64,000 nt of DNA from assembly GCA_030272585.1 (NCBI GenBank), contig BSYQ01000013.1, positions 1,302,001 through 1,366,000 on the forward strand, read 5' to 3'. This document shows, in pieces, positions 1-64,000 of this stretch. Source of the stretch: Bryopsis sp. KO-2023 (Eukaryota > Chlorophyta > Ulvophyceae > Bryopsidales > Bryopsidaceae). The position numbers were made by a program, and so were the translations under genes. The notes under the pieces are model-generated. The model was not told the DNA's origin, made no database searches, and saw only the letters and a program-made list of their open reading frames with translations. Every line of letters starts with the position of its first letter. The first letter of the stretch is position 1.

Positions 1-435
1 CCGTAGATGCTTTTAGACACCTTATATGTTCGATTCCGTGACGTATACGGTCCGGAACGGGCCAAAACGTGTCGCTAATCGAACAGCTCCGATTTCCCTG
101 CAGAAAATCCGCGCGCCGCAATAAGCAGTGCGACTCCACTTTCCACACGATAGGATACTTGCCAAAGCTCCGAAACCAAGTTGTTAGACTTGGGGGTGCA
201 AGTCTAAGAAGAGCTAAAAACTAAAACTTATGAGTCCATGACCTTGAAGCCCATTAATACCATGACCCCCAAGGATCCTAGCGTCCCCGCATGGTACCTA
301 GGACAACCATCCTAGGTGGGCACCCGACATAGGTCTAGTCATCATGACTAGACCTGACTCACATGTCCACGTCAGCATGACTATGCATGACTGTACATGA
401 TTGTACATGACTGGACCTGGCTGGGTGTAGCTCTT
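1..435. other. Sequence flanking the integrase remnant, no gene
   Basis: No coding region is supported here. A short minisatellite at about 375-412 repeats a tacatgactg-like unit. Around 169-184 the sequence AAGCTCCGAAACCAA is shared with 6437-6451, exactly where the second gypsy fragment loses homology to the first. This suggests both come from one rearranged repeat. Nothing else was recognised. Confidence 0.4.
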
Positions 436-635
436 AACATCCCTAACAGCATCATAATGCTCAGCACCTGACTTGGGAAGCTCGACTATCAAATCCATCG
501 AAACACTCTCCCAACGAGCATCTGGTATCGGTAGAGGTTGCAACGAACCAGGAGGTTTGCCACGTCTCCACTTGTTCCGTTGACAACTATCACAACCTTT
601 GATAAAGGACAAGATATCCTTCTCTACCCCTGGCC
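436..635 (-). pseudogene. Ty3/gypsy integrase remnant, distal part
   Basis: The minus strand encodes the CxxC half of the integrase zinc domain (CDSCQRNK) and the start of the catalytic core (DARWESVSMDLI, with the first acidic residue). It is the continuation of the polyprotein at 2640-3935: that frame stops at Trp-Trp-Pro-Gly, and this one resumes at Pro-Gly-Val-Glu across an 8-bp duplication left by the hAT-like insertion. Homology ends near 436, so the rest of the core, including the remaining catalytic acids, is missing. It is a dead fragment. Confidence 0.8.
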
Positions 636-982
636 CAGAGCTGGGCAGTAACCCGTTTGTAACGCACCGTACCGTAACGCACAGGGTCGGTACAGTAACG
701 TGTCCGGTCGGTGCACGCACCGACCGGACGTTACAACACGTTGCACACGTTACAACAACGACCCAGTCGGTACAACAACGTCCAAGTCCGGTACAACAAC
801 GATCCGACGTTACTGTAACGCCAAAGCGTTATTGTAACGCAGTACGTTATCAGTAACGTCTACACCGGCTGCTACAACGTCCGCACCGAGGCAAGACGTT
901 ACAACAACGATCGATTGCGTTACGTGTAACGATAACACGTTACAACAACGGCCAGGTCGGTACAACAACGTAATGGCGTTGC

Positions 983-2372
983 AGTAACGTCATGTGGATG
1001 ACGTACAAAGTAACCCCCGCAGGGTCCCGAGAACCCAAGGGAACCCAGTGGGATTCGAACACCGTACCGCACGGTGTCGAGTCATCTACACTGAGCGCTA
1101 AGCCAAGTGGACCACGATGATTTTGTGGTTGTTGCAATAATATACCCTAATTTCACAGAATTACAAACAGATTAAGGTATATCATCGCCACAGCCACAAA
1201 GTCATCGTGGTCCACTTGGCTTAGCGCTCAGTGTAGATGACTCGACACCGTGCGGTACGGTGTTCGAATCCCACTGGGTTCCCTTGGGTTCTCGGGACCC
1301 TGCGGCATACTATGGATCTGATCGATCTTCCAAAACTAAGGTAATATTAGGTCACAGCAGTAATCCGACATCATAACTGCGTCCTAGAACCGATTTTAGC
1401 AATGATCGGTTTTTTTTTTTTTTTTTTTCATTTTTGGCTGATCGGTGATCGTGATCGTGATCGGCCGATCAAATGTTGATCGTGCTCTTGATCGTCCGAT
1501 CACATGTTGATCGTGATCGTGATCGATTCGCCGATCACCGATCTGATCGGTTGTTCCGATCACGATCCCGATCACGATCAAGCGCCGCGACCTGTCGGCA
1601 CTTCATCGGCTGACCTTGATCGGTGTGATCGTGATCGGACGATCGTGATCGGACCTGCATCCGATCATGATCGGTATTGATCATTTGATCGATGAATTGA
1701 TCGGTCTCGCGAAAATGCCGACAAGTCACCACCCGCAGGTGTTTCTGAGGTGGAAGGATTCGAACCGGGTACCTAACGGATTAGAAGCATACTCACTAAC
1801 GCTTGGACCACTCGGAGCCACGGTTTGTAGGTCATCCGTGTCATTATATACGTGATCTGTCAGTCCGACAAACTGAGGTATATAATGACACGGATGACCT
1901 AGTGACCGTGGCTCCGAGTGGTCCAAGCGTTAATGCGTCTGTCTCTAGTCTGCTAGGTCCCAGGTTCGAATCCCTGCACCCCAGAAACACCTGCGGGTGG
2001 TGATTTCTCGGCATTTGTGATGGACCGATCAATTGACCGATCATGATCCGATCTAATCGGCATCTCCGATCCCGATCCCGATCCCGATCAAGCGCCGCGA
2101 CCTGTCGGCACTTGATCGGCTGACGTTGATCGGTTTGATCGTGATCGGCCGATCAAAGTTGGCCGATTAAATCGGTCAGCCGATCAGATTGGTGATCGGC
2201 CGATCTCCATCGATGATCGGCCAAACCGATTTGATCGGCGATCGATCTGATCGGAAAAACCCGATCACGATTTAATCGGTCGGACCGATCAATCCACGAC
2301 CGATTAGATCGTGATCGGATCCATAGTATGCCCTGCGGGGGTTACTTTGTACGTCATCCACATGACGTTACT
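983..2372. repeat. Palindrome with tRNA-like arms, copy 1
   Basis: Around 1031-1110 and 1206-1290 the sequence repeats itself in inverted order. The right arm, read on the plus strand, has a box-A-like stretch (TGGCTTAGCGCTCAGTG) and a box-B-like stretch (GTGTTCGAATCCC) at tRNA spacing. The left arm is the same on the minus strand. The T-arm stem does not pair properly, so a functional tRNA is unlikely. The arms flank a spacer of about 50 bp with ggtatat repeats. Outer arms (GTGGATGACGTACAAAGT) continue beyond the inserted 1025-bp element. Confidence 0.6.
1306..2330. mobile_element. Nested 1025-bp TIR element, copy 1
   Basis: The ends are CATACTATGGATC and GATCCATAGTATG, inverted. The flanks are perfect 8-bp duplications CCCTGCGG (1298-1305 and 2331-2338). 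The homologous place in the other hAT-like copy (8213-8220, CCTTGCGG) has one copy of the target and no insert, which proves the boundaries. The interior is a dense array of GATCGTGATCG-type motifs with no transposase. The centre (about 1730-1990) is a second palindrome with tRNA-like arms. An 8-bp duplication would fit hAT or P-type transposases; the family is not settled. Confidence 0.88.
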
Positions 2373-2639
2373 GCAACGCCATTACGTTGTTGTACCGAAC
2401 GTCGTACTGTCTGTGTCGGTACAACAACGTCAGTGACACGTTGCAACAACGACCCGATGTTGGGTGCCGGTCGTTGGCGATAACGTATCGTACCGATCCA
2501 GTACCGATGTTGTACCGTACCGTAAAAAAAATTCGTACCGTACCGTACCGTAATGACCCATTACGGTACGGTGCGGTGCGTAACGTGTCGTACCGTACCG
2601 TAGGGGGTCGTTACGGTACTGCCCAGCTCTGCCCTGGCC

Positions 2640-3935
2640 ACCAAAACCACTTCAACAAATTGTGTTTCGTCTTTTTGACACCGAAGTGTCCCGAATACAC
2701 CGTTGAATGAAAATCTTTTATAATATCAAACCTGAGGCCATCAAAGTTTGGGACAACCACCCGCGTTCCATTCCACCAAAAGCCCGAGTCGAAACGACAC
2801 ATTGAAGCAGCGGATTCCAATGTATTGAACCACTCGTCTTTAGCGTACCCCTCAGATAATCGTCGCTGAAGATCGATATTAGGCAAAGGAGAGAGAGCTG
2901 GGCTCTCCTCACCAAGGTGACTGAGTCGGCCACGCTTGCTCACCGACTCCAACAAGACACTGATCTGCTGAGAATACCGTACAGGATAGCGCGACAAGGG
3001 GTCTGCTACATTCGTCCTGCCTGGCTGGTATTCCCACTTGAATCGGTATCCCTGAAGACACTCAAGCCACCGCACCGCTCTTCGAGACAACGTTACCTGG
3101 GAATGGAAAAATGTGTTGGGTTTGTGATCCACGATCACCTTAAACTCCATCACATCCAGATAGCACCTCCACAACTTCAAAGCATGGACAACAGCAAACA
3201 TTTCTTTGTCTGATATTGACCATCTCAATTGTGCACCATGTAGCATTTTGCTTTCAAATGCTATTGGTCGACCTTCTTGAAGTAATATTGCACCAATAGC
3301 CCAATCCGAGGCATCGGCAATAACTTCAAAAGGCTTACTGAAATCTGGCATTGCCAAGCAAGGTGCATGGGTCAGAGCTTCCTTAACTGCCACCATTGCT
3401 TTCCGACAATCCTCATTCCAGTCCCACTCCTTACTCTTCCTAAGTAAGTTCGTAAGTGGTCCGACCAATTTACTGTATCCTTGAATGAACCGACGGAAGT
3501 AATTTGAAAGACCTAAGAAGGATCTCAACTCAGATATATTTTGTGGCTCTGGCCAATCAATGACCTTCTGAGTCTTGCGAGTATCTACCGCAATCCCTTG
3601 TTTGCTTATCACGAAGCCAAGATAATGCAATGCATCCTTAAAGAAATCACACTTTGATCTCTTCAAGAAGAGCTTGTGCTCTCTCAAACGATCCATGACC
3701 TTTTTGAGATGCATGATGTGGTCTTTCTCATTCCTCGAATACACAAGTATATCATCAAGATAGATAAGGACGTACTTCCCTATCATCCCATGAAATACAC
3801 GGTTCATCCATGTTTGGAATATCGCTGGTGCATTCGTCAAACCCATCGGTAAGACACGATATTCAAACAATCCAAAGGGGGTCTTGAAAGCCGTTTTAGC
3901 CTGGTCCTCAGCTTTGACACGAAGCTGCCAGTAAT
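2640..3935 (-). pseudogene. Ty3/gypsy pol remnant: RT, RNase H, start of integrase
   Basis: Reading from 3935 downwards, the frame starts inside reverse transcriptase at YWQLRVKAED and carries the YLDD active site. It then runs through the connection region, RNase H (ADASDWAIGAIL, with its acidic residue, and a DHKPN motif) and the HH half of the integrase zinc domain (HSTVYSGHFG). It stops at the hAT-like insertion. Gag, protease and the first half of RT are missing at the 3935 end. The RT part is nearly identical to 5883-6435 on the other strand, with few differences (for example ISKQG versus ISKEG), so both copies are young or exchange sequence. Confidence 0.85.
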
Positions 3936-3998
3936 GTCTACAACGATCTTCGAAATCATGTCCTTGCAAAAGGAGTAACCCATGATGAGCGGATCCCT

Positions 3999-6467
3999 GT
4001 GATTAAGAATAAATCCGGGAATGTTCATGGTCGTGGGGAAGACTTGTATGGATACAAGACTTCAAAGAAAGCAAAGACTAGACCATCATTTACCAGTGGG
4101 CAAGCGAACCCGAACGCTAGTAAGAAAGCGAAGGGTACGGTTCGCGGCACAAAGCTTTCCCCGGAGGAGCGTGCTAGAAGGATAGCACAAAAGCTTTGCT
4201 TCACTTGTGGTGCTCCATGGGATGTGTCACACAAGTGTGGTGGGAAAGGCAAGGTGAGCGATTTGGCGATCAATGTCTTATCCCCTATCGAGAGTCATGT
4301 GCATATTGATGAGGTAGTGGAACCCTCAAATGCAATTATCGATGAGGAAATGAAAATTCATGCTTCTACTGACGAAAAGAAATTTTCGTGCAGAAATGAA
4401 AAGAAGGTGAATGATCAGATGAATCATGGTGTTCATCGCAAGATGATCAAGCGAGAACTTGAAAGACTCGAAGAGAGAACGGGACGGAAGTTTACGTTCG
4501 ATTCTTCTGGAGGTTGTTTTCCGGTTGATGCTTGTAAAAGATCTTGTGAAGACTTTCTTACGTGTGATGTGTCGGGCGAGCATGTGTGGCTCAACCCAGG
4601 AAAAGCACAAATGGATGCTTTCCTTAAGCACTATCTCGAGTGTAAGAAAAGAGCACCAATGACAACAAGTGCTTGTGTCTTGGTACCTCATAAGATGCGC
4701 AAAGCTTTTCGTGTGTTTGATAGCATGCGCTTGATAGCACAATATCGGGAAGGGGCATTCTTATTTGAGAGAGCTCGTAAGATACCATTTTCCCAACCAT
4801 TTGATGTGTATTATGATGCTCCTGTCCCTCGAATTGTGGAACCCACAATTGACAAGGAGATCATGACTATGTCTATGGTTTTCGAGGGACGTATCTTTGA
4901 TACTCCTACACATATATTGTTGGATTCGGGTGCGGCTGGTTCAGCCTATATTTCCCAACAATTTTGTGAGGCTTGTGGTATCTCATACCAAGCTCAAAGT
5001 GATACAACTGTTCAAATGGCTGATGGTACACCATTGACTTGTTCTGGTAAAACCACAGTTCCTCTTCGGATACAAGGTCTTCGTGAAAAGTTAGAGTGCT
5101 TGGTGATCAGTGCTCCTCACTTTGACCTTTATCTTGGAGATGTTTGGTTGAAGGACCATTGTGCTCATATGGATTTCCTTCATAACAGTTGTTCGTTGTT
5201 GTCAACTCGTGGACGTCGAGTTACGATCCATCATACTATTTCGGCTCGAAATCGTAGTGATCGTTGTGTTCATACGGTTACTCCATTTCTTTCCATTAAA
5301 CAAGTGAAACGATGTCTTCGTGATGATCGGATCACTCCATTCCTTGTCTTGGTGCGTGAGGTCACGCCACCTCTTGAGGGGGAGGAACATGGGTCTCCTA
5401 ATGCGTTGTTTCGTGAACGTGGATCACTAGAGGATGTGGTAAACTCCGCACACGGTGATCATGTTGAGAAAGAAACGTTGGAGAACATGTTGGCTCCTAT
5501 ATTGGACGAATACGAGGATCGGTTTGCGAATGAATTGGCCTCGTGTCCACCCTCTAGAGAGTTCGATGCTTCTATAGATCTGATACCAGGAGCAAATCCT
5601 GTGAGTCGTCCTATATTTCGCTATACGCCTGGAGAGCGTAAGGAAATTGAGGATCAGATATCGGATATGTTGGCTAAGGGACTTATTCAACCGTCGTGTA
5701 GTCCATGGGGAGCACCAGTCTTGTTTGTACCCAAACCAGATGGGACAAAAAGAATGTGTGTGGACTACAGGGGTTTGAATAAGTTAACAGTCAAAAATCA
5801 ATACCCTATCCCATGTATCGATGATCTGTTGGATCAGTTACAAGGTGCGAGGTACTTTTCCGCCCTTGATTTGAAAGCTGGTTACTGGCAGCTTCGTGTC
5901 AAAGCTGAGGACCAGGCTAAAACGGCTTTCAAGACGCCCTTTGGATTGTTTGAATATCGTGTCTTACCGATGGGTTTGACGAATGCACCAGCGATATTCC
6001 AAACATGGATGAACCGTGTATTTCATGGGATGATAGGGAAGTACGTCCTTATCTATCTTGATGATATACTTGTGTATTCGAGGAATGAGAAAGACCACAT
6101 CATGCATCTCAAAAAGGTTATGGATCGTTTGAGAGAGCATAAGCTCTACTTGAAGAGATCAAAGTGTGATTTCTTTAAGGATGCATTGCATTATCTTGGC
6201 TTCGTGATAAGCAAAGAAGGGATTGCGGTAGATACTCGCAAAACTCAGAAGGTCATTGATTGGCCAGAGCCACAAAATATATCTGAGTTGAGATCCTTCT
6301 TAGGTCTTTCAAATTACTTCCGTCGGTTCATTCAAGGATACAGTAAATTGGTCGGACCACTTACGAACTTACTTAGGAAGAGTAAGGAGTGGGACTGGAA
6401 TGAGGATTGTCGGAAAGCAATGGTGGCAGTTAAGGAAGCTCCGAAACCAAATGTTGTGCTTGCTTGA
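3999..6467 (+). pseudogene. Ty3/gypsy gag-protease-RT remnant
   Basis: An open frame of 822 codons. Near residues 67-80 is a zinc knuckle (CFTCGAPWDVSHKC). Around residue 304 is a retropepsin-like active site written LLDSGA. RT follows, with FVPKPDGTKRMCVDYRGLN, LDLKAGYWQLRV, LPMGLTNAPAIFQ and YLDD near residue 685. Homology to the family stops after VAVKEA at about 6436; RNase H and integrase are absent, and the last residues are read from unrelated DNA. The 5' side abuts the inverted first fragment at 3936-3998, so no LTR is visible. I see no long terminal repeats or primer-binding site, hence a truncated element despite the intact frame. Confidence 0.85.
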
Positions 6468-6770
6468 CTTTCAGTGGCAGTGAAAGTCTTTCTCAAACCA
6501 AAACCTGGAAAGAGAGTGTACCAACGCCTTTTATGAGCGTTGCTAGTACACATGGTAGCAATCACCATACTTGGTGATTGGACCCTGCTACCACCGTGTG
6601 GGGACCAGAGCTGGGCAGTACCGTAACGACCCCCTACGGTACGGTACGACACGTTACGTACCGTACCGTACCGTAAGGGGTCGGTACGGTACGGTACGGT
6701 GCGAATGTTTTTTACGGTACGGTACAACATCGGTACTGGGTCGGTACGATACGTTATCGCCAACGACCAG

Positions 6771-7795
6771 CATACTATGGATCTGATCGATCTTCCAAAA
6801 CTAAGGTAATATTAGGTCACAGCAGTAATCCGACATCATAACTGCGTCCTAGAACCGATTTTAGCAATGATCGGTTTTTTTTTTTTTTTTTTTCATTTTT
6901 GGCTGATCGGTGATCGTGATCGTGATCGGCCGATCAAATGTTGATCGTGCTCTTGATCGTCCGATCACATGTTGATCGTGATCGTGATCGGTTCGCCGAT
7001 CACCGATCTGATCGGTTGTTCCGATCACGATCCCGATCACGATCAAGCGCCGCGACCTGTCGGCACTTCATCGGCTGACCTTGATCGGTGTGATCGTGAT
7101 CGGCCGATCGTGATCGGACCTGCATCCGATCATGATCGGTATTGATCATTTGATCGATGAATTGATCGGTCTCGCGAAAATGCCGACAAGTCACCACCCG
7201 CAGGTGTTTCTGAGGTGGAAGGATTCGAACCGGGTACCTAACGGATTAGAAGCATACTCACTAACGCTTGGACCACTCGGAGCCACGGTTTGTAGGTCAT
7301 CCGTGTCATTATATACGTGATCTGTCAGTCCGACAAACTGAGGTATATAATGACACGGATGACCTAGTGACCGTGGCTCCGAGTGGTCCAAGCGTTAATG
7401 CGTCTGTCTCTAGTCTGTTAGGTCTCAGGTTCGAATCCCTGCACCTCAGAAACACCTGCGGGTGGTGATTTCTCGGCATTTGTGATGGACCGATCAATTG
7501 ACCGATCATGATCCGATCTAATCGGCATCTCCGATCACGATCACGATCACGATCAAGCGCCTCGCCCTGTCGGCGCTTGATCGGCCGATGTTGGACGGTG
7601 TGATCGTGATCGGCCGATCAAAGTTGGCCGATTAAATCGGTCAGCCGATCAGATTGGTGATCGGCCGATCTCCATCGATGATCGGCCAAACCGATTTGAT
7701 CGGCGATCGATCTGATCGGAAAAACCCGATCACGATTTAATCGGTCGGACCGATCAATCCACGACCGATTAGATCGTGATCGGATCCATAGTATG
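6771..7795. mobile_element. Nested 1025-bp TIR element, copy 2
   Basis: The ends are CATACTATGG and CCATAGTATG. The flanks are perfect 8-bp duplications ACGACCAG (6763-6770 and 7796-7803). The matching uninterrupted site is in the other hAT-like copy at about 2467-2474 (CCGGTCGT, complementary strand, one mismatch). The sequence is very close to the 1306-2330 copy and equal in length. The central palindrome with tRNA-like arms is at about 7195-7455. No coding capacity. Confidence 0.88.
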
Positions 7796-7835
7796 ACGAC
7801 CAGCACCCAACATCGGGTCGTTGTTGCAACGTGTC

Positions 7836-8260
7836 ACTGACGTTGTTGTACCGACACAGACAGTACGACGTTCGGTACAACAACGTAATGACGTTGCAGT
7901 AACGTCATGTGGATGACGTACAAAGTGACCCCCGCAGGGTCCCCAGAACCCAAAGGAACCGAGTAGGATTCGAACACCGTACCGCACGATGCCGAATCAT
8001 CTACACTAAGCGCTAAGCCAAGTGGACCACGATGATTTTGTGGTTGTTGCAATGATATACCCTAATTTCACAGAATTACAAACAGATTAAGGTATATCAT
8101 CGCAACAGCCACAAAATCATCGTGGTCCACTTGGCTTAGCGCTCAGTGTAGATGATTCGGCATCGTGCGGTACGGTGTTCGAATCCCACTCGGTTCCCTT
8201 GGGTTCTGGGGACCTTGCGGGGGTCACTTTGTACGTCATCCACATGACGTTACTGCAACG
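7836..8260. repeat. Palindrome with tRNA-like arms, copy 2
   Basis: Inverted arms at about 7945-8030 and 8118-8205 match the arms at 1031-1290. The right arm has TGGCTTAGCGCTCAGTG and GTGTTCGAATCCC at tRNA-like spacing. Point differences from copy 1 (GATTCGGCATCG versus GACTCGACACCG) occur in both arms together, so the arms stay complementary. That could be gene conversion or hairpin-templated correction. Confidence 0.6.
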
Positions 8261-8944
8261 TCATTACGTTGTTGTACCGACCTGGCCGTTGTTGTAACGT
8301 GTTATCGTTACACGTAACGCAACCGATCGTTGTTGTAACGTCTTGCCTCGGTGCGGACGTTATAGCAGCCGGTGTAGACGTTACTGATAACGTACTGCGT
8401 TACAACAACGCTTTGGCGTTACAGTAACGTCGGATCGTTGTTGTACCGGACTTGGACGTTGTTGTACCGACTGGGTCGTTGTTGTAACGTGTGCAACGTG
8501 TTGTAACGTCCGGTCGGTGCGTGCACCGACCGGACACGTTACTGTACCGACCCTGTGCGTTACGGTACGGTGCGTTACAAACGGGTTACTGCCCAGCTCT
8601 GGTGGGGACAGATGCAAATGTGTCACGACAAATGACACACGTGACGACACACATGTACACGTGGCGACACACCGTGACACACGCGTGTGACGTCATAACA
8701 GCTTTTGAGAAACGATAGGGGATGTGTAAGAGTTTTTGAATCTTTTTACAGGGGTGCGTGCTTTCCAGGTGCAAGTGCCAGAAATGTAATTGACACATGT
8801 ATATTAAAACGAATAAAATGGATACGAGCAAAGAATGAAAAAATAAAACTGACTGGACTGCATATGCATCAGATTAGGAGACTAGGCTGATTTAGAGATT
8901 TGCATCAGATGTGTTCAGGAAACCCACATCGATGCTGACTTTTG

Positions 8945-9068
8945 TGGAAAGGAGTAATTCAGTTGGGTAGTTGCTGGCAGTTTGTACAGTTAGGTCTCTG
9001 AGTTGTGGTGTACGAAGGGACTTTGGGGTCGTACTATTTACTATAAGAATGTGAATTCAACACTTTCC
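8945..9068 (+). repeat. Dispersed repeat, copy 1
   Basis: About 125 bp starting TGGAAAGG and ending GTGAATTCAACA recur at 53166-53286 with the shared blocks TTCAGTTGGGTAGTTGC, CAGTTTGTACAGTT and TAAGAATGTGAATTCAACA. There is no coding potential. It lies 250 bp upstream of the receptor kinase start. It is probably a short interspersed element, but no polymerase III boxes or duplications were seen. Confidence 0.65.
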
Positions 9069-9319
9069 AATTTTTAAGGGGTTGGGTGCCTGAGGAGAAG
9101 ATTTTGTATTGGATTCGCTCAGAAATATCGCCTCCACAGTACTGACAACCACCCACATTACACTCTACAGCTGTGTTGTTTCCGTCATTCTATTATGCAG
9201 CTCACTCTTTTTTTTTCCAAGCCCTTTAAAACGCTGTAGCTTTTTGGAAACTCCCCACCCCTGTATTCGCAGTTGGCATCCAAGGACACAAGGGCAAATC
9301 TTGTGGTTGGGAGGTCTGG

Positions 9320-12300
9320 ATGGCGCGCTGGCAGGATTGGTTGGTTACCGTGTGCCTTTTGCTTATCGGGCGAGCCATCTGTGACGACGGGGTAACCTTG
9401 GAAAGCTTCAAGAAAGAGAAGTCTGCCCATTCCGAGAGGTTCGCCAAAGATGCTGCTCGCCACGTGATCAACAAAGCCAGCTCGAGGGGCTTCGAGTGCG
9501 AGTGTGCGCATCACGAGTGCGGTGACGAGTTCGATATCGACAGCGAGTGCGTGGACATAGGGGAGTCGACGGAAAACCATACTTGCGACGTGCGGGATGG
9601 ATGCGCGTCAGTGAAGGTGATCCAAGCCGTATCTATGGTTTCTTTTTTGTGATCTCCCTTCTTTTTACCCAAAGAATACTGCAGCACCTCGGTTTGATAT
9701 TTCTTGGCCGCCATGAGCGCTGGCGTAACGCTCAGCTGTTGCTCAGTCGCTTGCTGAAGGATCGGGTGCAGCACGCGCGATAACGTACGTAACCTAATCA
9801 CGTAATACATGCGTTCCTCTGACAGATTCGGCCTTTGGATCGTTTTCCAGAAATCGATCATTTTCTATCGATTCATTCCCAAGAAAACCAACCATGGAAA
9901 TACACTGGGAAATTCCCTAGTTTCAACAGAAACTCCTGATACACAGGCCTGTGTTGTGTAATACTTTTTGCTTCCTTCAAAGAAAACCTTTGAACAGAGT
10001 CGATCATCAGCATGACACCCCTCAATGTTTGTGAATTTGAATAAACTTTTTGATTTTGCTGCCCCATGAATCTCAAAATACATTTCATTTGAGAAATAAG
10101 AGCACCCTTCAAGCTGCAGATTGCGGTAATTCTTCTTTTTTTTTGGGGGGGGGGGTTCAGTTGCATTTGGAGCACAGTTTTTTGATGTCGACACCAGAAC
10201 AAAAACTTGACTTTTCAACCAAAGACGACATGGAACAGGCGCTCGTCAATGAAATTTGCCTTTTCAAGGTGAGGTTGTTTCGGGGGGTAAAGATTAACTT
10301 TCATAAAAAATTGATACAAGAAAAAGTCTTCTTGTTCTACTTAATAAAATAAAATAAACAGTTTCTGGCATAGCCACTTTGTATTGCAATACAAGCAATT
10401 GCTGGTCGATAACTGATATGCGGAGAGCAGGATTGTGAAATATATGTCTGTTGGTTTGAAATTTGTGCATGTATGCATCAGTCACTGGACCAGACGCGTA
10501 TTTTTATGGAGGCAAGCGAATTCGAGAAAAAGGGCTTCAATGGATGGAGTTACATTGGAACGCCATCTGGGATGTTGATGTGAGGTGGTTGGGGGGCTAG
10601 TAGAAATTCATTTCCCTGTCTTTCTGTTTTTAGTTTCATTTGTTTTCATTTTGTTTATTGGGGGGGGGGGGGGGGGGAATCATTTCATTTCATTGATTGT
10701 CACGAGGGACCGTGTGTTATGCGGCGCGCACCCTGGATCCATTCAAGATATGAAGCATTGTTTTTGAAATCTGCAGGACCTTCCCTGGACGAGCGAGGAA
10801 TAGGTTCGGCAGTGACACTCACGGCGCCACGTGCGAGCCGTACGATGCCGTGAGTACCAGGCCTGACCCCAGGCCAGTCTTTTTTTTTGGGGGGGGGGGG
10901 GGGGGATACTTTGAACCCCCATGTCCATCACCATCAAAACTCCCAGGTTTCTAGCTGCTGTTCGCTGTCAGAACACATTCCTCGCTCGTGGTGTGAGCTT
11001 CAAAATGAAAGTCGTATCAACAAGCACAAGCAGAAAGAGGTCGCGTCACGATAAGTCGTGGTTCCTCTGGAGGCTAAAGAAAAGAAAAATGTCCAAGCTC
11101 TGGGTGTGTGTGTGTGCTTTTGTGGGTCGTATTTCCCAGCAGAAATACTTGCTAACAACTTTCTTTTTGATCGATATCCGCGCAGACTCTGCGGCCTTGG
11201 TTCGGTCCGGCGATGAGCGCGAGGAAGGCGGTCGTGATATTGGCCCACTCCTCAGGTGCATGCATACATATGTATCCTTCCATCTGTTGATGAATTTGTA
11301 GTTATTGTTGGGAGCTGCGTGTGCATCGATGGCGGCGCACGAGGAAAGATATGACCTTCCTCTCGCCGCCTTTCTGGTGTTGCTGGCACTGACACGTTTT
11401 CAACAAGCGCTTTGCTTTCCCTGTAGCGACGGACCAGGCGAAGAAGATCGTGGCCAAAGTGTTGACGACTTTAACGTACTCCGACTACGTGAGTGTTTTG
11501 GTGTGCGACTCCGGACCCGAGCACAGCATCGTTCACTGCGTTGATGGCGTCGAGGAGAGTGGCAAGAGGAGATGTCTGGAACGTGGAACGCAGGAAAACG
11601 TCAGGAAAATGAAAGACCTGCTGGACGAGGGGAGCGTCGCGAGTTTGGTGCCCGCGTTCCATCACGCTTTCGATCTCCTGGAAAGCGTCGCAAGCGAGGG
11701 TGTCGACAAGGTGAAAACAAAACCCCCCTACTCCCCCATGTTGAAGGAGAACTGGTACACACGCTCCTTTCATGTTCGGTTGGCTAATAGGAAACTCGCC
11801 CCCACCCCAAAGTTGCATGAACATCTCTAGGCAGCCTCACTTTGCTTTTCCATGCAGATGATATTGTTCATGGCCGGCGACACGTTTTCTCCTGAGACCA
11901 CGGAAGACGTCCTTCAAGCGGTGGGGGGTCGGCAAAAGCCCAACGATAAGGTTAATGTTCTGGGGTACAGCTTCAACTCCGACGACGGATTGGCCCGCCA
12001 GCTGGCGTGCGAAAACCACGGTGTCTCGATGAACATCGACGCCTCGGCGGACATGACTCCTTACTTCTCGTTCATCTCGTTGGCTCCTGAACACGCGGAG
12101 AAGGATCCTTCCTACGTTCATTTCACGCCTTCTTACGTCGATGCGGGTGGGTGGAAAGCGATTGCCATGCACTGATACAGTGATTTTTTATGTGTTGAAG
12201 CTGGGGTTCTGTCGTCTGTACACACACAATCTGATGATTACCACCAAAACTGGGCTTCTCCATCTAAGCGATCCTCCAGATCCTGTTGATCAATAGGATT

Positions 12301-15204
12301 CACCTTATCCACACCAAGAACACCAAAGAAATGATATCCCAAAACTGCAAGGCGTTATTTGATGCCATAACCTGGGTGGTTTTGATTGCTGTTGATTCGT
12401 AGGCCATCTTGGGCTGGTGATCACCACATCCATGGCCATGTATGAAGAGTTTGATTGCAACAGTTCATGGATGGGTCAAAAGAGGAGGTTTTTGGGGGTG
12501 GCGGGAATCGACAAGCAGGTGCAAGTGCTGGAGAAGGCTGGGCTCAAGGATGACTACGAAAAAGATTTAGGCAACATTGAGAGGTCGCTCAGCATTTGGG
12601 ATGTGAAGGGGCTGGACTGTCAGTTGCAGGTGAACTGTGTTTGTGTGTGTGACAGAAGAGGTAATGGGGGGAGGGGAGGGGATGTTAGGAGTCGTCCTAT
12701 TTTGATGGTAAAATGATAAGACAAACTCTTGTGCGTTGGAAAGAATGGTTTAGAAACAAAAAATAAAAATGCGATAAGGTTTGCTCAATCTTGAAAAAAA
12801 TTAAAAATTAAGGTGCCCATGTTTTTTTTTGTTTTTTTTTTTTTCAGATTCTTCGCAAAAGAATGGGTTCGGAATGTGCCGTGAAGATGGATCACTCGCA
12901 GAAATGCTTGCAGATGGGCAAGGATCAATACTATTTCATCCCACCAGAGAAATGGGCAACTTTCGAGGCCGCTCAGGAAAAATGTGCCAAAATCGGGGGA
13001 CGTATTGTCAATCTGGATTCTGCGCAAGAAAGGGCTCTTCTTGCGAGTGTGGTGCCAAGGTCGGGTGTATGGGTTCAACTGGAAAGAGATGATGCTGTGG
13101 GGGGGATTGGGGGGGATAATTCCTGGGCGAATGGAGGTCATGGGAAAGGGGAGTGTGCAAAGATTGACCCCAGGGGTAGGACCAACAATGTCGTTCTGCA
13201 GGATTGTGATATGACACTTCCTTACATGTGCGAGTTCGATCGGCGACCGAAAGAGTGTAAGGTAATGGTATTTATCTGCATTTTCTTTTTCCCAGCATAT
13301 GTTTTTCTTTATTTTTTTCCAGCAGGTATGGGGCTGGAATACAGAAAAGAGTGGCTGAGGGCTGTACTGTGCATTGCCAGTATTGAGAAAGATATGTTGG
13401 AGCAGACGCCAATAAGGAATTGCTTATTCTGCATCAGGACTCAGTTTTAGACCTCATTGCAGCAGCCGGCGATCTGGATGATGCGGAAAAGTGTGAGAAA
13501 AAGAATGAGTGCAAGGCCCCCGCTCCTGCCCAGATAAAAGCTCCCCAGGGTGGACCCCTCTGCAATTGGCCCCCTTACAGCAGCAACTACACCATCGAGA
13601 ATGAGAAGGGAAGAGTGTGTTGTTCTGCCGAGGAATATGACAAGGCATGTCCGCTGAGAAACGATGCAGCCCTCCAAGTAAGTACAAACCTTGCATCTTC
13701 AACACACACATAAATGCGCTTTCTTTTTTCTTTTCTGCTTCTGTTTCAATTTTTCCCTAAGGCTTTTCCGTGGTGTGGATGTTCAGGAACCTATCATTCT
13801 TGTCTTTGGGGCTGCCTTCGTTTTGCTGTTGATTCTGCTCATCGGCGGCCTCTTTGTGATACGCCGATGGATAGCTCGCCCCCCCCAGCCCATTCCTATC
13901 GCCTCCAACATTCTAAAGATGGGGGAGAGACTGGGGGGCGGCTATTCAGGGGAGGTCTATCGGGCTACCTGGATGGAGGAGCGGGTTGCTGTGAAAATAT
14001 TTCATTACCCTGAGCGACAAGATGCCAAAAGCGAACTGGTCATTTTCAGAACGTTGCCTCAACACCCAAATATCATTCGGTGAGGACCATTATCATATAA
14101 GTACATGGATACAGCCGCAAGGAATTTGAAAGAATGATGCCCTCCCTCCCCCCCCAAAAAAAAGAAAAAGAAAAAAATAATTATAATAATTAAAAATAAA
14201 ATAAAATGAACAAATAAATAAATAATTAAAAATTAAATTTTATTGTAGAAAGATGGCCGTGCAGACATGAAGCAGCAGGTGTAGGTTTCAGTTCTTGATA
14301 CTGACCACTGAGGGGCCCCCGACTTCAATTTCGTGTTAAAAGTGCTTTTTTTTTGTTCTTGTTGGATGATCGCATGTTCAGTTGTATTGGGATTCGAGAT
14401 GGAAACGAGGAAGGCACCGTGGCCTTGATTTTGGAGCTCATGGAAATGAACCTGGAAGATTTCATTTCTGGCCCCGCTCGGCACAGGGGCATCAGCTACA
14501 GGGAACTTTTCCAAGTGTTTTTCGACGTGGCCTGCGGACTGGATCACCTCCACCATCACAACTTCCTGCATCTCGATCTGAAGCCGCGCAACGTCTTGAT
14601 CAGTTTGGAGGGTGCCGAAGATAGCCCAACCGTGAAACTGTGCGATTTCGGGCTGAGCATCGAGTGCATGACCAACTCGATCAATCTGGCGGGGACGAGG
14701 GGTACTCCAGGGTACATAGCGCCAGAAACCCAGCGAGTTTCGCTCAATTCTGTTGTTAAAGCGACGAGGAAAGCCGACATCTTCTCGCTGGGCATGATCA
14801 TGCGCGCATGTCTGATTTCGGAGCCCGATGCGAGCTCGGAGTTGCGAGGCTCACGAGAAACTCTGGACGGAATAATGCCGTTGGTCGAATCGTGCACTCG
14901 GTGGGACCCGACGCAGCGACCCAGCGCTCGGGAGGTTTGCACCGCACTGAATAATCTGATGAAGAAGGATTGGGCGAATCGTGGCGTGTTTGGCGGGCCA
15001 TCTGTTGAGGACAGCGAAAGCGGCGATACCGCAGACAACTCCGAGGTGCACGTGAGGACTCTGTTTTCTAACCCCCCACCCCAGATGTGGTTGGGAAGCA
15101 GCGAACCCTCCGTGGCTGACCCAGACACCATCTACATCGATGCTGACAGCCACTCTTTGAAGGAAATAAATGCAGCCAACCTCTCTTTTGCGGATGAAAA
15201 GTAG
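9320..15204 (+). CDS. Receptor kinase: VWA/Cache + C-type lectin + TM + kinase
   Basis: Exons 9320-9616, 10161-10268, 10482-10579, 10777-10849, 11186-11255, 11427-11710, 11858-12146, 12403-12629, 12848-13256, 13406-13677, 13787-14079 and 14382-15204 join in phase to 1080 residues; the 13256/13406 junction is the least certain. Residues 1-22 are a signal peptide. Residues 100-480 resemble the VWA-Cache ectodomain of calcium-channel alpha2-delta subunits and Cache receptors (YDATLRPWF, then a VWA-like [10 protein letters not shown] and [14 protein letters not shown] strand). Residues 483-619 are a C-type lectin domain ([18 protein letters not shown], ending in LPYMCEF). A membrane segment spans about 711-735. 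The kinase follows: glycine loop LGGGYSGEV (758-766), VAVK lysine 779, HLDLKPRN 870-877, DFG 895-897, APE 920-922. It probably senses an extracellular ligand. The catalytic loop lacks the usual Arg before Asp. The family is named only by domains. Confidence 0.85.
10136..10155 (+). repeat. T-run/G-run junction before an acceptor
   Basis: T9 followed by G11, then TTCAG, the acceptor of exon 2 of the receptor kinase. It is one of at least a dozen such tracts in the window with the same T-to-G polarity (or C-to-A on the other strand). See the separate finding. Confidence 0.7.
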
Positions 15205-15919
15205 CGCGTTTCTTTGTTCTGGGTTTTTTTTTTTAGATCTCCGATCGAATTGTTTCAGGAATGTGTTTTTCCCCTCGACTTTTCAGGCATTTCATAAACA
15301 CTGGATGAGAATCCAACCTCAGGGCGACATTACTTGCACGTTCAATTGCATGCAGGTTCATAAGCGGCCTTCTTCATCGACTACAGTTTAACAAATATTC
15401 CACCCTAGTTAACAACGTGATTTAAGGAGCGGTGGGCTTGCTGACCCCCCCTGCTTTTCAACGGGCTTCTTTTTCAATATTCAAGGTGCATCGACATAAA
15501 TTTGGCCTTTTTCAGCTCAGTGTTGGTGTTGAGTTTAGTCTTCAGGGAAGATGACAATAAAAGAAAAAAAAAACTGTTTTTTTGGTTTGTGGCACTATGC
15601 ACTGTAAAATGAAATATACTACTATATTGCTTGTGGCTGAAAAAAAAAAGGAAACGGTTGTTTCCTGTTTATGGGGAAACAGTTGGGGCAATGAGTATCT
15701 GTGCCGATTGTTTTTCCGTCATTGCCAGGGACATAATGAAGCCCCTTTCCTTTTCATCAACGGCCCTTCCATGGCTGTCATGTGTTGAAGCCTAGCTGTC
15801 AATAGTCTATATCTTTCGAAAGTGCTCCCCAATTCTTTGCAAAGAATTGGTTTTGTGTGCTCCATGTGACAGACCAGTTTCTTAACAAGGGACAAGCAAA
15901 TTGACCAGGGCTCCCACAC
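15205..15919. other. Spacer after the receptor kinase
   Basis: No gene seen. The stretch holds the presumed 3' untranslated region and AT-rich filler (for example AATAAAAG at 15554-15561, a possible polyadenylation signal). A short inverted repeat surrounds 15830-15850 (CAATTCTTTGCAAAGAATTG). Confidence 0.4.
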
Positions 15920-15937
15920 TGAACCACTATGGGAAAT

Positions 15938-16690
15938 TCCCCTGTGTGCGGGGTCATTTTGACACCCCGCACATGAACTACACTGCCCCGCACAAAGCCA
16001 CAACCACCCCGCACGGCTCTGTGCGAAGTTTTGAGCCGATTACTGCGGGGTACAGTGAACCTCGCACAGAGGTTGACGTCTTTGTCGCCACCCTACCCCG
16101 CACAGGGGAATATAAACCCCGCACAGTGTGCGGGGTTCCAGCGTGTATGTGCGAGGTGCCTGTGCGGGGCTGAGTCGCAGATCCTGTGCGGGGTAGGGTG
16201 GCGACAAAGACGTCAACCTCTGTGCGAGGTTCACTGTACCCCGCAGTAATCGGCTCAAAACTTCGCACAGAGCCGTGCGGGGTGGTTGTGGCTTTGTGCG
16301 GGGTCCCTCGCACCTCGCAGTAACCGGGTCATAACATCGCACAGCGCTGTGCGGGTTTGGTTTGGCTTTGTGCGAGGTCTCTCAGACCTCGCAGTAATCG
16401 GGTCATAACATCGCACAGAGCCGTGCGGGGTTGGTGTGGTGGATGTGTGCGGGTTTGGTTTGGCTTTGTGCGGGGTCCCTCGCACCTCGCAGTAACCGGG
16501 TCATAACATCGCACAGCGCTGTGCGGGGTTGGTGAGGCTTTGTGCGGGGTCTCCCATACCTCGCAGTAATCGGGTCATAACATCGCACAGAGCCGTGCGG
16601 GGTTGGTGAGGCTGTGTGCGGGGTTGTTAGTTGATGAGCAGTGCGGCGTTATTTCCGGTTTGTGCGGGGCAGATCGGTGCATGTGCGGTG
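15938..16690. repeat. TGTGCGGGG repeat array with palindrome and tandem units
   Basis: The decamer TGTGCGGGGT and its complement occur dozens of times. From about 15983 to 16303 the array is a large palindrome (arms about 115 bp, shared blocks include GACGTCTTTGTCGCCACCC). From about 16303 to 16620 a unit of about 74 bp is repeated in tandem roughly four times (CGCAGTAACCGGGTCATAAC, CATCGCACAGCGCTGTGCGG). The same decamers recur at 19630-19895, the other end of the presumed transposon. Open frames across it are a by-product of the repeats. Confidence 0.8.
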
Positions 16691-16719
16691 GTTTTTAAAC
16701 ACCCCGCACATAACCAATG

Positions 16720-18650
16720 CTATCTCAATCATGTGAAATGTGTGTTTTCATGTTACAAAATCCCCAGCATCTGTACATCTCCCAAACTTTTGTTGTCAAA
16801 AACACACGACCATAACCTGTACCAAAACCATCGTGTAAACCCAAACCCAAACCCATGGACATCTGTGAGATCCACACAGCCTGCACTTGTTTTGTTGGCT
16901 GCCTGGCTGCTGCTGAAATAGCGACAATTAGATAGTTTGCTGACCCTGCTGCCGAACTGGATTGCGCACTTCTTCCTGGAGGCCGCACTCTCCAAGACTT
17001 CAAGACTCCTCAAATATTCCCTCACCACCATTTTGTCGCCTTTGCCTGTAAAGGTTGAAGCACACAGTACTGCTCTTTACAGCGTCAGGTTCTGACCTAC
17101 AACGGAAGATGTGCAAATAGGACCGCAACCTCCTCGTCTCGGAAAGGAAATCTGGCCTCTCGGCAGTGATCAGACACAACACGATCATCTCGCCCCAAAT
17201 TTGTCTTCCATAACCGACGGAGCTCCATCTGAACTTCGCTTCTCAACCTGTGCAAGGCACCCTCCCGACACCTGACATCGGGCATTGCAACTGTTCGTTA
17301 AACCCTCATGTTTTGGGCGGCATCGCGCAAGACTTACATGTTTCCACAGGTTTCTCTGTTCGTCTCATTGTTTCTCTAGCATGGAATTGGATCCCAGACG
17401 AATCTTTGCGTTGGAATGCTGTCAGTGAGGATGGAGCAACAGACCTTGACTTATGGCGAGCATATCCACAGCACTGATCGGCGGCACCATGCCCTGTCAA
17501 AACCACAGGAGCCGACGATGTGAACTCCGCACCATGTATCGAACAGCCTCCACAACAAGTTCATCTGAGCTGTCCAGTGGGTCAGAAATCATGTTGAGTG
17601 TATCTCTTGCTGCCAACCACAGAGGGGCACCAACATTCGGGTCCAAAATCGACGAGCACGGGTGCAGTAGGGCCAGAAGGTCTGATCTGTTGATCAGGCC
17701 AAAAACTATTAGACGGCTGTTAACCCCACGATGATCCTTCATGAATTGGAAAAAGAATAGATGTGTCACCTGAGACCATCCACCTCATCAAGGGAAGAAT
17801 CAACCTCAACAAGCCGCCACAGCCTATCAGGGGCCCATTGCCTGAGTTCCCTGACTGATTCGATGCTCCCCACTCAATCTGGCGATGTCTCTTTGGTAAA
17901 TGAAACGTTCACAAGATCAATAGGAGCATCCGATGGCAGGCACAAATGCAGCAGAGCAGGCAACAGTGTGGTGTTGAGCCCTCCACTGAACAGCACCACA
18001 ACATGGCCAGATCTGAGTAGCGACGAGGGGTCGTCTGAAGTTTCGTGTCCCATTCGCCACTCCATACAGTCACACCTCATCTACAGTTCGAAACACTGCA
18101 CCCCTCTCAAGATTTTCCCCTAAACACAATCAACAAATTGAATGGGGTGGGAACTTTCTGAAGGAAATGGATTTGGTGGCGACTGTTGAGCTCATGAGTA
18201 GTACTAGCAGGAGTGCTACAGACCTTCACAAAATGCAAAAAAATCCAGTGCAGTCCTACCCACTACTGCCGGCCGGTCGGCCTTGCGTTGGTGAGGGCAG
18301 CGTTCCTGGTGGTGTTGCGATAATGGCAGCAGCGTCTTCAGGAGGTTCGATTTCATCTGTGATTGCAACGAGCACCACCCAGTCCGGCCCCGAGCCCTCT
18401 TCCTCTTAAGGTTTGAGATCGTCTTCTTCTTCTGAAGGGGATTCTGTCAATGGTGGCGATCGCCTGGATGTTGCCTTCGTTGTTGAGGGTTAAATTTTCC
18501 CCTTCCTTGGCTTCCTGGTTCCGGGAGTAACTTGCAGCAAAGCGCGTTTAGATAAGCTGCACAGGTCAGAATTTGAAGCGCAAAGAGCCCTCTGGGATTC
18601 TCCAGCCCCTGAAAACATAACCAAGAAAAGCTGGGGGTTTTCTCTGTGGA
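16720..18650 (-). pseudogene. ASNSD1-like (asparagine synthetase domain) pseudogene
   Basis: Pieces in order on the minus strand match the ASNSD1 family, a glutamine-amidotransferase/asparagine-synthetase-like protein. About 18620 has ENPRGLFALQI (end of the amidotransferase part). 18030-17875 has VVVLFSGGLNTTLL (PP-loop, family SGGID) and PIDLVNVSF. 17875-17765 has RELRQWAPDRLWRLVEVD. 17690-17550 has LDPNVGAPLWLAARD. 17505 has VVLTGHGAADQCCGYARHK. 17230-17100 has TNLGRDDRVVSDH and EARFPFRDEEV. 16970 has CAIQFGSRVSKL. The frame is broken by an in-frame TGA after SPD (about 17874) and by frameshifts near 17505, 17300 and 17090. The aspartates of SGGID and GADEQ are changed. It sits inside the presumed transposon, so it is probably a captured copy. 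Confidence 0.75.
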
Positions 18651-19619
18651 GTCATGGGAAGCCATCCATTTTTGAAGTCGATCCTTTGATTCGTTGTCCA
18701 TCCATCAATCCAGCGAACTGATTTTACCTTTGCAAGAATCTATTTGGACAGCAAATCAACATGATTGGAGAAAGCAAGAATTCGATGGACCAGCATCCTG
18801 TTGTGGGTTTTTTTTTCACTTTTTCAAGAAAGTGTACAATGCACAGGTGCGAACCTCGAACACAGACTTGTTTTATTTTCCTTTCCCTTTTTCTTTTTCT
18901 TTTTTTTTTTTTTTTGGGGGGGGGGGGGAGGGGTGTGACAAGGTAGGAGCTAGGATTTCCAACCTTCAACAAGCAGGGGCAGGATCAACAAGATTGCAAG
19001 CAGGTGGCACTGAAATGCGTTATAGGCTGGCTCAGAAATTCAACTAACATTCATAAGGTGGCAATATCTTGAAGCCTCCTTTTTGTCCAATTTTTGCTAA
19101 AGTAAAAAACACAACAAAAAAATACTGGGGCGTAGTCCTTCAAAAAAGTAAAGTGCCGATGTGAAATACACGCAGGACACAGCAGTTGAAAAAAAACAAA
19201 CCTTCGGCTCTCCTTGAACTGGTGGGAAAACCCAGGGGAGCTGCGTTGCGCGATGCGTCGCTCGTGTAAGAATCTCGCGGCGCTGCTCGAAGCAGAGCCC
19301 GAGGCCGTGCTTGGGGATGCGTCGAAAGCGTGGCTCACTGGAGGATTGCCGAGTACGCAGGCGTCGTCCATGACCTCTTTTCACCAACCGACCTCCAAAG
19401 ATCTCGTTCTGACGCTTGGACCACGCATGGCAGCAATCCTCCGTCGACCGCATGGCTCTCAGCCTATGGGAGGTCCGCGAGTACCTCGCGAGGGACTCGA
19501 TCGAGTGCTCCCTCCCCTGGCCATTTTCGTTCGACTCCAGCACGCAATTGAGATCTGCGAACTGGCATTCCAAACGAGTGTGACAGATCACACCATCCAC
19601 CGCATTTCGCGATTCGGTG

Positions 19620-19895
19620 ACGTCAACCCTACGCCGCACAGGATACTAACCCCGCACAGAGTCCTGTACGGGGTTACTGTCCTGTGCGGGGTTGACTGTG
19701 CGGGGTAGAGTTTCGCCATTTCGTCCGTCGCTGACGACTTCGCCAGCGACTCCGTTTTTCCGCCCCAGATCGTGACGGGAATGCCTGGGAGTCGAACCCA
19801 GGTGTTTCCTACCATTCCCTCTCTCTGTCGCGTCGATTTTCGCGACTTCAGTTTTCGGCGGAAATCGAACGTGATTTTTCTACCCCGCACAGAGC
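19620..19895. repeat. Right-hand TGTGCGGGG repeats
   Basis: CCCCGCACAG and TGTGCGGGGT motifs in both orientations (19630-19710 and 19882-19893), including TGACGTCAACCCTACGCCGCACAGG, which echoes the left array at 16070-16100. The pairing of arrays at both ends supports one element of about 4 kb. Confidence 0.65.
19777..19819 (-). other. tRNA-like minihelix (acceptor plus T arm only)
   Basis: On the minus strand, GGGAATG (19819-19813) pairs with CATTCCC (19783-19777) as a perfect 7-bp acceptor-like stem. Inside it CCTGGG and CCCAGG close a perfect 6-bp stem around the 7-base loop TTCGACT, which is a textbook T arm. The D and anticodon arms are missing; only about 10 bases lie in between. It is probably a tRNA relic inside the transposon end. 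Expression is unknown. Confidence 0.5.
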
Positions 19896-20125
19896 GGTTC
19901 TTCCCATAGTGAACCACTCACCTACGTTTCTTCTTCACTGGCACCTCTTCAAGCCTGTAACTTTCAATCGAACATTACATTGAAACCGTCATTCACGAAC
20001 AGTTTAGCAGAAACAACTGTGTGTGCGGTTGTAACCGTTTTATGGGGGGAGCGTTTGCACTCGGATACGCCGAGTGTTCTTGCTTTATTCACTTGCGAAA
20101 AAGTTGGTTTTTTCCAGAGACAAAC

Positions 20126-21952
20126 ATGGCATGCCAACTTGGAAATCTCTCGGCTGCAGCATCTCGGTTTCTGGTGCGAGGACGTAGGTTGATGCTGTCG
20201 ACCGCGTTTCCCTTGTGAGCACTGGCCTGAAGTCACGGATATCTGCGGAAAAAATCCATGCTCGAGACTGCGTGACAGCACAGCCGCTGGAGGGTGAACA
20301 TCTTGGGACAGCGGTGGGTGTGAGATAAAGACAACGCTTCTTGCTGTGGTTTGCTGTTTGCCCTGCTCGTTTGGTGGAATGGTCTCTGACTGTTATTCCT
20401 GCGTAACAGATTTATGACTCTGTTCGGAGTTGGAACGGACACGCACACCCTTTGCAGTTCTCGACGGCTGTACCATGGTATTTAGCCGCATCGCGACAGT
20501 GAGTTGTGATTTTGAGCTAAAAAGACTCAAGGTGCCGTATTGTGTTTCTGACAGAGATGTGGTGTGCGCTCAGGGACCCGGCGTCGAAATCGATCCTTTG
20601 GCCGATGGTCTACTCCACATCGGTGGCAGCAGGTGGATCAGACACAACATCATCATCCCTCTGCACGACAGAAGGTCACCCATATGGATGCATCCGTTCG
20701 ATTGCTGACGTTGTTTTGTTTCTGCAGTGGTCGAGGTGTATCAGATGCGCTGGGAGACCGGACGTGTTCCTGACTTCTTGCTTGGCCTGTCTCGGCTCTT
20801 CTGCCTTCACATTTTTGCTGGCATTTCAGTTATTTCGGTTGTACGCCGCGTACTCTCGCTGTCAGGAGGCACAAAACGCTTGGGACGGACTGATCAACCG
20901 ATCCCAAGAAGTCACAAGAATTGTATGTGAAAACATCGACTTTTGGTCTCTCAAACACACACATTGCTCGCACCATGTCGGTGGGGGTGAAAGTACTCCA
21001 TATTTTTCCTGCTCCTTCAGGCGATGGCAGAGATGGACGACCCTGAAGACCAGAACCAGTTCGACAGATGGATACTTGCGTTCGCACACAGCCTTCGATT
21101 TCATCTCGTGGAGGGAACCGACATAAGAAATCCATTGCAAGATTTCTTGACAGACCACGAGCTCGTGCTCCTGGTGAGATATGAGATCAAACCTGTGTTC
21201 CACGTGGGGTTCGATTTCGGAGGTGTTTTTGATTCCAAGTTTGAACGTATGGGGTCGCCTGAGGTTTTGCTTGCCTGTGATTGCAGACGAACAGCAAGCA
21301 TCTGCCCAACTTCTCGCTCCAGGTAGCTTCGGAGGTCATAAAATCATCCAGCATGCCGCTGGAAGCACGGATAAGGATGAACAACAACATGACGGATTTC
21401 GCCGATGTTGTTGGGGCATGTGAGCAACTCATGTGGCAGCCTATCCCGCTGGAGTTTTCGAGGTGCATGGATGCCACCGTCCCCCTAGTGTCTTTACAAA
21501 GGAAATCGAGAAATATATCAGCTCGAGTCGCCTTTCGTCGTTTGGTCTGCCCTTGTGGCGATTCCTTCCTTGTGTGGCGGCGGGGAGACAAGAATTGGAA
21601 ATTTTTGGAACTTGGGAGTGAATGCTGTGTGTTCTCGCAGGCACACGTCTCACATCCTGACGATCTGGTTGAGTCTACTCCCGGTATTCAATACCGAGAG
21701 TTAGCTGCGAACTCGTTGGAAGCCTGGACGATACCAGTGGCGTTCTTCGTTTCATTTCACCTGTGGGGCGTTGATGGTGCGTGCGCTCAGCTGGAGGAGC
21801 CATTCAGCACTTTACCCCTTTTATCGATGTGCATGAAAATCACGGCTGGGGTCAAAGACATGGAGTACGAGTACATGTCGTCCATGTTCCAGATGCAACT
21901 GCTCTGGGACTCTCAAAAAAGATCTGAAACTGTGGGGCTGGGGAAATACTAA
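20126..21952 (+). CDS. Bestrophin-like channel, frame anomaly near the end
   Basis: In-phase exons 20126-20214, 20410-20477, 20555-20622, 20728-20922, 21021-21173, 21287-21462 and 21641-21952. The family is the bestrophin/UPF0187 anion channels of plastids, mitochondria and plasma membrane. Motifs in order are FLLAFQLFRLYAAYSR..AWDGLINRSQEVTR (family LLxFRxxxxYxRxxE..W), QFDRWILAFAHSLRFHL, MPLEARIR..GACEQ (near the conserved GxCE), IPLEFSRHTSHILTIWLSLLP, and WTIPVAFFVSFHLWGVDG followed by QLEEPF. The N-terminus (MACQLGNLSAAASRFLVRGR) could be an organelle-targeting peptide. The first three exons rest on splice phase more than on homology. Between SLLP (21682) and AWTIPV (21718) the frame is off by one, beside the palindrome GGTATTCAATACC. 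This means a sequence error, a recent frameshift, or an unusually short 32-base intron. Confidence 0.78.
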
Positions 21953-22814
21953 CCAAAATTTGAAAAGAAAAGAAAAAAAGACAAAAAATTGAAAAAAAAA
22001 AGAAGATGAAAAAGGGATATTGGGTTGATTTTTTCTTGGAGTTTTACCGCAAGGGTTTTCTCCGTTATCAAAAAAACTTTGGGGGTATTGGGTGGGTTTT
22101 TTCTTGGAGTTTTTTACTGCAAGGTTTTTCTCCGTTATAAAAAAAAAAAGCATTGTGCGATAGGGCACAGAAAGGTTTCGAATCCCAAATGCTCAAACGA
22201 ATTGCACGTGGTGTCATTCAACGCTCTCTCTTGAATTTTTTTTCCTGGACTGTCATCATGATGTGGTGTTGGGGGTGCTTTGGTGTCCAAACAGAGAAAC
22301 CCTTTCGGTGCTCTCATCCCTTTTGAAATAGATCGGTCCCAGCGAAAAACTAATGTGGGTATTTTTACGCCCACTGATGAAATTTGCCTTTTATGGAGCA
22401 GGAGGTGTCATCAAAATAACCAGCATGCATCAAGATGGGTTTGCAAAACCCAAAACATGACATTTCCTATGACTATTAACCTTATCTCAAAGCCATGCAA
22501 CGCGGTCCGGGGAATCGAACCCACCGTAATGATGCCCCCAACCAGCAACCGATTTCCTCTCTCACAAAACCACATAAAGATGTAAATTGTAAAGATAAAG
22601 ATCTCCATCAATGGGTTATTCTACCAAACCAACTTAATTAATTAAGGATGTTGACCTTATCGAATTACAAGGGGGAAAGATGAATCATAAACACTCTACA
22701 AGCCATCAAAACCAGCCACCACCACCACCATACACTGCAACCTTCCAACCCCCCCCCCCCCTCCAACCTCGTCCGAAACACAAATCAATTGTCAAAAGAA
22801 ACGAAAACATAGGA
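21953..22814. other. Spacer with a tandem duplication
   Basis: No gene. A unit of about 65 bp (TTTTTTCTTGGAGTTTT, then GCAAGG.TTTTCTCCGTTAT) is duplicated in tandem at 22020-22140. At 22500-22525 the minus strand has a box-B-like GGTTCGATTCC without a foldable tRNA. The 3' ends of the bestrophin (+) and NOB1 (-) genes converge here. Confidence 0.5.
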
Positions 22815-25173
22815 TCATTTCCTTCGCTTCCCATGTTTGCGCTCGTTGGGGTTTTTCCGATTGGGCAGCAAATCTTTGATTCCTTGTTTCGCCACCGTCA
22901 TTTTGTGCCAGGTGTCGGTTCCATATTCGGGGGCGAAAGCGTCCATCATTTTCTTTTCTTTTCGGGGGGCGGTGAAAGTCTTCAGACGTTGATTCATGAC
23001 ATCCTCCGACAATATGGGATCCTTGTTTCTTTTTCCACCCTGAAGTTGCAAACCCAAACAAAAAACGGGGAAAAGGTGCAAAAAAACAAGCCTTAGAATT
23101 AATCTGAAAACGGGGCAGTCAGAAAGGGTGCTGTTAGAAGATGACTCCAGCAAGATCCCACTCCTTTCAACACCAAATTTGCTTCAGGAATGGTGTTCAA
23201 TTTTCTATCAACCTATCTTTCACATGCTCAAATGTCCAGAAAACGACAACCCCTCCCCCCCCCCCCAAAAAAAAAGAAACAAAGAAACAAAGAAACAAAA
23301 AATGAAAAAGAATTGCTGCAAAACACCAAAGCATAAATATTAAAAAAAATGCATTGCTGCAAAACAAAAAATAGCGTTCCAAAACAGTGAAAAGGAGAAA
23401 TCAATGACCCTGTTCTGACGATTCACATTCAAAACAATGGAAGAGGTTCGCTATCTCATTCTGGCTACCTTTGGCATAGGAATCGAATACTTGGTTCCTC
23501 TCGTTCGATGCTTGGTTCTAACACCAAAAACCTCGGAGCCGTCGGCATCGGTCCTTAATTCGACTCTTTCCACAGACGCCTTCCCACATTTCGCACAAAA
23601 AATTCGACCGACCTACAAGAAAAACCGGAAGAAAAACTCAACAGGGGGGGCTAACAAGCGGATCAGTCAAAACTCCCAGAACGAACCGCTCAACCACATT
23701 CAGTGAATTCACTTGGCAATCCTTTTCTCAGCGGTTGCTTTTTTTTGTAACTATGGTGGGTGCATGATGCATGGTGTTAGAATCGATCCCCACCTCTTTC
23801 GTCACAAAGAAGCAAGCGGAGCATCGCATGGCCCATCTTTTCACTTCCCTTATTCGCCTTCCATCCGGAGTCACCACTCTCAAGCCCATCTGGATCAACA
23901 CGTTCTGCATGCTGAAGTCAGAAGTGATACAACCGACGCTGCTCTTGGAAGCTTCCTCCGAATCCTCCTCTGCCCCAGCCTCCTCATCGCTCTGCTGCTC
24001 GCCAGCCCCCTCCACCGATTTCTCCACTACAGCCTTTTTCTTTTTGCTGCTTTTAGCCACTTGCCACTTATCATCCCCACCTTCAACCCCCTGTCCATTC
24101 GCATCCACCACACCAACCCCATCGTCCAGATTCCCCTCTACCTGCTCCCCCCCTCTGAATTCACACCCAGCCAAGTCTCGCCCCTCCGGAGTGATCGGTT
24201 CATGGTTGCTGGACCCGTTTTCCCTCTCCTCCCCCCCCTCACCATCGGTCAAATCTTGACCCTCTGTATTGGTTGCGTCTATCAGACTGAGGGCTCCTAA
24301 TGTACTCAATATTTTGCTCTGCCCAGACGTCGTGGCCCCCTCCACCAGGCCTTGAGCTTCCCTTTCGTTCAATTCATCCACTGCCACCCAATCCTCAGGG
24401 TTCGGGACGTCGCCCCAGCCTGGCATGGAAGCCCCCTTAGAAACATGCTCGCTCTTCACTTTGACCTGATCGTAATGAGAAAACAGGTCAATCAACCCAC
24501 CCTTGTCTTATAGCCCTCAAACTTCAAAATGACCGAATGATGCAAAAAAAAGAACATGTTTTTCTGCACCTGCTCTGGGAGGCCCTTGATATTCTCCAAC
24601 CCATGGGCGGACTTTTCCAGGCTCCTCGTCAGGGCGATCACCCTCACATCCACCTCCGACAAAAAGCTCAAGTCCCCAGTTGCTCGAGCAAACCTCACCA
24701 CTGCAAAAAAGCACCACTCCAACTCACATTTCCCATTCTCGTCCATCCACACCTCAACCTCAGCCCCCCCCCCCCCTCCCTTTCCAATTACATGTGGCTT
24801 GCAAGTTTCTGACTCAAAAATCCATGTGGTAGCATCCAGAGGTAGAATTGCATTGCTTCTTATCACATGCCAAAAAATAGAATCTTTGCTCAGCCTGCTA
24901 CCCAAAAAAATCACCTGCTTTTAAGCAATCCTCATCCGGCTCCTCCACGTCTATTCCGAAGGGCAACCGGTCCAGCCACTCGCGAGACTTCTTGTCTCGA
25001 ACCTCAGCGAGCACCTCTTTCACGGTGACCGCCCTGCTGGCAATCCTTTCCAACTGAAACCCCCTTATCAGCGCGTTCGTGTCCACCACGGCCACCTTCG
25101 CGTCATCCTGCGTCGAAGCTTTCACTGGCTTGGGCTCTTTCGCGGTCGATTTCACCACGGACGCCCAGTTCAT
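22815..25173 (-). CDS. NOB1: NOB1, 20S pre-rRNA endonuclease
   Basis: Exons 25173-24915, 24700-24570, 24501-23794, 23612-23469 and 23039-22815 join in phase to 488 residues. NOB1 makes the last cut of 18S rRNA maturation in the cytoplasm. The N-terminal PIN domain shows VVDTNALIRG (catalytic Asp 31) and LSEVDVRVIALT (a second acidic pair). An acidic, low-complexity middle follows, then ITSDFSMQNVLIQMGL, a zinc ribbon (CSAC..CAKCG), RGTKYSIPMPK and a basic tail ending KHGKRRK. All are hallmarks of the family. The acidic insert makes it longer than human NOB1 (412 residues). An in-frame ATG eight codons upstream (25197) is an alternative start. The 5' end faces the RING gene at 25569, about 395 bp away, so the two probably share a promoter region. 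Confidence 0.95.
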
Positions 25174-25568
25174 TTTCCCAGCGCTCCCTGCACACACTTC
25201 CTCGAGAAAGAAAGAAACAGGGCTGCAGCAGTCGGTGTAACATCGTTAATTTGTTTGTTTAATGGACCGCTGTCATTACATGAACTGCATCGCTGGCTGG
25301 ATTTCTTACAGCTTGTCCGGAATTTTGTGGTGGTGGCTGAAAAAGTGATGAGCTCCACCAGGACGGTTGCGGAGGTTCGACTTGGGTTTCCAAGTCGGGC
25401 CAATCCTTGGGATCCCTCTCGTTGATTTCTCAATTTATTGCACAACGGCCTTGTGGACGAAAAGGCCTTGCCGTTGCCAGCCAAACGAGCCATTGTTCGC
25501 CAGACTTGTGACGTTTTCTGCAGCGAACAGGAGCCAAGGGAGGATACACCGGAAGCTATCGCCGTGCC
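25174..25568. promoter_or_regulatory. Shared 5' region of NOB1 and the RING gene
   Basis: These 395 bp separate two divergent start codons and must hold both 5' untranslated regions and promoters. No TATA box or named element was recognised. Assignment as a bidirectional promoter is inferred from position only. Confidence 0.45.
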
Positions 25569-28185
25569 ATGGGTGAAGCGGTGAGTGCCTTGCGATGTTG
25601 TATGAAAAAAAAGAAAACCTCTCTCGTGGCACACGTCTGGATTTTAGAATGACGTTGCGAGTCTTGGTGGCGGTTGGAGGGGGAGGTGTGGGGGGGTTGC
25701 GGTCTGGCGTCGACTTTCGTTGACGGGAATCGAGTTGACGTTGGTTAGCTCGACCCGATATTGGCCAAGTTGCTGTCCTGTTCACCTGCGATGAATTCAT
25801 GTTGGGTGCTCTTTTGCTCGAGTCGCGAAGTTTTCTCGGCTCTTGGGAGCATTTTTGGTTGATGGGTGTCGGTTTCCTGAGGACTATTTTTCCGGTACGT
25901 CTCCGCGATGGTGTCGCGCGCGCGTTATCGTTGTATCTTTTTTTTGTCCGTGTAGAGTGAGACAGCAAGCGTCGAAACGAATCTGCCAGGTTCGGTTGCA
26001 TCCGCGCGTGCGTGGATGTCAGGTCGACCGAATCGCAGTATCCTGTCGAGCAAGGTCGCTGTTGAGAATTGACGTGTGGCAGTGTCCATAACTGTATTTT
26101 CCACGTGGTTTGATTGGTGTGAAGAACGCTCCCCTCTCGACTGCACTAACCGGATGATTTTTCGCGCGTCTCGCTCCACGAAGGCCCGTCTTACGGAAAA
26201 TGCCGCCTGACGTCGTCGAAATATACTCTGTGATGTTCAGGAGAGAGTTCTCGCTGAAGCGCGGAAAACCTTGGAGGATTCCAGTCGGTGTGGAATCTGC
26301 CTCGAGGTTTACTGCGCTCCTCACAGGACGGGATGCGGCCACATATTCTGTGGGGTGTGCCTGGCGGGGTGGATAGAGCGCAACAGGACCTGCCCCAGCT
26401 GCAGGGAGGACCTCCATGTCGTCCAGCCCGACTTGGGGGTGGGCAACGTGGTGGAAGGGCTTGCGCTGGTTCTGTTGGACCGGAAGGGCAAGGAGGAGCG
26501 GAAGGCAAGAAGTCGACAGTGGGAGGAGCAGGTGTGGTTTACCCCTCGTACGTGCATAGTTCGCATTGATGATCAGGGGAAAAAAAAGAACCATGCAAAT
26601 GCTACGTAAGCAGACCTGGGATCGACCCCTGACTACGATTCTCAATGATGGTTTTTTTTTATGAAACCAATAACTCCAGGAGTTGTGATTTGGGTGCTGT
26701 TACTCTGTCTAACCCTCTTCCCCCCCCCCCCCAACCAAAACATGTACATGTGAGTAAACAAAGGTGGATATTTAGCACAAAACAACGATCCTCCACCAGG
26801 AAATATATGGTAATTTGGAGGTCTAGTTTATCTGTTTTGTCTGTAAAATCTTTACGCTCCTTCTCATCTCTTTGTGTGGATTTGCAGAGGCTTGATGTGT
26901 ATAGGAGGTGGTCGCAGATAACCCCTTTCCCGATCCTTGGGCATGCATTCCGCCGACCCCCAAACCATGAGAGAATGGCCCAACCCCCACCTCCTCCGCC
27001 CCCAATTTATGGTGATGCCCTTACACAAAAAAAATCTCCAAACCACCGAAATGATTTGTTGTTCTAGATCCATATGGGGATGCATGCAGAAACCTGGGGC
27101 GATGTTTTTTCTGTGCAGGCACTCCTATTCTGGGCAGGATGAACGGAGCGAATGGGCAATTCTCGGAAGGGGGCTCTGTGGGTCATGATGGGATGTCTGA
27201 CTTGGACATCACCAGCAGCGAGGGAAGCCTGCCACCGAGGTCCTTTACCATCGACGACGAGTACGTCGAAAACGTGATCGAAAGTGTGGTCGAAAGCGAA
27301 GAAGTGGTGTCCAGTCCGCCAAGTTTTCGAACCCACCTTCCGCCCTACATTGGTGTGTTGGGCATCCCTTCGATCGATAGGGTTGCTTCTTCGATGGAGC
27401 CGGTTCAGGCGGGTGTTGGTGCATCTCATATTTTTCATGCACAGCAAGAGCCTAGGATTTCTTTGGACCTGTCCTATGCATCTGTTTCTGATCCAGTTTT
27501 TGACCCCACACCCCCTCTCTTGTCCATTTACGGTCATGTACCTCGTGTCGTGTCGGTGGAGCCAGAGCAGCATGCACCAGTTGTTCCAGATTTGCCCTCC
27601 CAGCCCGATGTGTTGGACATGATGCAGAGTTTGTCGACAGATGGCTTGCCATGCTCGGTGGGGGGGGATCCTTTGGTGGTGGGCTGGAGCAGGGTTTCGA
27701 ATCATCAAGGGGGTGCAGAACCGGGCGAGAGTCCGGCGGAGCCGATCGATTTGGTGTCTGAAAGTGAGGGGGAGGAAGGATTGGACGATCGAGCGAGCCG
27801 GGTTGCATTGCAGTCGCTGCAATACAGCATTGCGTTCGCCCGAGACCATTTCGAGCAGGTTTCTAGAATCTTGGAAAATGGCAGTGGACATCGGAGCGAG
27901 AACCAGGGAGACGGGGTTCAATCGTATAGTGTGTATGGTCCTTTGGCGGATGGCCATCCATTGCTTGGGTCGTCGTCAGATGGTGTCGAGTATGGGGAGG
28001 AGGTTGCTTCGGACGGTTTCGACAGCGAAGAGGACCTGGACGGGGACGAAATGGATTTTTCTGATGATGAGGTGGAAGATGATGTCAGTGATGATGAAAG
28101 TGCAGAGAATGGGGCCCAGGTAGAAAATGGAGAGTCTCGTGTTTCTGAGGCACCGGTGTGGAGAATCCTTCACAGGTGGCCGTGA
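25569..28185 (+). CDS. RING finger protein with long acidic tail
   Basis: Exons 25569-25580, 26241-26531, 26888-27011 and 27119-28185 join in phase to 497 residues. Residues 21-62 form a C3HC4 RING (CGICLEVYCAPHRTGCGHIFCGVC, then CPSCRE), so an E3 ubiquitin ligase is likely. After it come a charged helix (DRKGKEERKARSRQWEEQ), a basic-aromatic stretch (DVYRRWSQITPFPILGHAF) and a run of seven prolines. The last exon is rich in Ser, Glu and Asp and ends in a strongly acidic segment (DEMDFSDDEVEDDVSDDE). The first exon encodes only Met-Gly-Glu-Ala. No membrane segment is visible. The tail matches nothing I know, so the substrate is unknown. Confidence 0.85.
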
Positions 28186-29218
28186 AGGAGAAGGAAAAGA
28201 ACTTCTCTTCCCCGTGGGCCAGTTGAGGAGAAGGGAAAAAAAAGAAGCTAAGGAAGGAAGAAGGGTGGGGGTGGGGGTGGGGGTGGGGGTGGAAATTCTG
28301 GGGGTAAAAGAGATGTGTGACTTCAGGTGGGGTTTTCTTTCTCGGAAATGGCATTGAGAATTGGGACCTCTTTTTCAATGAGGGAGGGGGTGGGGGGAGC
28401 AAAGAGAGGTGACATGGGGAGGGTTTTTTTTCTTTGCGAGAAGAAAAAAGGGGGGTGGGGACGGAAAGCTAGGTGGAATTTGTTGGGATATTTCTGGGGT
28501 GTTTTCGCTTTTGGGTCGACAGCGTTTATTTTGAAAAGTGCTTTTTTAGATGACAGAATTCATTTTGAGAGGGATGCTCGAACAAATCAGACATGGGTGG
28601 GGTGCCATAAAAAACACACGAGAGGATTCTGAGTGTTCTGCAACCTCTGTGCGCAGTGGGGATAGCGAGAAAAAAAGATGTTTGTAGTAGCCGAGTGCAT
28701 GGTTGGATGCATCTCTGTGTATAAGATAGTTTCGATGTCGAGGACACCTGGGTGCCCTTTGAATTCTGGAGTCTCTGTTTTTGATTGCCTGAGATGCGCA
28801 TGGTGCATCTCCGAAGAAGGAAATGACAAAATGCCACAAAGTACTTTTAACTGATCAATCAATCAAGTTGTCCAATCCTCAATTGAGGCTCCTAGTTCCA
28901 ATCAAACGACGTCAAAACCAGATTATCACCTCCCCTTCTGCTTTCCACAGTTTGGCTTTAAAAGCTCCCAGGCCTGTGAATATTTTTTCTCTGTCCTTCA
29001 AGGGGTGGGGGAGCTCCAGTGCAGAAATCAGTTTTTCGTTTGAAATCGAGGTGTGCCGGTCTCTGAGGAAAATTACGAGATGCTCCGCATGTCTGACATT
29101 CAATTTCGGTTGATTGGTGCTGGCCCTACACACCGTCACCGCCGGCCCGAGTTCTCCCTCTGTTCGTCTTCGCTCTCAACACCCGCACCACTCCAGCACT
29201 CGCTCACGTCCAGCAATA
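28186..29218. other. Spacer between the RING gene and NAC-alpha, G-rich
   Basis: No gene. At 28265-28292 a (GGGGGT)n run offers five G tracts, a strong quadruplex candidate in the 3' region of the RING gene. More G-rich purine stretches follow to 28480. The 3' part should hold the NAC-alpha promoter; no clear motif was recognised. Confidence 0.45.
28265..28292 (+). repeat. GGGGGT repeats, quadruplex candidate
   Basis: Five consecutive G tracts separated by single T bases, 80 bp after the stop codon of the RING gene. On the sense strand, hence also in the transcript if the 3' untranslated region reaches it. Confidence 0.6.
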
Positions 29219-30754
<1,536 letters not shown>

Positions 30755-32067
30755 ATAGCATGTTCGTTTCGTTGTCCTTTTAAACCTTCGATGCTTTAAT
30801 TTCTCGGTGGTTTGCTGTTTGTTTTTTTTTTGTTGTTGGTGGTGGTGGCGGGTTTTATGGTTTTTCGATTCGGAGTCGGTGCAATCGGAATCCTGTTTGT
30901 TTGTTTTTTTTTGCGGAGAAAAAGAAAAAATGAAAAACGTGAAGAAAGTGAAAAGTGAAAAGTGAAAATTCAAAAGAAAGGAGAGAGGTGTTTGCGTCTA
31001 GGATGAGAATTTTTTTTTCTCGCCCGCGTTGGATAATATCGACTTGGCTTTTTTACTTTTCTTTTTTCCTGTGGGTTTTTGAACGAAGCAAAAGAAAAGA
31101 AGAAAAAGAAAGAAAAAGAAAAGAGCAAACCACTTGAGATTCCATCGTCATATGCAGTTAGAGCGTGCTGGTTTGTTTTTCGTTTGTGGATTCCATTTGG
31201 TGTTTTTGTGTGTGTTATGTGTGTGCGGCCTTTTTTTTAGGGAGGGGGGGGGGAAGGGATGGGGGGGGCCCTCATGAAATTCTTGAAAATCCGGAATTTG
31301 GTCAATGTTCGCCTCTCTTTTTTTATTTTTTTGGGAGGGGCGTGGCAGGAAAAAAAAAGAAAAGAAGAGAGGACAGAAAAAAAGAAAAGAAAAAAGGGCG
31401 AGAAAAGAAAAAAAAAGAAAAAAAAAGAGAATGGGGGTTTGCGAGAGAGACCGAAGATATATTAATTCTTATGATTTGAGAGTTCGTTTGGTTTGTTGAA
31501 GGTGCTGTTGTTTTGACCATGTGGGATGGAATGTAGTGTGCCTGATTTTCTATATATATATATATTTCAGACAGTGATTTCCCAAAAATTTCCTTGCCTG
31601 TGTTTTGGCAAGCTCTCCTGCTGGTGGTTTTTTGCTGGACTGCAGCAATGATATCAATAATGTGGTGCCTTTTAGGTCACTGTCCAATACCTTTCTCACA
31701 GAACCAACAGAGAAGCCTCCTACTGTATTTGTACTGAAAAACACTCGTACACCTCGGGGTGGAAGATGATCACTTTCCCCTCGTTATTTTCCTTGCTTTG
31801 TGCGATTTTTATGGTCACTTTCTGATCATTTATGGCCCATAAATTATGGGGCGTTACCCAGTTATCCACGTCACGCTTGGCTGCAGGTGACGTGGGCCTC
31901 GTCACTTGAGAGAATCGACTTTTTCCATTCTTCCACCACTGCAATGCCAGTTTTTGCCGAAAAGGACTGACGCCACGAGATCGAACGCGTCTTTGGCCGA
32001 AGCCAAATCTATTTTGGGAACGAGCCTCGCCCTTCGACAGGATCCGGCGCTCGGAACGACTGTATAT
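30755..32067. other. Spacer with purine-rich and TA repeats
   Basis: No supported gene. At 31355-31432 the plus strand is almost pure A and G (AAGAAAAG repeats). At 31549-31565 is a (TA)n run. Short open frames here come from low complexity. The end should contain the promoter of the SERAC1-like gene. Confidence 0.45.
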
Positions 32068-35000
32068 ATGAACCACTTGAGAAGCTCGGCGTTCCCAGCA
32101 CTCAGCAGGTTTGGGAAAAGCTTTCTTTCAGCGGTGGGCACCGTTGGTGGAGGTCTGTATTTTATTGGAGAAGATTCCACCGAGAGAAGCACGCCAAACG
32201 CAAGCGGCTACCAAGTACAGGTGGGTTCGTTTTGTTCCACTTTTAGAAAGTAAAAAGTTAATTGAAAGTTAAAAGTTATTAAAAAAAACTTAAACCACAT
32301 TTTAGTTTTTGAGCTTTTTCTGATTGGTCATCATCAATTCATTTTTTTTTTTTCCTGGTTGGAAACAAAATAAAAATCAAGCTCAAGTGAAAGTCATCGA
32401 AAAATTGACGGCACCTTTCTTTCATTAAGTATCTATATCAACAGAGAGGCCTTTTTTCCATCAAAAAAACAGGTCTGACTTTTTTTTTTTCATATGATAA
32501 TCAAACGGTGCAATCCACCCATAATTTTTTTTAAAATAAGATAATCCTGTTCCTAAGATTCGCCCTAGTGTTGTGGCTAGGCCCGGTTTCGATCCAGTCT
32601 CTGTCAAGTAGCGGCAGCTGGGACAGTTGCTTGGGAATTAGTCAGAGGAGCATTTAATCCGTTTGCTAGCATCGATTGCCAAGCATCCACCGACAATCAA
32701 GGCACCCCAGCCGAAGAACCCCCAGAAGGTGAAACCCACCCTAAAAAATAAAAAAAAAACTTGTTTTAAACCTGCGCCCCCCCCCCCCCTTTTCTTTTTT
32801 TTTCAGGAGTGAAGCTGTACATATTGACAATTCACTTCTGTTGGTAAGGCGATCGAGAAAAAAAAAAAGCAGCAGCAGCACCTGAGGGGTGTGTGTGTGG
32901 AGGGGGGTTTCATGTAGTTACTTTTGCGGGGAAGGTTGCGACGGTTTTGGCGAGTCTGACGGTGGACTCGTCGTGTCGGGACATTCTTCTTTGCATCGGG
33001 GGGAGTTTTCTGGTGGAGTGGCTGATCAAGCATGCCACAGAGGAGGAGCAAGGCACCATTCAGCAAGAAAAATCGCAAGAAACGCTGGTGAATTTCTTAT
33101 GCACCGGTGAGAGAGCATGCAGTATCTTCCTCACATTTTTCTCACTTTTTTTTCCCTTTGCTTTAGTCATCCACAACATTTCCAGCGACATTTTTCCCAT
33201 TTGTTTTTTCTTACCTTGTTCAAAATTCCTAAACCAGGATGAAAAAATCTGGACTGAAAAAAAAAAATCACCCCTGTCTCGCCATCACCCCTAATAAAAA
33301 AACTCCCTGGTGAATTCGTCGACTGTGTTTTTTTTTCTTTTTTCTCATTTGCCGTTGGCCGTCAGGTCAGGCTGGCAAAATTGTGCTGTCACACCCTAGG
33401 GCGGTGCCCCAGCTTTTGCTGCAAGCGGCGAGCAGCAGCGACAGCAATCGGCTGACACAAGCTTTGGAGGATGCGTTGGAGTCCGCTCCCTGTCCAAATA
33501 AAGTGCCGCAAGGCGATATTCAAGACGTCCTGACATTGGTCCGTCAAATTTTAAAAAAATTAGAAAAATAGGAATCGTTTTAGTGAACTATTTGTGGGTT
33601 TTTTTTTCACAACTTTTCTGGTTGTAGCTTCATTTTGAAATATGCACAAAAGCCCTTCCCCCCCCCCCTGTCTTTTTAGATTTTTCAAAAAAGAAGACAG
33701 ATGTAGATTTTGGAATTTTTTTCAAGATTTTGGAGGGTGTAAAATTTGAGCCAGGAATATCCATGCATAATCAGACCTCAACATTTCTCGATTTCATATT
33801 TTTTTGGTTTTTTTTTTGCCCTCCCCGCAGGTGAAGGGACGGCATGGGGCTAAGATTCAACACATGGCGATGCTGTTTTTATCGAAATGGTGCGAAGCCT
33901 CGGTGATCAATTGCCAGATGGTGGCCAGCATGGGTGGGGGGGAGGTGTTATCCTCGGTGGCCAAGTCCGTGGTGGGCCAAGGGGAAGGCAAAAGACAGAT
34001 GCAGTGCGACCTGGCCAGGTGGGCAGCCACCCACCCACTGAGCAACAAAACTCATTAGATTAAACTTCCCAACCCTTACAAGCATGACTTTTTGGCATGC
34101 AGAAAGCCGTTCCCCACCTTCTATATTTGGATACCCAGAAAGGACGTATTTTTGCACCCAAAAGTTTCGATTTCTTTTCAGAGGTGTCCCTGGTGGAAGT
34201 CCATCTGTCGATCTTTTCAATGAAGGATTGAACGATTGTACATTTTTGATGGTATTTTCTTGTTTCCTCTGTGTGTTTTTTTCGATCTTCAATGCAGACT
34301 GATGTGCACTCTTGCGAAAGATTGCCCATCGAAAAGCCAGGTGATGATGGAGGGCTGGATAAGCCCTCTGTTGTACATGCTGGCGGACGCCTCTGCCCTT
34401 CAGGATCCCCTGTTGGCAAATTCAATAGTGGAGGCCATAGGCACTTGCGCAGCCAGTGGGCTTTCACAGGTGTGACAGTCGAAACTTTCCACTAAAAGTG
34501 GCAGATACCAACAATAGTGTCAGCGAAATGTCTCACTAATCCCCCCAAAAAAAATGTAAAAAAAAATCTGGACACTGGTTGGAAGATTCTCTCTTCCTCC
34601 CCCCCCCCCCCTTTCTTGTCAAACTTTGATTTTGCCTGTGCAATGATGGTAGCGAGATGGGGATCCTGTGGAGCAGACTCTTTGTTGTTGAATCGTGGCG
34701 ATTGGCTTCTGTAACAGGTCCAGGAAGCCCTTGTGGACAGCAATTTATGGCCTTTGCTCAGGCAGTTTGCCGGGACCGAGAAGCTAGAATTCATAACGTC
34801 CGCCACAAGGGCAATCGCGTCTCTATCCACAGGTGACTGTCACATCAAAAAAACGTCGGCAAGCCTATGGAAACATCATGGAACCCAATCTGATCTTTAT
34901 GCGGAAAAAAAAAATATAGATATTTGATTTGGGATTGCATGTCGGTGTAATGGTTATGTTGGGGGGGTTATGCCTGTTTGCAGAGGGCATTGCCTTTCCT

Positions 35001-37660
35001 CGCAGCGAGTTTGAGCATTGGACCAAGCAACTGCTGGAATGGATCATTTCCCCTGAAACTGACGATCGCCTTGCTGCGCTGTGCTCCAGGGCTTTGGGAG
35101 GTAAGTGTGAATAAATGAATTATTTATGTACACCCTCCTCCTGGCAGTTTTTCTTGGACATGGAATTTTACGCTGTTCGTGTTTCCAAGGTGCTAGGCAC
35201 TTTCACAAGGGATTTCTACTTGGTTTACTTTACCTTAGATGCAACTGTGGAGAGTTTTCTAGAACTGACTATATTGAGCTGGATTTTTCTTTCACAAGGG
35301 CTTGGTCTAAATCACCTCGTTGTGGACGGCCTTCGTTGCGCAAGTTTGCCTGATGTAGATTAAACATTCATTCAATCATACCCTCCCCCAACCCCCCAAT
35401 CCAACAAGATTCCATCAAAATACTATGGGGCTGTCCTGGTTTCGAATCGGGCAGTCAACTTCTTCCAGTGAAAAAAGGAAGGCATCAGAGTGCAATTTTT
35501 TTTCACCTTTTTTTTGTGTAGGTCTTGCTTGCTCATCGCATGCTGACAGTTTGCATGTGGCTCGGCGATGGTTGGGTGAGTTCATCGTGGCTTTATCGGA
35601 AAGCCTGCCTGTTTACGAGCTCGACACCACAGCTCCCTCCAAGCAAGTGGTCCCCTCCTACGCACGCTACATCGCTGCCGAAGTGCAGGGCTTGACCTCC
35701 CCCTCCGAAGGCTACTCCGACCCGCCAGATCACGTCGGGGAAAGCGTCCTGTACAAAGCTGGCCAAGCTCTGGATTGGGTGGAAGAGGATGGGGACCGAG
35801 GCACCCCGACATCGAGGGCACTGAGAGTGCTGTGCGATTTGGTTGCGGATGATGTGGACGGGCAGAAATGGCTGATTTCCAAAGGGCTGCTGCCCATGAT
35901 GCAGAGATTGGTTTGGCCGGGATCCGATGGGGGCGACGGAGGTGCCGAGGATTGCCCTCCTTCCGTACAGGAGCAGATAACTCGACTTCTAGCCATGGTC
36001 TCTCGCCACAGGTGCCTTTAGTCTTTAGCCATTGTTTTAATGACATAATCAATTTGCAGATTGGGGGGGGGGGGGGTGTCCCTGTCGATTTTTTTCCAGG
36101 GATTGATTCGTGCAATGATGTTGTAGATCAGCCCAGAAACTGCTGTTACATGGTGGTTGGGTGCCATGGCTGGAGGTTGGGCTTGGTTCGAGTAATATTT
36201 TCTTGGCCAGCGGGTGCTCCAAAGCTCTGTTGCATTTGAGGAGCGATGGACCGACTTCGGAGGCCGAATCGAGCGCTCCAATTTTCCATGATGGGATTCA
36301 GCTGTTCGATCCAACCGCCCGGCATCACTGGGATTTGGGGAGCCGGCCGAACCAGGTCTCAGCCAGTGCAGGTGTGGTGGAAAAAATATGTAATGTATGT
36401 GTTTAATATTGAGTGAATTTTATTTTTTATTTTTTCTTTACTTTGATGAATCAGGGATGGGGAGAGCACCTGCAGGGTTTTTTTACGCTCCACGGATTCA
36501 AAATTTTGATGTCCCTGTGGCCATCAAAAGAAGAAAAACACAAATTTTGACCTCCGTCTTTTTCCTGCTGGCCGAATCGACGGAATAATGTATGCATGTC
36601 AATTTTTTCAACCTTTCTTATTTTTCGACTTTTTTCTTTTGGTGTGGTGGTGTTTTTGTAGCAGAGCCCCTGGTGGACGTGGTTTTTGTTCATGGAATTC
36701 GAGGGAGTGCCTTTGTGACGTGGAGGAAAGAAGATACGGAAAGGGAGCTGAGCAGTGAACTGGGATCTTGCTGGCCGAGCTCTTGGCTGGCGAAAGATGT
36801 TCCGCAAGCCAGGCTTCTGGGGCTGGAATATGCTGCTCCAGTCTCAAGATGGGAGGTAAACAAAAAGAGTTGTTTTTTTTGTGCATGTGGTGGTGTTTTT
36901 ATATGTGTGGAGTGGAGGCGACGAAATGCAGTCAGTCTTTCAGCAAAAAATGAACTTTTTCTTCTCTCAAACTTTTTCCTCCAAACCCAGGCATTGCCCA
37001 GGAACAGAAATGTATCTCCCTCCCTCCCCCCCCAAAATAAAGATTTTCCACTCGCTGATTTTTTTTTCTGAGTACTAGGGCGAATCACCACCATTCAAGG
37101 AAACGGCTCATGCACTGTTGACTCGATTGATGGATGCTGGGGTGGGCTCCCGTCCTTTGATTTTCGTCGCACACAGCATGGGTGGAATCATGGTCAAAGA
37201 AATGCTGGCACATGCACTTCAAGACTCCAGAAACGCAAGACTGTCGGAATTTCTGGGGAACACTCAGGGGCTCATTTTCTACAGCACCCCCCACCACGGA
37301 ACCTGGCTGGCAGATTTCGCTTTGAATCTGAAACACATCGGGGCATCCCCAGCACAGAGTTTAAATTTCCTCAAACCGGGGCCGTATCTGGTGGAGCTGA
37401 ATCGGACCATCCAAGAATGGTCGGAAAGCAAGGGTCTGCCAATTTTGCATTTTTCAGAGAGTGAACCCACCAAGCTCCTTCCCGTGATTCCAAAACTGTT
37501 GATAGTGCCTCCCGAATCGGCGTGCCCTGCGTTCGGTGAATCTGTCAGACTGGTGCACGTAGATCATGTGAGGGCTTGCAAGCCTTCCGACAAAGAGTCC
37601 ATCTCATACAGCAAAACGATGGAATTGATCCGGAGCATTGCCAAGGAGGTGGTTGGCTGA
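32068..37660 (+). CDS. SERAC1-like serine hydrolase with helical repeats
   Basis: Supported exons are 32918-33106, 33366-33538, 33831-34018, 34298-34469, 34718-34832, 34984-35100, 35522-36011, 36211-36371, 36662-36855 and 37079-37660, all in phase. A first exon at 32068-32220 (MNHLRSSAFPALSRFGKSFL, mitochondrial-type) fits in place but not in phase, so a small exon is probably missed or the donor is wrong; the donor at 33538 (GTCCGT) is also weak. SERAC1 works at mitochondria-ER contacts in phosphatidylglycerol remodelling. The middle is alpha-helical, armadillo-like. The C-terminal hydrolase has VDVVFVHGIRGSAF, SSWLAKDVPQARLLGLEY, the nucleophile motif AHSMGGIMVK, IFYSTPHHGTWLAD and VDHVRACKP (likely His of the triad), all in the SERAC1 order. 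Function in this organism is inferred. Confidence 0.88.
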
Positions 37661-38061
37661 CGGGGTATCTGTTTTTGAGGGGGGATTTGCTACGGGTGGC
37701 GATTTGGAAGGGGGGGGTGCTGGTTTTCATTCACAAATTTTCTTTGGTCACATTATTCTTTGGGAATTCTTTTTCTAGTGTAAGTCTGTACAGATGTAAG
37801 CTAAGTTGGAAGTTGGATAAGGCACCACCTCCAGACGGCGTCAGGGTTTATAAATAAATCGTTGAGTTTGAGAGGCATTCTGAAATTTCATCTGGTGGTC
37901 TTTTGTCGAAAAATGGCGATTGCTTGTGTTGCTTACACCTTCGCCGTCTTACATCACAATGAGTACATTCATTCACAGCGCCAACGAATGCCAGACGCTT
38001 TTGCCCCAAGGATTTCACAACATCAGGCTATAGACTGACTGACTGGCTTTTGTCCCAGGTC
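37661..38061. other. Spacer between converging genes
   Basis: About 400 bp with no gene, between the 3' ends of the SERAC1-like (+) and endosulfine (-) genes. AATAAAT at 37853-37859 is a possible polyadenylation signal for the former. Confidence 0.4.
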
Positions 38062-38461
38062 TCAATCTATTCGATCTTTTGCTTCCGTTTCCTCATGAAT
38101 CACTGGTGTGCTCGGTGCGCGATCTTCCCTCATGGACCATTTCTTTATCAGTGGAGTCTTCGGTTCGGGGCAGGTGGGGTCGATCTTGTGGGGCAGGTTT
38201 TTCTGTTGAGCCTGGCCCATAGCCCAGTCCGCTGAATCGAAGTACTTCTGGTCCTGGAGGGAAAACGAAGCAAAAACACCTCGGTTCTGGGTCAAGGATA
38301 TGCACCACGAATAACGCGCGCGATAAAAAAGCTGGAGGAGAGCGTTTCCTGAGTCAAAGTTTGGACTGCCGCCACCATTCTTTGGTCACCTGTGCAACCT
38401 TGGGTTTGGGTTTTATCTTGAGTTGTCCGTATTTGTTGGTTGGGGCTGGAGCCTCTTCCAT
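38062..38461 (-). CDS. Endosulfine family protein (ENSA/ARPP19/Igo)
   Basis: Two exons, 38461-38390 and 38253-38062, join in phase to 87 residues starting at MEEAPAPTNKYGQLKIKPKP. The core KYFDSADWAMGQ matches the plant form of the endosulfine motif (YFDSADWAL; animals have FDSGDY). In known members the serine of this motif is phosphorylated by Greatwall/Rim15-type kinases, and the protein then inhibits PP2A-B55 to allow mitotic entry or quiescence. That role is transferred by homology. The protein is short but has both conserved blocks. The 136-base intron splits them just before the motif. Confidence 0.85.
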
Positions 38462-39235
38462 ACTTGTGTTAGTTCTGTGGAGGCTTTGGAGGGGCGTGCA
38501 ACGGGAGGTCACTGTTTCACGGGCCATAGAAGTGCACGGTTACGAGCGACCATCGTCACAAGAAGGAAATCTGGCAGAAACACTCCCAAGACTGTTTGTT
38601 TTTAGCGGTTTGTAGCATTTTGAGCGTGGAACGGTCGTTGAAATCCTGTTCGTATCTGGCAGTTGACATATTGAATTTCCAGATGGAATCGATTTGAGCG
38701 TTGTAGTTATCAGGCCTGTACCTGTGGGTCCGACAGAAACAACTCTTGCTTCAGTGTCTGTTGAAGTCACTTCTGATTGATTCAAACTCTTGGGTTCCTA
38801 TAATCCTTGCCCAAAACTGCTGGCACCACCATTTGTTTGGATGGCATTTACTTGTGTGGAAAGCCTCAACCCATGATTCAAGAAGCAAAACTTATACACA
38901 TCCTCACTTGTTAACCACTCTCCTTACCAGCAAAAACTTTCACAAGCATGCTGGTCGATTTTTCTTCCGTGAAATGCGAAAAGTAGTGGTGGGAAACCAT
39001 CTCTGCAAGGTGAATGCGTCGATCGACCTTCTGTGGGCGAGGAGTCCTCTGTGTGCTTTGAATGATGTGACGCTCGAGGCAACGTCGAATCCTGCTGAGG
39101 GTGGGTGGTGGGCGTTGCTGTGAGTCGACAAACGCAGGCAGCCATCCCCCCATAAAGCATCGCTGCGTTTTTATCTCAAACAGGCATCCAGTCCATCGCT
39201 GCTTCTTCCTTTATCTTGACAACCTCACAGCCAAG
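38462..39235. other. Spacer between divergent genes
   Basis: No gene supported. It lies between the start of the endosulfine gene (-) and the start of the Asp-rich secreted protein (+), so it must hold both promoters. Short open frames overlap on both strands around 38900-39150 without recognisable motifs. Confidence 0.4.
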
Positions 39236-40953
39236 ATGCGCGGGTCGGTTGTGTTCATTCTTGCGGCAGTTTTTCTCTCGGCATGTGGTGAGCTTTCTTT
39301 CGTCGCAACGCTCGGCGCTTTTGAGCTGTAGATGTGCTTGCTCAACCGATCGAGGACCGACTTCCTTGATCTGGACTGCTGGAGAGACGATCGAGTAGTT
39401 GGTCCCTTGAAAACCAGTCTGGCGGCGCATTTTCTGCGTTCTCTATTCCTGGATCAAGTTTTTTTTTGGGGGGGGGGGGGATTTTCAAGTTTTTTGTGGC
39501 TGTTGCATGTGGGGATCTGGAGTCCCGCATTGAGCGGGATATTTCCGGTGTTGGTTTTGATTGTGTGTTTACCGCTCCTCGTGTAGTTGCTGGCGTCACC
39601 GGGTTTTCTGAGGAGGCCCTCCAAAAGGTGGTCGTTTCGTCAGGTAAGGCGGTTTGGGTTCCTCCTAACCTTCATGGTTGTACAGACCGCTGAGGTCCAT
39701 GTGGCTTGGGTTTGAACGAGTGAAGGAATCGACTGGGGCATATTGACTCGAGGCAGTGCTATGTTTTTCATCGATCGTTTGGTTTCCAGCTGGGTGGTGA
39801 CATGCGCGTCCGATTCAGACAAGAAAAGTGCATTACAGGTTGAATTTATTTTGCAGGAGTCTCCAAGGGCCAGCAGAAATGGGGTGGTGTCCTCCCAGCC
39901 AAGAACGAGGATGACGACGATTCCGATGGTGGCGATGATGATGATGATACCCGCAGGCCCGTCTTCTTGAAGGGCGTCTCCATGAAAAATGAGGATGATG
40001 ATTCTGATGATGGGGATGATGATGACACCAAAAATCTTCTCTTTGAGAATGGCACCCCTGTCGACAACGAGGATGATGATTCTGATGATGATGATACCCG
40101 CAGGCCCGTTTTCTCAAATGGCCTCCCCATGAAAAATGAAGATGATGATTCTGATGATGGGGATGATGATGACACCAAAAATCTTCTCTTTGAGAATGGC
40201 ACCCCTGTCGACAACGAGGATGATGATTCTGATGATGATGATACCCGCAGGCCCGTGTTCTCAAATGGCCTCCCCATGAAAAATGAAGATGATGATTCTG
40301 ATGATGGGGATGATGATGACACCAAAAGTCTTCTCTTTGAGAATGGCACCCCTGTCGACAACGAGGATGATGATTCTGATGATGATGATACCCGCAGGCC
40401 CGTTTTCTCAAATGGCCTCCCCATGAAAAATGAAGATGATGATTCTGATGATGGGGATGATGATGACACCAAAAGTCTTCTCTTTGGGAATGGCACCCCT
40501 GTTGAAAACGAGGATGATGATTCCGATGATGGAGACGATGATGATACACGCAGGCCCGTGTTCTGGAAGGGCGCCTCCATGAAAAATGAGGATGATGATT
40601 CTGATGATGGGGACGATGATGATACCCGCAGGCCTGTCTTCTCAAATGGCCTCCCAATGAAAAACGAGGATGATGATTCCGATGATGGGGATGACGATGA
40701 CACCAAAAATCTTCTCTTTGAGAATGCCACCCCTGTCGACAACAGGGATGATGATTCTGATGATGATGATACCCGGAGGCCGGTGTTCTCAAACGGGCTC
40801 CCCATGAAAAATGAGGATGATGATTCTGATGATGGGGATGATGATGACACCAGAAAGCCTTTCTATGAGAATGCCACCCCTGTCGAAAACGAGGATGATG
40901 ATTCTGATGATGATACTCTCGTTTCCAGGAGGTTTGGTCCTGCAGAGCCATGA
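39236..40953 (+). CDS. Secreted Asp-rich tandem-repeat protein
   Basis: Exons 39236-39287, 39587-39643 and 39857-40953 join in phase to 401 residues. Residues 1-20 are a clear signal peptide (MRGSVVFILAAVFLSAC). After a short linker (FSEEALQKVVVSSGVSKGQQ) the rest is about 14 units: an acidic core (NEDDDSDDGDDDDT) followed by a 12-15-residue spacer that alternates between a basic form (RRPVFSNGLPMK) and an acidic form (KNLLFENGTPVD). The protein ends SRRFGPAEP. Such a chain would be highly phosphorylated or bind calcium; proteins of this kind occur in mineralised or gelled matrices. The repeating dibasic RR could also be cleaved as in peptide precursors. Both uses are speculation. I do not recognise a named family. 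DNA units are nearly identical, so copy number probably varies. Confidence 0.8.
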
Positions 40954-43188
40954 TGATTATCATTATCATGGGGATGATCAAGGAGCCATGATTAAGATTA
41001 TTTGGCAGGAGCCTTTGATGCCTAAATTCTCATCCCTTCGGAGAATTCATGGTTCCTCATAACTGCTCATTATTGCTTCGCTGATGAGGTGGTCCAAGAT
41101 TGGATAAGGAAGACTTAATCAATCTCCATATATTTTGACTTTTCTTTTTTTTTAGTTTGTTTTGCATTATATCTATCAGATGCATGTTATCATGAAGCCG
41201 AAGTGGCTTGCTATTTGTTGTCACAAGTGTCTGGACTGAATGATTTGGTCAATTCATTTCTCAGATTTTAATTTGGACTGCTCGGACAGTTGAGCTCTTG
41301 CCAGTTAGTGCTGCCTGTTTGCAGGATGATTGGCCAGCCAGAATCTCGCTTTTTTTTCTTATGGATTTTGATATCTTTTTTAGGTTGATGATGATACTGG
41401 GTGCTCATGTCATCAACACGATTGTAACTTTTTTCCTTTGATGCCAGGACTTTTTTCCTTTGATGCCAGGACTTTTTTTCGTGTTTTTGTAAGCTTTGTC
41501 TTTCGAGACCTGGGAGAAGTTTCTTTCAATGATGGCTTTCAATCTTATGCATTTGCTGCCCTATCCCGCATACATTTACTGTGTGCTGCATTTTTGTGGA
41601 TGGATGGGGCTCTTCATCTTCAAGGGGTTGGCAGGGGTTGATTTTGAAATAGGATAAATGCACTCAGGGTCTGAATGGTATTCCCATGCAAATATCCTGC
41701 ATGACCTTTGAAAGATGTTGATTTCAAACTTGAGTTTGATATCAAAATTGGTTGATTTATTCATCATTTTTCTTCCAACCACTAATTAAAAAACAGCAGC
41801 AGTAGGAAGGGGGATATTGGGCAACATCCCCATGATATCTCCTTGCGTATCATTTGTCTGCATTAGGATGTGGCTGAGGCAGTCTTTGTGCTCCCCTCTC
41901 GGCCAAAATTGGGTGTACATCCCAAAAACCACCCAGAAAGTCGAGACCATCCAATCCACACTAAGCTCCAAGGGTGCTGTTTGTGTGAAAAAAGAGGTGC
42001 ACGGTACAAGTCATGTTTCACGTGGGCGTGAAACCTCCTATCAGCAGTATCTTCTTTCTTTTTTTTTAAAGGGTAAACATATTTCATCATCGGCAGAGAT
42101 TAAAGCATCGTTTGATGATTCTTTGCAGAACCAAACCCATCATTGCAAGATATGAACGTGCTCTGAGATCCCCCCCCCCGAATTTGCACCCTCAACTCTT
42201 TGAGGGTGCAAAGAGTTGAGCCGCAATCCATAATGATTATCCATCAACACTCATCCATTTCAAAAAAATTAACTGTTCCACAAACCCTCACACAAAAACA
42301 AGCATTCAAAAAACACCAAGGCAAAAAATAAAACAGGCTTGGTCAAAGAACCTCCGAAAGCCAAAAAAAAAAAAGCCCGAAGAAAAACCAGGACCAACAC
42401 CAACTCGATCAATTTCCAAAAAAAAAACACAAAAAGAGTGCTTGTTATTGAACGGGGGCGATTCAAAAGCTACATTCGACGATGTCAAACTTGATTCTTT
42501 TTTTACCCCTCCCCCCTTCTCACATCTTGCTGATTCGATACCCAAACTGAAAGGTGTTCGGAGCACCTTTCCTCACAAAACTTTACATAACAAAAGCACA
42601 AAAAATTGAAGGGAAAAAAAAAACGCAAAAAGAGCAGGAACAAGATGGCGATCCCCGAACCCACCCTACCCTTCAGCAAAAAACAAAACAAAAAAGAAGT
42701 TTTCTTTCTTTTCACGCATCGATTTATTTTTTCAATTTTTTCTTTTCTGCTTTTTTTGGGCTTTTTTTTTCTTTTTTCACTTGCATTCTGCAGGGGCATT
42801 TTTTTTCTTCTACCCTTGTGGCTATTTCTTTTCTTTTTCTGTTTTTCTTTTTTTTCATGTTGCCGATCAATCGACCCACCACTGGAGTAAATCGAAAAAA
42901 CAAAAACAAAAAAAAACATGGGTCGCAGATTACAGATTCGTCCTGACCATACCCTAAACACCCCCACCCCCCGCCAAATCGAACCTCCACCGAAAAAAAA
43001 CAAACCAACACCACCAGGCATTCCTAACAAGTATACACAACCTTATCATACAACACAATATGTCTCCCCCCCCCCCATAACTCTGCAAAACTTCCCCCCA
43101 ATTTCCCCACACACACACCCACCTTCCTCTACTTCCGAAAACCATACTTCTTTTTTCTTGATCATCCCAGTCCCCCCCACCCCCCAAA
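40954..43188. other. Long spacer, low complexity
   Basis: About 2.2 kb without a supported gene. At 41436-41480 the sequence TTTTTTCCTTTGATGCCAGGAC is duplicated in tandem. From 42260 to 43180 the plus strand is A- and C-rich with long homopolymers, giving many open frames of Lys, Pro or Phe that are not credible. A hairpin around 42185-42220 repeats CTCAACTCTTTGAGGGTGCAAAGAGTTGAG. Confidence 0.45.
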
Positions 43189-46041
43189 CTACAGCTCAGA
43201 TTGAAACATCGAATCCCAGGCATGGTCCTGTAAACCTTGCATGTGCGAATCCATCACTTTGAACGCTAGCAGCACCGCCGCCACTCCTACCCCGACCATC
43301 GACAGGGTCGAAATGGGGGTGCCCTTTTGACTGGACATCACCAAGCCTTTCGTGAGGGTTTGCATCGTCCACCACACAGGATCCCCCATCAAGAGAGGGT
43401 TTCGTTTGACGGGTTTGTCGGGGACCTCCCAGAAATCACCATTCAGAAACGCATCCGGGGCGGTTGCACACTTGAGGTTCATCCGACAGCGACGCAGGAT
43501 TCGACCGGGGGAAGCTTGCCCATATAACGCTAGCGCCTGAACCAATAACATACATACATATAAATATAAATAAAACCAAGAACTTGACCCCTGCACACAA
43601 ATCATCCACCTTTACACGTAACTCCTGAACAACCCACAGCCCCAACCCCCCAAACAATCCGGAAAAAAAACCTTCCCACCAGTTTCGACCCACCTTTCGA
43701 ATGAGGTCGTCCGTGGAAATGTATTTTCCGATGTTGAGGTTTACTAAGGCGCTGTGCAGCTCGCACATTTCATCCAAGCCCACCAGCTCCTCCCTGGCGG
43801 TCGCTATTCCAGCGGCCCCCACGTACAGAGGCATCATGGGATGGGAGGAGAAAAACAAATCGAAAAGCCTGGCGATGTCAGGCAGACTGTGGACATCGTG
43901 GCTGAACCAAGTGATGAACCAGCTCAACGAGAAATAGCAGGGCACCCCCATGACCTGCAGGCAGCAGCAGCAAAAGACAGAATGAGGTATTGTGTAAGTT
44001 TTCAAACTGCTGCGATGAGTAACCTGGATTCTCTGGTGGTATGATCAAGGTGGTGTGGAGGGGGGTTTGCTCTGAGAACCAGGTCGAAAATCCACCAGCA
44101 TAACACTGCAAAGTTGTGAATTTTGTTGGAAGAGCAGATATTGAAGCTGATATATTTCTCACCCCAGCCTACAACACATTTCCATGAACGGGCTGCACTC
44201 GGCTTTTTTTTCCATTGCGCAAAAGAATTTCAATTTAAATACGCTTCCCCCACCCCCCTTCCTAAATCCAAAAGTCACCACCACAATGATCAAATCTTGT
44301 TCATTTCTTTTCAAAAAAAAAAAGCAAGCCTGGCGCAACCCGGGTTCACCTGGAGCAGCGTAGCGACTTCTGGGTCGGCCATTTCGACTATCGGATGGAT
44401 GAGTCTGAGCAATTCAGTGACGGCGTCGAGATTCACCCTGGTGCAGTCCCTCAATTGGCAGGTCGCGATTTTGCAAATCAAGGGGAAAGCCAGGCGTTCC
44501 CCCACCGTCAATATGAGAACGGCTCCGATGTCGTGCAAGCCTTGATAGTAATGCACGTCGCCTGGTCGAGCGATGGAAAAAGAAAAATATCAAAGAATTG
44601 GGGAGAAAAATGGGATTGTATAGGAAAGGGGTTTGGATCAACCCGTATGCACAGTGGATGGGCCATGGATAACTTATGTAAAAACTTGATATGCAGGTTT
44701 ATGATTGAACCTGATATATATATTCTCTTAATTATTATTATTTCATTTTTTAGCAGTACGTCATTGCATATTTGCATTTTGGGAAGAAAAAACAAACAGT
44801 GGGGAAATGCAATCTTAATTGGTTTTATCGGGGAAAAAAAAAAACAAAAAAACCAAGAAAAACACAACCTGACCGTACATATCGCCACATTTTCCTTCTT
44901 TTTTTGGCGATCGGATTTCGTTTTTCAAAAACACATATAAACATACATCGGCGATTCTAAAAATAGAGACGCTAAAATACAAAATGGTTACCTAATGCGG
45001 CAGCTCACCATCGTGATAATTCACAACAGCATTCAACAGTCTTCTCAAGGCTGCCCGTTTTTCTTCCTTCGACTTGTCTGATAGCCCGTCGGTGAACTGA
45101 TGCATCGATCTGGGAATATCGGCTTTAACTGTGGGGGTGTCTTTATGGTCCATTTCCCCCAGCCGCTCGTAGTCCCCCCAGTCGAAATTTTCTAAATCGA
45201 TCCCCAGCAGCATCGGCCAGACTCTTGCCCTCAATCGGTGGTTGACTAATCCACGAACGGCCGAAACCTTTCTGAGCTGTGAAATTTCAATCTGCTGGAA
45301 AAAGGAAAATGAAAAGTTAGCGGGGAAAAAATAGGTGATGAAATGGAGCCCATTTATGTAAAGAGTTTTTTGAATTTTTTTATTTGTTTAGCAAAAAGGA
45401 CAATTATTTTTTGAGAAGTCCCGATATTCTCTTTTTAAAAGGGATTTGACATGTTTTATTTTATTTTTTTTTGCACAAATTTTCTGGACGCAGTATTTTT
45501 ACATTTTTTTCAGTTTGCATTTTTTCTTGCAAGGGTTAAAACATATCAGGTCGGTGCCTATCGATGCTTCTTGTTTGTTTTTTTCCATGTCTTGGATATT
45601 TTTAATCCATGGTGTTTTTCAGTTTTATACATTTACATATCTCATATTTTAAACTCAGTATTTCCAGAAATCGAAATGCTTTACATATTTTGAAAAAAAA
45701 CAAAAAAAAACAAACACATGCCTAGCATAGCCCTTCTCTTTACAAGCCGGCAAAGCTATTCCCAAAACAACTTGTCTGGTGCAGCCCTTTTCTTTCTTTC
45801 TTTTTTTTTTTTTAAGAAAGGAAGTTGAGTTAAAAAATACTGTGCTAATGCTTTGTCTACCCAACTAAGCACCTCCAACAGCACCTTTCTTTCCCCAATT
45901 TTTTTTATGGAGGAAGAAACTTCCACTCACCGGTCGTCGCAGAATTTCTTCAATTATTTCCACCGTATCTTGGTCGCGTCGACGACCTTCGTCCATTTTC
46001 TTATCGCGCTTTCTTCTTTGCCTGCGTTTTCTTCTCCCCAT
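43189..46041 (-). CDS. TBC1D20-like Rab GTPase-activating protein
   Basis: Exons 46041-45931, 45294-45009, 44563-44349, 43954-43694 and 43536-43189 join in phase to 406 residues (human TBC1D20 has 403). The TBC domain shows LRARVWPMLLG, the arginine-finger motif ADIPRS, the glutamine-finger motif HYYQGLHDIG, VGERLAFPLI and LSWFITWFSHDV..LFDLFFSSHPMMP. The C-terminus has a hydrophobic anchor (STLSMVGVGVAAVLLAFKV), as in TBC1D20 and yeast Gyp8, which sit in the ER and act on Rab1/Ypt1. Both catalytic fingers are present, so it should be active. A start at 45996 is possible. The acceptor of exon 2 is a CAGCAG double site. It lies head to head with the mTERF gene. Confidence 0.93.
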
Positions 46042-46506
46042 CACACCATAGCCCCTTCCCTTTTGATATCGCACGCAAACACAGACACACAGACTCGAAA
46101 AAGCCTAACCTTTTCACGAAAACCCAACCAGAAATCCCTGTTTTTTTTGTGTGTGTGTGCGTGTTTTTTCTTTTTTTTTTCTCACTCCGATAAAAAAATT
46201 ATTAAAAATATATATGTGTCTTAAAAAGATCTCCGTTCTCAAGGCGGGTTCGTCTCTTTTTTTTTTTTTTGGCCTCAGGATATTTTCTATTTCCCGCGCG
46301 CGTCGATGTGTCAACAGAAGATCGCCCTTTCTTCGAAAAAAAATATAAAAAATTCTCGCACACAAGACAGAAAGAACGCAAAAAAGAGGGACCGCGATTC
46401 GTACGACACCATATCTCAGTCCAGAAACCCCCCTCCTGTCGCACGGACCTTGGCGGTTTCTGTTTTTCTGGAGGAAAAGGACTGGAGCCGACACACAAAA
46501 AAAAGG
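46042..46506. promoter_or_regulatory. Region between TBC1D20-like and mTERF genes
   Basis: This separates the two divergent starts. The frame of the mTERF protein is open upstream to an ATG at 46306, so part may be coding. Polypyrimidine and purine runs dominate; no known element recognised. Confidence 0.35.
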
Positions 46507-47319
46507 ATGTCGTGTTACTGCGGTTCGAAAGGTTTCGAGGCGTCCATCGAAAAGCGCCCAACGGAACGCTCGCTGGTGCCAGCAGTTCGCTGCGCGAAAA
46601 TTAGGAGAGACGTCCTTCAAGGATTCAGGTCGAGTAAAGAAAAGCATCGAGATGCGAAACGCTCGCGGACAGTAAGTCTCGCAACGTCTGAAATCTCGAG
46701 CGAGAACGGTGGGGACGACGGTGGCGGTGTTGCCGCCGAACCTGTTGTTGACGGAAGCCCCCCTTGGAGTTTCGGCTTTCAGTGCAACGAGCGTTACTTG
46801 GATTGGGATGACAGCGCTCAGCGCCGATTGGTCCAGCTGGTGGCGTCCGAAAAGCTGGGAATTTCTTTGGAGGAGTTAACCGACCGCGTCGCTGAACTTG
46901 GGGTGTTGCTCCCCGATATGGTCACCAAGTTGGCGAGAATGAAAGCCGACCTGCTGGTCAAACTGCTCGCCAGCCCTTCTTCCGTGAGCGAAAAAATGAT
47001 CGTTCTGAGGGAGGAACTCCCTGACGCGGACGTCTCTACGTTGGTGTCGCGGTTTCCTTACTTGATCGCGGAGTTCTCGTCAGAAGAGATCCGGGATCGA
47101 CTCGGGGAAATGCGACGCACGCTGGAGGGGGTGGACTTGGCCTCGCTGCTGACCAAAGAGCCGAGGTTGTTTTCCGTCGACATGGATCGCGTTCTGCAGG
47201 AAATTACGCGGTTGATGGGGGAGGAAATCGACCCCGTCTCTTTTCTGGTTTCGCAACCTGAAATGGTGCTCAGCATGGAGGAGTCTGGCTTGCCGTCCGC
47301 CATAGACAGAGATAGCTGA
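46507..47319 (+). CDS. mTERF-domain protein (organellar)
   Basis: One open exon, 270 residues from ATG 46507, or 337 from ATG 46306. Three consecutive mTERF repeats are visible in the C-terminal half: VSTLVSRFPYLIAEFSSEE, LASLLTKEPRLFSVD and VSFLVSQPEMVLSME, each with the leucine-rich helix and the conserved proline. mTERF proteins bind nucleic acid in mitochondria or plastids and act in transcription, translation or splicing there. The basic N-terminus (PAVRCAKIRRDVLQGFRSSK) fits an organelle-targeting peptide. The number of repeats is low for the family, and the ORF ends soon after the last, so further exons beyond 47319 are possible. Confidence 0.82.
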   Translation: MSCYCGSKGFEASIEKRPTERSLVPAVRCAKIRRDVLQGFRSSKEKHRDAKRSRTVSLATSEISSENGGDDGGGVAAEPVVDGSPPWSFGFQCNERYLDWDDSAQRRLVQLVASEKLGISLEELTDRVAELGVLLPDMVTKLARMKADLLVKLLASPSSVSEKMIVLREELPDADVSTLVSRFPYLIAEFSSEEIRDRLGEMRRTLEGVDLASLLTKEPRLFSVDMDRVLQEITRLMGEEIDPVSFLVSQPEMVLSMEESGLPSAIDRDS

Positions 47320-48058
47320 GCCAATTTTCTTCCTTCTTTCTGCGTTTTTTCTTGTTTTTTTTTTTTGGGGGGGGGTGGGGTTCTTCCTTCCCTTTTGTTT
47401 CTGTTTTGTTTTGTGCACTACTCAAAAACATGAACAAAAAAACCTTAGCCCTTTCTTTTCCTCCTCCAGCCAGCTCGCTCTTGTTTGGACAGATGTTGTC
47501 CCACCCCAGAACTGCTGGGGACTATTGTAAAAACAGAATGAAACGCATTTGAAATGTGAAATGGAATGTGTTTCATGCACGACTCATGCAACTCCTGAGG
47601 ATTTGGAGGATTTTATTTTTCCAGACGTTCAACAAAGAACGAATTGAAGAATTGAAAAAAGGATTGAATTGAATTGAAATTGAGGGAAGAATTGAGTTTG
47701 GAGCAATCGGAAACCAGCAGCTCTCCAAACGAGGAATCTAACACCGCCCCCCCAGTTCCGACAAGGGGAACACATGCACCATGTCGTACAACTATACATC
47801 CTCCAAGGCCTCCACACTCCGCTATTCCAACGGTGTGAATATTTTTGGCAGGGTATCGAAGGGACACAAAAAACAAGAAAAAAAAAGGCATATGAGTGAA
47901 GATGAAAAAAAAAGCATAAGTGTGAACGAATAGCCATTCCTCTCAATCCTGGCTCGTGTTACATGGCCCGACCCCTACAAGCAACCCCGTTGCTCCCATG
48001 TCTGACACAAACAGCTATCCACCTAACCGCACTGGTTGCTATTTGATTGAACAGGCAT
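47320..48058. other. Spacer between mTERF and RPS11 genes
   Basis: About 740 bp at converging 3' ends, with no gene seen. A T-run/G-run junction lies at 47355-47375. At 47640-47690 are short GAATTGAA repeats. Confidence 0.45.
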
Positions 48059-50728
48059 TCAGAACTTCGAGAATTTCTTTCCTCCGGCGGCTCCCTGAGT
48101 AATAACCCTCAAAGCGCAAAACCTCTTTGTCTTGGACAATGGCCTGTTCAGCAGCAGCAAAAACAAGAAAAGACTGACTCTGACTCTGTCTGACAGGAAA
48201 TATACCCACCTATATAAAAAACATATCTATATAATATATGATTCTTTTCAGGAGCCACCTATACGAAAATATATAGTATATAGTTTTTTTCAGGTGCGAG
48301 GGAAACCTATGTTGTGTGTTATTCCCAGAAATACTTCACAGTTTTGAAATTGAATGGCACATTTCCATAATGGGCCCCCCCCCCCCAAAAAAATGAAAAA
48401 CTGTGTATGTGGGTAGATAGATGATCATATTAGTCATAGACACCACCATTTCAAACCCGAGCTAATTTCTCATCCCTTTTCCACATCTCTACGTTTATCA
48501 AGCCGTTTCAAAATCCCTCCCTCCACCAACTCATTTCCCTTGTGTTCCAACTTGTTTCATGAAGATACCCAGATTGAAACTAAGTTATTTTTTTCTCTGA
48601 AAGAGCATGTGCAAAAATACATATAAGTAAAAAACCTGACCTACAAAGTTTAAAATCAGATATGGCCGGATGGGCAACTCTCTGCAGACACAACCAGTTT
48701 TCGATTGAAAAGGGGGTTTCAGGGAGTTTATTTTTTGCTCTGCTGCATTTGTTTTACCTGCATTCACCGATGACCACAGAGTCCCCCTCCTTGCATCGAA
48801 AGCACGGCGACAAATGAGCAGCTACGTTTTTGTGCCTCTTCTCATACCTGTTTGGAAAAAAAAAAAAATCGTAAATAAATAAATAAGCCAGCCCTGAATG
48901 GCCAAAACTTCTGATCGACCCTCCATGATGTCCCTCCTCCTCAACTTTCAAAATCGAGAAAGTGTGCAAGCCAACCCTCTTCGTGTTTTCAAAAAGAAGG
49001 AAAGCTCCAGTCATTCAAGAGTGGTCATTTTTGTACGTCCCAATGCGAATTTGTGACATCGCACTAGTAGATCAGACAGAAATAAAAAAAAAACATTTAT
49101 ACTGTACACTGTATATTGTACACTGTATACGGAAAACTGTACACCAACTTGCATCCCTCAACTTCTTCCCCACTGCTGATGGTACTCAAGTTGAACAAAA
49201 AAAAAAAAAAACACACACCTCTTGAGTATTTCGAAAGAGACTGACCCATTATCTCCAAGAACTGTCAGTCATCCAGTAAAACCACATCCATTTTCTCATA
49301 TTCCCTAGAATAATGCTGTGGCTTCCCCACCCCACCTTTGGTATTTTCGCACGTAGTGCAGGTAATCCCTTCTGACAATGATGGTTCTTTGCATCTTGGT
49401 GGACTTCACGATTCCTATGGCAAGCCATAAAATTTGTGAAAACAGGAAAAGGGTTTCTATTTTTTATTTTATTTTTATTTCTTGGCTTGAAATTGATCGG
49501 GCCGAAAAGAAAAAAAAGGAACAAGACACACGATGACAAATAACACCAACAAAAGATACCATTCACAATCCAAAACGGTCCATAACTGCAACCCAATGAT
49601 CGGCCGACCTTACAGACGTCTCAACAAAATCATAACAATGCATTTTAACACTGTTATTTCAATAGATTTACTGCATGGGTTTTGTGTTTCGTACCAAAAA
49701 AAAACCCATGATGCACCAGCAGCGGCACGACTAATCAGGCCATAATTTCGCATTACAACTTCCGAGAATCGAAATTACTGGACAACAGTGTCACATGGAG
49801 ATTACTTTTTCTTGTCTATATCGCCAAGGAATTAGAAAATAATAATTTGAGAAAACATACCGGTCAAAATTCGGCCACGGATAGACACAGCTCCAGTGAA
49901 GGGGCACTTCTTGTCGACATAGGTTCCTACACAAATCCAACCCTCAAAATGAATGCGAGGAAATGATAATCCAAAAATGGATGGGGGGAAACAAATAACA
50001 AAACAAAAAAACAAAAAAACACCAGCTCAATCAACGACAGCTCCCCCCCCCCTCCTTCAATTACCCACAGCCCAATCAAAACCAAGCCTAGACACGGTGC
50101 GATTTCCCCCCTCTTGGTTAAAAACAAGAAAACGGTTGTGCAAAAAAGTCTTCAACATTTACTTTTCCCCTTATCATCATCATCAGTGTATTTTTTTTTT
50201 GGTGGAGGGAAAAAAAATAAGAAGAAAGAAAAAAAAAAAGGAAAAAGATGGAGGGGAAAAATAAAAAGAAAGAAAGATGGAGTTCGGAATCCTGTCTCAC
50301 CCTCGATAGCCTCCTTGGGGGTTTTGAATCCCAGTCCAACATTCTTGTAGTACCTATTCCCGCACTTTCCTGGCACTTTACGGTTCCTTGCGTTTCCCCG
50401 AACCCTGTGGATGAAACACACTCCCCTCAATAAAACCTACCTCGCTTTTTAGGGCAACCCCGCTCACCCATCGTCCCAACAATCCTTTCCAGAAACCGCA
50501 CGCTTCTCAGCGAAAAAAATCCCCAGCAAACTCGAGAATTCGATACAAGGGCATTCACCTACCCAAGAATGGGAACCTTGGGTTGCCTCTGGTACGCTCT
50601 TTCCGTCTGCAGCAAAAGAACAGCACAGTGAGCCGAAGCCCAAACCAAACAAGGATTGCCATGTTTCTGAATCTCCCCAAAACAGGGAATTTTTCTCCGC
50701 AGATGTTCTGTAAAACCTGATCAGCCAT
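48059..50728 (-). CDS. RPS11: 40S ribosomal protein S11 (uS17)
   Basis: Seven small exons, 50728-50717, 50606-50563, 50404-50301, 49926-49861, 49414-49336, 48847-48758 and 48143-48059, join in phase to 159 residues, the usual length. Sequence marks are [101 protein letters not shown] and the C-terminus [11 protein letters not shown]. uS17 binds 18S rRNA in the small subunit and helps shape the decoding-side body. The first exon encodes only Met-Ala-Asp-Gln, typical of ribosomal protein genes with a short first exon. No anomaly in the frame. Confidence 0.97.
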
Positions 50729-51112
50729 TGCGCTCCACTCCCCTTAGCCGCCGCTCGAACAAAGTATCCAAAACCACCCGCTGATCTTGCACTCCGCAAC
50801 TTTCAGCGCTCAAACATAACCCGCCGTCAAGTTAGCGATGAGGTAACTCATTTTGCCTCATTAAAATGACCGATGTGTGATGCGGTGCTGCGTGACGAGG
50901 TCGTAACGCAACCGTTAGAAAAACGAAGGGTGATTGGGCTGTTTTACAGTTTAAAAACTTCATAAAAAGATCAAGGAGCCCTGACTTGGGTTTTTCTATT
51001 CGAGAGGGCGTCACCCCACCAAATTCTGTACTCAAGAGGGAAAAATTCACAGCCAGGAAGAAAAATATGGACAAATATATTAAAAAAAATCACTCCAATG
51101 AACAAGAAACAT
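50729..51112. promoter_or_regulatory. Upstream region of RPS11
   Basis: Between the RPS11 start and the end of the next minus-strand gene. It should hold the RPS11 promoter. No TATA box or TCT initiator could be assigned with confidence. Confidence 0.35.
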
Positions 51113-52756
51113 TCACTGTCCGCCGTTACACCCCTCTCCAATTTTCTTACAGAGAACGGCATCCAATTCTCGCAACCCTCGAATATTCTCTTTGCACTCC
51201 TTTATCTGTTTTGTTATAGTGGGGTCCGAAAGGTGGCTTTCATGTGGAGGCGCCGCCAAAGTAGAAGTGGAGAAAAAAGGCTCTGGATTTGGCCAAGAAA
51301 TCGCATCCGCCATCTTTTTGGGAGGGTTCGTTTTCAATTCGCTGATGTCTTGGTCAATGCTTGACAGCCGAAGAGAGTGCCGCCTGTTTTCCAACCCACA
51401 CATACACAATAATGCAATCGATCAGAATTGACCTTTGAAGGCTCATGGTTGAGTTGAACAACCCCCCAGGTCCCTTCTCCCTTTAATATTTTAATACAAT
51501 TCCTGCAACGAGGGGTAAAGCTCAGGCAGGTGAGTATTATTTACTGACCAGGTTTGGGTGGCAAGGAAGGAGAACTCAAGCGGCATCCTTATCGAAAGAT
51601 TTTTCTAAGTGTAAACAAAACACCAGCAAATAAAACTAATATTCAGCATTTTAAGTTCTAAGAATCACTGCATATCATCCAAGAGTCCCCCTTTAGTTGT
51701 TTTCGTAAACTGCTTACCGTTCCCCATCAAAACACTTCAATTCGGGCAAGGCTGCGAAAACCAAATCGGATAATCTCGAGTGCGAACATACAGGGTTTTG
51801 TGGCTTTTCCGATTCGACCCCTCTTATCCGCAGATCCTTGAGGCCCATCAATTTGGACAGGGAGTTAAGGTTCAGGTCTTCCACCTTTTATTATGAGAAT
51901 CCACCACAGAGTTGCTTCTCTCTTTAAAAACCAGCACTCCAGGAAATAAGTGCACAGCATCGATTTAAAATATATAAATAATCGAATTAGGACCGAAAAA
52001 CAAATGTAAAACGTTGGGTGAAGGTTGGGGCAAATATCAAAAGTGATCAGGAAGAAATCAAGAAATATTCTGCATTCATATTTTGCAGCGTTTAGAAAAG
52101 TGGCAGAAAGGGAAACGAGCGTTACGAAAAGCAAAGAAGAAGAAGGAAAACGGCGGCTAAAAACGAAGTAGAATAATAAGAGATAAGAGTGGAACAGGAA
52201 GTGCTCATCCGCTACCTCTTGCAGTCTGTTGTGCTCAAGATTCAGCGTTCTGAGTTTTGTAAGGTTTTGGATATTCTCTATTCGACGAATTCTGTTGCGT
52301 CCCAGATTCAGGTTTTCCAAACTTGCCAGGCTTTCCAGGCCTTCCATTCTGAAAGGGAAAAGAACAGCAACAAAAGTTGAGACAACGATAAAACGAAAGG
52401 GAATAAGGTAGCAATATGGCAGGAGGGGCTTGTGTTGAGAGTGTGATCGGTTGGTTTTCGTATGCAGAAATTCGGCTGTCTGATCAGTTCTTTTTTCCTG
52501 GGACGTATTTTCCAGTTTTGGATGGCATTTCAGTTGTCTCTTTTTTCTCGACAGTTTCGTTGTTTGCTGTTGGCCCCTTTTTTTACTTCTTTTTTATCTG
52601 CTGTTTTTCATATCGTGTAAAAGATAGCAGGGCACGAAATTGAGAAGATGCATCAGCGAATACGTTTTTGTTTGTTTCACCTTTCAATTTCGTTACTGCT
52701 CAAATCCAAGCTCGTCAGATTTTCCAAGGAGGCCATCCCACCCATCTTTCTCAGTC
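51113..52756 (-). CDS. Leucine-rich-repeat protein (5' end incomplete)
   Basis: Four in-phase exons, 52756-52681, 52348-52216, 51884-51718 and 51383-51113. They encode SDS22-type leucine-rich repeats (LENLTSLDLSSNEIERMEGL, LENLNLGRNRIRRIENIQNL, LRTLNLEHNRLQE), then an LRR cap with NPVCSHSRLSDLVFAALPEL and FDGER, and a C-terminal tail of about 90 residues ending CNGGQ. The layout resembles LRRC46-like and other small ciliary or phosphatase-associated LRR proteins; the exact family is not fixed. The 5' exons are not certain. A candidate in-phase exon at 53623-53558 (NHSFLTEEILKK) resembles the LTE start of LRRC46, but a linking exon with the right phase was not found. Confidence 0.75.
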
Positions 52757-53165
52757 CTACATTAAGAAAATTTGACAAAAAAAACGACAACATTTTGCTG
52801 CACATCGTTTTTTTTTTATTGTTGTTGAATCAGGTTTTCGGGAAAGCATAGCTGCGATGCTTCTGTTCAAGCAAAATTATGACTTTGTGGGCAACATTGA
52901 CGTTTCAGATTGCACTTGGCTTTTTTTTTGTGCAGGTGATATGTTTTTGTTGTTGCCGGTGAAGGTAAAACATATTTCGGTTAATTTACACAGCTTTAAG
53001 ACTTTTTCTTTCGTTCCTTTTGGTTTTTCCTCACAAAATTGACATGACAGAATATGACAGAGTTGCAGGAAGGCAAACGATACAATTCACATAACGTCCA
53101 ATATCCTTGCATGCAACATTCAGCGTGTGTTGTATATCTTTTTAACATTTTCTTTTTTTAATATG

Positions 53166-53286
53166 TGGAAAGGGCTAATTCAGTTGGGTAGTTGCTTCCA
53201 GTTTGTACAGTTGGGTTGTGGTATTTGAGGGGACTTTGGGTGGAACAGGGGTTGCACTTTTTACTGTAAGAATGTGAATTCAACAA
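53166..53286 (+). repeat. Dispersed repeat, copy 2
   Basis: Matches 8945-9068 with the shared blocks TTCAGTTGGGTAGTTGC, CAGTTTGTACAGTT, GGGACTTTGGG and AAGAATGTGAATTCAACA. Same orientation. It lies in the presumed 5' region or an intron of the LRR gene. Confidence 0.65.
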
Positions 53287-53623
53287 ATAAAAAATACCTT
53301 TCCCAGTGTAGCGGAAAGTGAAAATGATGTCCAGGTCGAAACATCGACTTTCCTATCATCGACACACCCAAACTTTAGACCAGTTATTCATTTACCTTTC
53401 TTACATCCGTTTTTCATCAACAATCTTGCTAAGAATTGGCATTTTCAATGTGCAGACGAGAAGTCTTTTAAAAAATGAAAATTTTCATTTTTTCATTTCA
53501 ACGTTCAGTCGAAACCCTTTCTCATACAACAGTTGCCTTTTTTTTGTGTTGTCTCACTTTTTTCAGAATTTCCTCGGTCAAAAAAGAGTGGTTCTCATTG
53601 GAGCAGTCTTCAGATTCCAACAC

Positions 53624-55617
53624 CTTGAAAAAAAAAGTCAAAAATAAGCCAGAAAATTAGCAATCGATGTAGTTTTTTCATTTTATGTCGAGAAAAACTG
53701 CAAAAACGAAATTGACCTCTTTCAAGGTGCATTTTATTTTTGACGATGAGCACTTTCCAGGGGAAAAAAAATCCACAGCAGGGAAATGAGCAACAAAAAA
53801 AAAATAATGGGTAACCATGAGCATTCAACTCAAAACTTTTTTTTCAGTCAGACGACTTGCATGGATCTTGCAAGACTTTACATGCAACCATACTTCGATA
53901 TCGAACAACATTATTAAGATCATTCAGATTTTTTTTCTTTTTTTAACTCTTTTTTTTCCATCGGTTCACTCTCATCCCAGTATTCTTTCATTTTTTAATG
54001 TGAAAGGCAATGAACCAGAAGCTAACCTTGAATTGCTGAGATCCGGTCCAGCTTCTTCTCATTGCAGGATTTTCTTTTCTTAATTATGTTTTTTTTTGGG
54101 GGGGGGGGATGATGTAGTGAAATCGTGAAAAGCTTTTCCCCCTGGACGCTGTTTCTTGTCAAGCAGGCAAGGACAGTCGAAGCCCGATTCAAAATCAATG
54201 ATTGAAAATCACGATTTTGTGCCGAACGCTGATGCAATTTCTGTTGTTTCTTTTTCGTTTTTCGGGTAGACCATCCTGGAGCGGGGTCGTCATCCTCGAC
54301 GCTGCTGAATGGAGTCAAGGGCAACAGGTGGGAGAGGTTGTGAATGGGCTCGGGGGGATTTCGGAGTCAGACGTGTCGACACACCTCCCACAAGCAACAA
54401 ATCCAACTCCTTCTCTCCCTCTTGTTTGTTTCTTGGTTGTTGGTAATGCCTATAAGTGCCCTTAAAAAAACAAAAAGTTGTTGGAGACTCCCTTTATGGT
54501 TTCTATGGACTGGCACATGCAGTGATATCTTTTTTGATATTTTCATGATGACAGCATGATTATTTACTTTGATGGTCGACTTGGTTTTTTCATTACAAGG
54601 TGTTATATATATAACCTAACCCGGATACGCTGATACATTTGTGCAAACTTATTTTTTGGACCGTGCTCCAGATTCTTCAACGTAAATGGTGATAATAATT
54701 ATTTTTCAACCGCCTTTTCGATCCAGTGTTTTGCTGCTTCCATCGGGTGTTATAGTTTGTTTAGGTTGCTCTATTCTTGGAGTGAAAAAGGAAAACGAAA
54801 CCATGATGGTTATGTTTCATCCATCCTCAATTTGTCTTTTTCTTTTTGAACGCCAGAAAAGTGTTTGGAAAAATTGCAGCTGTGAGCTTTTCTTGGCCTC
54901 CCCTGCGTTTCCTGGCTGTGAAAGACGAGTCCAAGAAAAATGTCAATCCGTTGCAAATAAAACCAACACCACCCAACTTGTAATATTCCCACTTGCCGTG
55001 CGATTTTGTTTTCTTCTTCAATTTTTATAATTGTAGTGTACGATAAGAAAAATGCTGTATGATCCTGTATCCATGGCCAGGAAGAGTCACCCTATCTGAC
55101 ATGAGGGACGATCGAAATTGTCGTAGTTATCTGCTGGGCTTCCCAAATTCTGAATTTCCCATATTTCTTTTTCGAAAACCCTTACATCGGCAAACCTAAA
55201 CTCTCATTGCTAGATCCAGACTTGGACTTTTTGTCGACAAGAATTCAATGCCAACATGCACATCACTTTCTTGTGGTTTCACCTACATCGCCCCCTCTTC
55301 AGTTTTCTGGTTGCTTTTCTTTCCATACCCGAAAGCCAAAGCACTCTCTTGGTACACACAGATGGGACATCGTTTCGCTTCCCAGTGAATCACCCCACAT
55401 GCTCACAAAGAAGTATCATTAAATCTGTAACAGAAATTGCACAAATAGACCACACGTTCCCCAAAAAGAAAGAATCCTCCAAAAACTACTGCCCTCCTGA
55501 GAACCAAGGAGAGTCTATTGTACAAGTTTGTGGACAAAACAAAGCCGCCACCACGCCCGTGAAGAGGAGATTCTATAGTGCGATTGCCTGCACATCAGGA
55601 CTGCTTGGAATTCTCCC
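53624..55617. other. Spacer or undetected 5' exons
   Basis: About 2 kb without a confident gene. Short minus-strand pieces near 54030-54050 (KKLDRISAIQ, LRR-like) and 54260-54320 (SSVEDDDPAPGWSTRK) may be exons of the LRR gene or of a second gene, but splice phases could not be joined. A T-run/G-run junction lies at 54089-54108. A (TA)n run is at 54606-54613. Confidence 0.35.
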
Positions 55618-56613
55618 CTATCGGTCCCCGTGATCACAGTCGTCCTCCCATCCACAGTTCCAGATCTCAACTCCGGAAACGCATCCCCCGCTCAACTCAG
55701 ATGAGCTCCTGAAGACTGGGGTTTTATCCCCATCCCACCCCCAAGCAGATATTTCGTGATCACTATAAAATCCATCCCAAGCGCTGGCTTCTGCCACATG
55801 CAGCACGTGATCATGCCGTGGGGTCTCTTGAGGAAGAGAAACAGCGCAACTTCGCATCTGAGATTTGTGCAAGAGTTGAGGATTCGGTTTTTGCCTCCAA
55901 AACGATGGGAGGGACATATTTGGCATCCTTGACGGCTTTGGCTTCTCTTTCCCGCGGTTCCTCCAGCCCACGCAAGGACTGGGAGGCCCCCGAAAAGTTA
56001 TGCGCTCTTTCACCCGTCTTTGATAATCTGGACGAGGGCTGCCAGGACATCCATGCAAATTTCTCAGTTCGCCGAACAATCTTCCAACAGGTGTAGACGA
56101 CCTGCGTCCCCTTATCCCCAATGGCGCCTTGTTCACAATATCGCGGTGCGGAGATGCAATAAGCCCCATGAATCCAGAGCGAGATCGAAGCACTCTTGGC
56201 ACACACTTTGGGAATCTCCCCTCTTTGCTTGAGTCCAGGTCCAGCGATCTTCTCAAACGCTCCACAGGGAAGGTGTCCAATGGTGAGTCCGTCCCTGCGC
56301 TCAATCCCACGGCCGCCAGAAACTCGTTCACCGCGTACTCGGGGTCGCACCTCCATGGCATGATTTCCATTATAGGCGTTGGCAAGGGTTTAGACAGTTT
56401 GGTGTTTGGCTGTGGATATGGGGTTTGAAGCTTCTTGAGCATGGGGAGGCCGATGGGTGTTGGGAGGGATTCTGGTGGATCCGGCAGGCGAAGAGCTTCC
56501 CCTTGTTGCAACGGTAACCTGGAGGTGGGGTCGTCATTTTTTTGTTGTTTATCACGAGGGCTGGTCATCGCCAGGCACAGTGTCAGTACTTTGGGAGAAT
56601 ACAGCGCTAGCGC
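55618..56613 (-). CDS. Unidentified basic, proline-rich ORF
   Basis: An uninterrupted frame of 336 codons (ATG at 56613, or an in-frame one five codons earlier). The N-terminal part is proline-rich (LPDPPESLPTPIGLP), the middle has WRCDPEYAVNEFLAAVGL and basic Ser-Arg stretches (RGRRSSTPVGRLFGELRN), and the end is rich in Trp, Gly and Asp. No domain recognised. Its length without a stop argues for coding, but a second minus frame is also open for 181 codons over 55811-56356 (AKYVPPIVLEAKTESS reads like protein). The correct frame, or a spliced mixture, is therefore open. Confidence 0.45.
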   Translation of the reverse strand, partial: ALALYSPKVLTLCLAMTSPRDKQQKNDDPTSRLPLQQGEALRLPDPPESLPTPIGLPMLKKLQTPYPQPNTKLSKPLPTPIMEIMPWRCDPEYAVNEFLAAVGLSAGTDSPLDTFPVERLRRSLDLDSSKEGRFPKCVPRVLRSRSGFMGLIASPHRDIVNKAPLGIRGRRSSTPVGRLFGELRNLHGCPGSPRPDYQRRVKERITFRGPPSPCVGWRNRGKEKPKPSRMPNMSLPSFWRQKPNPQLLHKSQMRSCAVSLPQETPRHDHVLHVAEASAWDGFYSDHEISAWGWDGDKTPVFRSSSELSGGCVSGVEIWNCGWEDDCDHGDR

Positions 56614-56628
56614 CATTTTCGAATCCAA

Positions 56629-58391
56629 GCTTGCAAGCCAATTGGGTGCTCAAGAGTTTTGAGCGTTGGATAACACGAGTTTGCCTCACCTTTCATTGGT
56701 TGGGTTGTTTTGAGGAAGTTTTTGTAGCTCCATAAACTGCGGCCGCTTTTCTGGATAGGGACAATTCACTGGATGCTGCCTCACGTTGAGAAAACACCTT
56801 CTGCTCGACTTTCTCGACGGGGGTCCTGGAAAAAAACACTTTGCATCTCACGCTTTGAAATCACAAGGAATGGTGGAAGACTGTCGTGGCATTAGGTAGC
56901 AGTGCATCGACGGAACAAAATCCAGCAACATATATTGGAGGGTCAAGTTAGCTGCACTTGAAAGTTTTTATCAAGTTGTTTTAAAAACCTTGACAGAATT
57001 CAAGAGTAATATGAAATTGTGATATTCTCCATGAACTCGATATCAATCGCGGAGCGGACCGCACAAACATCTGCATGGCAATGATATTTGGGCCGCCCCT
57101 CCGCATCAGAAACGAACAGAACACTCTGCATTCACTCAGGAAGTCTCTGAAAAAACACCTACAGACAGCGGGCGTCGTGCATTCACTGAACTCAGCGCGG
57201 GTATCGAGGCATGCTCTTCTCGTCCCGGCCAGGACACATATTGACTAGCCGTATGTATTGCGTCTTTGCCGCCACCTAAGAACTGACCCAAACACCTAAG
57301 TTGCCTACCACTGGTGCTTATCCCCCCACCCCACAATACCATCCGATACGCTCGACGGAACACTGCTGCCATCGTCCGAGTGAAAGCTGAAAGCTTCCCA
57401 AGCTCCCGAGGAGAATGCATCAAGCGACACGTCTCCACAAAATTGCCTTATTTTCGTGGGCAAGGATTTGCTCGGGTAAAACGCAGGTCGTGGAGTTCCG
57501 CCTGTGCGGTTTTCATCGTATTGAACAAGCATAATGTCACAGACAGGGGGATACTGCCATCTTTCCAACCGTTCCTTGAATCACCACCGAAACCGTACAA
57601 GTCGTTGTAAAATGTCTACACGAACTATATTCAGAGGACACGATAACGTGGTGTTCCGAGGGTGATTTTCCCCTCTCTTCCCAGGTGTACAGCCCCAGCA
57701 GCACTCTCAAGTGAAAACAGATTCCTAAGACTCTCTTCCGGTGGGCTGTATATAACTACGAGTTATCTGCAGGTTCCCAGTTGGTGGTCTGATTGTTTTA
57801 TAGAAAGTCAGCAGGCATCAATCAAATAATCAGTGAACTGGCTAACGACTCCCCAATTTTTTTCACCCATGAATGATAAAGAAATAGGGGAGTCCTATGC
57901 CAGTGAACACAGACAAAAATCTTGATGGCGCACTGTTTGCACTCTTGGTTGTGTGAGTTATTCCTGGTGGAGCATTGGTCAAGGCAAGTTTTTTACGGTT
58001 GGACACAGCCCATGGGCCACAGGCGATCAAATCAGGTCATGTGAAAGTTGAACACGCGCGTGTTTCGTATGACAAGAATAAAACACGTTCAATGTTCTTC
58101 TCTACTTCCTCGAGCTCCCTTTGTGCAACGAGCAAGAGTGGATTCCAAAGCCCTACTAGTAGTTATGATTAATCATAACTATATTGTGGGCATGAATTCC
58201 GCTCATGGTGCGGATGGAACCCAGAATGCCAGAAACTCGAAACCACACAGTCGAACTGGACGGAGCGCTGTTGCTGTCGCCAGCTCAACCTCCCTTTTAA
58301 GACCCTTCACAAGGCTCAACCCCACTCACAAAATCCCAGCACGAAACACGTATCCACTGTATAAGAAAAACCGCGTTTGCAAATAGGTCGT
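56629..58391. other. Spacer, no supported gene
   Basis: About 1.7 kb. Overlapping minus frames at 57136-57568 are open but lack recognisable motifs. The last 300 bases should contain the promoter of the coiled-coil gene. Confidence 0.4.
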
Positions 58392-58981
58392 ATGGATCCT
58401 GGGAGTACTGGCGAATATGCAGAAGGGGGTGATGGCGGCGCAGCTCGCAGTGGGGGTCCGATTCAGGGCGGGGAAAATGCCGGCGATGGGCCAGAAGGGG
58501 GGGCTTCCCCAGTGACGGACATTGTGGCATCGCTTTTCAGGGACGAGCTCGACGCCGCACTGCAAGTAATTCTTTTCTGTTCGCAAACCGCAATTCCACG
58601 ATCGTCCGTGAAGGTTTAATAAATACGTCTTGTCGCGCGCGCGTCGAGCCCTTGTTTCAATTACCTTTTCCTGTTTTCTGGATTCCCCAAAGAAACGGCG
58701 AAGCGTTGAAGAAAGGAAAAGAGGTCAAAATTTCACTGGAGGTTCATTGCAAAAAGAACACCAGATTCAAAATATGCAGTGGGAATGCGCAGAACGAATT
58801 GTTGCCTCGAGCCCAAGAGATCGAAGAAGGGGTGTCAGCCATGCAGTACGAAGCCGATTGCATGACCAACAAGGCGCAAGAGGAGAGAAAGGAATTGGAG
58901 GCGGAGCTCAGCAGGTTGACCGATCTGGTGTTGATGTTCCAGCGACAGATATCGCAGCTGTTGCCTGGAATCCAGCTTTGA
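58392..58981 (+). CDS. Small coiled-coil protein, unidentified
   Basis: Exon 1 is 58392-58565 (MDPGSTGEYAEGGDGG.., Gly-rich, ending DIVASLFRDELDAALQ) with a donor GTAATT. The second exon ends at 58981 and is certain in its last part (QEIEEGVSAMQYEADCMTNK, ELEAELSRLTDLVLMF), a heptad-patterned helix. Its start is ambiguous: AG sites before 58722 and 58793 both keep the phase, giving proteins of about 120-145 residues. A short helical protein with a disordered start could be a subunit of a coiled-coil complex (Mediator, BLOC or kinetochore type), but no family was recognised. Confidence 0.6.
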
Positions 58982-60388
58982 AAACGATAGATCCAACAAC
59001 ATGACTGTCGCTGGGGAGGACACAGGGTGCTGTGGGGTGCACAGAGAATTTGACGTCGTTTCTGAGAAAAAAATTGGGGGGGGACGTGATTGGGTGAGGC
59101 GTATTTAGGAGGGAAAGGTTAGTTAGGGATTGCCTGGAGAAGATTGAGGTACGAACCTAAAGATGATCGTTGTTATGCTGAACGCAAACATAGACGAATC
59201 TGATATTCTTTCCAGAAACTCAACAAGTGCCGCAAACTCCCAAGCTCATATTTCGATAATTGAGTGTCAAGGATCGTCTCGTTGGGCAAGCAGGTGTAGA
59301 GATGCTTTTCATCCACACTGAAGAATGGGATATATTGAGCAGTTATCCAGACTCTTTCCTGCTGTTTTCTTTGTTTCCAAGAATTTTTTCACAATCACCT
59401 TCCAAATTCAGAAAATGAAAAGTTATCATCGGATCACAGAGATCCTCCTTTTCTTTCCTCATGTCTGACAACTGTCAGTGAAGCTACCAAGAAACTAGAA
59501 AAGCATTTCATGCATGTGACCACCACCATATCGTTACCATTTGATTATTGCGTTACCGTTACAAGGGTTGCCGGAACTATGGGTCCACAGTTTCTTCTAT
59601 TCATCAACTTGCACTGAACATATTTAACCAGCTGTTGGACTGGCGTCACTCAAAACGGTTTTGCACCCTTATTCACCTGGAACTCGGAAAGCTTGAGGTA
59701 AGGAACGTCATAGTCGAACTGCTGCAGCAGCTGGTGCTGCAGTCTCCTGACGCCTGCAGCAATATTTGAGTTGTTGGAAATGTCACAAATGTACAAAGCA
59801 ACCACTCTCTAATGGGCTTTTTTCCTCCAGAGGACGTAGTTAATGATCATCATCATCCACCCTGTTGCCAGCCCCCCATCCTCGAAATCGATCACAGCAG
59901 AAAATCTTGACATATGATCAAGCTATCCTGTCAAAGTGCAAAAACCTGTTTGAGATCGAACCACCGTCCGAGAAAGCGGTCGAGACGAAAAGATTGTTGT
60001 TTGATTAGTGCAAACTGGATCCCAGGACGTGTTCGCAAATCTGAAACTGACAAGTGTAAAGGGAGCTGAGTGGGACGGGAGCTTTTATCGACAGAGTATG
60101 ACGTCTGGTGTGACAGACTGAGTGAGTGAGGTCTGCATTAGTTCATTGTGAAAATATTTGGCTCAAGTGGGGTGTTCTTGGGGACATTCGGCTACAAGTT
60201 GCTTCAATCAGCTCTTTGGTGATGGCCTGTTTTGCTGTGATTTTAGTCAATGCTGATTTTGCTTTGTTCACTTTTCTGTGTGACTGTACATATTTTCGAG
60301 TCTCGCTTTTGGGGGAATTTGTTAACATGTCATTGTGAATTTAGGGAGGGGAGAGCATCGTTCCTGTGAATTCAAGAGGGGCCCAAAC
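58982..60388. other. Spacer, no supported gene
   Basis: About 1.4 kb without a gene or clear repeat. The part after about 60100 is presumably the 5' region of the F-box gene. Confidence 0.4.
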
Positions 60389-61462
60389 ATGAGCAACTGT
60401 TTTTTTCCCATCGAATGGGACTTGCCAGAAGACATTTTAGTCGATATTCTTCGAAGGATTCCTGCCATATCGCTTGCTAGATGCTCGTGTGTGGCCAAGT
60501 CTTGGAGGGACGTCACGAAAAATGAACATGATTTGAACAGAAAAATTGGCTTGGAGCGTGCATGGGTGCATGATCCAGCACAACCCATTATCCATAAGGA
60601 CTACGGTGAAGTTTTCACATTTTGTTTTGATAGGATGGAAAATCTGGTCGCCTTGGGCGGTCCATACAGGTTCAAGGTGTTGGATTTCGACACGGGGAAA
60701 ATTGTTTTTGATTGCGATGAAACGGGCTCGGTGCAGAGTCTTTCTTTCATGGACGGGATGCTTTTGTCGGGGGGATGCGATGGAAACTTGTGTGGATGGG
60801 ATGTAACCACATGGAGCAAGCTTTTTAGCGTCTCGATTCTCGATTGCTACATTTTTTCGATCGCAGACCTCGGGGACGGTGTGGCTGTTGGGGGTTTCGA
60901 TGGGGATCTTGAAATTTGGAAAAAAGGGGTGTGGAAACTGGAGAGGTCCCTTCGAGGTCACACAGACAATGTTTATCAGCTTGTGCATGAGGAAGGCAAC
61001 CTCTTGATCAGCGGCTCCCTCGACGAGACGGTTCGAATATGGAACTTGGATGATCACACTTGCATAAGAGTGATTTCTGGACAAAAAGAGGGTACAAGCT
61101 CCTTGGTTGTTTCCGATGGAGTGATCTTTTGTGGGGCAAATGACGGCAAAATCCGCTCCTGGAAATTGGAAAATGGCAAACATTTGGAAACCTTTGAAGG
61201 TCACTCGAACAGCGTGACGTCGCTTGCACTGAATGGAGGTAGGGTTTTCAGCGGATCACATGATGGCACCGTGAAAATGTGGGATGCAACCAAGGGGGTG
61301 TGCGTGCGGAGCTTTGATTGTTCCTACGAGGAGGAGAAAGAAGTATTGGAAGTATTGGAAGTTGTGGAAGTTGTGGATGTGTTTTGGGTTGATGAGGAAA
61401 AAATGATCGTTGTTAACGGCCACGGAGAGATTTGGGAGTGGGATTTTTCCAAGGGCCTTTGA
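60389..61462 (+). CDS. F-box/WD40 repeat protein, intronless
   Basis: A single open exon of 357 residues. Residues 10-45 are an F-box (DLPEDILVDILRRIPAISLA, then CVAKSWRDV), which binds Skp1 in SCF ubiquitin ligases. The rest forms WD40 blades of the Fbw7/beta-TrCP type (LLSGGCDGNLCGWDV, LRGHTDNVYQLVHEEGNLLI, SGSLDETVRIWNL, FEGHSNSVTSLAL, SGSHDGTVKMWD). The propeller should present a substrate; which one is unknown. The last blade holds an expanded microrepeat (VLEVLEVVEVVDV). Lack of introns contrasts with all neighbours except mTERF and suggests a retroposed copy, although the frame is intact. The start at 60389 was chosen as the first ATG; the frame upstream has only GTG. Confidence 0.9.
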   Translation: MSNCFFPIEWDLPEDILVDILRRIPAISLARCSCVAKSWRDVTKNEHDLNRKIGLERAWVHDPAQPIIHKDYGEVFTFCFDRMENLVALGGPYRFKVLDFDTGKIVFDCDETGSVQSLSFMDGMLLSGGCDGNLCGWDVTTWSKLFSVSILDCYIFSIADLGDGVAVGGFDGDLEIWKKGVWKLERSLRGHTDNVYQLVHEEGNLLISGSLDETVRIWNLDDHTCIRVISGQKEGTSSLVVSDGVIFCGANDGKIRSWKLENGKHLETFEGHSNSVTSLALNGGRVFSGSHDGTVKMWDATKGVCVRSFDCSYEEEKEVLEVLEVVEVVDVFWVDEEKMIVVNGHGEIWEWDFSKGL

Positions 61463-62311
61463 CACTGTGTGTCCCCCATACCAAACCACTGAACATACAT
61501 AGTCTTGAAAAAGAATTGCAGAAACAAAAAATTCTCAAGCACCAACTGAACACTGGACTGCCATTCTAGTATGGGGTTGCATGGCATGCTCAAAATTCAT
61601 GTGAGTGGAGAATGCACACACATGCACACTTGTATTTTTTCCATGCACCCATTGACATTTTGATAGCTGATTAGGGCAGGTGGAAAAAAAAGAATACAGA
61701 GAAAACCTTGAGAACTGCAGCAATGAGGGCCCTGTGTAAGAAGAAATTTTCTTGTGATTTGGTCAACTCTTTCTTTAAAAATATCAATGCAAGGAGATTT
61801 CCTCCAGAGTCGAAGTGCAAACCGTGTGTGCAAATTAGTATGTATCTGTCGCTGCACTTTACTCCTTTTTTTTTTTCTCTTTGAAGCTGGGGACAACAGG
61901 TGCTGTTCATTTCATTTCACAATGAATGATTCCGAACCCCCCCCCCCCAGCTCCACCACCTTCTATCCTCCCCAACTCTCCTCGATTTTCCGAATATGTT
62001 TTCGTTCTTTCGAGAATCGCCTTGGTCAAACCTCAATCGTGGCAGCAATGGACAAACATCCTGTCCAAAATACGATGCATTATTTTTCTTTTAAAGAAAA
62101 AAGAAGAGAGAGAGACAGTGAGTCTTATGCTAAACAGCAAACCATTCGTCGATTGTCAATTCTTCTATTGGTTATGACCAACAAACAGGAGTGTCACTAA
62201 TGGTTCATCCAAAGATGGCGGAATCAGCATTCTTACCAACACTCTCCTGGTTTTCCTGCCATATTGGGGTACTCTTCTCTTCAGTCTTTTTTTTTGGGTG
62301 GGTGATAACCT
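61463..62311. other. Spacer between converging genes
   Basis: About 850 bp between the 3' ends of the F-box (+) and PIG-H (-) genes. No gene seen. It contains a C run at 61938-61949. Confidence 0.4.
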
Positions 62312-63921
62312 TCAGGAAACAACACCCATAGCACAGAGGTCCCTGTAAACCTGTCTCGTGATGGAAAGTCGAGGTTTCAAGTGCTGGCCAGAAAAAAAAA
62401 ACAACAAAAAACAGACATTCTATGTCAGACCCGGGATTTTCTTATTTTCCTGAACGGCTAAGGTGAAGTGCGTCCATTTCATCCTCACAATAACAACTTC
62501 TTTTATATACTGGTTGGAGGAAGAACAAATAAAACGATTAAATATATGGTGCACATATCCTCAAAATGATTGTGGAACAGGGGCAGGACAGAAAAAGCCT
62601 CATTCTTGCTGAGTGTTTTGCTTGCTGTCTGCTCTGGTCCATTTAGAACACACACATATATATATATATAGTCCTCCTCCTCTGGGTTCATGCAAATAAA
62701 CAAGCAAGAATCTTGAATGGCAAAGATATTTTTGTTATTTGTTTATTTTAATTTTTTTTTGGGGGGGGGTGTTACCTCAAATGCTACAGCCAATTCATCC
62801 TGACCCCGCACCACGAAGACCAAGTAGAAATCCACAGACACTGATGTCATCACCTGACAAAAACCATGGGCACAACCCCATCAGTAATGAAATATATATA
62901 TATATATAACGGATTGAACAGATTGAAGGGCAGAGAAATTCTCAATCTCCACCCCCCCCCCCAAAAAAAAAACAAAAAAAAGCAAAAAAAAAAAAAAAAA
63001 AAACGAACAAAGAAGATAAAAAAGGGGAAATTTGCATATGGCATTACCTCGCTCAGCACCACATCCTTGATTTTTTCTATTTCGATGAACTTGGAATCGA
63101 TGCATCCAAGGCGACTACGACTTTCGAGAGTGATGCCGAGACCCTCCCACACTATCAGTTTCTCTGAACAGCAACAAAAAACTGTTCGGCAAAATAACAT
63201 AGCTCTTGAGCCCCCCTCCCCCCCACCAAACTGCTATCACAACAGAGACATATATATATATATAATATAGATAGATAGAGAGAGATAAATAAATAAATCG
63301 CTCTGTTGCAAGTGATCACTTCCACACACACAGAGAGGACTTTCAACACGAAATGGATGTCTCATCCAAAAGCACAGGGCACTATTTCCCATTTTCGTCA
63401 ATTTTTTTTCAATTTTTTTTTCCTGTTTTTCAGCACAACAGATTTGTTATTGTTTATTTTATTTCCCCCCCCCCCTTGTCTCACCGCTCTGACAGGATGT
63501 CGCTGAAACAAAAACAGCAATACCCAGCACCACCAACAGCCCCCCAAAACCAACAGCCTGAATCACCACCACGTGCAATACATCTAGTACCAACCAAATG
63601 TTTCAAACTAATGGACAGCAAATTAGTCATTTGCATGATGATGAGGATTCAGCCCCGATGAAATGCATTTGAAGAGAGATGCATCGTTTCAGTGAGTTCT
63701 TTCTTTCTTTCTTTCCAGGCTTTGAAAAACATGTTTGTTTGTTTTTCCTTCCTGCTATGGCAAAAGCAATTTTTTTTTGGTAAAGACCCTGGTACCTGCT
63801 GAGCTATGAAGATTGAGAACAAAACCAGACCGGCGTAAAACGCCAAGCTCTTGCCCCCCTCCGTCCGAACGCAGAATTCTTTACCGAACGGAGTCAGAGT
63901 AGCACTCAACGTACGTCTCAT
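62312..63921 (-). CDS. PIGH: PIG-H, GPI-GlcNAc transferase subunit
   Basis: Exons 63921-63796, 63163-63048, 62853-62776 and 62383-62312. The first has a membrane segment (LAFYAGLVLFSIFIAQQ). The second is the PIG-H signature (EKLIVWEGLGITLESRSRLG, then FIEIEKIKDVVLSE). The third continues VMTSVSVDFYLVFVVRGQDE. The last ends HLKPRLSITRQVYRDLCAMG, matching the family C-terminus. PIG-H supports PIG-A in the first step of GPI-anchor synthesis on the cytosolic face of the ER. Exons 2-4 join in phase. Between exons 1 and 2 the phases differ by one, so a small exon between 63200 and 63790 is missing from my model. The start at 63921 is the first ATG; the true start could lie upstream, beyond the window. 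Confidence 0.88.
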
Positions 63922-64000
63922 AAACACCAGCCAATGGAGAGAACCTCGAGGGGTTAGAGGTTCCAAACAACAAAAAAACAGACCAGGTTGATTTATTGAG

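Follow-up and report, generated by a model that had tools for sequence, protein, structure and literature searches.

The alpha2delta proteins bind amino acids and gabapentin, and the signal that such binding gives in the body is still debated. Bacterial amino-acid receptors of the PctA type are not known to have a VWA insert or a C-type-lectin-like domain (CTLD) and are coupled to bacterial signalling parts. Most plant lectin receptor kinases use other lectin folds than the C-type, and to our knowledge none carries a VWA/Cache region. The alpha2delta proteins are described as having a GPI anchor and two dCache_1 domains; for dCache_1, the amino-acid motif consists of Y and R-x-W-Y in the first half and of Y...D in the second, it is split by the VWA insert in alpha2delta-1, and Arg241 and Asp491 of this protein are important for gabapentin action (PMC9901441).

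We analysed a window of 64,000 nucleotides from Bryopsis sp. KO-2023 (positions 1302001-1366000 of contig C13, in a genome of 91.1 Mb in 28 contigs), which holds a gene combining a VWA/Cache ectodomain, a CTLD and a kinase (Table 1). In the spliced model its 12 exons have GT-AG borders and join in phase with zero internal stops. The preliminary description had also joined twelve exons in phase, which stands, but its length of 1080 residues does not: our first model, close to it, had 1082 residues, and correcting the borders of exons 1 and 10 gave 1071. We ended exon 1 at 9616 (AAG|GTGATC) because this donor is common to all three paralogues described below, while the donor at 9628 used in the first model is missing in paralogue A and was dropped. 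Exon 10 starts at 13438 (ATCAG|GACTCAG), where an acceptor is also present in each of the two paralogues. Among the other acceptors considered, 13392 was rejected since it breaks the frame, and 13403, 13406 and 13417 were dropped since paralogues A and B both put the acceptor at 13438. The protein has one strong hydrophobic segment (703-721) and a weaker N-terminal one (9-27), in agreement with the membrane segment and signal peptide proposed earlier.

Table 1. Position of the receptor kinase gene and its exons in the window.
Feature	Position	Strand	Content and evidence
Whole gene, from start to stop codon	9320..15204	+	12 exons, 1071 residues; spliced model, with exons and phases shared by two paralogues
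Exon 1	9320..9616	+	Predicted signal peptide, Cys-rich N-terminus; hydrophobic stretch at residues 9-27
Exon 2	10161..10268	+	VWA/Cache ectodomain begins
Exon 3	10482..10579	+	First Cache half: GWSYIG, W157
Exon 4	10777..10849	+	First Cache half; putative pocket residue Y190
Exon 5	11186..11255	+	Putative pocket residues R195, W197, F198; VWA begins, metal site degenerate
Exon 6	11427..11710	+	VWA
Exon 7	11858..12146	+	VWA end, second Cache half; putative pocket residues Y403, D405
Exon 8	12403..12629	+	Second Cache half; putative pocket residue D443
Exon 9	12848..13261	+	CTLD; Lectin_C E 5.4e-7
Exon 10	13438..13677	+	Cys-rich stalk; acceptor corrected, both paralogues at the same place
Exon 11	13787..14079	+	Predicted membrane span (703-721), kinase N-lobe, K770, E783
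Exon 12	14382..15204	+	Kinase C-lobe (D863, N868, D886), cytoplasmic tail

By searching the genome with three parts of the window protein, we found two further genes on this contig in which the VWA/Cache region, the CTLD and the kinase follow one another as in the window gene. These paralogues are A (L010), with 1066 residues, and B (L042 plus L011), with 1121. The three genes share all 12 exons, GT-AG borders and identical phases, and are free of internal stops. Paralogue A is 76% identical to the window gene (1043 aligned codons) and B 60% (1058 aligned codons); the identity between the window gene and B falls to 47% in exons 9 and 10 and reaches 72% in the kinase. Overall dN/dS was 0.27 (window-A), 0.28 (window-B) and 0.28 (A-B). 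By region, values in the trio were 0.22-0.24 in the VWA/Cache part, 0.18-0.24 in the kinase and a looser 0.39-0.78 in the C-terminal tail; single exons vary more, up to 0.69 (exon 8, A-B), with dS saturated in some short exons. The three kinase genes are under purifying selection. We regard the locus as one functional gene mainly because the exon structure is shared and the sequence constrained in the three paralogues. The interval 13256-13787, which had been named as a possible break between two transcripts, is bridged by splice sites that match in the three genes. At the level of sequence, the observation of a single gene with a predicted signal peptide, a VWA set into dCache, a CTLD, one span and a TKL-like kinase is confirmed.

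Within intron 9 (window 13262-13450), the CTLD frame is open and would add a hydrophobic stretch before the stop at 13448-13450. Poly-T introns give such a stretch by chance, and a kinase-free membrane isoform is conceivable. Regarding the surroundings of the gene, minisatellite-like repeats (CCGCACA and its complement) lie just downstream, at about 15940-16600. At 2611-6467 there are two opposed long frames with common reverse-transcriptase-like sequence, as in Ty3-type retroelements (judged by eye), and at 39844-40953 an open frame of aspartate-rich repeats of about 30 residues (NEDDDSDDGDDDDT...). Light-harvesting genes gave 107 matches in the genome. Of two light-harvesting proteins compared with solved structures, one was identical at 160 of 165 residues to chain 7 of 6igz, the photosystem I of Bryopsis corticulans, which makes Bryopsis or a close relative the probable host rather than a chlorarachniophyte or cryptophyte; the other protein matched 9vfj best, and less closely.

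The outer part of the protein had been described as alpha2-delta-like, and this was borne out. In the first, 1082-residue model, the window protein alone matched alpha2delta-1 with an E-value of 5.6e-7 and CACHD1 with 0.0011, while neither VWA nor Cache was detected by Pfam, even with E-values of up to 1 allowed. A profile of 11 family members, namely the three kinase genes and eight of the ten kinase-free relatives presented below (L040 and L041 were left out because introns split their ectodomains), matched alpha2delta-1 at 2.9e-41 and CACHD1 at 6.2e-22. The homology with alpha2delta-1 spans the VWA and the split first dCache (positions 35-391 of the profile), and the VWA part of the profile also gave weaker matches to inter-alpha-trypsin inhibitor heavy chains and other VWA proteins. 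These comparisons show the predicted outer part to be a VWA-in-dCache module as in alpha2delta and CACHD1. A second dCache_1 domain was not seen in the window protein, where the first runs into the CTLD, the stalk, the span and the kinase.

The residues of the amino-acid motif are kept in this module. In the family alignment, the columns of alpha2delta-1 R241, W243, D452 and D491 are invariant in all 11 aligned sequences, and those of Y236, Y244 and Y450 hold Y or F. The window protein carries the dCache_1 motif as Y190, R195, W197, F198, Y403, D405 and D443, identical to alpha2delta-1 at six of the seven positions and with Y replaced by F at the seventh, against 71 of 276 positions overall; the binomial P for this difference is about 0.0016, a value to be taken as a guide only, because residues of one fold do not vary independently and some may be kept for folding. 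The RPW may be kept for folding alone. In paralogue B, the first Y of the motif is F. By our own pairing of positions, F198 would correspond to Y129 of PctA, which is described as making no contact with the ligand (PMC10104139). The divergent relative L040 has no clear Y-x-D in the second half (judged by eye), and thus the pocket is not kept in the whole family.

The metal site of VWA domains follows the pattern DxSxS...T...D. It is intact in seven of the eight aligned kinase-free relatives and degenerate in all three kinase genes: the window gene and A retain a single S, whereas B still has the first D together with one S. With the motif kept and the metal site degenerate, the kinase branch has retained the site for a small ligand but little of that for the metal. 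The preliminary description had the Cache region reading a small ligand; the kept pocket residues are in line with this, the ligand probably being amino-acid-like, and suggest that the window protein may be a new kind of amino-acid receptor.

The C-type lectin domain noticed earlier is present, with Lectin_C at 5.4e-7 and 30.7 bits (Pfam cut-off, 22.6; first, 1082-residue model), but the reading of a glycan proposed for it found no support. C-type lectins that bind sugars in a calcium-dependent manner carry EPN or QPD and WND motifs; EPN, QPD and WND are absent from the CTLDs of all three kinase genes, and glycan reading is therefore not supported. Matches to solved C-type lectins were weak (best, 8.1e-6), and the fold of the CTLD exon predicted from one sequence was poor (mean pLDDT 44). 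This domain is probably a protein-binding or structural module and not a classical sugar reader.

As also proposed before, a kinase lies on the same product. Pkinase matched with an E-value of 1.5e-36 (first, 1082-residue model), and the residues of an active kinase are in place: K770, E783 of alpha-C, the catalytic D863, N868 and D886 of DFG. The HRD motif reads HLD throughout the trio, and the P of APE is missing from both paralogues. The nearest solved kinases were CTR1 (Raf-like, the best, at 2e-17), IRE1, TGF-beta receptor 1 and LysM receptor kinases, and the kinase is predicted to be TKL-like. Elsewhere in the genome, L020 (C1, about 11109871) is an open frame of 710 residues in which an unrelated ectodomain and a hydrophobic segment accompany a similar kinase (judged by eye), the latter 42% identical to that of the window gene; L020 is another predicted receptor kinase.

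Using a single-exon relative as the query, we obtained 13 matches in the genome, which correspond to ten further VWA/Cache genes: four on C6, three on C5 and one each on C8, C7 and C1. The family thus has at least 13 genes, including the three on C13. Pfam placed two of three kinase-free VWA/Cache frames above the VWA cut-offs and the third just below; a search of the genome with the VWA_N family gave no match, and neither did its controls. All ten further genes have CTLD-like sequence downstream, found by search in seven, by tblastn in L014, by Pfam in L037 and by eye in L035. No kinase match among the 87 listed, out of at least that many in the genome, lies within 80 kb of these ten genes. 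When the kinase was compared with the ten loci (5.5 kb for L039 and 10 kb for the other nine) by tblastn at permissive settings, a single match of 19 residues appeared, at E 7.7. We judged the C-terminal ends of six of the ten by eye: L036, L037, L039 and L041 have a hydrophobic stretch right before the stop, resembling a GPI signal, and L038 and L040 have a hydrophobic segment followed by a short end. Since no kinase was detected in the ten relatives, the kinase genes appear to form one branch of a family of alpha2delta-like surface proteins, in which case the kinase would have been gained in this branch rather than lost in the relatives.

A scan of prokaryote genomes gave, among the matches listed, one family relative, L052, in a Hodarchaeota MAG (JAUUVJ010000055.1; E 7e-12). 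Pfam detected VWA in L052:2348-4851 at 3.3e-17 and dCache_1 at 2.6e-9, the latter below the cut-off. A second dCache_1 gene adjoins the VWA-plus-dCache gene, and the VWA/dCache frame is broken by a stop in its N-terminal half. Like the window gene, L052 has VWA and dCache in one region; unlike in the window gene, a CTLD and a kinase were not seen in the 6.2 kb examined. This relative hints that the VWA-in-dCache design may predate eukaryotes.

Taken on its sequence, we lean towards reading the window protein as a single-pass receptor kinase with a dCache pocket for an amino-acid-like ligand, a CTLD with a Cys-rich stalk and a TKL-like kinase. An extracellular amino acid or amino-acid-like molecule would be held in the dCache pocket via R195 and D443, the change in the ectodomain would pass through the Cys-rich stalk to the single span (with coupling from span to kinase assumed), and the TKL-like kinase would then act on cytoplasmic targets. 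For this receptor kinase, the ligand class, the activation, the expression and the targets are what we infer. We propose more tentatively that an amino-acid sensor of the gabapentin-receptor type may have been joined directly to a cytoplasmic kinase. In this view, a surface protein similar to alpha2delta and ending in a hydrophobic tail gained the kinase and so became an amino-acid receptor kinase of the green lineage. If true, an alpha2delta relative with a kinase of its own would allow the filling of the pocket to be read out directly, and would reveal a way for a chlorophyte to detect free amino acids outside the cell.

One could argue that the protein is rather an adhesion or recognition receptor for contact with gametes, wounds or microbes, with VWA and CTLD binding proteins, the Cache part serving only as a scaffold and the kinase reporting the contact. 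Both VWA and CTLD occur widely as recognition modules, the family has expanded to 13 genes, and between the window gene and B the kinase has changed more slowly than the CTLD and stalk; however, the kinase genes retain the pocket for a small ligand but have mostly lost the VWA metal site that such binding usually needs, and we consider this explanation unlikely. An auxiliary calcium-channel subunit of the alpha2delta kind that bears a kinase would agree with the homology to alpha2delta-1 over the VWA and first dCache, and several kinase-free relatives do combine an intact metal site with a hydrophobic tail. Nevertheless, the second dCache region was not seen in the window protein, and alpha2delta-1 and -2 no longer enhance channels once the metal site, which is degenerate in the window gene, is disrupted (PMC9901441), making such a role improbable. 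Two genes, or a kinase-free isoform whose ectodomain ends shortly after exon 9 with the kinase separate, would fit the open frame through intron 9 and the ten relatives without a detected kinase, but we give this very little credence given that splice positions and phases match over exons 9, 10 and 11 in all three paralogues and that the read-through stops early in B.

Among the matches listed in a search of open-access PMC titles and abstract starts, none described a VWA/Cache/CTLD kinase. We provisionally consider the gene an undescribed, new combination of known modules. Lectin receptor-like kinases from chlorophytes were not retrieved in a 2019 survey (PMC6362431), and the window gene would give this group a receptor kinase that bears a lectin-like domain. 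In common with plant lectin receptor kinases, it has a lectin-type ectodomain, one span and a cytoplasmic kinase. With the bacterial dCache_1 amino-acid receptors of the PctA type, it shares the putative pocket motif (PMC10104139, PMC9901441). Finally, by comparing it with alpha2delta-1 and CACHD1, we find the same VWA set into dCache and the residues of the amino-acid motif kept, whereas the window gene differs from both in its CTLD, its TKL-like kinase, its single dCache and its degenerate VWA metal site.
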